Assembly: GCA_948567375.1 (NCBI GenBank)
Contig: OX419756.1
Span: forward strand, 30,456,333 to 30,520,332
Origin: Lunularia cruciata
Lineage: Eukaryota; Streptophyta; Marchantiopsida; Lunulariales; Lunulariaceae
Direction: 5' to 3'
DNA: 64,000 bases
Under the pieces are notes generated by a model. That model saw only the letters and a list, made by a program, of their open reading frames with translations, was not told where the DNA came from and made no database searches. Position numbers and translations under genes: made by a program. Each line of letters opens with the position of its first letter. Position 1 is the first letter of the stretch. Below, piece after piece: positions 1 to 64,000 of this stretch.

Positions 1-484
1 TCCCTTCAAAGCACTCAAATCCTTCCTATTGAAGGCAAAATAACTTGTGTAGCTCCTCAAGAACCTCCAAACTCTCTGTCTTTCCTCTCCTATAAGCTTG
101 GGTCCAAGATCTAGCTCCCAAGTATTCTCTGTAACTGTCCTAAGAGTGGAAGCCGTACTAACTAGCTGCTACACTAGGCCCTCAAGAGCAATTGTGTCAT
201 GCCTCCCACTACCAGAGGTCCAAACCTTTGTGTGAAAAACTCCCTCCACTCTAGCTTCAAGCTCCACACATCCTCTAGCAGCATCCCAAGTAGACCAAGG
301 GTGTAACCCAAGTAGCCCATACTCACCAGGATGGACTCCAAGTAGACCACTCTCCCTAGTAGCTATTGGTTGTGTCCCAAGAATACCATGTCCACTTGGT
401 ACATTGCTCCCAGCATGTGCCTGAATCATCTTGATAGGCATAGGGCTCACAAGTGTCTGAGTGGTGATTCCTATCAAGCACATT
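1..484 (-). pseudogene. Element A: linker downstream of the methyltransferase domain
   Basis: On the minus strand this continues from the methyltransferase C terminus (an IVSLGLAQQ-like stretch ends near 485) into a low-complexity Gly/Leu/His-rich segment at 513-169 with repeated GLLG(V/L)HP words. A charged stretch follows near 1-100 (an ERKDREFGG word). I see no domain. By position it should be the spacer between the methyltransferase and reverse transcriptase, but no reverse transcriptase motif is reached before the window edge. The frame is broken by several stops. Confidence 0.45.
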
Positions 485-1870
485 CTACATTGTTGTGCCA
501 AGCCAAGGCTCACAATCTAGGTCAAACAGTTTAGGGTCCATAGCTTGACCTAAAACTTGACGCCTAGATGCCTTTGACATTGTTGGAACAGCAGTAATAC
601 CAATGCAAAAACCCATTGCCCACTCTCTCTCTCTCTTTGGCATTGGGCTCCACCAATTGTTGTAACTATGAGAGTCCCAAACCAATCTAGGACCTTCCTC
701 TCAAAAAGCATGAGAGCTTGGGAAACTCATGAGTGTGGGAAAAGCGGCTTTGGCTGTCCAAATAGGTTCACCATTACCATAAATGACCTATCAGCCACTA
801 CCACCATTTGCAACTAACGCCCAATATCCAAGATATCATCAACAATGATGTCGTCTAGTCACTAAATCCCATCATAAGTGCATTATAGAACCTCTCTAGG
901 TAAGAGGTTTGTCCACCAAAGATGAAGACAATGAGCTCATGATCCTACTTTGGCTGCATCTAACAAATAGCAGGTCCCATCCAAGAATGGACTTGATGTG
1001 TACTCACCACCACTCAGATGTAAGAATCACCCATCAAAGGGATGTTCTCCAAAATGTAAGTTGGAGAAATGGAATGATGAACCTAGAGATGTTGTAGTAT
1101 CTGTAACATCTCCCAAAACACACCAAAATGAGGATCTTGAAGACCCAAACCTTGGCCAGCACGTGTATGTCTCTGACATGGCTATTCCAAAATCACTAAA
1201 TGAATAGGTCCCGTGTCTCTCCGGATCATGTGCCCCCAGTAAGGAAATGTTTGTTGGTAGGGCCCTCCAGTAAACCCTGACTGTCGACATTGGTAATAAC
1301 TCAAGATACCAATAAGCCAAGTGTGCCACATGATGTAGAGAGACTTGCCTAGCAATCTCATCTCTCTCTATATACAAGTACCTTTGTACTTGTATACCCG
1401 CCTATAGAACCACAACTAGTCCGGTGCTAATCCCACCAAACAACTCCAATAGACATACTCCCTCTATTGGATATTGCCAAGCAATGAGTCTGGTATCTAG
1501 AGATATCAAGGTAATCAACTTTGGAGGCTCATCCTCACACTCATCTCATGGTGATACAAAGGCTCCACTCTAAGCCTATTGCACCAACTGATATGCATGC
1601 TACTGCAATGCCTCCTTTGAACTCCACAATGGGACATCCAAGGTGGATGGACTGATCCCACTTGTACTCCAAATCTGAGTGATCTCCTCTAGTATTGGAG
1701 TATCCTCTGTATGTGCATTCCTCTCCAATAAGTCACTAGGCCAAGTAACTGCACAAGTGAAAGCTGAAATTGAATGCTAACATGGTCCCAAATTGTAGTA
1801 AGCCAAGACTGCCACTACTGAAGCATATTGGTAGACGACATACTCGTCCCTCACTTGACTACCAACCTGG
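485..1870 (-). pseudogene. Retrotransposon-encoded cytosine-5 DNA methyltransferase (decayed)
   Basis: A C5 methyltransferase transfers a methyl group from S-adenosylmethionine to cytosine. The motifs occur in the right order on the minus strand. Motif I (cofactor binding) is LELFGGISTGL near 1416-1449, followed by a QRYLYIERDE-like segment that would contact the cofactor adenosine. Motif IV, the catalytic Pro-Cys, reads PCQRHTRAGQGLGLQDP with PCQ at 1173-1181. Motif VI reads ILENIP (ENIP at 1038-1049). C-terminal motifs read REREWAMGF (about 607-630) and RRQVLGQAMD (536-565), equivalent to motifs IX-X. The Trp expected before PCQ is a TAG stop, and further stops and at least two frame changes interrupt the domain, so this copy is dead. 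The segment 1460-1870 joins it in frame to the protease (YR-PGW across X1). Which eukaryotic methyltransferase group it came from cannot be told without alignment. Confidence 0.85.
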
Positions 1871-2402
1871 TCTATTGTGGTGCCCACCTTTTTTGTTTTT
1901 TCTGTTTATTCTAGGAGAAGAAGTAAACAAAGAAAGTTGAATTGCGAAAGAAGGAATGGACGGAAGTGACTTTGGAGGAAATCCAAAGAAGTCGAGATTG
2001 GTTCTGATGATAGAGGTACTCAAGAGAAGGGAACAAAGAGAGAAGTCCAAAGAGCATTGTCTTTGGATCAAGAAGCAAAGGTCAATATGAAGATTGTCTA
2101 ACAACCTTGGTACGTGGCAAGAAAGTACACTTCAAGAAATGGCGGAGACAGAAGAAGCATGTCTTGATAGTGACAAGACAGCAACATGCAGAAGAAGGGG
2201 AGGTTGATTTTGAAATCAACTAAAGAATGATTGTAATTTGGGGTAATATAAAAGTGCAATTGCATAAGGACAAGTTGAATATGTCAAGTAGATTTCCAAT
2301 CCCTCTGAGTAGTCATCTTGTAGTAATGCGGGTCAAGAAGCCAATTGAGAGTGAAATTTTCTGAAATCCAAAAGGAGAAGGAATGTTTTCTAGTGCCATA
2401 GA

Positions 2403-4797
2403 ATGAGAGAGCAGATCATGGCAAAGAAGGTCACGGATGCTCTGGCAGTGCAAAGTTTTGCAATTTTTAGGTTAGATGTTGTAGCAAGGATTGAAGTCTT
2501 GAACTGACTTCGTATTACCTTTTTAGCATGGAACTGGAATTTCAATTTCCCAAGAGTCATGGCAAAGATAGCTGCCAGCAATTGTGAGGAGTGCTCCAAA
2601 GTCAAGGGAAAGAGAGGAAATCAGGGCGGATGGACTGAGTCAGATTGGAGGTTAGTGTTGGAGAAGGAAGCAAGAGAACCGATGGGGATCACTTTCTATT
2701 TGAAGTGTGATGTTGCAAAGGAGAAGGCGGAGATCCGAAATTTGTTCTTTGCTCCGCGTACAACAAATGCTTACAAGGTGGAGTCCTATTGGGACCTAAT
2801 TCAACAAAGTATCGTGGGACAATAATGGCCATGTTCAAACCAGAACAAATGACTTATGTGAACATGCAACAAGCAGTCTTTTTCCACCAAATGTTTGCAG
2901 GAGTGAAGGTGAACTAGGAAAAGTGTTTTCACCAATGAATGAGGCAGATGGTGGTCAATTGGAGAACAGGTTCACCTCCACATTATTTTGCACCGTTTGC
3001 AGCACACTTCTACTTCAAGTTGAACTTCTTGACATCAACGGAGAGGCATTGCATGGTGTCTCATTTCCATCCTGATTTGAGATAGGAGGCGGATGAAGAA
3101 GAGCAACAATATATAGCACACCAACAAGCTAGTGATGATCACTTCTTGAGGACAGGACAATGGAAGATGGAAGAAGTCACAAGTCCAAAGAAGAAGAAGC
3201 ACAGTAAACTCAAAGATGCAAAGTCACCTCCAGCACAACGAAAGACCCAAAGATTGGTTCTACAGAGTAAGAAGAGTATGAGAGAAGCACCGTCAAAAAC
3301 CAAGTCTAAAGGGGAGACAAAGTCTCAAGGAGAGGACTCAAAAGAAGACAAACTCACTTTACAAAGTGAGGAATCCAAAAGTGAGAGTGAGGAGGAACAT
3401 GAGGTTTAGCAAGAAGTTAGGGTGGGTGAAGTTTATGATGCAATGATTGACAGTGTATTAGGAAAGAAGAATCATTGCGTAGCCTTGGTTGTGGAAGAGA
3501 AGGGGGCTGAAAGATAGAAGGAGTATCCTATGGGGCGAAGTTTAGTAGGTAAGGAAGAAGGAAGCTTAGAAGCAATGTCTCTAAAGATACTAAGATCACA
3601 ACTTTGGCAGAAGGAGCCGATGGAAGAAGCAAAGTACGAAGACGGGGCCGAAGACAAAGAGAACTTTGGTGGAATACAATATCTATCAAAGGTTGTCACT
3701 CCATTGTTGGAACTGTTGAAGGAGCACCAGAAGGTAATTCCCCAAGATTGTATGAGGGTGATAAATGAGTTGCAGGTGGTGAAGTATCTGCTAGTTGAAG
3801 TAAAGGGTTTGCAGGAGCGCGTAGTCCAAAGAGACAAGGAAGTTGAAGAACTTTGGGTGGATGCAGTCTTGAAGAAGAAGACTTTCGAGAAGTTGCAAGA
3901 GAGTGTTGAGTCAAGAGGTAAGGAACTGCAGAAGCAAGCCAATGAACTGAAAGAGCAGGCAATGTTGCTGACCAAGATGAAAGAGGAGGTTAGTGATGTA
4001 CGCATTGAGAGTATTCATGTGAAGGCGATGGCCACAATAATGGAGCAAGAGTTGGAAAGCTTGAGGAAGAGCGCAGCCGGGAAGGATCAAGCATGGCAAA
4101 GAGACTTGGCAGTCATGCATCAAGAAGAAGAAAGATTGCATGAGCTGGTATGAACTGTTGAGTTATAGAGTTCACAGTATTTGGAGGAGAAGAAGATGCT
4201 TGCTGCTGAGTACAAAGATGAGTTGAAAATGTATCGCAAAGAGTTGAAGGCAGAGTGATCTTGAGGTTATGAGTCAGAATCAGAAGGAGAACTTGCAAGA
4301 AAGTTGCAGGCAATCTTGAGCACAAAGGTTGAAGGGAGATTGGAAGAAGCACGTCTACATGAGTTAAAGTTGCTTGTGCAGGAAACTCAAAAGAGAAAAG
4401 CCAAAGATGTGGATATGAACATTTTGCTGATCTGATTAAGGGAGCAAGAAGATCAAAAGATGTTACAAGTAGGAGACAATGTCAGTCTTAGATTAGATTT
4501 AGTCAAGTCAGAGTTAGAGTAAATCAGGAGTAGTGTGACAGAGGAGAGGAAGTCCAATGTTGTAGAAGTAGGAATTCAGGTGTCTTTGAACTTGTTATTT
4601 GAGACATTAGAGAAGAGTGGGTCGGGAGATAAGGAAGTAGATAGATTACCCATGACCTCAATTGTAGATTGTAGAGAAGAGATAGAAGAAATAGTAAAGG
4701 ATTTGGTAGAATCAAATATACCCAAAGAAGGAGAAGTAATAGGAAGATCATCGGGTTTGAAAGCCGATGAGGAGGTAGACATTGGATCGGGGTAGAA
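2403..4797 (+). pseudogene. X-family protein, unknown function (decayed ORF in X1)
   Basis: From ATG 2403 the frame reads to about 2825, then shifts once and continues in one frame from 2825 to 4797, broken only by stop codons (about 800 codons). The N-terminal third holds conserved blocks seen in all X copies: RLDVVARIEVL, ITFLAWNWNF, GWTESDWRLVL, a Cys-Asp-Val-Ala block, YKVESYWD, FFHQMFAGV, then PPHYFAPFAAHFYFKLNFL and SHFHPDLR. A basic Lys-rich stretch (about 3180-3310) and a Glu/Ser-rich acidic stretch (3310-3410) follow, then a long heptad-like coiled coil (about 3700-4400, e.g. KELQKQANELKEQA). I recognise no enzyme motif. A structural, Gag-like role would fit a globular N terminus with a coiled-coil tail, but that is inference. 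Confidence 0.7.
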
Positions 4798-4910
4798 ACA
4801 AATTTGAGATTTGAAGAGGTAGATATGAAGAGTTCTATTGTTATTTTGGATTTGCAGGTTAGAAGAGTTGTTGTAGAACGGTATTTTTGTAAGAACTGTC
4901 GTTTGCTTCA

Positions 4911-4920
4911 CTATTTAAGA
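4911..4920 (+). promoter_or_regulatory. Possible TATA box of X1
   Basis: CTATTTAAGA lies about 115 bp after the ORF and 678 bp before the 3' end of X1. The same word recurs at the matching distance in X2, X3 and X4, which supports function more than the motif itself does. The core is nearly palindromic, so direction is uncertain. Confidence 0.45.
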
Positions 4921-5594
4921 GTGGCATTCACAATGAATTGTTGTTCATTATTCATATTTTTTAAGATAGATAAAGTGAAGTGTTGTTTTCAATGCTCATC
5001 GCTTGAGCTTGATTCCGAGTATCAACTCTATGTCTGTGTTTGTGAGTGTTGGGAGAATTTTGAAGTGCAAGTCAATGTGTCTGTAGATGTTGGATTCCGT
5101 AGCCTTGATCTTCATTCTCTATGTTTGATCCTAAGTGAAGTGCAATTGAAGCAATGCCTTGATAGATCTGAGAGGAGTTGTAGTGTTGGTAGTATTCTAC
5201 ATTTGTGAGTGTAGCGCAAAGTTGATGTGAAGCAATTTAGATTGAGGAAGTTGTGCCTTCGGTGGAGGAGTAGAACACAATTTTGAGGCAAAGTTGTTTT
5301 CATAGTGAAGTGCTGTCTTTGGGAGAATCTGAATCATCACAATCAAGAGCTGTTCGGACAGAATTTGCTATGTTGTGATTAAGGAGTGTGTATTTGTGAC
5401 AAGTTGTCAAGATTGTGAGCTTGTTACTCTCTTCTGGGTGTAGTTTCTACTTGAGGGATTAAAGATGCAACCAAGAAGAACTGAAATTGTTACTTTGCTT
5501 TGTATTTGGAAATTTCTGAATCGTATCTCTGCGGGAACAAACTTTACTTACCCAATTAGCCCCAAAGTGATATTTTACGGGTTGTCACATCTAT

Positions 5595-5933
5595 AGGAGG
5601 TTGTCTTCTCCCAATAGTCAATATTGAAACCCATGGGGTATAGCATTGCTCCACCAACTAACACATCATACGACTCAATTATTGTTGCAATAGCCTGAGC
5701 TCTCACCACCAAGCTATCAATTGGATGACCAGGCTAAATCTGAACAACTAGCTCTCCATGTGTGATGTAAAATGTTGAACCACCTCATAGAGATGTCTAG
5801 ATCTGAAATGGACACCTCTCCACATTGGTCTTATGTACCTCTAGACCGCCAATCCCAGCCTTCCCCAATATAAGAGGTTTTGCACCAGAGTCTAATAAGA
5901 CTCTCTATGGTGTATAGACCTTCCCTAAAGGTC
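5595..5933 (-). pseudogene. Element A: retroviral-type aspartic protease
   Basis: The minus strand reads VLLDSGAKPLILGK with the catalytic LDSGA at 5881-5895, then a flap-like TFYITHGELVVQ and ESYDVLVGGAMLYPMGF, ending DYWEKTTSYR at the X1 junction. This is the pattern of a pepsin-like retroviral protease that cuts the polyprotein. Stops are present (one just before VLLDSGA), so it is inactive here. The reading frame passes directly into the methyltransferase part across the X1 insertion, so protease and methyltransferase were made as one polyprotein in the ancestor. Confidence 0.75.
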
Positions 5934-6299
5934 CTACCAAACAGAAAATCCCCCTGTGTTTATCCAATAGGATAACACCATGTGTGTACCGTCCTCTCTC
6001 AAGGCCATCCTAGTTAGCAACTCCTCCAATCTAGCCGCTATTGCATGCCATAAACCATTGGTTGTTAAGTAGATCCCATGCTCCTCAACCAAGTTAGCTC
6101 CACTATCAACCACCTCTACTCTAGTAGTAGGAACCACATCATCCCTACTCTCACAAAGCATGGTAGCCAATCTCAACACTGGGGTTGGGTCAACTCCCAA
6201 TGTACACATATCACTGGCTGAAAATAAGAGATAGTGCATAATTAGTTTAGGGACACCCAACATCATGCCAGACTCAACCTATGTAGTAGCAAGTGGTTG
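5934..6299 (-). pseudogene. Element A: Gag-protease linker
   Basis: An open stretch of 110 codons (6266-5934) lies between the Gag zinc knuckles (beyond X2) and the protease. It contains LATMLCESRDDVVPTTRVEV and LWHAIAARLEELLTRMALR, an acidic linker and a helical segment. No catalytic motif is visible. Its right end abuts the X2 insertion (GGTTG, 6295-6299). Confidence 0.55.
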
Positions 6300-6727
6300 T
6301 GTGGTACCCATATTTTTCATTTTTTAAGTTTTGTTCTATTTTGAAGAAGAAGTGTATGGACAAAGTTGTATTGAACCCAAAATAACATTGGAAGGAGAAG
6401 AACTATGTCTTTGCTTTGTAATCCAAAGAAAAGTGACTTTATGTCAGATGCAAAGTACTCAGATTGGATCTATCAAAGTTTAACCCAAAGTAAGGAGACT
6501 TTGCCTCGGGGTGATCAACCCAATGTGCAAACAACATAACAGATTTCCTTTGGATTGGAAATTCAAGAATGGTACCGCACAAAAAATGGCCAAGGCACAA
6601 GTGAGAGAAATTAATAGTGACAAGAGAAGTGCATGCAAAAGGTGTCACTTCTTGGTAGACAATCTTTCAAAGAAAGATTGAGAAATGTTGTACTATAAAG
6701 TCAGGTTTTGAATCAAGAATGAGATGA

Positions 6728-9211
6728 ATGACAAGTGATTTTCCTCTGCCTTTGCGGAGTCATCCTAAGGGCGACCAGGATAGAGGAGTGGTAGTGCGTG
6801 AAGTTGTGAAGAAATCAAAGGAATTGAGAGTTCTAAGTCCAAGGGATGGGAGAATTGTCTTGCATAACCTAGTGATTAGGAGGTTAGATGTGATGGCTTG
6901 CATCAAAGTTCTTAGTAAACTTCACATTACTTTCCTTGCATGGAATTGGAACTTGAGTTTTCCAAAATTTATGGTATAGATTGCAGCCAGTAAATGTATA
7001 GATGGGTTGGCAATAGTGGAGAAAAGAGGCAATCCGGCTCAATGGACAGAGTTGGATTGGAAGTTGGTGTTAGGAAGAGAGAGTGGAGAGGAGCATGGAG
7101 CCATGTTCTTGGAGAAGAGAGAAGGAGCAAAAGGAACCCAAGAGATTAGAGATTCTTTCACCTCAAAGCACATGAAGAATGGGTACAAGGTGGAGACATA
7201 TTGAGACCCGGTGCAAAGAAGCATCATAGGTGCAATGATAGCCTTGTTCAAATCCAAGTGCACCACCTATGTGATGAAGCACTAGGCGGTGTTCTTCCAC
7301 AAGATGTTTGCAGGACAACCGATCAATTGGGTGAAGTGCCTTTATCAGCAAACAAGGCAAATGGTGTTGAATTGGAGGACGGTGACACCTCCACATTACT
7401 TTGTGGCTTTTGTAGCACACTTCTACCTCAGGTTGAACTTGTTAAGCAGTGAGGAGAAGAAGAAGATTGTCTTGCATTTCCATCTTGATCTATGACAAGA
7501 AGCCAATGATGAGGAGCAATAGTACATTTGGCAATTGAGAAGTAATGACAATCACTATGCAAGAACGGGACAAGATCAAAAGACGGTTGTACCCCTACTA
7601 GGCAAGAAGAAGAGAAGTAGACTTGAGGTGGGGAGCTCACCATTACAGCCCCAAAAATTAAGAAAAATTGGGCAGATAGAAGAGAAGCAAGTCCAGCGGA
7701 TTGCACCTACAGAGGAAGTCAAATTAGAAGAAGAAAAAGAGTCCTTGTCAAAAAGATCAGAGGAAGAAGAGGTGGAGTTAACCCTACAAAGTAAAGAATC
7801 CAATGAAGAGAGCGCGGGTGAACCCAAGGTAAAGCAAGATCAAGAGAAGGAGATGTCTTTGCAAGAAGAAATCAAGCGGCAAGATGCGGATGAAGAAATT
7901 ATGGCCGAGTAAGCAATTGAGGCAGAAGAAGGAGTGGTGGTGGAGCCAAGGCAGTACACACTAGAATGTGCAAAGGCGGCCCAGAAGATCATAAATTTGG
8001 ATGATGAAGAGAGTTTGGCAGACCAAGAGTCATTGACAATACAAAGATCCCAACTTTGTATTAAGACCTTGGGCTTGGAAGGAAGACATCTGATCACTGT
8101 AGTTGTTGAAGAGAAGGTAGTAGAAGAAGCAAGATGCAAGGAAAAAGAGTTTCTTTGGGATGTGGTATGTCCATTTTTATTGTAGATGGATAAGAAGAAG
8201 AAGGAGATGCAACACGGACATCTTAATGTACATACAGTGTTATAGGAGCTGGAGAGATTAGAGACTGAGAATTGGAAGTTGTAGGAGAACCTGAGTAGAG
8301 GAGAAGAGGAAAGGGAAATTTTGTGAGTAGATGCAATATTGTAGAAGATCAACAAGAATCTGCAAGAGAAGTTTGAGAAGCAAGGAAGAGAGTTGGCGAT
8401 GAGAGTGAAGGAGGTTACTTAAGAAAGACTTTGGGTGGAGAAGTTATAAGCCAAAGTGAAGGTGGAGCAAGAGAAGGGCAAAGAAATGGTGGAAACTAAG
8501 GAAGAATAGTTTGGCACATTTGCCATAAGGTAGAAGAGAAGACAATAGCCTAGCAGCGGGAATTTGCTAAGCAAGATCAAGAAGAAGGAAGGCAGAGAGA
8601 TTTGGTGCAGATATTAGAGGCAAAGATTGACTAGTATGTGAAGGAAATGGATGATGAAAGCTATGATGGAGGAAGAATGACAGAGGAAGCAATCAGAGGA
8701 TTCACTTGAAGGAGCGATCGTGGAATTGAAGGTGAAGTTAACTATGGAAGCTAAGGTGAGAATGGAGGAATTTTGGTTACACAAATTATGATTGTTGGTG
8801 CAAAAGACGCGCAGTAAGAATGTGAAGAACAAGGATTTGAATGCCTTGTTGATCAATCTTAGGACTCGGATTGATAGGAAGATGTTAGATGTAGAGAATA
8901 ACATTTCTATTAGACTCGGACTGATTAAGTTAGAGTTAGAAAGTCTTTGGAATATTGTGCATATCAGACCCAAAGCAATAGAAACAAGAGTGCAGGTGTT
9001 TTTGGAGTTGGCACTTGACATTCTAGAGAAGAGTGGATTGGAAGATAACAAGTTAGATACGATAACCACTAGTACAGTTATAGTTTGTAGTGAAGTGGTA
9101 GTAAAAATAGCAACAGACTTAGTAGAATTAGATAGACCCAAAGTACAAGAGATGAAGAGGTTTTATTCAATATTGGGAGCCAAATTGGATGTAGACATCC
9201 TATTGGATTAG
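6728..9211 (+). pseudogene. X-family protein, unknown function (single-frame ORF in X2)
   Basis: All recognisable segments from 6728 to 9211 lie in the same frame, 828 codons with stop codons but no frameshift, so this copy shows best that family X encodes one protein. Order: N-terminal VRRLDV-type block (IRRLDVMACIKVLSKL), ITFLAWNWNLSF, WTELDWKLVLGRE, YKVETY, AVFFHKMFAGQPINWVKC, then PPHYFVAFVAHFYLRLNLL near 7388-7444. A Lys/Arg-rich segment follows (7590-7700), then a strongly acidic Glu-rich segment (7700-7910), a coiled coil (about 8190-8760) and a C-terminal block with IDRKMLDVENNISIRL. Most stops replace Gln or Trp codons. No domain of known function is recognised. Confidence 0.75.
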
Positions 9212-9328
9212 GAAAATTTTGGATAGGAAGAGGCCGATATGAAGAGGTGGTTTGTCATTTTGGATCTATAGGTTGATAAAATTGTTAGGAAACAGTTTAG
9301 GGAGTTAGATAACTATCAAGTGCTCAGC

Positions 9329-9338
9329 CTATTTAAAG
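9329..9338 (+). promoter_or_regulatory. Possible TATA box of X2
   Basis: CTATTTAAAG lies 118 bp after the ORF end and 689 bp before the 3' end of the element, matching X1, X3 and X4. Confidence 0.45.
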
Positions 9339-10018
9339 GAGGCCTTCATAGTAAAATGTTGTTTAGTATTCATTTTCTTGAGAATGGATAAAGCAAAGTT
9401 ATATGAAGCAGTGTTCATCACTTGAGCTTAATTTTGAGTATCAGTTTTGTGTTTGTGTTTGTGTTTGTGTTTTGAATGTTGAGAGCAATTCAAAGTGCAA
9501 GTCAATGTGTTTGTTGGATGTCAAATTCCACAGCGGTGATCTTCATTCTGTTTGTTTGATCCTGAGTGAAGTGCAATTAAAGTAATGCCTTGACAAATCT
9601 GAGAGGAATTGTAGTGTTGGTAGTATTTTGCATTTGTGAGTGCAATGTTGAGTTTATGTGAACCAATTTTGATCAAGGAAGTTGTGCCTTTAGTGGAAGT
9701 GTGGAACACAATTCTGAGGCAAAGTTTTTCTATAGTGAAGTAGCCATTTTTGGGAGAGACTGAATCATCACAATCAAGATTGTTTGGAAAGATTTGAATG
9801 AGTTGTGACTGAGGAGTGTTAATTCATAATGAGGTTGCAAGTCAGTGCTTGTTACTCTCTTTTGGGTGTGGTTTCTACGTAAGAGATTAAAGAAGAACTC
9901 AAGAAGAACTAATTTGGTTACTTTACTTCATATCTGGAAATTTTTTACTCATATCTCTATGGGAACAAACGTTACTTACCTAACTACCATAAAAAGTGAT
10001 ATTTGTCGTGTTCTCACA

Positions 10019-11432
10019 GGCTGACTAGTAGGTAGTCTGTCATGCATCCCATCACTACCTACCACACTTGCATTAGGATGTATAGGAGCCATAGATGATC
10101 ACTAGTGTGACCAAATCTGTGGCAATGCACACACTGCCTCTATGCTAGTTGTGATGCACCAAAGGGATCAGGTCCGTTGCCTTGAGTGCACTCTCTCCTA
10201 TGGTGAGGTCCACCACAAGTCCAACAAGCAACACCACTACTCACTGGTTGTTGCTGACCCAAAAATGAAGGTAAGGGTCTAGCTCCACTAGGCCCTCTAC
10301 TTGCTCCATAAGATTTGGGCTGTCCACCATGTCCTCAAAAACCAATTGGGCGTGGTGCACTCTGCTACACTCTAAAAGAAGTCACAATTGTGGATGAGGT
10401 CTCCCTACCAAATCTAGATGTCACCACTCTCTCCTCCATCATGTTGACCTCAATACACTTTGCCAAAACAAAGACCACCGCCAAAGTAGGCAAAGTAGTT
10501 TGGAACAATGTAGCATCACAAACTCTATGTTGCAACTCCCTATCCAATATCCCACACCAAAACTAGATTTCTTGAGCCTCAATAACTCCCTAAGCAAAAC
10601 TGATTAGCCACCTTGCATAGGTTCTCTCCAGTCTTCCGTTGGAACTCTTGCAAGCTCCTCAGCTTGTTTGTCCGCACTCCTTGGTAGTTCTACCTCAAAC
10701 ATTGGAAGAACTCCACCATGGGGTTAAACCCCAATACTACACCACCTCTTATAGCAGCACCTCCACTTGTAGTAGCATTATCTCCAGCTAGTGCACCTCC
10801 ACTAGCTCTACCAATGCTACTTGAGCTAAAACTCATGGGTACCGCCGATCTACCCCTAGAAATTGAGCCTAAATTAATGGAGACATAGTTTGGAGACCAA
10901 TACTATCTCCGTAGCTCAAATCTCCTCCAAGTGAGCTCTCCTAAACTCATGGTAGTCATCTATTAGTAGACCCTCCAAATGCTGAAACAAGCCTTTCCAT
11001 GCCATGAAAGGTGTGAACAAAGTCAGGTTTGGAATCTACTACAGATCACACCAACTATCAAACTCTTGGATGAAGTCATCCAACTCAATGGTACCCACTA
11101 TACCCAACTCAATGCCTAGGGTCTTTGGAGGCCCCATAAATCTTTTCCATGTCCCACAACAACGGTGCGGACACACCAAGTGCACTCTTAACTGAATCAG
11201 CTCCTATGTCAAACTCCAACCTCCCACATGCCAATACCAACATAACACTATCCACTAATGTAAATCTAACTTAGACAACTACACTAGGGGAAAGGATGAC
11301 CTAGAACTTGCCATCATAACATGTACTCTCACGGTCTGCATGTCATCACTTCTTCCCTCATCAAAGATAAACAAAGGTAGTCTGATTGGTCATCACTCCA
11401 GCCTCACCATTGAGAGCACACCAGAGCACCAA
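10019..11432 (-). pseudogene. Element A: Gag with two zinc knuckles
   Basis: On the minus strand a retrotransposon Gag core reads FFQCLR*NYQGVRTNKLRS followed by LQEFQRKTGENLCKVANQF (about 10730-10560). Two nucleic-acid-binding knuckles follow. The first is CWTCGGPHHRREC (10226-10188, CX2CX3HX4C) and is complete. The second is CVHCHRFGH (10133-10107), where the last Cys of the CCHC set is lost. Gag packages element RNA into particles. Several stops and frame changes show that the copy is dead. It continues beyond X2 into 6299-5934. Confidence 0.7.
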
Positions 11433-12558
11433 TGCTCTAAATTCAGGGCACCTCATACAAACGTAGTGCAAAAATAGGAAGTAGAGAATGGAGGAGGTCC
11501 AATCACAAGAAATCTAAACAAAAACCGCTCATAAAGTAACACAGGATTGACTTTGCCACCATTTGGCATTTGACATTATAGGAGTTCCCATCTACGTCCT
11601 AAGCTACCAAGATCACCAAGAATGAGATCAAATTGCCTCTCCTAGTCAAAGCTATAAGTGGATAGATAATAGTGAGCCAATCACTAGAAAAAAAAAGTGA
11701 GGATAGACTACTTGGCTAGGGCACCAATTTAGGAACCAGAGATCTAGAGGTCAAACCCTGTTGCAAACAATCTAGCAAGTAAGCAGATTTTGCCAAACAA
11801 TGACCAAGATCTACTCTAAACTAGCTAGCTTCATGCCAGCAAGCTGGCTTGCTAGGCCTTCATATCCTCTCATAGCCCATAGCACTATGCATTAAATCCT
11901 CTAAATGCCTGCTCAAAAATTGCTTCTCTTTGCTCAAAATTTGGCCAGTGCTTCCGCACACCGTCTATCTCACTGCCAAATCTACATCAACCAATGAGCT
12001 TTTGCAAACCAAGGAAAACCTAAACTTTGATTGAGCTACCAATGATTCACCAAGCTTGGAGATACCACCAACACTCACAATTCTTGCACTTGATTTCCCC
12101 TTGACCTCACTTCTATAATGTAATAATTTTGTTTCCACCACTCAAATCAATTCAACTCAAATCAGTACTTGATCTGTCACTCTATAAACTGCCAAAAATT
12201 GGGCACTAATTACAATCAAGCCACACCCACTCTTGCTAAGAGAATCCATGTGATGCTCACCAACCTATGTCCACCATGGCTGGGAACTCAAAGGCTCAAC
12301 ATCAGAGAAGCAAGCTCTCTAGAGCTGCACTTTGAAAGTATACCCCTAGACTTGGGCTAGGTCTGAAACCCTAATTGTCCCATTGACGGCACATCCAACG
12401 GTGCAAATGGTGCAAAGTGACTGTGGGCTCCACCATGAAGTTAGTACAACAAACACCAAATCTGACCGTCAGAAAGTAGTCTACAAGTAATTGCTAAAAT
12501 ACCTCTAACCACTATCACTGCAACTTTAGTGTCCAAGCAATCTAGATGTGATATTACA
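11433..12558 (-). repeat. Probable 5' LTR of element A
   Basis: On the minus strand the sequence starts TGTAATATCACATC at 12558, a typical Ty3/gypsy LTR start, and ends ...TTAGAGCA at 11433, just before a TTGGTGCTCTGGTG stretch that could be a decayed primer-binding site and before Gag. The partner 3' LTR would be outside the window, so the borders cannot be confirmed by LTR comparison. No coding sequence is seen in it. Confidence 0.4.
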
Positions 12559-13019
12559 AATAACATGACAAAATTCATATCCATAAGCTTTGAGAGTAAG
12601 AAACTGAGAGAGAATAGAGGCTTATTAGACTAAGGATAACATGATAGACTTGCTTCACCAAGATTGGGAGGAAGGAGATCTAAGACCAAGGAGTTATGTA
12701 AGGTTTGTGGAAAAGAAGGACTTCCAAACAACCATGAGTGTAATGGAGTACTTTAGGAGACCTTGGTGAAAGATCTTGGAGAGAGTCTTAATATCATGAT
12801 GAAGAAACTAACCTCATTAAATAATTTTCAAAATTAGTGATGGAGTTAATCTTTCAATTGATAAATAAAGTATCCATGAGATTTTGATTTACATACACTC
12901 TAGGATTTGATTATGCATTAGAAATCTTGGAGTTAGCTAAGCCTTTGTTATTTCATATGGTTGACTATTCTCAAATAATGTCAGTCATGTTTTACTCTAT
13001 TAGTTATAGGGAAAAAGAT
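12559..13019. other. Unassigned spacer between elements A and B, with an orphan Cys/His motif
   Basis: The plus strand at 12697-12741 reads CKVCGKEGLPNNHEC, a short zinc-binding-like pattern, followed by about 30 open codons with one stop. The rest is AT-rich with no gene. This could be a scrap of another retroelement Gag. No boundary features are visible. Confidence 0.3.
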
Positions 13020-13441
13020 TGTTAGAAAATACAGTCCCAAGGGACCTCTCGCAATAGCACATCATAAGGCCCATTAAACATAAATCAGATGACTAATAGG
13101 AAATAACATGGTTCACTCCCTGTCCCGGAAGCTACCTCCACGGCTGCTCACACCAGCCTTCAAACATTTATTTCCATTTCACATATGTATATATATACAA
13201 ACACAAGGATAGTCCTTTTGTCATCCTTCTAAACTTCTGAATATAGACCTACGTGACTTCATGAGTATTGACCACTCAAGATATCTAGTCACTTTAATAC
13301 TTGACCTTAGAAGTGACTGAATATATATCTAAACAAGTGATTGCCCATCATCCGCATGATGTATCATGCGGAGTTTCCATCAGTCAAGTTTTGCTCTTGC
13401 TCTTGATCAGGCAAGTCACTTATAGCAAGCCAAACATAGCA
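13020..13441 (-). repeat. 3' LTR of element B
   Basis: Plus strand TGTTAGAAAATAC... to ...ACATAGCA, 422 bp. It matches 17518-17935 through most of its length. A purine-rich tract on the minus strand (GCAAAAGGTGGAG, plus 13442-13456) adjoins it as the polypurine tract. A TATATATATA box is at about 13187-13198. Confidence 0.8.
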
Positions 13442-13470
13442 AACTCCACCTTTTGCTTGTATCCACCTTA

Positions 13471-15255
13471 TCATCCCAAAGAGCAACATTGAATGTTGAG
13501 CAAGTTCATGCATAACTTGAACTTCTCAACAGGAACATGTTTAGTCAACATATCAGCTGTGTTTACCTTTGTGCCAATCTTTTGCAAATTGATTTCACCA
13601 TTTGTCACAGCTTCTCTGATAAAATGATGTCTCACATCAATATGCTTTGTCCTTGAATGATATACTTGATTCTTTGCAAAGTGAATAGGGCTTTGGCTAT
13701 CACAAAAGAGTGTGGACTTCATATTAGGGAGTCTTATATCCTTGGCTAATCTTTGTAGCCATATTGCCTCTTTGGCAGCCTCAGTTGTTGCTATATATTC
13801 CACCTCTGTAGTAGAAAGAGCAATACTAGATTGGAGAGTAGACTTCCAACTTACTGCACCACCAACAAGTGTAAAAGAAAATCTTGTTGTAGACCTTCTC
13901 TTATCCAAGTCTCCGGCAAAATCAGAATCTATGTACCCTGTAGTTCCTCCTTCTTGTTCCTTCTCCACATCAAAGGTAATGCAAATATTTATAGTCCCTT
14001 TCAAGTAACAAAGTATCCACTTCACAACTTCTCAATGTTGCTTCCCCGGATTTGCCATGTATCTACTCACCATGCTCACAGCATATGAGATGTCTGGTCT
14101 AGTGCAGACCATAGCATACATTAAACTCCCAACTGCACTAGCATAAGGAATGTTGGACTTACTTTTCTCTCCTCCTCATTTGATGGACATTGCTCCAATG
14201 ATATCCTAAAATGACTTGCCATTGGAGTTTTCACTGATTTTGCTTTCTCCATGCCAAACCGAGCAAGTAATTTTTTCCAAATATCTCCTTTGAGATATCC
14301 ATAACTTTCCCTTGCTCCTGTCCCAATGGATTTCAATCCCAAGTACACTCTTTGAAGAACCCAAGTCCTTCATATCAAACTCCGTACCAAGTTGTGCTTT
14401 CAATTTCTCCACCTCCACCATATCCTTTGCAGCAATCAGCATATCATCCACATATAGTACCAAGATGATTTAATCAAATACTCTATGTCCATGTAGCTTC
14501 TTGAGGTACACACAACAATCTGATTCACTTTTGTTATATCCTTGCTTCAACATGAAAGTATCAAATTTCATGTACCAAAGTCTTGGACTTTGCTTTAGTC
14601 CATATAAAGACTTTTTTAACCTGCAAACCAAGTTTTGGTTCCTTGGTACCACAAAACCTTCAGGTTGATGCATGTAAATCTCCTCCTCCAATTCTCCATG
14701 TAAAAAAGAAGTTGTAACATCTAGTTGCTCCAACTCCAAGTTGTGCAATGCAACTATTGCCAATAGTGCATGAATTGAAGAGATTTTTCCCATTGGTGAA
14801 AAAATCTCATTGAAGTCAATACCTTCTTTTTGGCTATAACCCTTTGCTACAAGCCTTGCTTTGTATCTATCTCCACCTGATTTTGGAAGTCCTTCCTTCC
14901 TCCGGAATATCCATCTGCAACCAATTGCCTTCTTTCCCATTGGCAATTTTTCAAGTCTCCAAGTTTGGTTCGTGGCCAAAGACTTCATCTCCTCTTCCAT
15001 TGCACAATGCCACTTTTGACATTCTTGATCTTGCATTGCCTCTTCATATGAAGAAGGCTCACCATTCTCCGTAAGAAGAGCATAAGCTACAAATGAATCA
15101 TCAAATCTCTTTGGAGGCCTTCTATCACTATTTGAATACCTATGTTCATGAATCAATTCTGGGCTTTGCTCTCTTAATGGTTCACTTGGTAGATCTACAT
15201 GAGGTGACATGTCTTCATTTCCAAGATCTTTATCTATCTTAACAAAATCTGACAA
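13471..15255 (-). pseudogene. Element B: copia reverse transcriptase and RNase H
   Basis: Copies element RNA to DNA and removes the RNA strand. The minus strand at 15255-14470 reads the copia RT start (AIGCRWIFRRK, YKARLVAKGYSQKEGIDF, ...SLYGLKQSPRLWY). A stop and frame change near 14465 is followed by LYVDDMLIAA (14463-14206), with the catalytic YVDD intact. RNase H is at 14025-13471, with GYIDSDFAGD, STTEVEYIA, LFCDSQSPI and RTKHIDVRHHFIRE giving the acidic residues. At least two frame breaks separate the three parts. Confidence 0.88.
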
Positions 15256-16240
15256 TTTGTTTTCTCTTTTCTTTTGCTATAGTAATAGCCTTCATTGTAC
15301 TAGTCTCATCAAAAACTACATCCCTACTCACAACAAGACAACACCTTTTTGGATCCCATAATCTATATCCCTTTGTATCCTTATCATATCCCAAGAATAT
15401 ACATTTTCTAGATTTGGGATCTAACTTTGTCCTTTGTTCTTGTTGAATATTAACATAAGCTATGCATCCAAATACTCTAAGTGAAGAGTAATCAACATGC
15501 CTACCTGTCCATTTTTCCATAGGTGTCTTACACTCAAGAGCAGTAGAGGGAGAAATGTTTACCAAGTGACAAGCCGTATTTATAGCTTCTGCCCAAAAAC
15601 TCTTCTCCAATCCGGTGTTGCTTAACATACTTCTTGCTTTCTCCAAGAGTGTACAATTTATCCACTTTGCCACACCATTTTGTTGAGGAGTACCCGGTAT
15701 GGTAAAGTGATGGATTATCCCTTCACTCTTACAATATCTATCAAACTCTCCAGATTTGTATTCTCCACCATTATCAGATCTCAAACACTTCACTTTCCTT
15801 CCAGTTTGTTTCTCCATCATCACCTTCCATTGTTTAAAAATAGAGAAGACCTCTGATTTTTGCTTCATGGTGTAGATCCATACTCTCCTAGAGTAATCAT
15901 CAACCAAAGACAAAAATATAATGCTCTAGATTTTGAAGCTATACGTGCAGGGCCCCAAACATCAGAATGCACATAGTCTAAAATCCCTTTGTGCAATGAA
16001 CTCCTGTGGTAAAGCTTACCCTCCATTGCTTTCCTATCACACAATGCTCACAGAATTTTAACGTACAACTTTTTTAAGGCCCTTCAGAAGCTGTTGCTTG
16101 GACAATTCACTTAGACCCCTTTCACTCATATGACCCAAATGGAGGTGCCATAACTAAGTAAGATATTTGGGATCTTCATTTTCAGAAATAGTACTTGCCA
16201 CTCCTCCAATGATGGTCTTTCCAACAAGCTCATAAAGGTT
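15239..16240 (-). pseudogene. Element B: copia integrase with GAG-pre-integrase segment
   Basis: The zinc-binding segment is partly readable (HMSERGLSELSKQQL, FCEHCVIGKQ). The catalytic core follows in a 224-codon open stretch (15913-15239): LVDDYSRRVWI, LRSDNGGEYKSGEF and TPQQNGVAKWINCTLLEKARS. The family has Glu-Arg after NGVA; here it is Lys-Trp, so the third catalytic acidic residue of the DDE triad is lost. The C-terminal part (LDPKSRKCIFLGYDKDTKGYRLW) is typical of copia. It would insert the cDNA; this copy could not. Confidence 0.85.
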
Positions 16241-16640
16241 TCCTATCTTCTTGCCTTCATTACAACCAATGCTCCTTTTGATACCTTAAGTGTTCCATTT
16301 TCTACTCCCCACCTCCAACCAGTTGAGTCCAAAGTGCCTAGTGATATCAAATTCTTCCTTAACTCAGGAACATGCCTTACATCAGCAAGAGTCCTCACAA
16401 TACCATCAAACATCTTAATGTGTATTGTACCAATGCCAATAGCTTTACAAGCCATGTTGTTCCCCATTATTACAGATCCTCCATTGAATGATTTGTACTC
16501 ATGAAACTACTCCTTATTTGGACACATATGGTAAGAGCAACCTGAGTCCAATATCCATGACTCCTCAAATTGATCTTTGTCTTGGGTAACACATAGAACA
16601 TCATCCACAACTCCAGATGACTGAGCAATGCTTGCTTGAT
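16241..16640 (-). pseudogene. Element B: copia aspartic protease
   Basis: SWILDSGCSYHMCPNKE, with Asp-Ser-Gly at 16548-16540, then GNNMACKAIGIGTI and LADVRHVPELRKNLISLG (16467-16243). This is the copia protease followed by the usual strand pattern. A stop follows the NKE, and one frame shift separates it from Gag. Confidence 0.8.
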
Positions 16641-17516
16641 CTGAAAGTTGACCTTTATCCTTGTTGGACTCAAGCCTCTTGTTGTTACAATCCTTCTTGA
16701 AATGTCCAACCTTCCCACAAATCTAGCACTTGCCTTTGAAACCTCCAGTTCTAGACTTGGATCTTGATTTACTCCTGATCTGATCCCTCTCTCTTGTCCT
16801 TCCTCTGATAAATAGAGCCTCTGAATTTGTCTTTTCTTGGTTGGGTCTTTTTTGCATCTCATTGGACAATAATGCTGAAGTGACCTCCTCACAGTTTATA
16901 TCATCCTTCCCATATAGAAGAGTTGTGACCAAATGCTCATATGATAGAGAAAGTGAAGTCAATAACAGCAATGCCTTATCCTCCTCTTCTAACTTAACCT
17001 TTATGCTCATCAACTCACAAATGATTTTGTTGAAAGCATTGAGGTGCTCTATAATACTCTGGCCTTCCTTCATCCTCAACATATACAACTTGTGTTTAAG
17101 AAACAGTCTGTTTGTCAAAGACTTGGTCATATAAAGATTTTCCAGTTTGGCCCATAGTTTTGGTGCAGATTCCTCACTCATAACATTGTATAGCACTTCA
17201 TCAGCAAGGTTCAACCTAATAGTGCTAATAGCTCTGAGATCTGCATCTTCATCTTCCCCATCCTCATCACTTTGTCCTCCTTTTTCTTCTTTAGTGCTCT
17301 ATGCAGTCCTTGCTGGACAAGAAGGTCCTTCATCTTCAGTTGCCAAAGTCCAAAATTGTTTTTCCCATCAAACTTCTCCACTGCAAATTTAGCATTTGAT
17401 ATGGATACCATCCCTGCCATTGCTTTACTATAGACTTGCTTCTGGACCCACTTCCCTGCAACCTCAGATCTCAAGCCCCTCTTCAGGACCAACAAAGCTC
17501 TAAGCTCTGATACCAA
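16641..17516 (-). pseudogene. Element B: copia Gag
   Basis: The N terminus (VEKFDGKNNFGLWQLKMKDL, 17516-17211) and the UBN2-type Gag core (17214-16723, with KLWAKLENLYMTKSLTNRLF and MKEGQSIIEHLNAFNKI) lie in two frames. A zinc knuckle reads C*ICGKVGHFKKDC at 16728-16687; the aromatic residue of CX2CX4HX4C is a TAG stop, otherwise it is complete. Function: RNA binding and particle assembly. Confidence 0.85.
17504..17515 (-). promoter_or_regulatory. Primer-binding site of element B (initiator-Met tRNA)
   Basis: The minus strand reads TGGTATCAGAGC, complementary to the 3' end of plant initiator methionine tRNA, two bases from the LTR end. It is intact. Confidence 0.88.
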
Positions 17517-17517
17517 T

Positions 17518-17935
17518 TGTTAGAAAATACAATCCCAAGGGACCTCTTGCAATAGCACATCATAAGGCCCATTAAACATAAATAGGAGGACTAATAGGGA
17601 ATAATGTGGTTCACTCCTTGTCCCGGAAGCTACCTCCACGGCTGAAACAGGCTCACACCAGCCTTTGAACATTTATTTCCATTTCACACATGTATATATA
17701 TACAAACACAAGGATAGTCCCTTTGTCATCCTTCTAAACTTCTAAATATAGACCTGCGTGACTTCATGAGTATTGACCACTCAAGATATCTAGTCCCTTT
17801 AATATTGACCTTAGAAGTGACTGAATATATATCTAAACAAGTGATTGCCCATCATCCACATGATACAATAAGGAGTATCCATCAGTCAAGTTTTGATCTT
17901 GCTCTTGATCTTGCTTTTGCTCTTGCTCTTGATAA
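17518..17935 (-). repeat. 5' LTR of element B (outer end lost)
   Basis: Homologous to 13020-13441 but the last ~40 bases are missing. A CTCTTG/ATCTTG hexamer repeat at about 17893-17933 is longer than in the left LTR. It abuts element C directly. Confidence 0.75.
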
Positions 17936-17991
17936 TAGAAAAAAATTTAGAGAGAGTAGAAAGGTAGTGAGAAGCTAAGATAGGGAAACTT

Positions 17992-18358
17992 TTGGTTTTC
18001 TTTGGCAAAGTTGGAGAAGATATGGAGGCCATTTTGAGAAACTTTAAGAAAGCTTGCAAACAAAACAATGAGTGGATCTCATTATTGTTTGATTTCCTTG
18101 AGAATATAGCTCTTACTTGGTATGGGTCAAAATACCAAAAGGAAGAGAGGAGAGATGATCAAGAGGAGTCTTGGGAAAGTTTGACTATTACACTCATTGA
18201 AAACTTTCCCTCCAAATGAAAGTTATAAGAGATTGATGAGTGAAGTTAGCTTCCTCAAGCAAGGAAATGGAGAGAAAATGAGATCTTATGTAAAAAGAGT
18301 GTAGAAGTTAGAGTCCTAATTTTTTGTAGTGTTGAAGAAGAGTGGGAACAATGTGGAG
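17992..18358 (+). pseudogene. Element C: Gag fragment
   Basis: An open stretch of 75 codons reads RNFKKACKQNNEWISLLFDF and LTWYGSKYQKEERRDD, the retrotransposon Gag core (the A-x-x-W-Y pattern). The N terminus is missing. Stops follow from 18219. Confidence 0.65.
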
Positions 18359-18950
18359 CTACTATGATTGAAATAGTAGCCATGCTCACAAAGAATTATA
18401 TGGGAGGATTGAAGCTTCTTCCAAGGTAGAAGCTATCAAGACTGCAATTAATATGGATGAGAGTTTGTATAGAGATGAGAGTGATTTGGTAGTGAAGGAG
18501 GTTGTGCATCCTCCACAAGTATGGTGGAAATTTTGGTCCCTTAGTGGTAATGGTTGCACCACAAGTAATATTTACTCTAGTTCTTGCATCTCTACCAAAA
18601 GATTCATTTCAAAACTATCATGGATCAACTTATAGATCTCAAGGTCAATATAATACAAATATAGGAGAATAGAGAAGTGGATCCATATGGTGGAATTTCC
18701 CATAGTTGAATCAACTTACCACCAAAGGATCAAAATTTCCACCATGATTGTGGACTTGTGGAGGATACAAAACCTCCTTCACTACCAAGTCACTCTTATC
18801 TTCATCCAAACTCTCATCTATATAAATTGCAATTTTGATATCTTTGACCTTGGAAGAAGGTTTCAACATATTTCCCCTGACTTCAAATCTGTGGTTTCAA
18901 TCCTCCCATAAATTTCTTGGTGAGCATGGCTACTATTTCAATCATAGTAG
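18359..18950. repeat. Inverted duplication within element C gag
   Basis: The first arm (18359 to about 18580, CTACTATGATTGAAATAGTA...) is matched by the reverse complement of the second arm (18950 back to about 18670). The first 50 bp match with few differences, and ATGGTGGAAATTTTG recurs in both. The second arm carries about 28 extra bases. A transcript would fold into a long imperfect hairpin. X3 is inserted right at the outer end of the second arm. Confidence 0.75.
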
Positions 18951-19510
18951 TTGTGGTACCCACATTTTATTTTTTTTAAGTTTTAAAGAAGAAGTGCATT
19001 GGTAAAGCCGAAGGAAGGCTAAACAAGGAAGAAAGGTGAAGAATTATATGTTTGGCATAAACCCAAAGTTGACCTTGGGTCAAGTCCAAAGGACTTGGGT
19101 TGGATAAGATAAAATACAAAGACAAGGACTTTGTATTGAGAAGTGCGACTTGATCCAAAGACCCTATAACAAACTTCTTTGGGTTCCACCAATTAAGAAA
19201 ATACATGAGAAGAAAGTGACTACCTCGAGACCAAGATGTTCTTGAAAGTGACAGGAAACAACTTCAAAGCATTGGTGAGTGACACAGAGCAGCAACTGAA
19301 GAATGATTGATCAGCAAGGGACTATAAAATTGGATTTCTATGAGGAAGCACTGCAATCTCTAGATGTTATCCTGTTCTTATTTAGAGTCAATCCAAGGGA
19401 ATGCAAATTTTGAATACGCAAGAGGAGTGGGTTAGAATCTTGGATATGATCTTCATAGGCACAGAGTGAGGAAGCACACAATGGCCCCAAAAGTGAGTAA
19501 GTAGAGTGCA

Positions 19511-21255
19511 GTGAGAGGTCTTGCAATGTGTAGATTGGATGTAGTGGCAAGGATTGAGGTCTTATTGAGACTTTGTATCACTTTTTTGGCCTGGAATTGG
19601 AATTTTAGCTTTCCAAGTTTCATGGCAAAGATTGTTGCAAGTGATTGCAAGGATGGGCTGAACTACAAAGGAAAGAGAGGAAATAAGGCTTGATGGACAA
19701 AGTTGGATTGGAGATTAGTCTTGGGTAGAGAAGCAGGAGAGGTATGGAGTACCACCTTCTATTGGAAGTGTGATGCGTTGGAAGAAACTGCCAAGGTTAG
19801 GAATTCCTTTAATCAACCGTGCACAAAGAATAGGTATAAGGTGGATAGTTATAGAGACCCAGTGCAAGGAGGGATTGTGAGCACAATGATGATGATGTTC
19901 AAGCCAGAGTAAACCACCTGTGTCACAATGCAACATACAATATTCTTTCACTAGATGTTTGTGAAAGAAGTGGTAGATTGGACAAAGTGTCTGCACCGGC
20001 GGGTGGGGAAAATGATTACGGGTTGGAGAATGGATATACAACCATATTACTTTGTACCCTTTGTAGCTCAATTCTACTTTGGGCTGAATCTGCTGACTTT
20101 GGAGGAGAGAAGTAGAATGCATTCTCACTTTCATCCGGAACTGTGCAAGGAGGCAAATGCGGATGAACAATATTACATGGAGTGGGTTTGCAAGGGAGAT
20201 GATTATTACATGAAGAGTGGGAAGGAGAGGATAGTAGCAGTCAACCTCTCCATGCTAAAAAATTGAAGTAGACACAAAGGATGAATTACGTCAATACATC
20301 AACAAAAGATGCAAAAACCTAATCTAAAGCCAATGTTGGTGAAAGTGAAGGAATCAATTCCGGGGGAGGAATCAAAAGGAGAAACTGCATCAAAGGAAGA
20401 AGCCTTGGGAGGAGAAGAAGAGTTCACATTATGAAGTGAGGAATCAAGCAGTGGTAGTGAAGGAGAAGCTGAAGTTCAACAACAAGAGAAAGAGTTGTGG
20501 AAGCAGAGCAGACAAGTCCAGAGATGTCCATAATGATGCGGGGGTGTGAGAAGGAAGAAGAAGGTGTCTTGGTATGTCCAAGAGGTGCCAAGGCAAAGAG
20601 AAGTGCTCAAGATGTTGCCGTTGGACCAATTGAGGTTACCACCAAGACAAAGGAGAGCTTAGATGAAAAAACTTTGAAGATACAAAGATCATATCTTTGG
20701 GTAAGGTGCCAGTTGAGGAGTTACCTGCCAAAGGGAAAGATGGTAGAGCAACAACAGGCAGTGTGAAAGAATGGAGTATCTGTCAAATGTAGTATGTCCC
20801 TTGTTGGTATTTTTGCAAAAGAAGGAAAAGATGGCAAGTGCTGACCTGGATATGAAGGATGAATTAGCCATCGTGACAAAGTGGAGTGCGTAGACCTCAT
20901 TGTTGAGAAGTAAGCTAATGCGACTAGAAATGGAAGCCAAAGAACTTTGGGTAGAGGCAATTCTTTGAAAGATTACGAAAGACTTTGTAGTGAGATAAAA
21001 TTAAAAAGGAAGTCAGATTAGAAGAAGTAGGAGTGCAAGTATCTTCAAATCAATTACTTGAGACATTAGAAAAGAGTGGGTCAAGTGAGAAAGATGTAGG
21101 TAGTGCATCCATGATCTCAATTGCAGTTTAGAGTGAAGAAGTAGTAGAAATAGTGGAAGATGTAGTAAAATTAGGTAGACTCAAAGATGGAGAAGTGATA
21201 GGAGGATCATCGAGTTTGGAAGCCAAGGTCGAGGTTGACATCAGATCGGATTAGA
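19511..21255 (+). pseudogene. X-family protein (decayed ORF in X3)
   Basis: 19511-20266 is one frame with the conserved N-terminal blocks: CRLDVVARIEVLLRL, ITFLAWNWNFSF, LDWRLVLGREAGE, YKVDSYRDPVQ, KEVVDWTKCLHR, then YYFVPFVAQFYFGLNLLTL and SHFHPELC. A frame change near 20270-20490 is followed by an acidic stretch and a short helical part (20497-20766). Near 21000-21250 the C-terminal block reads KSGSSEKDVG...EVDI, similar to X1 4600-4790. Stops are frequent. Confidence 0.65.
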
Positions 21256-21369
21256 AACAAATTTGAGATTTGAAGAGGTAGATATAAAGATGTGCATTGT
21301 CATTCAAATCTATAAGTTGGTAAAGTTGTTGTAGAACGGTATAGTTGTTAGTAATGATCAATTGATTTA

Positions 21370-21379
21370 CTATTTAAAG
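21370..21379 (+). promoter_or_regulatory. Possible TATA box of X3
   Basis: CTATTTAAAG lies 680 bp before the 3' end, the same distance as in the other copies even though X3 has a large internal deletion upstream of it. Confidence 0.45.
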
Positions 21380-22055
21380 GATCATTTGTAGTCTTATATT
21401 GTTTATTATTCCAAATATCTGGAGATAGATAAAGCAAAGTGTTGAGTTTAGTGCTTGTCACTTGAGCTTAATTCCGAGTACCAAATTTGTGTTTGTGTTT
21501 GTGAGTGTGTGGAGAATTTTGAAGTGAAAATCAGTGTGCTTGTTGGATGTTGGATTTTGTAGCCTCGATCTTCATTCAATATGTTTGATCTTGAGTGGAT
21601 AGCAATCAAAGCAATGCCTTGACAGATCTGAGAGGAATTTTAATGTTGGTAGTATTCAGCATTTGTGAGTGCAGCGTAGGGTTGATGCAAAGCAAGGAAG
21701 GAAATCAATCAAGGAAAGTGTGCCTTCAGTGGAGGAGTGGAACACAATCTGAGGCAAAGGTGGTTTTCAATGAAGTAGTCATCTTCAAAAGGATCTAAAT
21801 CATCACAATCAAGATTGTTCAAAAAGATTCAAAAGATTTGTGATTAATGAGTGTTAATTTGTGACAAGACTGAAAGTTAGTGCTTGTTACTCTCTTTTGG
21901 GTGTAGTTTCTACCTAAGAGATTAAAGAACTCAAGAAGAACTATATTGTTACTTTTTGCTTTGTATTTGACCACTTCTGACTTGTATCTCTATGAGAACA
22001 AACTTTACTTACCTGATTACCATAAAAGTGATATTTTCCAAGTTGTTACAGTAGT

Positions 22056-22750
22056 TCTACATCATTCCTATTCATGGGAATATAATACAACTATCCATAT
22101 AGAGGAGGCCAACCAACAAGCAAATCCAATGATAGGAATTGTTTTGGTTGTGGAGGTGGAGGTCACATCTACTGAAATTATTCAAATTCCACTTACAATG
22201 TAGGAAGGAGTTATGAGAGATTCAATGTATGGAAGGAGGGAGGTGGTGAAGCCCAAGTAGCTCCTACTCAAAATAAACATAAGGCAATAGCATTTATGAA
22301 TGTGGTTGAAAGCAAGTATGAGAAAGGATAGTGCTCAAACTTCAAAGGTCTTAACTCAAAGCCTTTGGCTCAAGAGGAGAAGAGAACCCACTTTGCAAAT
22401 GATGCATATTCTTCTAAAGGATTCACTCCTAGCAATGAAATTTTAGTGCACACAAGGACTACTCATGCTACCACTTTAATATTATCAATAAGAAAGACTC
22501 TAAGGAAGAAGTTGAGAATGGATGATTTTTTTATCTCAAAGCAACAATGGGACTACAATGTGTTAGAGGACATTGGTAGTCATAAGGTCAACATCACTAT
22601 GGATCAAATCATTGCTTTGAATCCTACCTTGAGAAAGGAATTGAAGGGTGGTTTGAGTTTTAAAAAGGGCAAGAGAAAGAAGAGAGAAAAGGAGAAGATC
22701 CAATATCAATAAGGGTGGTGGATGCAAAATAAATACCATAGGAAGCTTGT
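22056..22750 (+). pseudogene. Element C: Gag C terminus with zinc knuckle
   Basis: NCFGCGGGGHIY at 22137-22172 is a CCHC knuckle whose last Cys codon is TAT (Tyr). Further on, an open stretch of 115 codons (22365-22712) contains YNVLEDIGSHKVNITMDQII, the segment that in plant gypsy elements joins Gag to the protease, then a Lys/Arg-rich tail. Confidence 0.6.
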
Positions 22751-22900
22751 GAGTATACCACCAAGATTGATGCAAGGGTAAGTGGTCACAACATCAAGGA
22801 TGTACTTGTCAATAGAGGATTTGTGGAGATGCCATGTCAAAGAGATTGATGAAGAAGTTGGGTATGATATCCTCTTGACCTTCAATATTTTTTGTAAGCA
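22751..22900 (+). pseudogene. Element C: gypsy aspartic protease remnant
   Basis: KIDARVSGHNIKDVLVNRGF at about 22767-22826. The family motif is VLVDGGS; here the catalytic Asp is Asn and the Gly-Gly is altered, so the site is dead. Downstream frames are broken. Confidence 0.55.
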
Positions 22901-23239
22901 TGGCAAACAAGCAACAAGTTTGACCAATAAGTGTGATAGATAAAGTTGTAATATTGATTATGGAAGTTAAAAATCTCATGATTTCTCAGTTTATAGGATT
23001 CAAGAAATGATTTGCTACTTGGGAGGCCATGGTTGAGAGCAACTTGCATAGCTAATCTATGGCACAAAGTGGGCTTGAGATTGGGCCATCAAACTATTAA
23101 ATTTTAGTTCCTTTAACTAATAACACCAACATCTCACAATCAAATACACCATAATGTGGTTATTGAGAATTAGATTCAGAAGAAAGAGCTTTATATGTGG
23201 ACACAAGCATGGAGGAAGAGACCTCCACATATTAGGATG

Positions 23240-23935
23240 AATATGAATCTTATTCAAATATGTATCCTTTGTGTGCAATAGGTGTTTTGCTTGAGGTAGA
23301 GGATTTGAAAGGCATTGATAAATCACCATTGACTCATGAGGAAACAAAGATGAGACTATTTACTTTCAAGTATCGTCCAAATATTAGCAAGGAAGAGAAG
23401 GTAAGATTTGAAGGGAGTTTTTGCAAGTTAATCCATGTGTTTGCTTTCAATTACAAGAATCTCAAAAATTTCACATTGTAGGAGCATCAATTAAAGGTGA
23501 AGTCTTATAAAAATCCTATTTGCAAAAGTAAAATTGCATTTGCACACCAAAAACTTTGGTTGTGAAGGTGGAGATTGATGAACTCATAGAAGTTGGGTTT
23601 ATCTTTGAGGTGGAGAATTCTAAATGGATGTCTCCAATGTGCTTGTGAAGAATAAGAAGTGCAACCTCCAAGTATGTGTAGATTACAAGAAGCTCAATGT
23701 TGTTACCAAGAAAGACTACTATCTCTTGCCTTTCATTGATCAAATCTTAGAGGGAGTTGTAATTCATGAAAGGTACAATTTTGGAGATGGTTAGAGCAGG
23801 TATAACCAAATCAAGATTGCACTTGAGCATCAAAAACTCATCACATTCACTACATCTTGGAGAACTTATGCTTTCAAGGTCATACTACCAATGACTTATT
23901 TTAGCATTAGCCAAGCTATCTTGTTTGAGTAAATG
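23240..23935 (+). pseudogene. Element C: gypsy reverse transcriptase N-terminal part
   Basis: A connection segment (SKEEKVRFEGSFCKLI, 23389-23436) leads to EIDELIEVGFIFEVENSKWM (about 23571-23630). After a frame shift come NKKCNLQVCVDYKKLN and DYYLLPFIDQILE, then YNQIKIALEHQKLITFTTSW and FKVILPM. This covers fingers and palm up to the region before the YxDD box, which is cut off by the X5 junction near 23936. Confidence 0.7.
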
Positions 23936-26437
23936 TACCAATGAGATACTCTCAACTAGGCAAACATGTTTTTCTTTCAAGCAAGAAGTATGCAAATGGA
24001 AATCAAGAAAGATGGTGGAGCACCTTACTTGGTCTCTTTTGTGATACATTTCTACATGGTGCTAAATATTTTATCAAGGGAGGAGCACAAGGATCTTCCT
24101 AGCCACTTCCACCCAATAAGATACTTTGCCTTGCAACTTGAAGGGAGATCAATGATCAAGAAGTATCAAGAAGCAGATGCAAAGTATGCATCAACTGGAG
24201 AATTCATACTAGTAGACAAAGAAGGTCCACTATGAAGCTTAAGAAGAAGATGACACCTTTATCAAAGTCTCCAAAACTTGCTAAGAGACCAAGGAAGAAT
24301 CATCAAATGATAGAGGCATCTATGGAAGAAGAAAGAAGAGTACCAAGGAGAAGAAAAATCCTTTATCTTGAAATGGTCTATAGAAGGATTAGAGGACATG
24401 GAGCAATGCAAAGATGCACAATCAGCTCTAAATCTAGAGCCAAGTGAAGAGAAGGAAGGCCAATCAAAAGAACAAGGAGAAACATCACATCAAGCTAAAG
24501 AACCTCCTAGCCCTAGCCAAGAAATGTGTGTTCAAAGAAAGGAGAAACTAAACACCAAAACCAATAAGAAGAAGAACATTGGCCTAAAGTAAAGCAAGAA
24601 GCCAAAGACCATTGGCCAAAAGTAGAAGCTGAAGTAGAAGTTGAAGTTGAAGTAGAGGAAGAAGGCAAAGATCCTCCAATAGAAGTGCAGGCCAAATTAA
24701 GGGAAGGATCTACCCATGTGACCCAAGTACCAGTAATGAAAAGATTGCACTTTATCATGCACTTGGTGGGAACAAGGCTTCAATTTACAGAGCTCTTGTT
24801 ACCTCAATACCTAAGAAGAATGCATAGATGTGGTGGATTACACCACCTTGGTGTGTAGGATGCATAAAGAGATCTATACTTGGAAGGCAAAGGAATTTTG
24901 AGCAAAGGAGGAGATAGCAAAGGCATGCAACTCATAGAAGGAAGAGGCAAAAAGGGGTAAATGTCATTGTGAAGGAAAACTTTGAGATAAAAAGGTAGAA
25001 CTCTTCACCACTTGCGGGCTAAAAGAGATAGGAGGACAAACTAAGAAGGTTACAACTCAAGTTGGGAACATTACAATTGAGAAGAAGGACATGCAACTTG
25101 GACAAGACCAGCTGAGAGGTTGAGATGAAGAATTAGAAAATATTTGGAGAGAAATAGAGACTACTAAGATCCAAGTAGTGGCCTTAGACGTGCATATATC
25201 TAAGTACCAAAAGGAGGTGGTGATCCATTTGGAACAACTAGCAAAAGATCTAAAGAATGAGAAAGAAGAGAGGGAAGCAGATTGACCCCAAACAATGGAG
25301 GAGGTGAAGAAAGAAGTAAGAATCTTGAACTAGCACTTGGAGGAAGAAAAGTTGAAAGCCATGTTAAAGAGGCAGGTTAAGGGAAGGAAATGAAGGCAAA
25401 TATACATGAGTTGACGTTGCAGGTCCAAAAGTTTGAGGGAGGAACATATGACAAAGAAAAAATGGACCAATTAGCAATTAGAATTAACAAACACATAGAT
25501 AGGAAGCTTACTAAAGTTTGTGATACCTTTTATCTAGAAATATTAGGATACAAGGTGTAGACCAAACTCCTTTTTAGGAACTCTTAAGGCAAAGGTAGTT
25601 CTTTGTATGGAGAACTTTCAGCCAAAGACACTTCACTTTAAGTCAAAGAAGTTCTTTGTAGTTGTAGGAAATGTAAAGGAGGAAGTTATTCAAATACCTT
25701 TGCAATTTTAAATACTTTGGAGAGTAAAGCCTTTGGAGTTGTATAATTCTTTGCAGTTGTATATACCTTCAAAGTTATAAGTCCAAAGAAAAGTAAATTC
25801 AAATTGTCTTTAAGGAAGACCTTACACCTTCTTTGGTATGTATAAGGTGCATAATTGACCTACATGTGATTAGGATAAGTTAGTATTAGAATCCTAAGTT
25901 TGTGATATATGCAAAGATAGAAAATTTCTAGAAATCCACTTAGCCATTAAATCCCTTTAGGGTGAAATAGGGTATTTAAGTCTTTGGCCGCTATTATTGT
26001 GGTTTACTTTATGCAAAAAAAGTTAAGTAAAAGGACTCTGAGTTTCTTTTCATTGAAATACTTTCATTTTGAGCGTTAGTGAATGCTTGTGTTGAGTAGT
26101 GGTGAGGAATGTTTCAATAGGATCACAAGTGTTGGAGTGTAGAGATAAACATTGGAACTTGATCAGAATGTGCAATTTGGAGGGATCTAAAGGAAAGAAT
26201 CAATATATTGAGGATTTGCTAATGTGAAGACACCTTTTGAGTTGTGCCTTTAGAGAATGGTAGTTTGTAACTTGTGAGGTTGAAATCTTTGGAGTGAAAG
26301 AGTCTTTGGGGCGAAGTGAACTATCACACTCAAGATTAATTTGGAACCTATTTTTAGTGAAAGTGATCTTTAGTTTTCCCTTTTTTGTAATGTGCCTCAA
26401 GGAGTGACATTACCCTCTTGTGGACATAGTTATTACA
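23936..26437 (+). mobile_element. Element X5: 5'-truncated relative of family X
   Basis: It starts inside the X-type ORF: QARSMQMEIKKDGGAPYLV, then SFVIHFYMVLNILSREEHKD and SHFHP (23985-24115) align with the conserved X domain. Basic and acidic stretches follow, then a decayed coiled coil (to about 25560). The 3' part shares with X the order tatttaag (25972), gttgtgccttt (about 26241) and a terminal TTATTACA (ending at 26437). The ORF has many stops. It is more divergent from X1-X4 than they are from each other. No 5' end or target duplication is seen. Confidence 0.6.
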
Positions 26438-27540
26438 AACGAGGTTAAATAGGAAACAATAAATGAGCTGCAACATTATAACATCTTCTAGTCACTTCCC
26501 TTCACTTCTAGTAATTTAACACTCATATTCTCAAGGAAAAATATGTTCTCACTGATTTTACTAGCATTGTGTGTATGCAATATCTCTTTTCTAAAATTTG
26601 ATATTTATTTAAAAATCATCATGATAGAAAGATCATGATATTTTACTGCAATTTCCATTCTATAATTCTTTGTTTGTACTTTATTATACATCCAACAAGC
26701 ACTAGATAAGAATCTCAAATTTGTATTTACTTTATGGAAAATGATTTATATCATAATTTTCAATGTTTCATATCAAGTAAATAGAGATATAAATTTTACT
26801 ACTTGCATTGAAATAGAAATTAGATTATTTATTATTCTAATATTTGATTGATACATATTCTTTAGACCCAATAAGAAGAAAAATCGTATTCTCTTTTTAT
26901 CTCATTTTAATGATGGATGTACATCTTTGGATGTACATCTGATTTGTTTAGTAGATAACAAATTTTGACCTTATACATTGAAATCTTTTGAATCAAGTTT
27001 TATTCTTTTAACCATATGAATGGTAATAATATCTAAATGTACCTAGTAAGTTATTGTGCTTAGATTTCCTATATTTTGTTTATCTAAATTGATATAAGAT
27101 TCCAAATGTATTAACTATGATCTATATCTCTTCAACATCGGAATTTATACTATATTCTCTTCATTAATTACCAAAAAATCTATGGATTAATCAAATGATA
27201 ACTCTCATTTATGCTTGATATTGCACATATTTAAATTGAAGATAAATTACCATACTAAGCTTTAGATCCAATAATATTCAATAACTTGCTTGAATTCATC
27301 AAACTATCTAAGTTATTTTTAAATTTAGATTAATGGTTGTAATGACTTTCTAATTTGCTACATCAAAGAAGCTAATAAAGCTTAAATACCCTTGAAAATA
27401 GGCTTTAACAAGCCTATTGAAGCTCCATTATCCTTAGAGAGGCTTATTAGAGCCCAATTTAGGTTATTTAGATCATAATAACTGAAAAAATTTATTATAT
27501 ATTTATAAAACAAGATAAATACATTAAATGTGGTGCTAAC
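26438..27540. other. Gene-free AT-rich spacer
   Basis: No ORF, RNA gene or element end recognised. It contains a short cluster of AAGCTTTA/GGCTTTAACAAGCC words near 27380-27430 that recurs near 35410-35480. Confidence 0.6.
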
Positions 27541-27749
27541 TATTGATACTACCCCAACCTCATAGTGACTTAGTTAGTGACTTAGTTCTCACCATATAGT
27601 TGTATTAGGGTTTAGGATACACATGTATACTATATATACATGAGAAGAGTACATTCTTGCTTATCTTCCTTGTGCACTCTCTCACTCTCTCTTACGATCC
27701 ATTATGAATGGGACTAGAGTGTTTTGTCCAATCCTTCTATTCTTTGACA
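27541..27749 (+). repeat. 5' LTR of element D
   Basis: 209 bp, starting TATTGATACTACC (the TG start mutated to TA compared with the 3' LTR) and ending TTTGACA. A TATATATACA box is at 27631. The 3' LTR has a deletion of a repeated GACTTAGTTA unit relative to it and a 15-bp addition further on. Confidence 0.85.
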
Positions 27750-27760
27750 TGGTATCAAAG
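27750..27760 (+). promoter_or_regulatory. Primer-binding site of element D
   Basis: TGGTATCAAAG directly after the LTR, an initiator-Met tRNA type site with one change from TGGTATCAGAG. Confidence 0.8.
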
Positions 27761-28290
27761 TAGGTGAGAGGCTAGTAAGTGTATTGTACTTGGAGAACGA
27801 TAGGTGAGAGAAATTAGAGAGTTTAGGGATTCCATTGGTGCAATAAGAGTCACCAATTGCATTTTTTTAACCTAAAATTGTAATTTTGGAGGTCAAGATC
27901 ATAGTTTTTGCCCAAAATTTTATGCACCAATGTCATAGAATTGTCTTGTGAAAAAGCATCAAATTTGGTAAACATCCAATTTTGTGATATTTAGAGATTT
28001 TTTTGCCATCATTTTTGAGGCCAAATGACTTTAGGTGCTATAGTGCATCTTTGGTGAGAACAAAGGCATTTTATTGATATGGAAGGTCAATTAGAGTTGT
28101 CATGAATTTTCCAGCTGTAGTACTAAGGAATGTCACTTTCAAGAAATACTGTTTTTTTCACTCTATGAATCAAGCTATGTGTTTCCCATTGATTTAAGAA
28201 TTACTTGTTTGGTCCATATCATTGACCTACCTGATTTATAGTGTGTTTCTTGATTGTTATTGTGATTACAAGTGCTACAATTATATGATT

Positions 28291-29190
28291 GTAGCAAAGG
28301 TGGAGTCTATGGGTATGATCATACCCACTACAGAGAATTTTGACATGCTCAATTGGACCATTTGGAAATTTTGCATGCATATGTTCCTATGGGGTTAGGA
28401 GCTATAGAGTCTTGTGATAGTGTAGGAGAAAAAACAGATTGTGATGGTCGGTGATGCAACATCTAAAGAAACACATGCAACATGGGCATGTAGATCATTT
28501 CAAGCACTAAATGATAGTGCTTTGTGTGTTTCATCATCAATGATAGATCACATTTAGGACCTCACTTTGCACAAAATGGCTTTGGATGATCTAGCCAATT
28601 TTTTTTAGTCCGGAACAAAGGCTAGGAAATTGCAATTGCTACAATAGTCCAATACAACTAAGAAAGGCTCAATGTGCATTAACAATTATGTTAACCACAT
28701 GAAGAGCCCGGTGGATCAACTTGCCTTTGCAATTGATCTAATTGTGCTAATAGAAGGCATGCTGCAAGGTCTTCACCATACTAGAAATAATTTGTGACAT
28801 CAATTTGTTCCCAAGAACCACTTCCCAAGTGAGGTGAGTTGGTTGTGATGGTACTTAGTTAGGAGTTGCAATTGTTGCAGAGTGCTAGCTCTTCGTTGTC
28901 CAATCTCCCAAAAGGCTTGTATTTTGTAGGCATTAGAGAATTTTGAGGTAGGGGTTGAGGCAAGAATGCTATGAGAGATGGTGTTCACAATGTTTGCAAT
29001 TGAGTTAGTGGTGGACGTAGAGCACCACAACAATAGATGTAAAATACTAGGGAACTAATATGCTCCTAAAACCTATAACTGTTGTCACAAAGAAGAGCAC
29101 ATCGAAAAATTCTACTTCAAGAAGCAAAACAACTAATGCAAGCAACAAAGTTATGCTTGCATAGAAGATCAAGAGCAATTGTTAGTTATC
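28291..29190 (+). pseudogene. Element D: copia Gag
   Basis: The frame from about 28291 reads MIIPTTENFDMLNWTIWKF..., then ATSKETHATWACRSFQALND and HKMALDDLANFF, ...INNYVNHMKSPVDQLAFAI, a UBN2-type Gag core broken by single stops. The zinc knuckle near 29072-29115 reads TYNCCHKEEHIEKFYF; the first and last Cys are lost. Confidence 0.75.
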
Positions 29191-29640
29191 ACTCATCATA
29201 GTTGTGCAATGTTCCAGCTTGAAGTTGATTGGGTGATTGATTCAAGTGCCACTACTCACATGACACCACATTGAGAGCAGTTCACTACTTTTTAGCATGT
29301 GGAGATGCCATAATATATGGTGATAGAAGATAGAAGTGGGACCAAGCACCAAATTCAACATACAAGTCACATTTTGCTCTCTATTGCACATTCTTCATTC
29401 CAAGGACTGCAAAATCTTCTTCATGTACCTACCATATTTAGAAACTTATAGGACAGTTGGTAGAGCAAGGTATGCAAGTGCACTTTAGCAAAGATGGTTG
29501 CCTTTATGAAGATGTTGATGGCAACCTTGTAGCACAAGGTATAAGAATAGCAGATTCTTTAAACTTGATGCTTTTGAACCTCCTTTGCTATTTGTCATAT
29601 ATAAATAGAGTGGTCAAATTGTGCCTAACATTGATATTTG
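29191..29640 (+). pseudogene. Element D: copia protease
   Basis: DWVIDSSATTHMTPH with the catalytic Asp at 29239-29241. The family reads DSGAT; here Gly is Ser. A stop follows immediately. The GAG-pre-integrase segment after it is only faintly readable. Confidence 0.7.
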
Positions 29641-30530
29641 GCACAAGCAAGTTGGGCATATGAATCTCCATAAATTGAAGAGTCTTCCTTCCTCTGGTTT
29701 GGTCATTGGGTTGCCAAAAAAAATTGGTTGATACTTCCACCATATATGAAGCATGTTAGTTTGGCAAGCAAGCCAGGCTTTTAAAGGGTTGAAAACAACC
29801 CTTTAAAAGCCAAGAAAGACAAGCTAGCAAACTCCTTGAATTGGTTCATACCAATGTATGGATTGCTTCTTCATTGAGCTTAAGTGGTTGTCATTACTTT
29901 TTTTCTTTATTTAATAATTACTCTCACTACATTTGGGTCTACTTTTTGAAAAGCAAGACTTCTATAGAAGTCCTTTCAGTGTTTCAAACTTTCCAAAGAC
30001 TAGTAGAGAAGTAGTCTAGTTTCATTGTTCTTCAATTGAGATCTGTTGGAGGAGGAGAGTTCCTTTCTGTGAAATGTTGCCAATACGTGAGAGATCAAGG
30101 AATCTTGAGATAGAAGACATGAGCCTACAATTCACAAAAGAATGGAGTTGTAGAGCAAAAGAATCATCACATAGCTGAAGTAGCAGACACCATGCTTAAT
30201 GAGAAGCACATGACCAAGGTTTATTGGGCTGAAGTTGTTTCATGTGAAGTGTATTTGATGAATCACACATCAAAAATACAATTCACTCATGCACACCTTT
30301 GGAGGTATTTACAAGCAGTAACCTTGACTATTCCTTCCTTGAGGTGTTTGGTTGTATTTATTATGTACATATCCTTGATGAGAGGCATGAGAAGTTAGAT
30401 CCAAAGGTTCAGAAATGCATTTTCCTTGGATATGCTCCCAGATTCCAAAGGATATAGATATTATAGTCCTATAACAAAGAAATTTTATGTTAGCAAGGAT
30501 GTTATTTTTGATGAGCTAGCCTTTTGGTTT
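29641..30530 (+). pseudogene. Element D: copia integrase
   Basis: SKTSIEVLSVFQTFQRLVEK, LRSVGGGEFLSVKC and YNSQKNGVVEQKNHHIAEVA are the core blocks. LRSDGGGEF has become LRSVGGGEF, so the second catalytic Asp is lost, while the Glu in NGVVEQKN is kept. The C-terminal part has LGYAPRFQRI-like and YYSPITKKFYVSKDVIFDE words (30426-30510). A perfect 16-bp inverted repeat disrupts the front part at 29776-29811. Confidence 0.75.
29776..29811. repeat. Perfect 16-bp inverted repeat with 4-base loop
   Basis: GGCTTTTAAAGGGTTG, loop AAAA, then its exact reverse complement. It sits inside the decayed integrase frame of element D, so it is unlikely to be an original functional signal. Confidence 0.9.
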
Positions 30531-30655
30531 TTGTTAGCTCCCACTATAGTATTTTGTTTTCTATACCACCTATCAAGAGCCCAAGGAGTAGTACTTCTAC
30601 TACTATTTCTTTTGTGTCTATTGGAGCACTTGGAGTTGTTGTTCAGTCAAATGCC

Positions 30656-32462
30656 TCAATCAAATAGTTCAAGAGGTTTTGCCTCTACAATTTTATCTCC
30701 TTTTGATGGAGTTATTACCAATGATGCTAAAAGATCCATCCTCCAGTGCATGCTTGCACCTACACACAATACATCTATGCTAGATGTCATCTTTATAAAT
30801 ATGTCTTCTACATCAGAATCAGTGCAAAGGGAGATGACCAATCAAGTACCTGATCCAAGACAATCTCAATGGATCAAACATCCCATTAGGCATTTTTTCC
30901 ATGAAGTTTTTCTTGTTACACATCATGCATATATGACTATTGTTTTGCAAGAGCTCAAATCAGCCACCTTGGAAGAGGCTCTACAACATGAAAAATGGGT
31001 TGCTACCATGCAAGTATAACTTGTTGCTCTCTACTACCAACGCACATAGGAGCTTGTGGATCTACCTTTTGATCATAAGTCTATTGGTTGTAGATGGGTC
31101 TTCCATATCAAGTGTAAATTTGATGGCTCTATGAGCAAGTACAAGGCAAGCTTGGTGGAAAAAGGTTGTGCTCAGCAGTTTGGAATGGACTGTGATGAGA
31201 CATTTAGTCATGTTGCCAAGACAGCAACCATTTTTACAATGATTGCAGTTGCAATTCAACAAGGATGGCAGTTACACCATATGGACTTCAAGAACACATT
31301 TCTCAATAGAAATCTTGAGGTGGAAGTTTACATTGTGCAACCACTTGGTTTTGAGGACCCACAATTTCCATCTTGAGTTTGCAAGCTACAAAAGTGCTCT
31401 ATGGATTGAAGCAAGCACTTAGGGCTTGGTATGCAAAGATTACTTCCTTCTTGGTAGCTTGTGGGTTTGCTATTTTTTTTGTGATCCTACCTTGTATTTT
31501 TTAAGGAAAGCAAATCAGGATTTGATAGTCATCACCATCTATGTAGATGATGGCATTGTTATTGGTAGTTGTTAGAAGCTAATGTCTCATTTTAAGGAGT
31601 ACTTAAAGGCCTAGTTTGAGATGCAAGATCTAGGTGGCCTTAAATATTTCTTAGTTGTGGAGTTTATTAGGGATGGACATGATATGTGGCTTGTTCGGCG
31701 TAAGTATGCCACTAATTTGCTAAAGAGATTTGGCCTACTGGAGTGTAAGCCTATGACTACACCTTTGGACCAAAACCATCACTTGGGTATTTATGACAAT
31801 GAGTTACTTGTTGATCCTTGTGGATATAGGCAGATTGTTGGTAGTCTCATCGATTTGACTATCATTAGATCTGACCTTAGTTATGCAATTGGAGTTTTCA
31901 ACTAGTTCATGCAATCACCGTGAAAATGTCACTTTAAGGTTTTGAAGTGCATTTTCCAATATGTGAAGTTCACTTTGCAGTTTGGCCTTCACTATACATT
32001 TGGAGGGTCATTGGTGCCACATGGTTACACTAATGCTGATTGGTCAAGGAGTGTCCTTGACATGAGATCTACTTCAGGGTACACATTTGGACTTGCTACT
32101 ATGAGTTGGGCTTCTAAGAAGCAGCCAACTGTAGCATTTTCCTCCACTGAGGCATGTATCATGGAGCTACCAATGTGACTTGTGAAGCTATTTGGCTTTG
32201 GAATTTGCTTTTTGATATTAGTGTGGATCGTTTATTTCCTATTTTGTTATACACAAATAACATGAGGAGCATCAAGTTAGCTAGTAATCATGTGTTTTAT
32301 GCTAGGACTAAGCACATTGAGGTGCACTATCACTTTGTCAGGGAGAAAGTTATGGCAAGGCAGATTGAGCTTAAGTTTGTTTGCACATGTGAGCAGATTG
32401 CTCACACCAAGGCTTTATCTAGAGATAAGTTTGAGGATTTCAAACTTTGCCTTGGTGTATAG
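30656..32462 (+). pseudogene. Element D: copia reverse transcriptase and RNase H
   Basis: The RT start reads KSIGCRWVFHIKCKFDGSMS and YKASLVEKGCAQQFGMDCDE (31056-31376). IYVDDGIV has the catalytic YVDD intact at 31540-31551. Then LGGLKYFLVVEF and the RNase H part GYTNADWSRSVLDMRSTSGY, FSSTEACIMEL, and after a shift YTNNMRSIKLA and ARTKHIEVHYHFVREKV (32154-32462). At least three frame shifts separate the parts. 30656-31055 is the poorly conserved integrase-RT linker. Confidence 0.85.
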
Positions 32463-32488
32463 GATATTGACTTGAGCTTGAGAGTGAG

Positions 32489-32695
32489 TGTTGATACTAC
32501 CCCAAGCTCATAGTGACTTAGTTCTCATTGTATAGTTGTATTACAGTTTAGGATACACATGTATACTATATATACATGAAAAGAGCACACTCTTTATTTA
32601 TCCTTGCTTATATTCCTTGTGAGCTCTCTCACTCTCTCTTATGATCCGCTATGGATAGTCCTAGTGTGTTTTATCTAGTCCTTATAATCTTTACA
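32489..32695 (+). repeat. 3' LTR of element D
   Basis: 207 bp, TGTTGATACTACC to TCTTTACA, preceded by a purine-rich GAGAGTGAG tract. A TATATATACA-type box is at about 32576. Confidence 0.85.
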
Positions 32696-32700
32696 CTAAC

Positions 32701-35700
32701 TATAGAAAAATTCTCTAAATGCCCTTTAATATCTACTATAATATGTCAATTTCACTTTCTAATAATTGTTGTTTTATCCAATACTCAAGATGTTGATACT
32801 AATAAGGTAATGTTAATCACCTTTCTATTTCATAATGTAGGATAAATGACTTGGCTAATACAATTATGAATTTTAGAAGAAGCATAAAAGTAATAAATTT
32901 AATTACTGCCATCTTACCTAATAGGATATAAATTCATTAAGCACATTTATATATGAGTTGTAGTGCAAAAATGTCTACTACATACTCATTTGTACCAAAA
33001 ATATATTTTACCATAGTATTTTTTATTTTAAATATTAAAAAATTATTATTATTTTCAAATATGATGGTTAGTGATATAGCTAAATATTGCAATCTTCTAT
33101 ATTGTTAACAGGATGTACTATTTTGTAAAGGTTAAGGAGGAAAGAGATGATCACATAGAACACATGGACCATATCAAGCCTTACAAGGGAGAGATAAAAG
33201 AGGTAAAATGAGGCTTGAACCCAATAGTATCAATATGAGAAATCTGCACTACCGCACCTAAGATATCCGCGCTATGCAAGTCGTAAAGGTTAGTGTGTTG
33301 ATAACTTTGTCTACCACTGTAGCATGGCATATTTATGTTACCAAAATATAAAAAGCTTAAATCTTTGAATGAATAAAATGGATTTTGATTATAATATTTT
33401 TATAAAAAATTTATTTTCTATCATTTAAATATATGAAATTTATATTTATGAGTCATATTATTCTTAATAGAAATTTTATCCTTTTAATTTGAGTTTATTC
33501 TATATATTGAGTGTCTAATAAAATAGCATAAGACTTACTCTAATCTTTATAGGATATAGCTTGATACCTTATAATTATCAAGATGAATTCTTGATACACT
33601 TAAATTTTAATATTTTAATTATTTTTTTATTGATAACTTCTATTATGTTATTGATAAATTAATTTCTAATAATGAGTGTATAGGGAAATCATTGCAAAAA
33701 TAATCACATATGTTTTCTTAGCTATTTTAGAATAAAATCTTTATTGGAGAAATTGATAGTTAGATATAATATGACTCTATAATTTCTCCTAAATTCTAAT
33801 ACTCCTATTTAAATATAGAAAATAATTTTAATAATTTATCATACTATTGAAATCTGATTTAATCTGAAGATATATAAATATAAATGCATATTGAAATTTA
33901 TGTTTCAACTTGTGGAAATTTTCCTTTTATTAACATGCTTCATCTTCCATTTATATTTCTAACTTTCTGTCTCTTGTAAATTAGTGCAACTTCTTTTCTT
34001 ACCAAAATTAATAGAAAAGCTCTTATAGAATATGTGTTAACCTTTCTTCACTTTTATCAAAAAATATTTTGGATTATACCCAAAAGATATGTTTATTGTA
34101 GTTACATTTTGAGAGTCTATTTCATTCATTCATGTACTTTTGTATGCATTTATACCAAAATATAAAATTTTAATGTCAAAAATATAATATTTAAAATGCT
34201 TATCAATTCTATTTCTAAAAGTTTAAATTTACATTCTTGATCTTATATACTACTTTATTTTCAAAGTATGCAAGTTACAAATTGTTAATAGTTATGTCAT
34301 TTGTAGTGTTTGTAAGTATAATATATAAAAATTTCTTAAAAATATATCATTTTAATAATATATATAATTAAGTTTTTCAAGAATGAAAGGCGAACATGTG
34401 CGACAACAAGAAGGATGGGAAGACCCATCAAGCTGCACAAGGATAAGGCATAAAATGTAAAATAGGCTAAGCCCCAATAGTAGTATGAGAAATCTGCCGT
34501 TCTTTGCCTAGCTTTTCACGAATTAATACCATGAATCTATATTATACACTAAAGAAGTTAGTTACAAGGTTAAAAGGATCTAGAAACATGTCTTTTATAT
34601 CTTAAGCATTATGATCTAAACTTATTACAATTCAAAAAGGAACAACAATTAAGGTCCAACGATAGATAGTAAAGAATTCCCTAACCTAGCAAGCTTGATC
34701 ATCTCAGTATTTAGATTGTGATATAACTATCATGTTGGAAATTAGGTCATATTGTAAACACATCTGATATAGTTAGATAATTTTCATCAGTTAAAATGAC
34801 TTATCTGAATCCATATCAACTTATTCTAAATCCTTCATTCAAGTAAAGTCATATTGAAGCATTATACTTATTTCTCCTTGAACACCAAACCTTGCAATAT
34901 AGTTAGTTCTAGAATATCTTACTTCTTATTATCCGACTTTATCTAGGTTCATTATAGAATACTAGAAGTTGTTGATAAGAATTTCCTTCTATATGTTACC
35001 TTATATTAATTCAAGTATCAAGATTCCAGGTAAACAGATTATCAGAGTATGGATTACTGATATTTTATACTAAATATGAAAGATAAAAAAAGATATATGC
35101 CATAACTCACATCTCATAAATTCAACTTAAAATCTCAAGCAACACACTATCTATGGAAATTTATTCCTTGGCTTAACTAATTTAAATATAATATACAATC
35201 TTCATCCTAATAGACTACTTTTCAGAATTTTTGACACCAACTATCCAAAATATAATATTCTTGTGAAACAAGAATATTTTATTTTTATACTGACAGTCAC
35301 AAGAATTCATTCTTCAAGTTGATTTGATATTATTCATATCAAGCAAATAATTAACTTGTTTCATTAACTTTGCCCCATTAACTTTAAATTGTATCATTTT
35401 TTATGATAAGCTAAGCGTTAGCAAGAGTAGCTAAGGATAAATAAGCTTTAACAAGCTTTAACAAGCTTTGTTAAGCATGAACAATGCTAGGTGAAGTTTT
35501 ATATATATGGGTGTGTGTGGGAAAATAGAGCTATAGTAAATTGTTGAGTGGCGTTACGGTGGCTCTCGATAAAGTATTGATTGTGTAAATAAAGTAATTG
35601 TAAATTATTTAATGTCTATCTATATAACATAAATTCATGTCTCAGAAAGAAAATACTAAGATATTTATATTTATAAATATATACTCACGTCTATTATATT

Positions 35701-35870
35701 ATACATAAAAAATATTATATATCTAAATAAATAAATAGATATAATAAATTATCTAAATTTAATACTTACTAATCATAAAAGAACTTGCGAGCATGCACAT
35801 TGAATCTATGTACTTACAATTTACTATTTACAGATTTTTACAGGTGGAATATAATGAGATACCTACACGC
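32701..35870. other. Gene-free AT-rich region
   Basis: No gene or element domain recognised. Two diverged copies of a roughly 110-bp segment are present (33133-33247 and 34383-34500), sharing a CCCAATAGTA...TATGAGAAATCTGC core. An AAGCTTTAACAAGCTT short repeat is at about 35436-35475. Confidence 0.6.
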
Positions 35871-37560
35871 ACTAAAGATTACGACTAAGATTACAAAGAC
35901 GATTATAGAAAGTTACATGAAATTGGACAAAATATTTATGCCACATAAAATGTAAAATTCGGTAATTTCCCGTAAAATGTCACGCTCCTGAATGAAGCAA
36001 CGTGACATGATACGGAAATGGAGTGAACTCGTAAACTTTTATAGATCACGTCCAGACACACCCGTAAACCGTTTTACAGAATCGCTACGGAAATCGCGTA
36101 AGTGCCGTATAGCAGAATCCCCTATTGTTCATACTTGCTCAGTCAAATGAAGGCAAGAGCAATCCTTGTTATGCAGAATCTTGATTCTTGTGAAACCATA
36201 GTTACAGCAAGTAAAACTCTTAGGAACCAAACGAATCAAATCTAACCAGAACCTCAATATTTCAGAAGCCGACAACACAGATATTAAAAGTCAAATAGAA
36301 GGCAAGAGCAAACCTTGTTATGCAGAATCTTGATTCTTGTGAAACCATAGTTACAGCAAGTAAAACTCTTAGGAACCAAACGAATCAAATCTAACCAGAA
36401 CCTCAATATTTCAGAAGCCGACAACACAGATATTAAAAGTCGACAGTAAACCAAAATTGCTTTGTTCCACTTCAGTTTTGCAGGTTCGGTTCAAACAACT
36501 ATCTACATAGCGAAAGTGTTATTGCTGGTTTCCTTTCGCACAATGCCTTCTACATATGCACTCCATACTTTATCAGATCACAAGAATCCGTTCTATCCAA
36601 AATAATTGTGTATTCTCGAAATGGGACATCTTTTTGTCTTTTGTTCGGGGTTAGATATCAACAAGTTTGCATTCTAGTGGAAAGAAACCGAGCCAAATAG
36701 TGTACCCGAAGGAAGGACCTATCTAGTTTTGAAGTTACTAGTTCATCCATTTTGAAACGAACTGAACCTTGCCATTCTTGCTTTGCCTTCTTTACTTCTT
36801 ACGTTTTATCCTTGTGCGACTTGATGGGGTCTTCTCATCCTTCTTGATTTCCTCCGTGGTTGTCATTTTCTTTCTTGCTTAAATGAGATATTATAGCGGG
36901 TTTCATTTTTGCCAAGCGGGAGATGGTTCATCTCATGTGTCTCTCATAAATGGACAAGGAATCAACCCAAATCAAGAATATTCACGAACAGGTCCATGCA
37001 AAATTAGAGTTCAATTTAATTTTTGGTCTAAAATTAAATTCGACCTAAATTTTTTTATTTTACAATCGATCGATCTCCCCTTGACAGTAAAAATTTATGA
37101 ATCCCAAAAATCATAATGTGCTAACCTCTATAGAGTTACGGGGTACCTAAGAAAAAGAAAGAGTAGGGGGTTGCACTTTCGGGAGATAGGGGACGTTTAC
37201 GGCTGCAAGACATGTCCCATTACAAAATCCTGTTTTATTTGTGAACGGTTAGTAAAGTATGATTACTGGCTGTAGCAAGTAATTACGCGTCATCTCAGGA
37301 AGGGGAATTTAGGTTGAACATAGGGCATACGGTTTGTGAAAGTAGATAATTCTTGATTCTTGAACTAAAACTCATGAACATAGATCTGTCCATATGTGCC
37401 ATGTACGTCACCATGTCACAAAGGGGTTCAAAGACCGAAGTCGGGACAAAATTTTGAATTTGCAAGTTAGAAAGAGAGACCCAACTATCATGCAAAAGCA
37501 AAGGGTGAATATTTGTAAATCAAAGAGAAAACTCAACTTGACCAGTTCTCTGCATGTTTT
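35871..37560. other. CpG-retaining low-repeat segment, no recognised gene
   Basis: CG dinucleotides are clearly more frequent than in the rest of the window (for example CGCTACGGAAATCGCGTAAG at about 36082-36101, and TTACGCGTCA at 37282). Elsewhere CG is scarce and TG/CA common. No convincing ORF: the longest, 36883-37116, has no recognisable motif. It may be a low-copy, less methylated stretch such as the edge of a gene, but no exon can be named. Confidence 0.45.
36142..36438. repeat. 148-bp tandem duplication
   Basis: Unit 1 is 36142-36289 and unit 2 is 36290-36438. They differ at only two or three positions near the start (GTCAAATGAAGG versus GTCAAATAGAAGG; GCAATCC versus GCAAACC); the rest is identical by eye. 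It is noncoding. Confidence 0.95.
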
Positions 37561-37859
37561 CTAATTCAATGTTTTCAAAAAGCAATTTCTTTTGAGTGCA
37601 GATCAAATGCTAGCGCTGGTGTAAAGGAATAAATTGTACTTTTACTTGGAAAACTCATTCAAAAACGCCATCTTTTAGAAGAACACTTTGAAATTGAAAT
37701 TATAGTTGAAGGATTTGCACACATAATTGAATTGAGATGGCAGATTTGGACACTCTTTCCAATCTCCCTATCAATGAAAAATAGGGGTTGACACTTTTTT
37801 TCCCAATCTCGAGTTTGATAGTGCAAAGTACACTCCCACACCCAGGTTAGGATTTTTGG

Positions 37860-39235
37860 AAATGTTGAAAATGGTTTGTATTGGGGCTGTTGTGGCTTCT
37901 ACTACTCATGCTAGTAAAGGTTAAGCAAAATTTAATGAAGTTAGAGGAAAATATGAGGAAGATAGATTCAAAATGGTTTCTCATTACAATTAGATTGTTG
38001 ATTATCTGGAAGAGCTAGATCATTTAAAAAGAATCCATGGTGGCTGCAATAAAAAAAATCATTCAAAATAATATTGCCTTCAGTTACATGGCAAACTTTC
38101 TCATGAAATTTGGCATTGGGTTTCTAGTGTCCATGAATGGGGAGAAATTGAAAAAGAAATGTGCTCACTTCTTGAAGTCTTACAAAGAAGCTCAACGATG
38201 GAAAGACAAGTCTATCCATGAGTAACTTATTGATCAAGAGATCAAACACAAATGGAGCATTCCAGAGGACAAGCTAAACCATTTGTGTACTCATTTCTTT
38301 TGGATGGATGCCTTGTTTGGAGGAAGAGCAAATATCTCTCCCCTGCCATTATAAGTTTGGGAATGGATAATGAGTATAGACTGACCAATATATTTAGCAA
38401 AGAGGCAGAAAAAACATCATGACATCCCTTCTTGAGGAGCAAGAGAAGATATCACAAGAAGACACTCAATTAGCAGGCACCTCACTACCATATCTTGAGT
38501 GGGATTCAATTCCAGTTAGCATTCCAAGTACTTAGGAGGGCCTTTCAAATATAGTTAGTGGGAGTTTGCAGGAAGTGAAGCATTTTGCTTTGACACATAA
38601 TATGATTTTCATAATCCAATCAATGGAAGGCTTAGAGGAGGATGCAAGGAGATCTCCATAGTAGAAGAGGAGATGTTGCAATCATTTGAGGAGATGCTTG
38701 TTGAAGAAAGAGCTAAAGGAGATAAAGAGGAGAGAGACTCAAGGACAAAAGAAGTTAAGAGAGAAGGTGAAACATTCCATAAGAAAGGAAATATGTTAAT
38801 GCAAATACAAAGATTAACCTTATGCTGAATGCATTTGTAGAAGAAATAACAAGCCACACAAAATGAAGGTCTTATGCAATGGAAGCTATACAGAGTTGTA
38901 AAATGGAAAGACTCAAGGCCCAATAGAGTAGTAAATTAGAAAAGTTGCACGCAAAGAAAGGTGCAAAGGACCTCTTTTTCTATACTGAGGTTCAAGGAGT
39001 GGCTAGAAAAATTGAAGCTACAGTTTGACATGACACTAGAATTAGCAAAGGAAAGTAAAACCCCCAATGAAATTAAAATAACTATAACCATCTTTTCTTG
39101 TATTGATGTAATTGATTGCACTACATGTAGTAATCAAGCTATTCCAAAATGGCTCGCTAATAGGCAAGCAAATTCAGCTTACCATGATAGTGAATTGTTG
39201 TTGGAAGTTATGATTATAATACAATCTTGATGGTT
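37860..39235 (+). pseudogene. Decayed coding region of unknown family
   Basis: One frame near 38090-38200 reads LSHEIWHWVSSVHEWGEIEK and EMCSLLEVLQRSSTMERQ, and near 38300-38420 YLSPAIISLGMDNEYRLTNI and FSKEAEKTS. Glu/Lys-rich helical segments follow (38660-38780: EEMLVEERAKGDKEERDSRT) and 38961-39230 (ILRFKEWLEKLKLQFDMTLE). The globular-then-coiled-coil layout resembles family X and Y proteins, but I see none of their signature blocks. It is broken by stops and shifts. Function unknown. Confidence 0.4.
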
Positions 39236-39289
39236 TTTGCATTCTTATTTATGGGTTTACACAAAATTTTTGGATTTAGTGCAAATTTA

Positions 39290-39670
39290 TTTTGTAGCAT
39301 GTGGATGGATTTTCTTGCTTGTAGATAAATTTTCTCGCCAATGGATGAATTTGCTTGGTTGTGGATGAATTCACCCAAGCATTTAGGCCACTCTTGAAAT
39401 TTGTTGAACATATGGATCCGCTAGTCTTGTAAGAGATTTGCTTTGGTTTTGGGTGGATCTGGTCTAGTTGAAATGAAATTTGCTAGTTAGGTTGGAGCCG
39501 CTTAGGTAGAGAGATTTAATAGATTCTCTTGGGTTAAATGGATTTGCTTGTGCATGTTTATAGTCGGTCATCCTCGATATGGGTTCAACCATTTGTTATG
39601 TGTCTGCTTTACTTTGGTCAGACTGGATTCATCTGTGAGTGTTTGGATTCACTTGTATGGTGTGTGTCTG
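39290..39670 (+). repeat. Degenerate GGAT(G/C)(A/C)-type short tandem repeats, plus orientation
   Basis: Imperfect 20-27-base units built on tGGATgaATTtGCTTGg or tGGATCcGCTaG recur (39297, 39341, 39364, 39413, 39456 and onward). The same word family occurs at 53700-53870 in this orientation and at 54660-55180 reversed. Confidence 0.5.
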
Positions 39671-39779
39671 CTCTTGTTTGATTGTCATCATTTGTTATTT
39701 TTGATGGCATATTTTATCAACTTGATAAATTTACTTCTTACTAAGCACACAAGTCATTTAAGTCTTTAGGTAAGTTCCA

Positions 39780-41111
39780 TGCAACGTATATAGCATGAGC
39801 CACATCTAGCAAGCAAAGATTCTCCTAGTAGATTTTCCTAACTTTCCTTGTGTTATCAAAATCCAATTTTCTAGCTTTTCTGAGTATTTTCACTTTGTGA
39901 GGTGCTCAACAATGTTCATTGTGTTGTGTCTGGATTGCTAGTAGAGTCTTGATTGATTACTTAAGATTGAGATAGCTAAAGCAAACATGACTATTGATTG
40001 AGCAAGGTGTGGGACTGGCATTCTCTTTATATATTCAATTAGTATTATGCAAAAGTATTAAAGTGACCAGAGACTATGAGTGGTTAATATTAGGAAGTCA
40101 TGTAGGTCAATATTCAAGAGTCCAACCAGATGGAAGTGATGAGGGACTATCAATGTTAATATGTATATATACCGGTGCAGCAAGCAATAAATTTTTGGGT
40201 GTGAGCCAGTCATAAGAGTGGATGTAGCTTTTGGGATAGGAAGTGAACCACTTTATTTTTTATCCTTGATATTTTGTCTAATAGGGTATGTGATATGCTA
40301 TTGCAAGAGATTCTCAACATTCTTTTTCCTAACACATTGCATAAAAAGGATTGTACCTCACTCTTGGATGCAATCTAGACACTCTAGTAAACAAGGAAAA
40401 TGTGTGCGGTCATTGCAAAAAGGGATTTATGTAATTTAATTCCTGAATGTGGATTTTGAGCTTGTTTAGTATAATCATGTTTGATATATCACATAATCAC
40501 AAATGATAGAAACAAATGTACATGAATTCCCTAGGTGCATCTAGGACATGCTAGGGCTTCTTCAAAGTGTTGTTTTACATATCACAAGGTTTTGCACACA
40601 TGTATTCCCACTCACTATTTTTCAAGGGAGGACCCCCAAATAGGCCCACTAATATCACATATGAGTTGAAACTATACTCTTGAAGATGTCTTATAGTCCA
40701 CTCATCCTTGAAGAGTGTAATAATTGGATTATCATCAATTCTAAATCTATCTAATGGACCTACCAAAGAGCTAAACATAAACAAGTGTGCTGACCATTTA
40801 ATATAGTATGGTAAGAAGCCATGAAGTTGGATAGCACCATGGAGATGGTTCTTGCAATATGGAAATGTAGAATATTCCACTGTTAGAATATCTCAAATGG
40901 ATAACACATATGAAGTAAATGTGTTACAAGGTCTCACTTTAAAGTCTTTAAAGCTATAAGTGGAATTGTTGGTGTCACCAAACAGACCAAGAAGTCTAGC
41001 CCTGTCATGTACTCCCATAGTGAAAGGCTAGCTGTCGACAAAGAATGGAATAGGAATTCCAACTCACTCTTCTTAGAATTGAACATATAATAACCTCAAA
41101 GTGTGATAGAC
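39780..41111. other. Spacer without recognised gene
   Basis: The only sizeable open stretch is on the minus strand (40880-40575, 101 codons) with LHGFLPYYIKWSAHLFMF and PLDRFRIDDNPIITLF. It has no known motif and no conserved neighbour, so I leave it as unassigned. Confidence 0.4.
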
Positions 41112-41848
41112 TGTAATACCAAGAGCTAGCCATATGATCTAGATGGAAAATTCGGTTTGGTAACATCTAGAATGATGTTTTACATGATGGTCAAAATAGA
41201 TCAGATAGAAGTATCACCAAAATAGTACTTCTACAAATAGGGTAGAAACCAAAATAGACTTGAAAACCTTAGAGCCAATAGCTAGACATATGACTTACAG
41301 GTAAGAATTGGTTTGGTAACATCTGGATGGATGTTATATATGATAGACTAAACATATCAGAAAGAAGTATCACCAAAATGGGACTTCTACTAATAGAGTA
41401 GGAACCAAAATATGTCAAATCTTTGAAGGCAATTTTAGAGGCCTAAATGGATGAATTAAGCCTTGAAAATGTGCAGATTCCCCTCTCCCTTATGCAAAAA
41501 AGGCTGGCCTTCCCTCCCATACTTTGTCTTGTTGAGAGCTTTCAAACGGTACCTCACCTACATGATTCTGAGATTCCTACAGGAAGATTCCCTAAAAGAT
41601 TCCCTCCAATCAAAACTTGTTTGACCAACCAGATAGGACCAGGACCAACATGTCACCCATCCAAGTAATCAATCCAAGGGTAGAGCTTGCTGACATGTCA
41701 CCTATCTATGTGTCTAATCCTATGATGGAGCTTCCTTGGAAGAGATCCTCTTTGTCTATATAATAAAGTAAAGGTGCTCCTTTGGAGCATCGGATGATTG
41801 AGTGTGAAATCTATGTTTTCTCTCTCCTCTTGTCCTTGGAGTATTACA
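41112..41848 (+). repeat. 5' LTR of element E
   Basis: 737 bp, TGTAATACCAAGAGC to GAGTATTACA. A TATATAATAAAG box lies at about 41756. It matches 46940-47678 along its whole length with scattered substitutions. It contains two internal near-repeats beginning GCTAG(C/A)CATATGA (41125 and 41281). Confidence 0.9.
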
Positions 41849-41849
41849 A

Positions 41850-41860
41850 TGGTATCAAAG
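41850..41860 (+). promoter_or_regulatory. Primer-binding site of element E
   Basis: TGGTATCAAAG one base after the LTR: initiator-Met tRNA type with one change. Confidence 0.8.
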
Positions 41861-42450
41861 AAAATTTTTTAGTCCAAGAGAGTGGATCACCCCTCTTGGA
41901 AGAACACGAACTACTGAAACTGAGTAATTTGAGGTGGAAAACATAGAGCAATTGCTAGACTTAGTAAGGACTTTAGAGAACAGATGGAATGGGTGCACTG
42001 GTACAACAATTTCCCACACCTAGCTTTCCATTCTTGAATCCATTCCACATCAAGGTTATGTACATCCAACGTGAGCAGATGAGAATATCATTAGTTTATC
42101 ACTTTGGAGCAGAATTCATGGACAAGGTGATGAACTCACCAAACCTGGTGATTCTACTTGTGATGGTATACGACAGAGAGAGGGATTTGACAATCTATAT
42201 TCTATTATGATGTTAGAGATGTGAATGTCTCAAATCCTCTCCCTTTCAACACTCAAGTAGAAATTTGTTATGTAGTGAGACCAAAAGTGATGTTAAGAGA
42301 TTTTGTGGTTAGGAATTTTGATAAGGAGTATTATCAACGAGTGATAGCTTCTAAGGTTCCAGTGGTAGTTCCAATAGTTTGTGCGCCTTCTAGAGTGATC
42401 ATATTGACTCTATACTAAAGTAGAATTAGGAATTGAGTGTTGTAGGAACC

Positions 42451-43600
42451 ATGGATCCGCAATTGCAAGAGCTAGTGCAAGGAATGCAAGGGATGTTGAA
42501 TGAATTTTGAAGGATTAAGATCACCACAAAGACATTACAAAGTCAAGTGCAGATCCTCAAGAATGATCAAGCAATGCAAGAAGAAGAGCCATCTCAAAAC
42601 ACAATACTCACGACTGAAGTACTTGGAGAGGCACCCGTGCCTACAAAACTTGTCCTTAATGAAACCACATTGCTACTCCGGATGAAGAAGACCTGCAACA
42701 TCAAGCCTTACAAGGAGCAACATACAATGGGAGTAGTGGAAAATTGGATCTTGAAAATGAATCAATATTTTTTATTGTTCTCAATAGAGATCATGGAGCA
42801 TGCTACAGGTGTGTTTGCATGTGGGTACTTGACCGATAAAGCCCTCACATGGTATGATGCTTGGGAGCAATCCATGTTGGTAGAGAGAAAGGAGGTCATG
42901 TGGACAACAATGCAAGAAGGATTGCTGAAGAATTTCCAATCGATGGATTCCATGCAAATGGCCTAATTTGACTATGGGGATTGAGACAAAAGAACAACAT
43001 ACAAGAGTATGTGGAGGTATTTTTGGATCTACAAGTCGCACTAACCAACATGAGTCCAACAAAGGCTCTTGACAATTTCACAAGGGTTGAAGGAGCGGAT
43101 TTACCAAGAAATCATGGTGCAAAATCCTTGCATGGCATTTGAAGCCATTGCTTGTGCATAGAAAATAGTAAGAGTATTGGGTGGAGGTGAAAGAGTAGTT
43201 CCACCTCAACATTATTGGGCAGAAGCGCCACACATTGGTGGACCAGTACCAATGGAATTAGGCAACCTTCAATTTTGAGATTGAGGAGCATGACCGCTTC
43301 AAAGAGAGCGTGGATGGGTAGAAGAATGAAGAGATGAAATCCCATGAGGAGAAGGAACTCAAGGAGAACAATGCCGTTGTTACAATTTTGGCCATATTGG
43401 ACATATATCTACAAACTATAATTCCCTAGAGACCCTTGGCCTTCATATAGGTGATCTTTGAACAACATGGAGAGGTACATTGAAGATGATGAGGTGGAAA
43501 TCACTTTGGAAAACAAAGATCACCAATAAATGTACCCTATGGCCTTATTGGCTCAATAAGGAAGTATAGAAGCAAGGGAAGGAAGAAGACAAATGCGCAA
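42451..43600 (+). pseudogene. Element E: gypsy Gag
   Basis: It starts MDPQLQELVQGMQGMLNEF, and the Gag core has YKEQHTMGVVENWILKMNQYF and LTDKALTWYDAWE (42547-42966). The zinc knuckle at 43378-43419 reads CYNFGHIGHISTNY; canonical CX2CX4HX4C has lost its second and last Cys (Phe and Tyr). Several stops and one or two frame shifts follow the core. Confidence 0.82.
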
Positions 43601-43624
43601 AGGTCCCAAAAGGCAACCTCACAA

Positions 43625-43960
43625 TTGATTGTTGTGAATGGAGTCCTAGAAGGCAATCAAGTGAGAGTATTAATAGATTTGGGAGCAACAGAGAATTTCT
43701 TGTCTCGCTCTGTTACAATAAGATTGGGAATGGATCTAGAGAGAGATGAGAGTGAAGAAGTAGAGTTACCTAACATGCAAACAAAGAGGATTGAATCATT
43801 ACCCAGATGGATAACACTCTCTGTCAGAGGATATCATGAAGCAATTGAGTGGCGAGTGATACAATTAGCTTGTTATGATGCAATCTTAGGCATGCCATGG
43901 ATGGAACATTACAACCCTAGGGTAGATTGGAGGAAGAAAGTAGTGAGAACCCACCAATAG
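43625..43960 (+). pseudogene. Element E: gypsy aspartic protease
   Basis: A 111-codon open stretch: VRVLIDLGATENFLS, where the family has DSGAT (Ser replaced by Leu), then YDAILGMPWMEHYNPRVDW, the C-terminal ILGMPW motif. Open, but the active site is altered. Confidence 0.82.
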
Positions 43961-44051
43961 TCAATCATTGGAGTTAAAGAAAAATCACATAGGCAAGAAG
44001 TACCTATGTATATCATAGGGATGACATTTGTCTGTAAGACCAATAGATGTT

Positions 44052-45020
44052 TCATGCGTCTAATAAGAGAAGTCCAGAGTGCACAACTTGATAGAAAAAT
44101 TCTTGAGAACTTGAAAGATGTGGTGGATGAGTTTCAAGATGTCTTTCCCAATGATCTACCCTCAAAGAGTAGATCATAAATTGAGACACTCTTGGGGGAG
44201 ACACCTCCTTGTAAGGCCCCATATTGCCAATCACCTCATGAGTTGGAGGAGTGTAAGACTCAAATTGAGGAGATGTTGCAGAAAGGGTTCATCCAACCTA
44301 GCATATCACCATATGGAGCTCTTATCTTGTTTGTGAAGAAGAGGGATGGAACAATGCGCATGTGCATTGACTATCGGGGTCTTAATCAACAAATAGTGAA
44401 GAACAAATACCCCTTACCTTGCATGGATGACCTGTTCGATCAACTCCATGGAGCAAGATACTTCACCAAATTAGACTTGCAAAGTGGATACAATCAAATC
44501 TGAATTGCAGAAGATGATGTGTACAAAACTGCCTTTTGAACCAGGGATGGCCACTTTGAGTATCTGGTGATGCCTTTTGGCCTCACCAATGCACCTACCA
44601 CTTTCATGAGTCTAATGAATGACATATTTCATCCATACTTGGATAAGTCTATTATCGTCTTCTTGGACTACATCTTAGTATACAGTAACATGATGATAGA
44701 ACACAAACAATATCTACAAGAAGTCCTCCAGATTCTAAGATAGAATTGATTGTATGCCAAAATCTCAAAGAGCGAGTTTGGCAAGTCTGAAGTAGACTAC
44801 TTTGGGCATAGAGTAAATGCAAAGAGCATTCAAGTATTAACAGATAAAATTAAGGTCATTCAAAATGGAGTGCCCTAGAAGATCAAACTCAACTCAAGAG
44901 CTTCTTGGAGTTGATGAGATTCTATTGTAGATTTATCAAGGACTTCTCCAAGGTTGCACAACCTTTAATGGCACTACTTGGAAAGGGGAAGAAGTAGACA
45001 TGTGGAACCGCACAAGAGTT
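44052..45020 (+). pseudogene. Element E: gypsy reverse transcriptase
   Basis: [58 protein letters not shown] and [13 protein letters not shown] are typical. After a stop come [17 protein letters not shown] and FLDYILVYS near 44660, where YxDD reads LDY: the second catalytic Asp is Tyr. The C-terminal part has LYAKISKSEFGKSEVDYFGH. Three or more stops. Confidence 0.88.
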
Positions 45021-45450
45021 GGCCTGTCAAGAATTGAGAGCCACCTTGCTACATGCACCAATCTTGAAGTGGTATGACCCAAAACATCCAATCAAGTTGG
45101 CTATAGATGCATCAAGCGTAGCAATAGGAGCACTCCTACAACAAGAGTGGCATGACGGATGACATCCAATTGCATATTTCTCTCAAAAGTTGTTACCAAT
45201 AGAGGGCAACTACCACACCACAGAACAAGAAGAGTTGGCTATCATTCTTGCGACCAAGCATTGGAAGCATTATTTGGGCAAGAAGGCATTTGTAGTAGAG
45301 AAAGACCATAAACCTCTAGTCTACCTCAAGATGCAAAAGGATCTAACTCATTGCCAGATTTGGTAGGCAGAGTGGTGACAATGATTCAACATGAAAATCA
45401 CCTACATGGAAGGTAAAAAGCAACTTGTAGATGCATTCACCCGCATGCCA
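45021..45450 (+). pseudogene. Element E: RNase H
   Basis: KLAIDASSVAIGALLQQEW, PIAYFSQKLLPIEGNYHTTE, EELAIILATKHWKHYL and EKDHKPLVYLK give the expected Asp, Glu and Asp residues. Stops sit after WHDG and near QIW. Confidence 0.85.
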
Positions 45451-45599
45451 ATGGCAAACAACTTGGTGGTAGAGGTTAAGATTAACCCTAAATTTTGGCA
45501 AGAGATTCTGGCTTTTACAAAAACTGATCTACAAATTGTAGAGGCACAATCATCCAAAGGTGTCACTAGCACCCAAGGACTCACCTTTTGTGATGGCAG

Positions 45600-46520
45600 A
45601 TTATGGATCCCAAATGTCCCATAATTATGCACCACCATTCTAGCAGAATATCATGATTTGGCTATTGTAGGTCATGTCGGAATAAACAAGACCTTGGAGG
45701 TAGTCCAACGCCATTACTATTGGCCCAAGATGAGCAACAACGTGATGGACTATGTGCGCAGTTGCCTACTTTGTCAACAAAACAAAGCTTCTAATCAAGC
45801 TCCTACAAGGCTCCTTCAACCTCTCCTCACTCTTGTCTAACATTGAGAATAGGTGAGTATGGATCTCGTTTGTGAATTACCCAAGACCACCTGAGGGTTT
45901 GACTCCATTATGGTCTTTGAGGATCGGCTCAACAAAATGATTCATGTACGCCCTACCACCAAGGATGTGACCGCCCCACAACTAGCTCAATTATACTTAG
46001 ATGCAATCTTCTTTCACTATGGCTTGTCTTGAGTACTCATCACCGACAGAGGTACTCAATTCACTAGTTTGTTTTGGCAAACACTTTTTGGTTTCTTCAA
46101 AACCAAGTTGGCCATGTCCACAGCTTACCACCTACAAATAGATGGACAAACAAAGCGGGCTAATTGCACTATTGAAGATATGTTACGAAGTTTCACCTTA
46201 GAAGAGCAAGAGAGGTGGGACACCCTACTCTTGTTGGTGGAATTTGCTTACAAAAATTCAATGAATACATCCACCCAGGTCACTTTGTTCTTCTTCATGT
46301 ATGGTGAGCATCCCTTCACACCTTCTAGCTTGATGAAGATCCATCTTGTGGCTACCAAGGTCATGCAATCAACACATCTATTTCTAGAATCCAACAAGGT
46401 GTGGAGAGTGCCAAGCATAGATTACAAATTGTTCAAAATTGACAAAATCAATATGCTGATGCACACCATAGGCACATGGAGTTCAATGTTGGGGATCAAT
46501 TACAGCTATTGACAACCAAC
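45600..46520 (+). pseudogene. Element E: gypsy integrase
   Basis: The zinc-binding HHCC domain is intact: GHVGINKTLEVVQRHYYW and SCLLCQQNK (45670-45785). In the core, SMDLVCELPKT and LITDRGTQFTS keep two Asp residues. QIDGQTKRANCTIEDML replaces the third catalytic Glu by Lys. The C-terminal open stretch ends at 46512. Confidence 0.88.
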
Positions 46521-46739
46521 CTCACATTAGTTGGACCTTGTTAGCTCAAACCTCGTTTTATTGAGCCTTTCTCAATTCTTCATCAAGTTGGTGCTGTGGC
46601 TTTGAGCTACCACCACACATGAAGATCCATCAAGTGTTCATGTTTCCCTACTACATAGATATGCTCCCCAATCAGGCCAGTGTCATTCCACACAAGACAT
46701 TCAACCTTGTTCAACACTCATTGATGGCATGGAAGAATA

Positions 46740-46925
46740 TGAAGTAGAGCGTATTCTCCAAAAATCCATACGTGGTACTCGCCATCCACGAGTGGACTAT
46801 CTAGTATAGTGGAAATGTTACCCCCTCTATGAAGCAACTTGGGGGTCTACTGCCAATTTGACACATGCACTAGTGTTGGTGCAAGCGTTTCAGCAACAAC
46901 TGCACAACGAGGACGTTGCGTCTTA
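46740..46925 (+). pseudogene. Element E: chromodomain at the integrase C terminus
   Basis: HPRVDYLV*WKCYPLYEATW then STANLTHA at about 46775-46870 matches the chromodomain pattern YLVKWKGYPxxEATWExxxNL, with a stop at the Lys position and Gly changed to Cys. In chromoviruses it steers integration to certain chromatin. Confidence 0.8.
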
Positions 46926-46939
46926 AAAGGAGGGAGGTT
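46926..46939 (+). promoter_or_regulatory. Polypurine tract of element E
   Basis: AAAAGGAGGGAGGTT-like purine run directly before the 3' LTR, the expected plus-strand primer site. Confidence 0.85.
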
Positions 46940-47678
46940 TGTAATACCAAGAGCTAGCCATATGATCTAGATGGGAAATTCAATTTGGTAACATCTGGAA
47001 TGATGTTATACATGATGGTCAAAATAGATCAGATAGAAACATCACAAAAAGAATACTTCTACTAATAGGGTAGAAAGCAAAATAGACTTGAAAACCTTAG
47101 AACCAAGACTTAGATATATGATTTAAAGGTGAGAATTGGTTTGGTAACATCTGGATGGATGTTATATATGATGGACTAAACATATCAAAAAGAGGTATCA
47201 CCAAAAGGGGACTTCTACTAGTAGAGTAGGTACCAAAATATGCTTGAGACCTTTGAAGACAATTTTGGAGGTCTAAACGGATGAATTAGGCCTTGAAAAT
47301 GTGCAGATTCCACCCCCAAACACAAGTAAGATAGGCCTTCCCTCCTCCTTGCTTTGTCTTGTCAAGAGCTTTCCAATGGTACCTCATCCATGTGATTTTG
47401 AGATTCCTACAAGACAATTCCCTAAAAGATTCCCTCTAGTCAAAGCTTGTTTGACCAGCCAGATAGGACCAAGACCGACATGTCACCCATCCAAGTAAGT
47501 AATCCAAGGGTGGAGCTTGCTGACATGTCACCTATTTGTGTGCCTAATCCTATGGTGGAGCTTCCTTGGAGGAGATCCTCCTTGTCTTTATAATAAAGAG
47601 AAGGTGCTCCTTTGGGGCATCGGATGATCGAGTGTGAAATCTATGTTTTCTCTCTTCTCTTGTCCTTGGAATATCACA
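46940..47678 (+). repeat. 3' LTR of element E
   Basis: 739 bp, TGTAATACCAAGAGC to GAATATCACA, homologous to the 5' LTR. The TATA region reads CTTTATAATAAAG at about 47585. Confidence 0.9.
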
Positions 47679-49155
47679 GAGAAAATATGTTAAAACTATC
47701 AATTTTGCTTGTTGGTATATAATGCGTCGAATCTGGGCTTGTCTCTCCATATGAGTGCCAGGCATATTCTAGATAGCCATGATGCCACCTATCATAAATG
47801 CCACTAGTCAACAATATAACATTTGCCAATCTACCCACATCCAAGACTATAATATTCCTTTGTTGTTCCCAAGAGTAGACAATGCAAGGAATAAACATGG
47901 TAGATTAGCTTGGGCCTTCTTGGAGACTCTTGAAGGATCCTCTCACCTTCATCAATTTGAGTCAAAGTGACTTGCACCATATCATATATCTGAGTCATCC
48001 AAGTGACTTTGAGTAAATGCTTCATCTAAGTCAATCAAGAAACTCTTTCTACATCATCCATCTAAGTACTTTGGCAAACTCTTCCCACATCATCCATTTG
48101 AGTCATCTAGCAATCTCTTGCCATCACATCTATCTGAGTCATGATTATCACAATGTGCAAATCACTAGTCCGAGTTTGCATTTGAGTTTACCTAGTGACT
48201 AAGTCTAAAGCCATCCTCAATTCATGAAGACTTTTGAGTTTGTCCTAACTTAGCCCAAGTCCTCTCTAACCTCTCACTTAAAAAGTGAACTCTTGCCAAG
48301 TTAACTGACTCCATAAAGCCTTTAGCATAGTCTTTTGCCAAGCCACCTCTATGTTTAACTCTACCAATCTATCCACTCTTGCTCTTTCTTCCTTGGTAAT
48401 TGAAACATTCAATTACCAAGGAAGCAAGAGCATTTGACTCCTCTTGGTTTGTTTGAGCGTGCTCTTGGACAAGATGAATGTGCTCTCTTTGGGATAATTT
48501 TCACTCTCAAGTATGTTCCTTCTTGTTGAGTAGATGCTCTCCATCCAAGATGCCCTAGTCCAATGCTTGCTCCTTGTCACTGAGTACACATTTTCTTGCC
48601 AATATACCCTAGTCATGAGTATGCTTCCTCTCATTGTGAAGTGTATTGCTATCTTTGAAGTTAGTCTTTGAGCTAGAATCCATGTCCATTCTATCTAAGC
48701 AATCTCTTGATGGTTGTCTAGAGGGCAAAAATAGGAGAGAGGATCCTCTAATGGCTCAACACTCAAAAGGCAGCACTATAGCTTTTGATCAAGGGAGACA
48801 TGATCAACCAAAGATTTAGTATGAGAACTACTTCCAACTTCCATACAAAAATACATTCATTGCTAGAATCAACATTCCCAAAATGAAACACTTGAACTTA
48901 GTATGACAAATGAATCTGTAAAGGATGTTAAGAATCTAACAGATTAAAGGTAAGGTTAAGAGCAAAGAAAACATAACAAATTCTTGACCAATAGCCATAG
49001 AATTAGAGGTACATCATGTAATTGATGAGTTCAAAACCAAGCATGTATCAGAATATACAAGACAACTTGTAAAAGAAGACCAACTTGCCTAAATTGCCAT
49101 CTACTTTGAATAGAAAACCTAAAGTTCTCAACATATCCTAATAAGGTTTAGGGTA
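47679..49155. other. Spacer without recognised gene
   Basis: No domain. 47970-48190 holds degenerate short repeats of a CATC(C/T)AT(C/T)TGAGTCA word. 48388-48424 is a perfect hairpin. The remainder is unassigned. Confidence 0.45.
48388..48424. repeat. Perfect 17-bp inverted repeat with 3-base loop
   Basis: CTTCCTTGGTAATTGAA, loop ACA, then the exact reverse complement. Pairing continues outward imperfectly (GCTCTT with CAAGAGC). Confidence 0.9.
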
Positions 49156-49824
49156 TGTGACAACCTGGCAAATATCACTTTTGCAGTAATCAGGTTAGTG
49201 AAGTTCATTCCTACAAAGATGCTATTCAAAATTAGTCAAATACAAAGCAAACTAACAATCTTAGTTCTTCTTGGTTGTGTCTTTAATCTCTTAGGTAGAA
49301 ACTACACCCAAAAGAGAGTAACAAGCACTGACTTGTAGTCTCATCATAACGATTTGTCACCTATAATCATAGCTCCATCAAATCTTCCCAAAAAATCTTG
49401 ATTGTGATGATTAAGTCTCTCCCAAAAATGGCATTTCACTGCAAAATGAATTTGCCTTAAAATTGTGTTTCACCCTTCCACTGAAGGCACAACTTCCTCG
49501 ATCAAAATTGCTTCACATCAACATTGTGCTACACTCACAACTACAAAATACTACCAACACTACAATTCCTCTTAGATCTATCAAGGCATTGCTCTGATTG
49601 CACTTCACTTAGGATCAAACACATAGAATGAAGATCAAGGCTACGGAATCCAACATCCAACAAACACATCAATTTGCACTTCAAAATTCTCCACACACTC
49701 ACAAACACAAACACAAAGTTGATACTCAAAATTAAGCTCAAGCGATGAGCACTAAAATCAGCACCTTGCTTTATCTATTGTCAAAAATAATGAGCACTAA
49801 ACAACTACATACTACAAATGCCTC

Positions 49825-49834
49825 CTTTAAATAG
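49825..49834 (-). promoter_or_regulatory. Possible TATA box of X4
   Basis: CTATTTAAAG on the minus strand, 678 bp before the element 3' end at 49156. Confidence 0.45.
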
Positions 49835-49949
49835 GCAAATTCTTCAATAGTTACTAACAACTATATCGTTCTACAACAACTTTTCCTACTTGCAGATCCA
49901 AAATGACAATGTAGCTCTTCATATCTACCTCTTTAAATCTCAAAACTAT

Positions 49950-52360
49950 TACTACTCCAATCCAATGTCAACTTCTTCCTTGGCTTCCAATCTCGAAGTA
50001 ACCTCACATAACTCTATCCTCGGGTTTCACAACTACTAACTATTCTACCAATTCTAACACTTCTTCACTCTGATCTCCAATTACTATCATGCACAATTTA
50101 CGTTCATCTTCTTCATGCAACCCATGTTTCTCTAATACCTCCAATGACAACTCCAAAGATATTTGTACTCCTATGTCTTCTACTTTGGGTTTTGCTTTTA
50201 CATCCTTCCAAAGTTTATCTATTTCTAACTTAACTAAATCTTATCTAATTGTGATATTGTCTTCCACTTCCAATATCTTCCTATCTACACAAGTTCTAAG
50301 ACTAATTAGCAAAGCATTCAAATATTTATCCTTCACATTTCTTCTCCTTGTCTCCTGCACCAACAATCTTAACTTGTGCAATCTTGTTTCTTGAATTCTT
50401 ACACTAGCTTATGTACTCAGCATCACATTCATCTTCACTACTATCTCCTTTAATGGCTCAAGCCTCATTCTTCTCTCTTGTTCCCGATCTGCCTGCCAGT
50501 CTTCTCGGTACATTGCCAACTCTACCTCCAATTGAGCATTCACATTCTCCTCCTCTTTCTGCACTATCTGCTCTTCCAGATTACAAAGTAACTCCCTCAA
50601 TCTTTCTTCTTCTCTATACCTCACTGTTAACTCTCTTTGCCAGAGTTGCTTCTTCTCTTCTACACTATGCACCACTCTATCAAGCTCTTGCTCCTTCTCT
50701 ACTACCCTTGCCATAGCATGGATGATATCTAATCAAGAATCAGCAAACTTCTATTTCAAGGTTTCATACTCAACTATGTGTCTTTCCTTGGCTATGACAT
50801 TCTGCTTGATTATTCTCTCTCTACTCCCCACTTCTCTCTTTAGATTCTCAATCACCTGTTTTGTACTACTGCATCTACTTGTATTACCTCCTTTTGCTCC
50901 TCTCCTTGGGTTATACTCTCCTTCAACTCCAAGATCTCTTCTTCTAACCATGCCAACACCTGCAACACAGTCTTTGCATCGGGATACTCCGATTTCATTT
51001 CTTTCTTCTTCTCCTCCAACTTCATTAGCAACGGATAGAAAATATCCCGTAGATACTCCACTCCTTTGGTCAAGTTCTCTTTTGCTTGCGGGCTTTTCTC
51101 CTTCTTCTCTTCTTCTTTGCTTGACACTCTTCTCCTCAGCCAAACTTGCCTGGTTAAAATTGATTCCTTGCTCCCCAAACTCTCACTTCTCATGTCCCTT
51201 CTTTGACTTGGCCCTACCTCATATGTTGCATTTCTTTTGGATTGGATTCCTCTCTGAATGATAACCTTCTCCTCTTCTTTCTCTGGAACTTCCTCTTCTT
51301 CCTTCCGGTTATCTTCTTCTACCATCTCTAGCTTTCCCTTCTCTTCCTCTGGTACCGGCTGCATCTCCACTCCATCCTCACTCTTACTACTCGCTTCACC
51401 ACTCTGCAATGTGAGTTTGGGTTCTTCTTCTCTCTCCAAGTCTTATGACTTGTACTCAACTTCTCCTTCTGATTCTTCTCCCGATGATGGTATTACCACC
51501 AACTCTTTCTTTGGGTTCATTTTCCTGGTCTTTTGTAGCCTGGTCGTTGCTACTTCTTCTTCAGGTTGACGTCTCTTCTTTGACTTCGGAGCATTCACCG
51601 CCACTCTCACGCTCTGCCTCATCTGTGTGTAGTACTCATCACTACTTCTGATCTGAAGGATGTATTGCTGCTCATCCGCATCAACATCTCTCCTTAAGTC
51701 AGGATGGAAGTGCAACACCATCTTATGTTGTTTCACCACATTCTATAAATTCAATCCCAAGTAAAAGTGGGCTGCAAAAAACACAATGTAATATGGAGGT
51801 GACTTATCCTACAAATTCCACACCATTTGTCTTGTGTGTTGATGGAAGCACTTCATCCAATTGATTGGTTCCCCTGCAAACATCTTATGGAAAAACACTG
51901 CTTGATGTTTCATCACATAAGTGGTTCACTTCGGCTTAAAGATAGCCATCATTGCTCATGCAATGCCTCTCTTCATAGGGTCCTTATAACTCTCAACCTT
52001 ATATCTATTCTTCATACATTTTGAAGAAAAGGCGTCTCATACTTCTTGAGTTTTTCAGCTACCTCTCCTCTCCCCAAGAATGTGGCTCCTTGCTGCTCAC
52101 CCACCTCTCTCCCGAGTACTAATCTCCAATCCGACTCTACCCATCAAGCCAGATTTCCTCTCTTACCCTCTACCTTGGGTCCATCCAAACACTTACTCTT
52201 TATTATTTTGGTCATGAAACGTAGAAAACTCAGATTCCAATTCCATGCGAGAAATGTGATCCAAAGCTTGCTCAAGACTTTGATTCTTGCGATCACATCT
52301 TACCTCCAAATAGCATGATTTCTCACTACAAATTCTGAGTTCTTCTTTCCACCTCCCATC
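49950..52360 (-). pseudogene. X-family protein (decayed ORF in X4)
   Basis: A single minus-strand frame runs from about 52318 to 50852. N-terminal blocks are FFHKMFAGEPIN and a PPYYIVFFAAHFYLGLNL variant, then HFHPDLRRDVDADEQQYIL, a basic patch (KSKKRRQPEEE) and an acidic region (51439-51250, 30 or more Glu). A frame shift follows, then coiled-coil segments at 51143-50751 and 50714-50409 (ELDRVVHSVEEKKQLWQREL; LCNLEEQIVQKEEENVNAQL). The C-terminal block is broken. The serine/leucine-rich plus-strand open stretches here are antisense shadows of the Glu/Lys-rich coil. Confidence 0.7.
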
Positions 52361-52922
52361 TTACTCTCCTCTACTTTGGGTTGGTGACTATTCTGACTCT
52401 TGGACTAATGATCTTGACCTCCTCCCTATGCACAAGTGCGTCTCTTACTACAATCCCTTCTCCCTAATCTCCCTCAAGATGACTCCTTCATGGTGATGGG
52501 AAATTAATTGTTATCTCTTTGTCTCAATCCCAAATTTTATAGTTGCACGTCTCCTCAATCTTTCTTCACTTTGAGCTTCTATCAAGAAATCACACCTTTT
52601 GCATGCTCTTGTCAATGTCAATTTTCCCCCACTCATAGGCCAGTCTTTTTTGTGTGTGGGACCTTCTTGAATGTCCAACCCCGAAGGAAAGTTGTTACAT
52701 TGTCCTTGCCTCAGGTTGAGCACTCCAAGACAAAGTTTCCTTACTTCAAGTTGAATGCTGATAGGACCAATCTGAGTACTTTGTCTTCTGATATGAAGTC
52801 CTTTTACCTTGGGTTACAACCCGTAGACACCCTTCTTCACCTTTTGATGCCATACAGGTACAATACGACTTTGTTTGTAAAATTCTTCTTCAAAAATAGG
52901 AAAAAAATATGTGGGTACCACA

Positions 52923-53689
52923 TAGTAATAGTCACTCACCCTCCTCCTACTAATGGTCACCTTATCCTTCTACTAATCCCTTGGAAAAAGCATTGGCATA
53001 GACATGCTCACCTTTGGGTTGATCATAATAGACCTCATTGTCATCTATAATACAACTCTCAAAGAACAAACCCCTCTCAAAGCACAAATGTGTCAAGAAG
53101 TAACACACAAAGCTCATCTTGTACCACCCACCATTTAGATGCCACAATTGTTTTTGTAAGGACCAAACCTTGATCTCCATAATTAGTAACATAAGCTACA
53201 CCCAATCATAGTCCTCATCAACATTTGATAGCTTTGTGGTCACATGGAGAACGGAATGTCCATGTACCACCTTTGGCTTCCTAGTGAGGATAAGAAGCAA
53301 ACTAATCATCTAGAAGAAATCTCTCCATGCTGGATACATGCATTATTGGGCAAGATATCTCTTGTAGTGAAGTCTTTCATTTGAAACCAATCCTTGATCA
53401 CCTTGTGTGGAATATATCTCCTTTTGGCATATTACTCCTTGCTAAAGAAAATGCATCTTGTATGCTCCTAAGTGTCAAATTGAAAGGTCTGTCATGTACA
53501 AAACCTGTGTGGGAAGCCTTGTCTCATGTGCATCCAAACTTTGTACACAAAGCAACCTACTAGAAAAAGAGCCAATTAGAAAGAATGAAATTGGTTGCTC
53601 TTTGAAACCATTGCAACAAATATTTCAATCTACAATGGGAAAGGATTTTCTTGCATCAAGGATGGATCTACTTGCAATAGAGCATGATT
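52923..53689. other. Unassigned region with weak open stretches
   Basis: Minus-strand 53192-52962 (76 codons; FLTHLCFERGLFFESCIIDD) and plus-strand 53327-53563 (78 codons) are open, but neither has a recognisable motif or clear start context. Possibly the remains of the sequence into which X4 inserted. Confidence 0.35.
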
Positions 53690-53870
53690 AAAATGCAAGT
53701 AGGTAGATCCGCTCTTGTCTGATTAGATCCACTCGGGTTGCAATGGATCCATTTGATTGATAGCATGGATCTGCTCACCCAACACATGGATCCACTTGGC
53801 CAAGGAGTGGATCCACTGGAGTGGGCTATATTTTCTTAGCTGAGTGTTTGGATCTGCTCATATAGTTGGG
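53690..53870 (+). repeat. GGATCC-type degenerate tandem repeat, plus orientation
   Basis: Six or seven imperfect units of about 22-30 bases: tAGATCCgCT, tAGATCCaCT, tGGATCCatTT, tGGATCTgCT, tGGATCCaCTTGG, tGGATCCaCTgG, tGGATCTgCT. Confidence 0.7.
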
Positions 53871-54609
53871 GTTCATAATGTTTTGACAAGAGTTTGACCA
53901 AATTTTGACAAAATTGCAGAATTTAGAAATTATTTAGTCATGCAAACTTTGAATGGAGAAGTGCTTCTCTCAAGATTTCTATAAATTGTTCCTATTCTTT
54001 GAGTTTATTGTTCTCGCAACTCTCAACTTCTGTTAGGTCCTAGACACTAAATGCACTCCTCTCTCTCTCTCAAAATTTTGAATATAAGTTTCTTTTTGAA
54101 AGAGATAATGATAAAAGAGAAGGAAGTCAACTTCCTTCTCTTTTATCAATTTCTATCCTTTCAATTTAGCTCTATTTGCAAAGTTTGGTTCCCTCTAAAC
54201 TAAGAGTTCTACACAAAAACTTACCTTTAACCTCCCAATTTTTGACCTTATCAACTACAAGAATGGCCACTATCAACTTTGTTGCGAATTGTCAAAGTTT
54301 AAACCTTCATTTTAAACTATCTATTTCTCATTGCTCCTATGCAAGAAAGTCCTCTCTCTAGATTTTTTGAAATATGTGTTATGCAAGATTTTACTTTGGA
54401 TCTTATATGAGAATTAGCCTCTTAACTCAATCACATCAAAATATTAAATTTTCCAAATGGGCACACTTGCTTCTCACAAATGAACAAACTCCTCTATTGA
54501 CTCATTTTGCACATGTGTCCTTAAAATGATTGAACACCTCTAGGAGCATGAATAAAAGATCTCTCCTTTGTCATCTATCAATTGCCATCAACCACACACC
54601 CACAAGCAA
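53871..54609. other. Spacer with hairpin, no gene recognised
   Basis: No ORF with recognisable content. Contains a CT microsatellite near 54058-54070 and the perfect inverted repeat at 54109-54148. Confidence 0.5.
54109..54148. repeat. Perfect 19-bp inverted repeat with 2-base loop
   Basis: TGATAAAAGAGAAGGAAGT, loop CA, then the exact reverse complement. Too short-looped for a microRNA precursor. It is located between the two oppositely oriented GGATCC repeat blocks. Confidence 0.92.
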
Positions 54610-55190
54610 TTCAAATCATCACACTACAAATATTTCAAATTGACACTCACAAGTGCAACTGCAACCAAAACCCAAGTGAATCCATATAAAGGCTGGGAAA
54701 ATCCACACTAAATCTCGGCAGATCCATAAACAACATTGGCAAATCAAACCCAACCAAAATAGATACAATCCAAGGGCGGGCAGACCCAATTGTTTCTTGG
54801 GCGGATCCAACTCCCAACTTGGGTAGATCCATTCAAAAGCAACCCCACAACATCCAAAAGCATCTCAAATCATCATACCACAAATATTTAAAATCAACCC
54901 TTACAAGTGCTGCTCCAACACAAACCCAAGTGAATCCAGGTAGAGGCCGGGCAAATCTACCCTAAACCCAAGCAGATCCATTGAACAACACAAGCAAATC
55001 CAACCCAATACAGCCAGACCCAATCCAAGGGCAAGTGACCCAACCCCAACTAAGCAGATTTGACACAGATCCACTATCCAATCTAGGTGAATCCCGCCCT
55101 ACTCAAGCAGATCCACATTTTCCCATACGGATCTAACTCCCAACCTAGATACATCCACTTTCCAATTTGGGCAAATCCAATTTATTCATC
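54610..55190 (-). repeat. GGATCC-type degenerate tandem repeat, minus orientation
   Basis: Reversed units (AG(T/C)GGATC(C/T)A read as cagATCCa, gcGGATCCaa, gtagATCCa, agcagATCCa) recur about every 25-35 bases over some 550 bp, with two larger near-repeats starting at CAAATCATC (54613, 54865). Confidence 0.6.
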
Positions 55191-55457
55191 CTTGCAATAA
55201 ATATCTGCCCCTCTTATAGGCAAACATATGCATGTAGCATACAACACAATGCCAAATATGTGGATATAATTGGAGTTGAGCAAAGCATCATGGCCCACTT
55301 CATTGTGAGCTCCCTTTTTGTTGCTTTTTGTTGCTTTATGTTGCTTTTCTTCATGCAAATAGTCCAAACCAGACATTTGGAAGTGCTATTTGCAAGAAGT
55401 ATGGATTTGTAGGTAATCATACACCTATAATATATACATGTAGGGTGCTTAAACAAA

Positions 55458-57194
55458 ATGGACTCCCTATGGCCACCCAACAAGAATGGGATTGAATTCA
55501 TATCAAAGTCAAATCCATTTAATTTCTATTTCATATGGCTTACAAAGAGGCTTCCCCAACAAAATGAACCACTCCGCTATGAGGAAACCCTAACTTCATT
55601 GATCTATGGGACAATGGAGGCTGTGACAACTTTCCAACAAAAAAAACTTCTACCAGCATTTCAAGGTCATATAAAAAGACACATGCACCACCAAAGAATC
55701 ATTGAGGACCATTTTGCACCCAGTCTCACTATATGATGGACAATTATGAACCTTCAACAATTGCCATGATGGAAGAAGGATGGACCTTGCCCCAGTGGGG
55801 CTACCAAAAGGCCAACTCTACCCTAGAGAGCAAATCTTTTTGCATTTTCACTTTTTACTTTTCCTTTTCTTGCATTTCTCTCTATGTGACAACAATCTCT
55901 TGTGAAATCATGCAGGCAATTTCTAGCACGGACCATCCAATTTTGTCAATAATATCAAGAGCACAAGATGCAAAATTGTAAAATGGAGTAGGAATTGCAC
56001 CATTGTGCAAATTCATATATTCAATCATGATGGGAAAAAATCATGCAAGAAGAATCTGAGTAAAGAGGAGCAAGGTCAATAGAAATCTTGAACAAACCTC
56101 TAGAGATTTCCCAATGGGGATTATTATTGCCAAACCAATTACATGAAGAAAAGGAGAATGTAGTTCTTGATGTGGGATTGAGGTATTACGGATAGAGCCA
56201 AGTTGTAGGAATTTTTTGACAACACAAAAAATTTGAGTGGAAAGTCCTTACAAGGATATCCCATGATGTAGATAGAGGATCATTGGCAATGAGTGTTAGG
56301 CATAGGTTACTACCTATTTAGGGAAATCCATATTGATGTCCCATATGGTTGACCAAGCAAATGGTTGAAGTAGAGGATCAATGACTCATTTGTTAGGGAG
56401 AAATCCACAAATAGGTAAAAGATCAAAGATGTAAGGGACTACACTTGCTGCATAATCACCAAAATGAGAATGTTGTTGTTTTGTTTGAAATGAAAAAACT
56501 ATGTCAACTAGAACCAAGTGATCTTTTTGAGCTCATACACAAGAAAAAGTTGGTCAATTGGGCCAAGATGTTTTGTAAGCAAGGAAAGTTAGTTGGGCCA
56601 AGATGTTTTGTGATCAAGCTCTTGGATGATATGATGGAAGGTTCTACCACCATTATGGCTGCCTTTATCATCCACTTCTACATTGGTATGAACCTACTAA
56701 CAAACAAAGAGAAGGAGAAGTTTCCATCCCACCTACATCATCTAGCTTACTTCAACAAAGACACTGACTTGCCAAGGAGATCACCAGATACCACAAGATG
56801 GATAAAGAACATGCCCAAACCAGAAAGTTTGTATGAGTGGTGGATACATACAACTCCATTACAATTTGACAAAAGACTCCAATGGCTTATGCAAAAGTTC
56901 AAGCTTCTAAGAAATGAAATGACCTCAAAGTTGGAATCTTTGTCAAAGGATAGCAAGAGTAAAACTGCATTGTACAAGTTGACTTGTGAGGGATTTTTAT
57001 TGCAAAGACAAGACACACGAACAAACAAGGTGTTGGGGTTGCTCAAAGTGCAAAGTCATGAAGTGGGGAGTTGTTCATACAAATCTCATCTCCTATTGTG
57101 CACAAAAATAAAGTAAGACTGAATGACAAGGCACAATCATTGCCTCTGCCAAACAAAAAAAATTGCATCCAACAAGCAAGGAGAGGAAGACAAT
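55458..57194 (+). pseudogene. Element Y: X-related protein, 5' part
   Basis: 55458-55981 holds two open stretches with no known motif. 56445-57116 is a 223-codon open frame. KKLVNWAKMFCKQ followed by TIMAAFIIHFYIGMNLLTNK and EKEKFPSHLHHLAYF aligns with the X-family order (INWVKCLYQQ, then FVAHFYLRLNLL, then SHFHPDL). The same order, spacing and His-Phe-Tyr core argue for homology. Downstream is a helical stretch (QWLMQKFKLLRNEMTSKLES). The sequence is cut by element F at 57195-57199. Function unknown. Confidence 0.55.
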
Positions 57195-57199
57195 TGTGG

Positions 57200-57682
57200 T
57201 TTAAAAGACCAAGGAGATAAATAAGAGATTGGAAGATCAGAGTGAAAGATCACATTGGGACTCTTGAATGAGAGAAACTCCAAATTCTTAGCATGAGCTT
57301 GGGCTTTCATATTTGTAGGGAACATGAAAGGCTCTTGAGACGCTTCTTAAAAGGTGACTCCTAGATTGCAAGCTAAGTTAACCGGAAAGCTTCTTGAGAA
57401 GTTTCCTTCTAGAAGCCGCTTACTTGGTGTGCAAGCTAAGCTAGTCAGGAAACTTCCCAAGAAATTTCCTTTTAGAAACCACCTACTAGGCATGCAAGCT
57501 AGGCTTGCTAGGAAGCTTCCCAAGAAGCTTCATCCTAGAAGTTACCACTTGGCATACAGATTACTTGATACATGGAAGGTACCAAGAAGCTTCTAGAATA
57601 TTCTTATAATTCTTGGTTAATTTGGCCTATTTATTACTTTGTTAGTCTTGATTAACTTATCTATAAACTCCATATTATTACA
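57200..57682 (-). repeat. 3' LTR of element F with 63-bp tandem repeats
   Basis: On the minus strand it starts TGTAATAATATGG; on the plus strand its far end reads TTTAAAAG (TGTAAAAG in the partner). It contains three tandem units of 62-63 bp (57367-57429, 57430-57492, 57493-57554), each starting TGCAAGCTA and containing AAGCTTC(C/T)-type palindromes. A polypurine tract on the minus strand abuts it (plus 57683-57696, GGTGGAAGAATT as complement). Confidence 0.85.
57585..57604. promoter_or_regulatory. Heat-shock-element-like motif in F 3' LTR
   Basis: aGAAg cTTCt aGAAt aTTCt: four contiguous, alternately inverted nGAAn modules, the consensus bound by trimeric heat-shock factors. It lies about 80 bp from the LTR start (U3 side). 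The partner LTR keeps all four modules at 62678-62697. Confidence 0.6.
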
Positions 57683-57696
57683 AATTCTTCCACCGC

Positions 57697-59220
57697 TAAT
57701 TGGTGATATCCTCATCACCATGAAAGCATCAAACTCCTTGATGGCCATTTGTGCATTATGGAGATGAGAATCATGAAAGAGATATCCTTTCCAAAGGACT
57801 TTGTACTCAATATGTTTTTGGTAGCCACATTGAATTTAGCAAAATGCAAGGATACAATCAAATTCATACTCCTCATGATCATTGATAGGGATAAGAGGAG
57901 GAGGAGGTTGACATGAATGGAAAAGGAAAATGGATTAAAAATAAACAATTTCAACTTGAAAATATGAAAGATAGGGTAGATTTTCATATGACAAGGCAAG
58001 GCAAGTTGATAAGCAATAAAATAAATGATTGGATGACATCAAATGGACTTATCCAATAAGGAATAAGTTTATGAACTTGGGTACAAACTAGGATGGGTAG
58101 ATTACTAAAAGAAAGCATGACCTTATCAACAAGTTGAAAGGTGAGATCACAATGAAGTTGATCCATGTATTGCTTTTGATCATTTTGAGCAACAAGTAGA
58201 TGAGATTTAGCTTGTTGTAGAGAGTAGAATACTATAGTCAAGAAGGTGGAAGTATGAAGAATGTGAAATGGAGAAGGAGCAAGAAAGGAATCTAGAACAA
58301 GTGGGTCTTGGCCAAAATTAAGGAAGAAGAGAGAGAATCCGATACTTGCTTGTTTGGAGTTATTGTAGACAAAATCACTAGCTACAAGGCATTCATCCTA
58401 GTTGGTATAGTGAATGTTGACAAAAGCACAAAGTATATCCTCCAAGGTGCAGTTTGCATATTTGGTTTGCTCATCAATTTGAGAATGATAGTCCATGGAT
58501 AGAGCAAGCTTGGTGCCAAGTAGCTTGAAGAGTGCTTGCCAAAATTTACCAATGAATCAAGGATCATGGTTGGAGATGAGTACACAAGGCATCCTATGAT
58601 GCTTGAATATATTGTTGTAGTAGATCTAGGCCAATTTTGGAGCATCCATTATATCAAAGGTTGGTGCCAAATGGATTTGCTAACTAACCTTATCACAAAA
58701 AACCATAATTATTGTATGACCTTGCTTTGTCTTTGGCAAGGATATGATGAGTTCTAAGCTCACATATTCCCATCAAGCATATGGGATGGGAAGTGGTTGA
58801 AGAAGGCCATTCAAATTTTGGTTACTAGCCTTGTTGTATTGGTAGCTCTTACAAGAATGGATAAACTCTCAAACCTCTCATGCCATGTTAGACCACCACC
58901 ATTGGCATTATAGGGTACCCAAATTCTTGTCCACGCCCATGTGACCAATGATTGGGAAGTCATGGGCTTCTTGAAGGCACACAAGTTGTAGATCATCCTT
59001 GGTAAGACCATAGATCCGGTTCTCATAGAATAGAAGGCCTTCCTTGAAGAAGAAGGTGTTATATTCCTTGTCACTACAAGATGACCTTATGCCATCTGAA
59101 AGAAGGGGTCTTGTTGTAAAGCGGTCCTAAACTCAATTTGGACTTTTGAGTCAATTGACATTGTCATAATTGTTGTTGTGATGAGAGGTTTAGGAAGCAT
59201 CTTCAAATCAGGTTATTGTG
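57697..59220 (-). pseudogene. Element F: gypsy integrase
   Basis: Weakly readable: the C-terminal part at 58241-57984 (AKSHLLVAQNDQKQYMDQLH and FQLVDKVMLSFSNLPI, the typical QLKKYADKHR...VGDKVLLS region). The N-terminal zinc-binding region (59074-58811) has YNANGGGLTWHERFES. Core motifs are scattered across frames. Heavily decayed. Confidence 0.6.
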
Positions 59221-60420
59221 ATAGGGCATCAAGGATGACATGGGACTTACGGGATTTGTACTCAAGTTTAATATCAAAAAATTGTAGTTTTTCTTCCCAT
59301 CCATGATGTTGACTCTTCATGTGCTCCAAATATAATATTTGCAAGAAAGGTTTGTGATCAATTTGCATGATCACTTGTTTCTCCAAGAGATAATACCTCT
59401 ACACCTTGGTGGCATATACCATTGCTATTTTTTCTTAATCTTGAGTAGAGTAATTCCTTTTTGTAGTTTTTAGTCAAAGAGATCCAAAGGAAATAGTATG
59501 TAATCTATTTGGAAAATTTTTGCTGCAATATAGCTCCAATAGTAAAGTTAGAAGAATCAAAATCAACCGCACAAGGTAGTTGAGGATCATATGGTTGAAC
59601 AATAGGTCTTGAAGACACCATATGCTTTAGATTCTTGAATGCTTTTGCAAACTTGGTGGTCCACCAAAATTTTGAGGTCTTCCTCAAGAGATTGGTCAAT
59701 GGTACGGCCAAATGAGCCTAATAGTAGATGAATTATTGATAAAAACTTGCCAACCCATTAAATGCCCAAATTGTTATGGCATCCTTCAGAATAGGCCAAT
59801 CAATAATGACCCTGATTTTCTCCTCTTCCATCTTGATCCCCTCCAATGAGACCTTATGACCCAAGAAAGTAACTTTCTTTTGCCAAAAGGCATACTTTGA
59901 CTTTTTGTAGTGAAATTTCCATTGATATAGTTGTCTTAGGACTTCTTGCATATGATTTTTGTGTTCTACCTCCATCTTGCTATAGATTAAAATATCATCC
60001 AAGAACACCACCATGTATTGATCCAATAGCCCATCCAATACCCAATGCATCTAATCCATGAAGATTGTTGGAGCATTAGTAAGCCTGAAAGGTAAAACTC
60101 TCCATTCAAAATACCCATACCTTATGTGAAAGGCGGTCTTTTTTACATCCTCTCTATCAACAGGAATTCCCCAATACCCACTTCAAAGATCCAACTTGAA
60201 GAAGTATTTTGCTCCACTCAATTGATCTAGCAAGTCATCAATTTGAGGCAAAAGATATGCATTCTTCACTATTATTTATTGAGGTGATGGTAATCATTAT
60301 AGAAGCAAAGTCATCCATCCTTCTTTGGGACATATAGTATTGGTGCTTCTCAAGGAGATGTATTATGTTGTATGAAATATTTCTCCAACAACTCTATTAT
60401 TATCATTTGAAGCTCTTTTA
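59221..60420 (-). pseudogene. Element F: gypsy reverse transcriptase and RNase H
   Basis: 60050-59733 reads MVVFLDDILIYSKMEVEHKN with the catalytic LDD intact, then KKVTFLGHKVSLEGIKMEEE. 59711-59505 reads LTNLLRKTSKFWWTTKFAKA and PCAVDFDSSNFTIGAILQQK (RT thumb to RNase H start). The RT N-terminal part lies in broken frames to 60420 (complement of a MPFxLTNAP-like segment near 60070-60100). Confidence 0.8.
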
Positions 60421-61140
60421 ACTCCTTTGTTGAGAGCCATTAGATTGGTCCACTCAATAGAGTATTTCTTGGCAGTAACTTAATCTTGAAGGGCATACCA
60501 CAATCAAAGAGTAACCTCTTTGGTATTTTTTGCAAACACATCTGCAAACTCTTGAAGTATCTGATCAACCATTGCTTGATGGGACTTTTGGCCCTCATCA
60601 AACTCTCCATGTGCAATTAGCTTAATCTATACCAAAAAATAGGAATATCTTCCTCCAAATTTCACTCTATGGCTACTTTATTAATAGATTTCTCATCTTA
60701 GGATTGACTATTCTTAGGTGTCTTACTCAAAGGTGTTACACAATGTATTTAATAATTCTTACTTTGGTGTTGTTCTTGAATTTGTCATCATGGTCAATCA
60801 AATTGAACCTTATGACATTCAAGCCAAGGTAAACCTAGAATGGCCTCATAGTATAGAGGTGCCACTACAAACCTCATACACTCCAAATACTCATTCCCAT
60901 TCTTGAATGTAACAAAATGTGTAGTACAAAATGAAAAACCATTTCTACCATTTTCCATCATCAATCTACTTCTAATTATAGGTTTGGTAAGAATACCTAA
61001 TCTTTTTCTAATTATATGGATATGCAATTCTTTGAAATTCTAAAATCAACCAAAATGTTATAATCACAATCAAATATTATACCTTGCAAGTGAAGTAAAC
61101 TTGCATAGGTCAAGCCTTCAATCCCATTGGAACTAATCAA
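60421..61140 (-). pseudogene. Element F: gypsy aspartic protease
   Basis: 61027-60794 carries FVTFKNGNEYLECMRFVVA and YYEAILGLPWLECHKVQFD, the C-terminal ILGLPW motif. Just upstream (about 61050-61025) VLVDSGSS is represented by ILVDFRISKN; the Asp remains but Ser-Gly is lost. Confidence 0.65.
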
Positions 61141-62280
61141 GTCCTAGTAGATGGCTCAAATCCTCCTATTAGGATTCTTCATTTCCTTGATCATCACGTT
61201 CCACAAACTCTATGTGGATGATTTGTCAAGGTTCTCCATTCTTGAATGGGCATTCAACAATGCAATGTCCAATTTGGTGACAATAAAAGCAGCCATCATT
61301 TTTTCAGAGTCTTTCACTATCTGTAATGCCAAGGGGTCTCCACTAGTATTGGCTCCTTCACTTGTGAGTAGTGTGTTGGTAGGTTTTGTGAAGATCAAGG
61401 TCAAGACCAAGTTGTTATAATGCTTAACCAATTGCATGGCTTCCTCCAATTTTTTGGGCTCTTCCATGGTCATTTCCAATTTGGTGCATGACTTCAAGCT
61501 CCTTGTAATTGATCCAGAGCTTCACCTTCTAATGTATCTCAAATTTGCATTATGATGTTTTGGAACTCAGTGACGTAGCTTCTCACAGAACCAATCTACT
61601 TCAAGTTTACCAATGTATCTTGTGTGGCTTGTACAGAATTTGTAGCCTAGAATCTCCCACTTATTGTACTCTTGAATTCTTCCCATGTCAAGATTGGTAC
61701 AAAAAATTGCCATTTAGCTTGCTCCACTCAAAATTTTTACTATAGTTTTGTCACTCCATCCAATTGACTTGAAGCCAAAAGAATTTATCTTTGTTAATCT
61801 TGAAGATTTATAGCTTCAAAATAGCATTCACAATCAAACACAAAATTCTCCATTGTGCCCAAGAGATTTTTGCTTTCAAATACCTTAGGCTTTGGAAATT
61901 GGATTCTCTCTTCTCCTTCTCAAAATGGTGCTCTCTTTACATGCTCTTGTCATTGATGATCACTTTCTTATAACAATTGAGTAAGGTGCTCAATTTGTTA
62001 TTATATAGCAATGATAACTTTGGGTATTTCTATCATGGCTACTACTCTACCAAAATATCTAAAATTAGCACATAGATGCAACACATCTACATTTTCCTTA
62101 AGTTGCAATCAGAAGTATCAAGGGTTCATCAAACAAGGTGATTGCATTCAAAAAATTCTGCCCAGAGCTTGAGATGATGAACTGTGTGAAATGCTACTAA
62201 GATAGTATATGGACACAAAAATCCCAATAGTTTAGGGGAAATGGATTTAGTGGTCCATAAATTCCATCCATCCCATTCTT
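61141..62280 (-). pseudogene. Element F: gypsy Gag with an intact zinc knuckle
   Basis: The minus strand at 61291-61250 reads CFYCHQIGHCIVEC, a complete CX2CX4HX4C. Upstream is the Gag helical region in broken frames (61497-61210 and beyond: KKLEEAMQLVKHYNN). Stops and shifts abound. Confidence 0.7.
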
Positions 62281-62293
62281 GCTCTAATATTGA
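62281..62293 (-). promoter_or_regulatory. Decayed primer-binding site of element F
   Basis: The minus strand reads TCAATATTAGAGC next to the LTR end, compared with TGGTATCAGAGC for initiator-Met tRNA. Confidence 0.5.
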
Positions 62294-62775
62294 TGTAAAA
62301 GATTGAGGAGAAAATAAGAGAAAGGAAAATCGGAATGGACAATCACATTGGAACACTTGAATGAGGGAAAATCCAAATGCCTAGCATGAGCTTGGGCTTT
62401 CACATTTGTAGGGAACACACAAGGCTCTTAAGAAGCTTCCTAAAATCCATCTTCTTAGGGTGCAAGCTAATTTAACCAGGAAGCATCTCAAGAAGCTTTC
62501 TTCTAGATGCCATCTACTTTGTGTCAGGCTAAACTAGTTGGAAAATTTCCCAAGAATTTTCCTTCTAAAAGCCACCTACTTGTTATGCAAGCTAAGCTAG
62601 CTAGGAAGCTTCCCAAGAAGCTTCCTCCTAGAAGTTACCACTTAGCATACACATTACCCAATACTTGGAAGGTACCAAGAAACTTCTAGAATATTCTTAT
62701 AATTCTTGGCTAATTTGGCCTATTTGCTACTTGGTTAGTCTTGACTAACTTGTCTATAAAATCCATATTGTTACA
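62294..62775 (-). repeat. 5' LTR of element F with 63-bp tandem repeats
   Basis: 482 bp, homologous to 57200-57682. It contains the same three tandem units (about 62461-62645; the middle one is more diverged) and the conserved four-module heat-shock-like motif at 62678-62697. LTR start on the minus strand: TGTAACAATATGG. Confidence 0.85.
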
Positions 62776-62780
62776 TGTAG

Positions 62781-63650
62781 AATGAATCTCTCCAACCACA
62801 ATTCTAGTCTTCACTTTGGGAGAACCTTCACTCTATGAGACAACATGGAGGACAAAAAAAACCTGCCTAGTGGTAGATGTTGTCAAGGGCACTAACGATA
62901 ACAAAGGAGAGATATCTTGCCAAAGTCTGACAAAATTCAAGAGACAAACCCTATTGTACCCAATACCTGAAGGGCAAGCAAACAAGGATGATGTTGTCAC
63001 CAATACCACACCTCAAACCAATGATAACAAGGTAGGTAGGAATGAGCAAGTAGACCAAGCTCACAAAACAAAGGAGGCAACCATTTTGGCCATGACAAAA
63101 ATCTTGGTCCTAAAATGAAGAAGGCCTAACAAAGACAATTGGGCTAGGATGGAGGCCTATACCATTCATACTATGACATCAATGATGGAAGCGGTGGAAG
63201 AGCTCCTACCAATATACCAAAAGCTGGATCCAAAGATGAAGGAATCAGTGGTCCTCATCCACCACTTACATCACCTTGTCAAAACCTAGTTGAATAAGGA
63301 CAAGGAAAGTGATAAGCACCTAAAATAGTTCCAAAGGGAGGAACTAAAATGGCAAGAGGAGTATGAAAGTTGACCCATGTCTTAAAGAAGGAGGTTGATG
63401 ATTATAGCATTTAGATGTTCACCAAAGAACTTGGTACAAGGAGGAGATACAAAAATGGGAAGCCAAACTTGTAGCATTATAAAGCAAGCTAGACACAGCC
63501 CAAGTGAAGGCAAAGGCAATGGAGACTTGATATGATAACCTTAAGTAGTTAGTTGTCCTCCACATCTCCAACCTATCTACCAACCTCAAACAACAACATG
63601 AGAAGGTGTTGGAGCAAGTCAAGTGGATCTGTTACAAGATGACCAATGAA
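62781..63650 (+). pseudogene. Element Y: X-related protein, 3' part (acidic and coiled-coil tail)
   Basis: It continues the Y coding region after element F. 62816-63118 is a 100-codon open stretch with no motif. Then EAVEELLPIYQKLDPKMKES and VVLIHHLHHLVKT, and a helical KESDKHLK*FQREELKWQEE (63300-63360), giving the same globular-then-coiled-coil plan as family X (compare EYLRDIFYPLLMKLEEKKKE in X4). Stops are frequent. No end of Y is identified. Confidence 0.45.
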
Positions 63651-64000
63651 TTGAGTGTTAAAAAAACCAAATTGGAGTTTAATTATTACTTTTTCAATAA
63701 AAATTTGGTCAAAATTTTCTATTATTAATTTTATGGATCACCTATAACCCATAAAAGTTCACGGACCATTTTTTCATGACTTGTAAATTTTCAAGAATCT
63801 TTGGGACTTCCTTTAATAGAATTAAAGTATTTCTCTCAAACACCCCATAATAGTTTACACATTTCCCATAAACTTCCCGTACTAAATGTTTTGAAGGCCA
63901 GAAAGGGGTTCTTGAAACCCCCTTATGTTGGACCAACATGTGTCTCATAGACAAAAGATAGAGTTGATAGGTTTGCTTGTGGATATGTTTCTTGCAAATG
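63651..64000. other. Spacer, nothing recognised
   Basis: AT-rich. One minus-strand 70-codon open stretch (63954-63742) has no recognisable content. Confidence 0.5.

Follow-up and report, generated by a model that had tools for sequence, protein, structure and literature searches.

Results

Layout of a decayed retroelement at the window edge

The window, i.e. the whole stretch of 64,000 nucleotides of Lunularia cruciata DNA that was analysed, contains nested retroelements. Its first 11,104 bases carry, on the minus strand, a decayed element of the Ty3/gypsy type, represented by its 5' part, in which Gag is followed by a protease, a DNMT3-type cytosine-5 methyltransferase (MT) and, at the edge of the window, a linker that leads to reverse transcriptase (RT). 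The element thus reaches from the window edge to 11104 and is wider than the interval 485..1870 of the preliminary description. The main reference for the layout was the Marchantia polymorpha protein Mp_4g09160 (P0041, 1278 amino acids), which was compared with the window by tblastn; Gag, a CCHC knuckle and the aspartic protease are all present and the window is colinear with P0041. The features are as follows.

1..168, minus strand: last part of the spacer between MT and RT, with the linker that leads to RT (tblastn with P0049 residues 680-735, 39% identity, E 5.6e-6), with the RT-linker stretch WELDLGPKLIGEERQRVWRFLRSYTSYFAFNRKDLSALKG at 120-1
217..489, minus strand: spacer behind the MT with an HPWSTWD stretch common to the relatives (inside the P0041 alignment 1773-217)
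490..1461, minus strand: DNMT3-type C5 MT domain, decayed, with several stops (motifs, shuffle control, P0001 match)
1462..1875, minus strand: segment that separates protease from MT, colinear with the relatives (P0041 residues 740-759 at 1873-1814, residue 773 onward from 1773)
1876..5589, plus strand: insertion 1, later and foreign to the element (TG...CA ends, TCTAT on both sides)
5590..6003, minus strand: aspartic protease domain with LLDSGAKPLILGK and SYDVLVGGAMLYPMGF (50% identity to P0041 residues 601-740)
6000..6299, minus strand: Gag-protease spacer, a weak match (29% identity to P0041 residues 503-601, alignment 6305-6000, 33.9 bits)
about 6300..10018, plus strand: insertion 2, also later and belonging to the family of insertion 1 (GGTTG/GGCTG, possibly a decayed target duplication)
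10080..11104, minus strand: Gag with two CCHC knuckles (P0041 residues 16-351 in three frames with 73%, 49% and 46% identity, E 8e-74)

The first CCHC knuckle (CWTCGGPHHRREC) lies at 10229-10188 and the second is decayed (CVHCHRFGHTSDH), while the DSGA stretch of the protease is found within 5934-5800 on the minus strand. From the protease-MT region to the spacer behind the MT, P0041 aligned at 1873-1814 with 55% identity and at 1773-217 with 37% identity, the latter with frameshifts. No RT, integrase or LTR of the element was found inside the window; the RT would lie beyond base 1 and the 3' end off the window. The best fit to two primer-binding-site patterns in a scan of 11001-13000 had 3 mismatches of 12, and Rfam (gathering threshold) and tRNA scans of the window gave no matches.

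Gag, protease and MT are divided by two later insertions of 3.7 kb each. Insertion 1 has TG...CA ends and is flanked by TCTAT at 1871-1875 and 5590-5594; direct repeats of at least 40 bases were not found inside either insertion. Given that residue 740 of P0041 aligns twice, at 5590 and at 1873, the protease and the MT were adjacent before insertion 1 arrived.

The methyltransferase domain in the window copy

The MT domain is spread over five minus-strand pieces, characterized by LLELFGG (1461-1210), PCQ and ENIP (1214-948), AKVGS*AHCLHLWW (966-820), FPTLMSFPSS (775-704) and REREWAMGF with RRQVLGQAMD (700-497). All MT motifs named in the preliminary description were thus recovered on the strand and in the order that it gave. 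The C5 motifs I, IV (PC), VI (ENV), VIII and IX-X follow one another in linear order in the window and also in the aligned relatives.

When the MT of P0041 (400 residues) was used as a query it scored 186 bits on window 1-1900, as compared with a maximum of 26.9 bits in 200 dinucleotide shuffles and 21.2 bits on 6401-9900 plus 11301-64000, and the signal is therefore far above chance. The corresponding values for P0001 were 180 bits on the window, at most 26.9 bits in the shuffles (197/200 gave any match) and 22.3 bits on the control. An MT read-through, aligned along 100% of the query, had 54% identity to P0001 (E 4.9e-94), the best of 39 proteins matched from 620 candidates. Searches of Pfam-A with seven window pieces and with the MT read-through gave no MT, protease or RT match, and the only matches, all sub-threshold, were a zinc knuckle (E 0.63), Prok-RING (E 0.021) and TraL (E 3.6).

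Since the MT is spread over three frames with stops, the window copy is dead and incapable of activity. In alignments to seven overlapping relatives, which also cross out-of-frame stretches, the stops faced Arg 28, Gln 15 and Trp 13 times among 89 pooled non-gap pairs, a pattern that is expected from C-to-T decay.

The enzyme is of the DNMT3 type

A sequence search of the PDB with piece 1 gave 29 matches, all of them to DNMT3A, 3B or 3C (best E 0.0037), and 29/33 matches of the read-through were likewise to DNMT3 enzymes (best E 3.5e-5), the other four being unrelated and weak. Piece 2 alone gave five weak matches to other C5 methyltransferases (E 0.57-1.2) and none to DNMT3. In profile and fold comparisons of the relatives with solved structures DNMT3A/B came first, and the fold of P0001 matched DNMT3 enzymes best; among the 50 matches listed for that fold there was no DRM or DNMT1 chain, the search being no test against either. 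As judged from the agreement of sequence, profile and fold matches, the enzyme is DNMT3-type.

Animal DNMT3A and DNMT3B are the closest solved sequences and folds to the element MT, and they differ from it in that the relatives lack a PWWP match (17 scanned) and carry their MT joined to retroelement domains. Plant DRM enzymes are, like the element MT, derived from DNMT3 and match P0001 residues 44-170; their motif order is rearranged, whereas that of the element MT is linear. The plant DNMT3 genes of non-flowering plants treated in the available part of Yaari et al. 2019 (PMC6453930) have the same DNMT3-type catalytic domain, but these are host genes with a C-terminal DUF3444, in contrast to the element MT, which sits in a Gag-Pol chain.

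Relatives in liverworts, a moss and a charophyte alga

Two protein searches gave 39 and 30 MT-bearing proteins, 69 relatives altogether, and their domain make-up was judged by blastp with E up to 1e-4. Hosts named in the records were Marchantia polymorpha, M. paleacea, Calypogeia fissa, Sphagnum fallax and Closterium, and many relatives are labelled "hypothetical" or "unnamed" in the databases. The MT stands alone in 34/69 relatives, and in 35/69 the polypeptide contains a further retroelement domain. The order Gag-protease-MT-RT, or any subset of it, fits 29/69, and six of those 29 have the protease before the MT and RT, RNase H or integrase after it. A second order, RT-RNase H-MT-integrase (any subset), fits 6/69, three of which show both sides. 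RT and RNase H precede the integrase in P0063, P0064 and P0066, and RT precedes it in P0057.

The members of the RNase H-MT-integrase kind are P0063, P0064, P0066, P0067, P0068 and P0069. Both sides were seen in P0063, P0064 and P0066, and in P0063, P0064, P0067 and P0068 the integrase is followed by a PHD finger.

The preliminary description had proposed a retrotransposon with its own C5 methyltransferase, joined in frame to a protease and Gag knuckles. The first part is borne out by the colinearity of protease and MT across insertion 1 and by relatives whose single chain comprises Gag, protease, MT and RT, several of them having RT or integrase in the same chain as the MT, as had been anticipated for intact copies. 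The in-frame joining does not hold for the window copy, which is broken up by three frames, by stops and by the two insertions (1876-5589 and about 6300-10018); it does hold for the relatives, in which Gag, protease and MT form a single polypeptide. The suggested PF00145 check was similarly divided: the window copy had no Pfam match, and the relatives scored above cut-off in 9/10 cases in one scan and in 5/7 polyproteins in another. In those seven polyproteins Pfam agreed with the architecture, except that P0057 and P0063 had no PF00145 match, and neither Gag nor protease was matched by Pfam in any of the seven.

The catalytic cysteine is kept in 32/32 rows that have residues at that position, and motif VI is kept in 36/38 rows and lost in 2/38. 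When compared with P0041, 9/11 relatives matched in both protease and MT and the MT was the more alike of the two in seven; parts of the MT are missing in the exceptions, P0057 and P0017. The comparison with P0041 suggests that the MT may be under selection.

In P0027, P0028, P0063 and P0064 the PCQ of motif IV has become DCQ or ECQ, and one alignment has the consensus GWECQG; another residue takes the place of the proline that normally precedes the catalytic cysteine.

In an MT tree of 38 rows, in which DNMT3A was the sole outside row and lay on a long branch, the window row was placed near the liverwort and moss rows and joined no supported subgroup. A group of twelve rows lying farther off, among them Closterium and those of the RNase H-MT-integrase kind, had a support of 92/100, which is under our mark of 95/80, and the window row lay outside it. 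Several branches are long, so that finer placement would be unsafe. Scans of viral and prokaryote contigs for DNA of the relatives were either empty or gave two weak hits, of 24 and 34% identity.

On the evidence of the predicted proteins, the family is one of unbroken Gag-protease-MT chains in liverworts, with a moss relative (in Sphagnum, known from an incomplete gene model) and, farther removed, relatives in a charophyte alga. We consider it probable, at roughly 0.85, that the window holds a dead Ty3/gypsy-type copy from this family, whose Gag-Pol carries a DNMT3-type cytosine-5 MT between protease and RT.

Origin of the window copy

Two other origins were weighed against descent within such a family. 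The MT might be a host DNMT3 gene or a processed copy of one, placed beside unrelated retroelement remains by chance insertions; host DNMT3 genes are reported from a moss and gymnosperms in the part of PMC6453930 that was available, and the window MT has no intact reading frame. Against this stand the colinearity of protease and MT across insertion 1 at its target duplication and the 29/69 relatives that fit the same order in one chain, with P0041 and P0049 contradicting a chance arrangement. On these two grounds the chance-neighbour origin, to which we attach hardly any probability, was rejected. It is also rather improbable that the copy arrived horizontally, out of a bryophyte or alga, and not by descent. 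Such a transfer would account for the 73% identity of Gag to Marchantia over 62 residues despite decay, but Marchantia and Sphagnum Gag have 49% identity over 300 columns (a distance that is overstated, since the Sphagnum gene model lacks parts), and the window row joins no supported subgroup of the MT tree.

Comparison with published elements

Elements bearing a cytosine MT are described in one charophyte and in dinoflagellates in the accessible sections of de Mendoza et al. 2018 (PMC5890265). Of the published kinds, KnitGypsy-Dnmt3 of Klebsormidium nitens stands nearest. As described there, it shares with the window element the LTR Gypsy type and a Pol chain that includes an unrearranged enzyme of the Dnmt3 type; it differs in its charophyte host, and its repeat structure is described as DIRS-like, no repeat structure of the window element having been seen. 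No row named Klebsormidium is among the 69 relatives, and the likeness rests on the description of KnitGypsy-Dnmt3. According to the same sections of PMC5890265, SymbioDIRS-Dnmt3 and SymbioLINE-Dnmt of dinoflagellates are retrotransposon-borne cytosine MTs too (of Dnmt3 type in the DIRS case) but belong to other retroelement classes (tyrosine recombinase, LINE) and other hosts.

A 2019 paper (PMC6338049) lists elements with an adenine or cytosine methylase from stramenopiles, from red and green algae and from charophytes; a passage of it states that land plants, such as tracheophytes, do not have them, and uses this as the basis of an argument. As worded in that passage, the claim is contradicted by the Marchantia and Calypogeia proteins, with the Sphagnum gene model in support. 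Retrotransposon-embedded DNMT3 in streptophytes is mentioned in a portion of PMC12344493 that cites the 2018 paper, the main text of PMC10508981 on plant LTR elements does not contain "methyltransferase" or "methylase", and PMC10952607 and PMC9477723 describe host enzymes in the parts available. No description of a land-plant member was found among the matches listed in a literature search that lacked most subscription journals, preprints and Repbase reports. In the literature searched, this is a known kind of element in hosts, namely land plants, not previously described for it.

Possible function of the methyltransferase

Cytosine methylation silences transposons in plants and is a main brake on them, so that an element bringing its own MT presents a paradox. 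One solution would be that the MT is made as part of Gag-Pol, packaged and then released by the protease, and that, while reverse transcription is under way or directly afterwards, it methylates cytosines in the double-stranded cDNA of its own element. The new copy would thus enter the genome already marked, and would either be shielded from sensing or editing or be kept quiet by the host and so tolerated. We put this scheme forward tentatively, at somewhat less than even odds. Self-methylation of the cDNA is our leading guess because the MT lies inside Pol, the catalytic residues are kept and SymbioDIRS-Dnmt3 enzymes were active in yeast according to the section of PMC5890265 on these assays, in which the KnitGypsy enzyme showed no activity, a result reported as inconclusive. 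The CpG observed/expected ratio was 0.14 in 1-1870 and 0.16 in 12000-64000 (0.18 in the whole window, which is AT-rich); the low CpG of the MT stretch is like that of the rest of the window, belongs to the genome background and is no evidence either way on self-methylation.

An element might also mark its own copies as a form of restraint, in which case transposition and harm would be reduced and MT-bearing lineages would persist, in keeping with the silencing of plant transposons by cytosine methylation. This idea is brought up in the Discussion of PMC5890265, in the part available, but self-limitation would be hard to keep under selection among competing copies, and we regard it as unlikely. 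Slightly less likely still is that the MT acts on element RNA or that the domain serves as a non-catalytic nucleic-acid-binding part of Pol: RNA methylation is considered for LINE-borne enzymes in a passage of PMC5890265, but retention of the catalytic cysteine (32/32) and of motif VI (36/38), together with a P0001 fold closest to DNMT3 enzymes, argues against both variants.

In a wider setting, the data may reflect a land-plant-wide Ty3/gypsy family that has carried a DNMT3-type de novo MT since early streptophytes, and in which the MT may have held two sites in Pol, one in the order protease-MT-RT and the other in the order RNase H-MT-integrase with a PHD finger. If this is true, genome parasites would have kept and spread an enzyme class that was lost as a host gene in flowering plants. 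Marchantia is a laboratory plant, and the role of an element-borne MT is directly testable there.

Other retroelements in the window

The 3.7-kb family of the two insertions has matches in the window at 1876-5589, 6300-10018 and 19508-22050 on the plus strand and at 52315-49156 on the minus strand. Its members have TG...CA ends, the clearest copy being flanked by a target duplication of 5 bp, and open frames (e.g. 3518-4153) that look coiled-coil-like by eye; they may be solo LTRs of great length or make up a non-autonomous family.

Gypsy-type RT-integrase stretches at 44189-46338 (plus strand) and 60203-58155 (minus strand) have about 22-32% identity to the MT-bearing family. A fairly intact copia element lies at 17298-14470 on the minus strand with open frames of 191, 228 and 268 residues. 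The 268-residue frame has 43-63% identity to elements of seed plants and others in the best 120 of 7356 matches (8000 candidates scored), and the named matches among those listed were angiosperms, rows labelled PITA_ (which we take to be Pinus taeda), one Phytophthora and one pseudoscorpion, none of them a bryophyte. In a tree the copia row was placed beside a group holding the PITA_ rows with an SH-aLRT of 91, which is not decisive.
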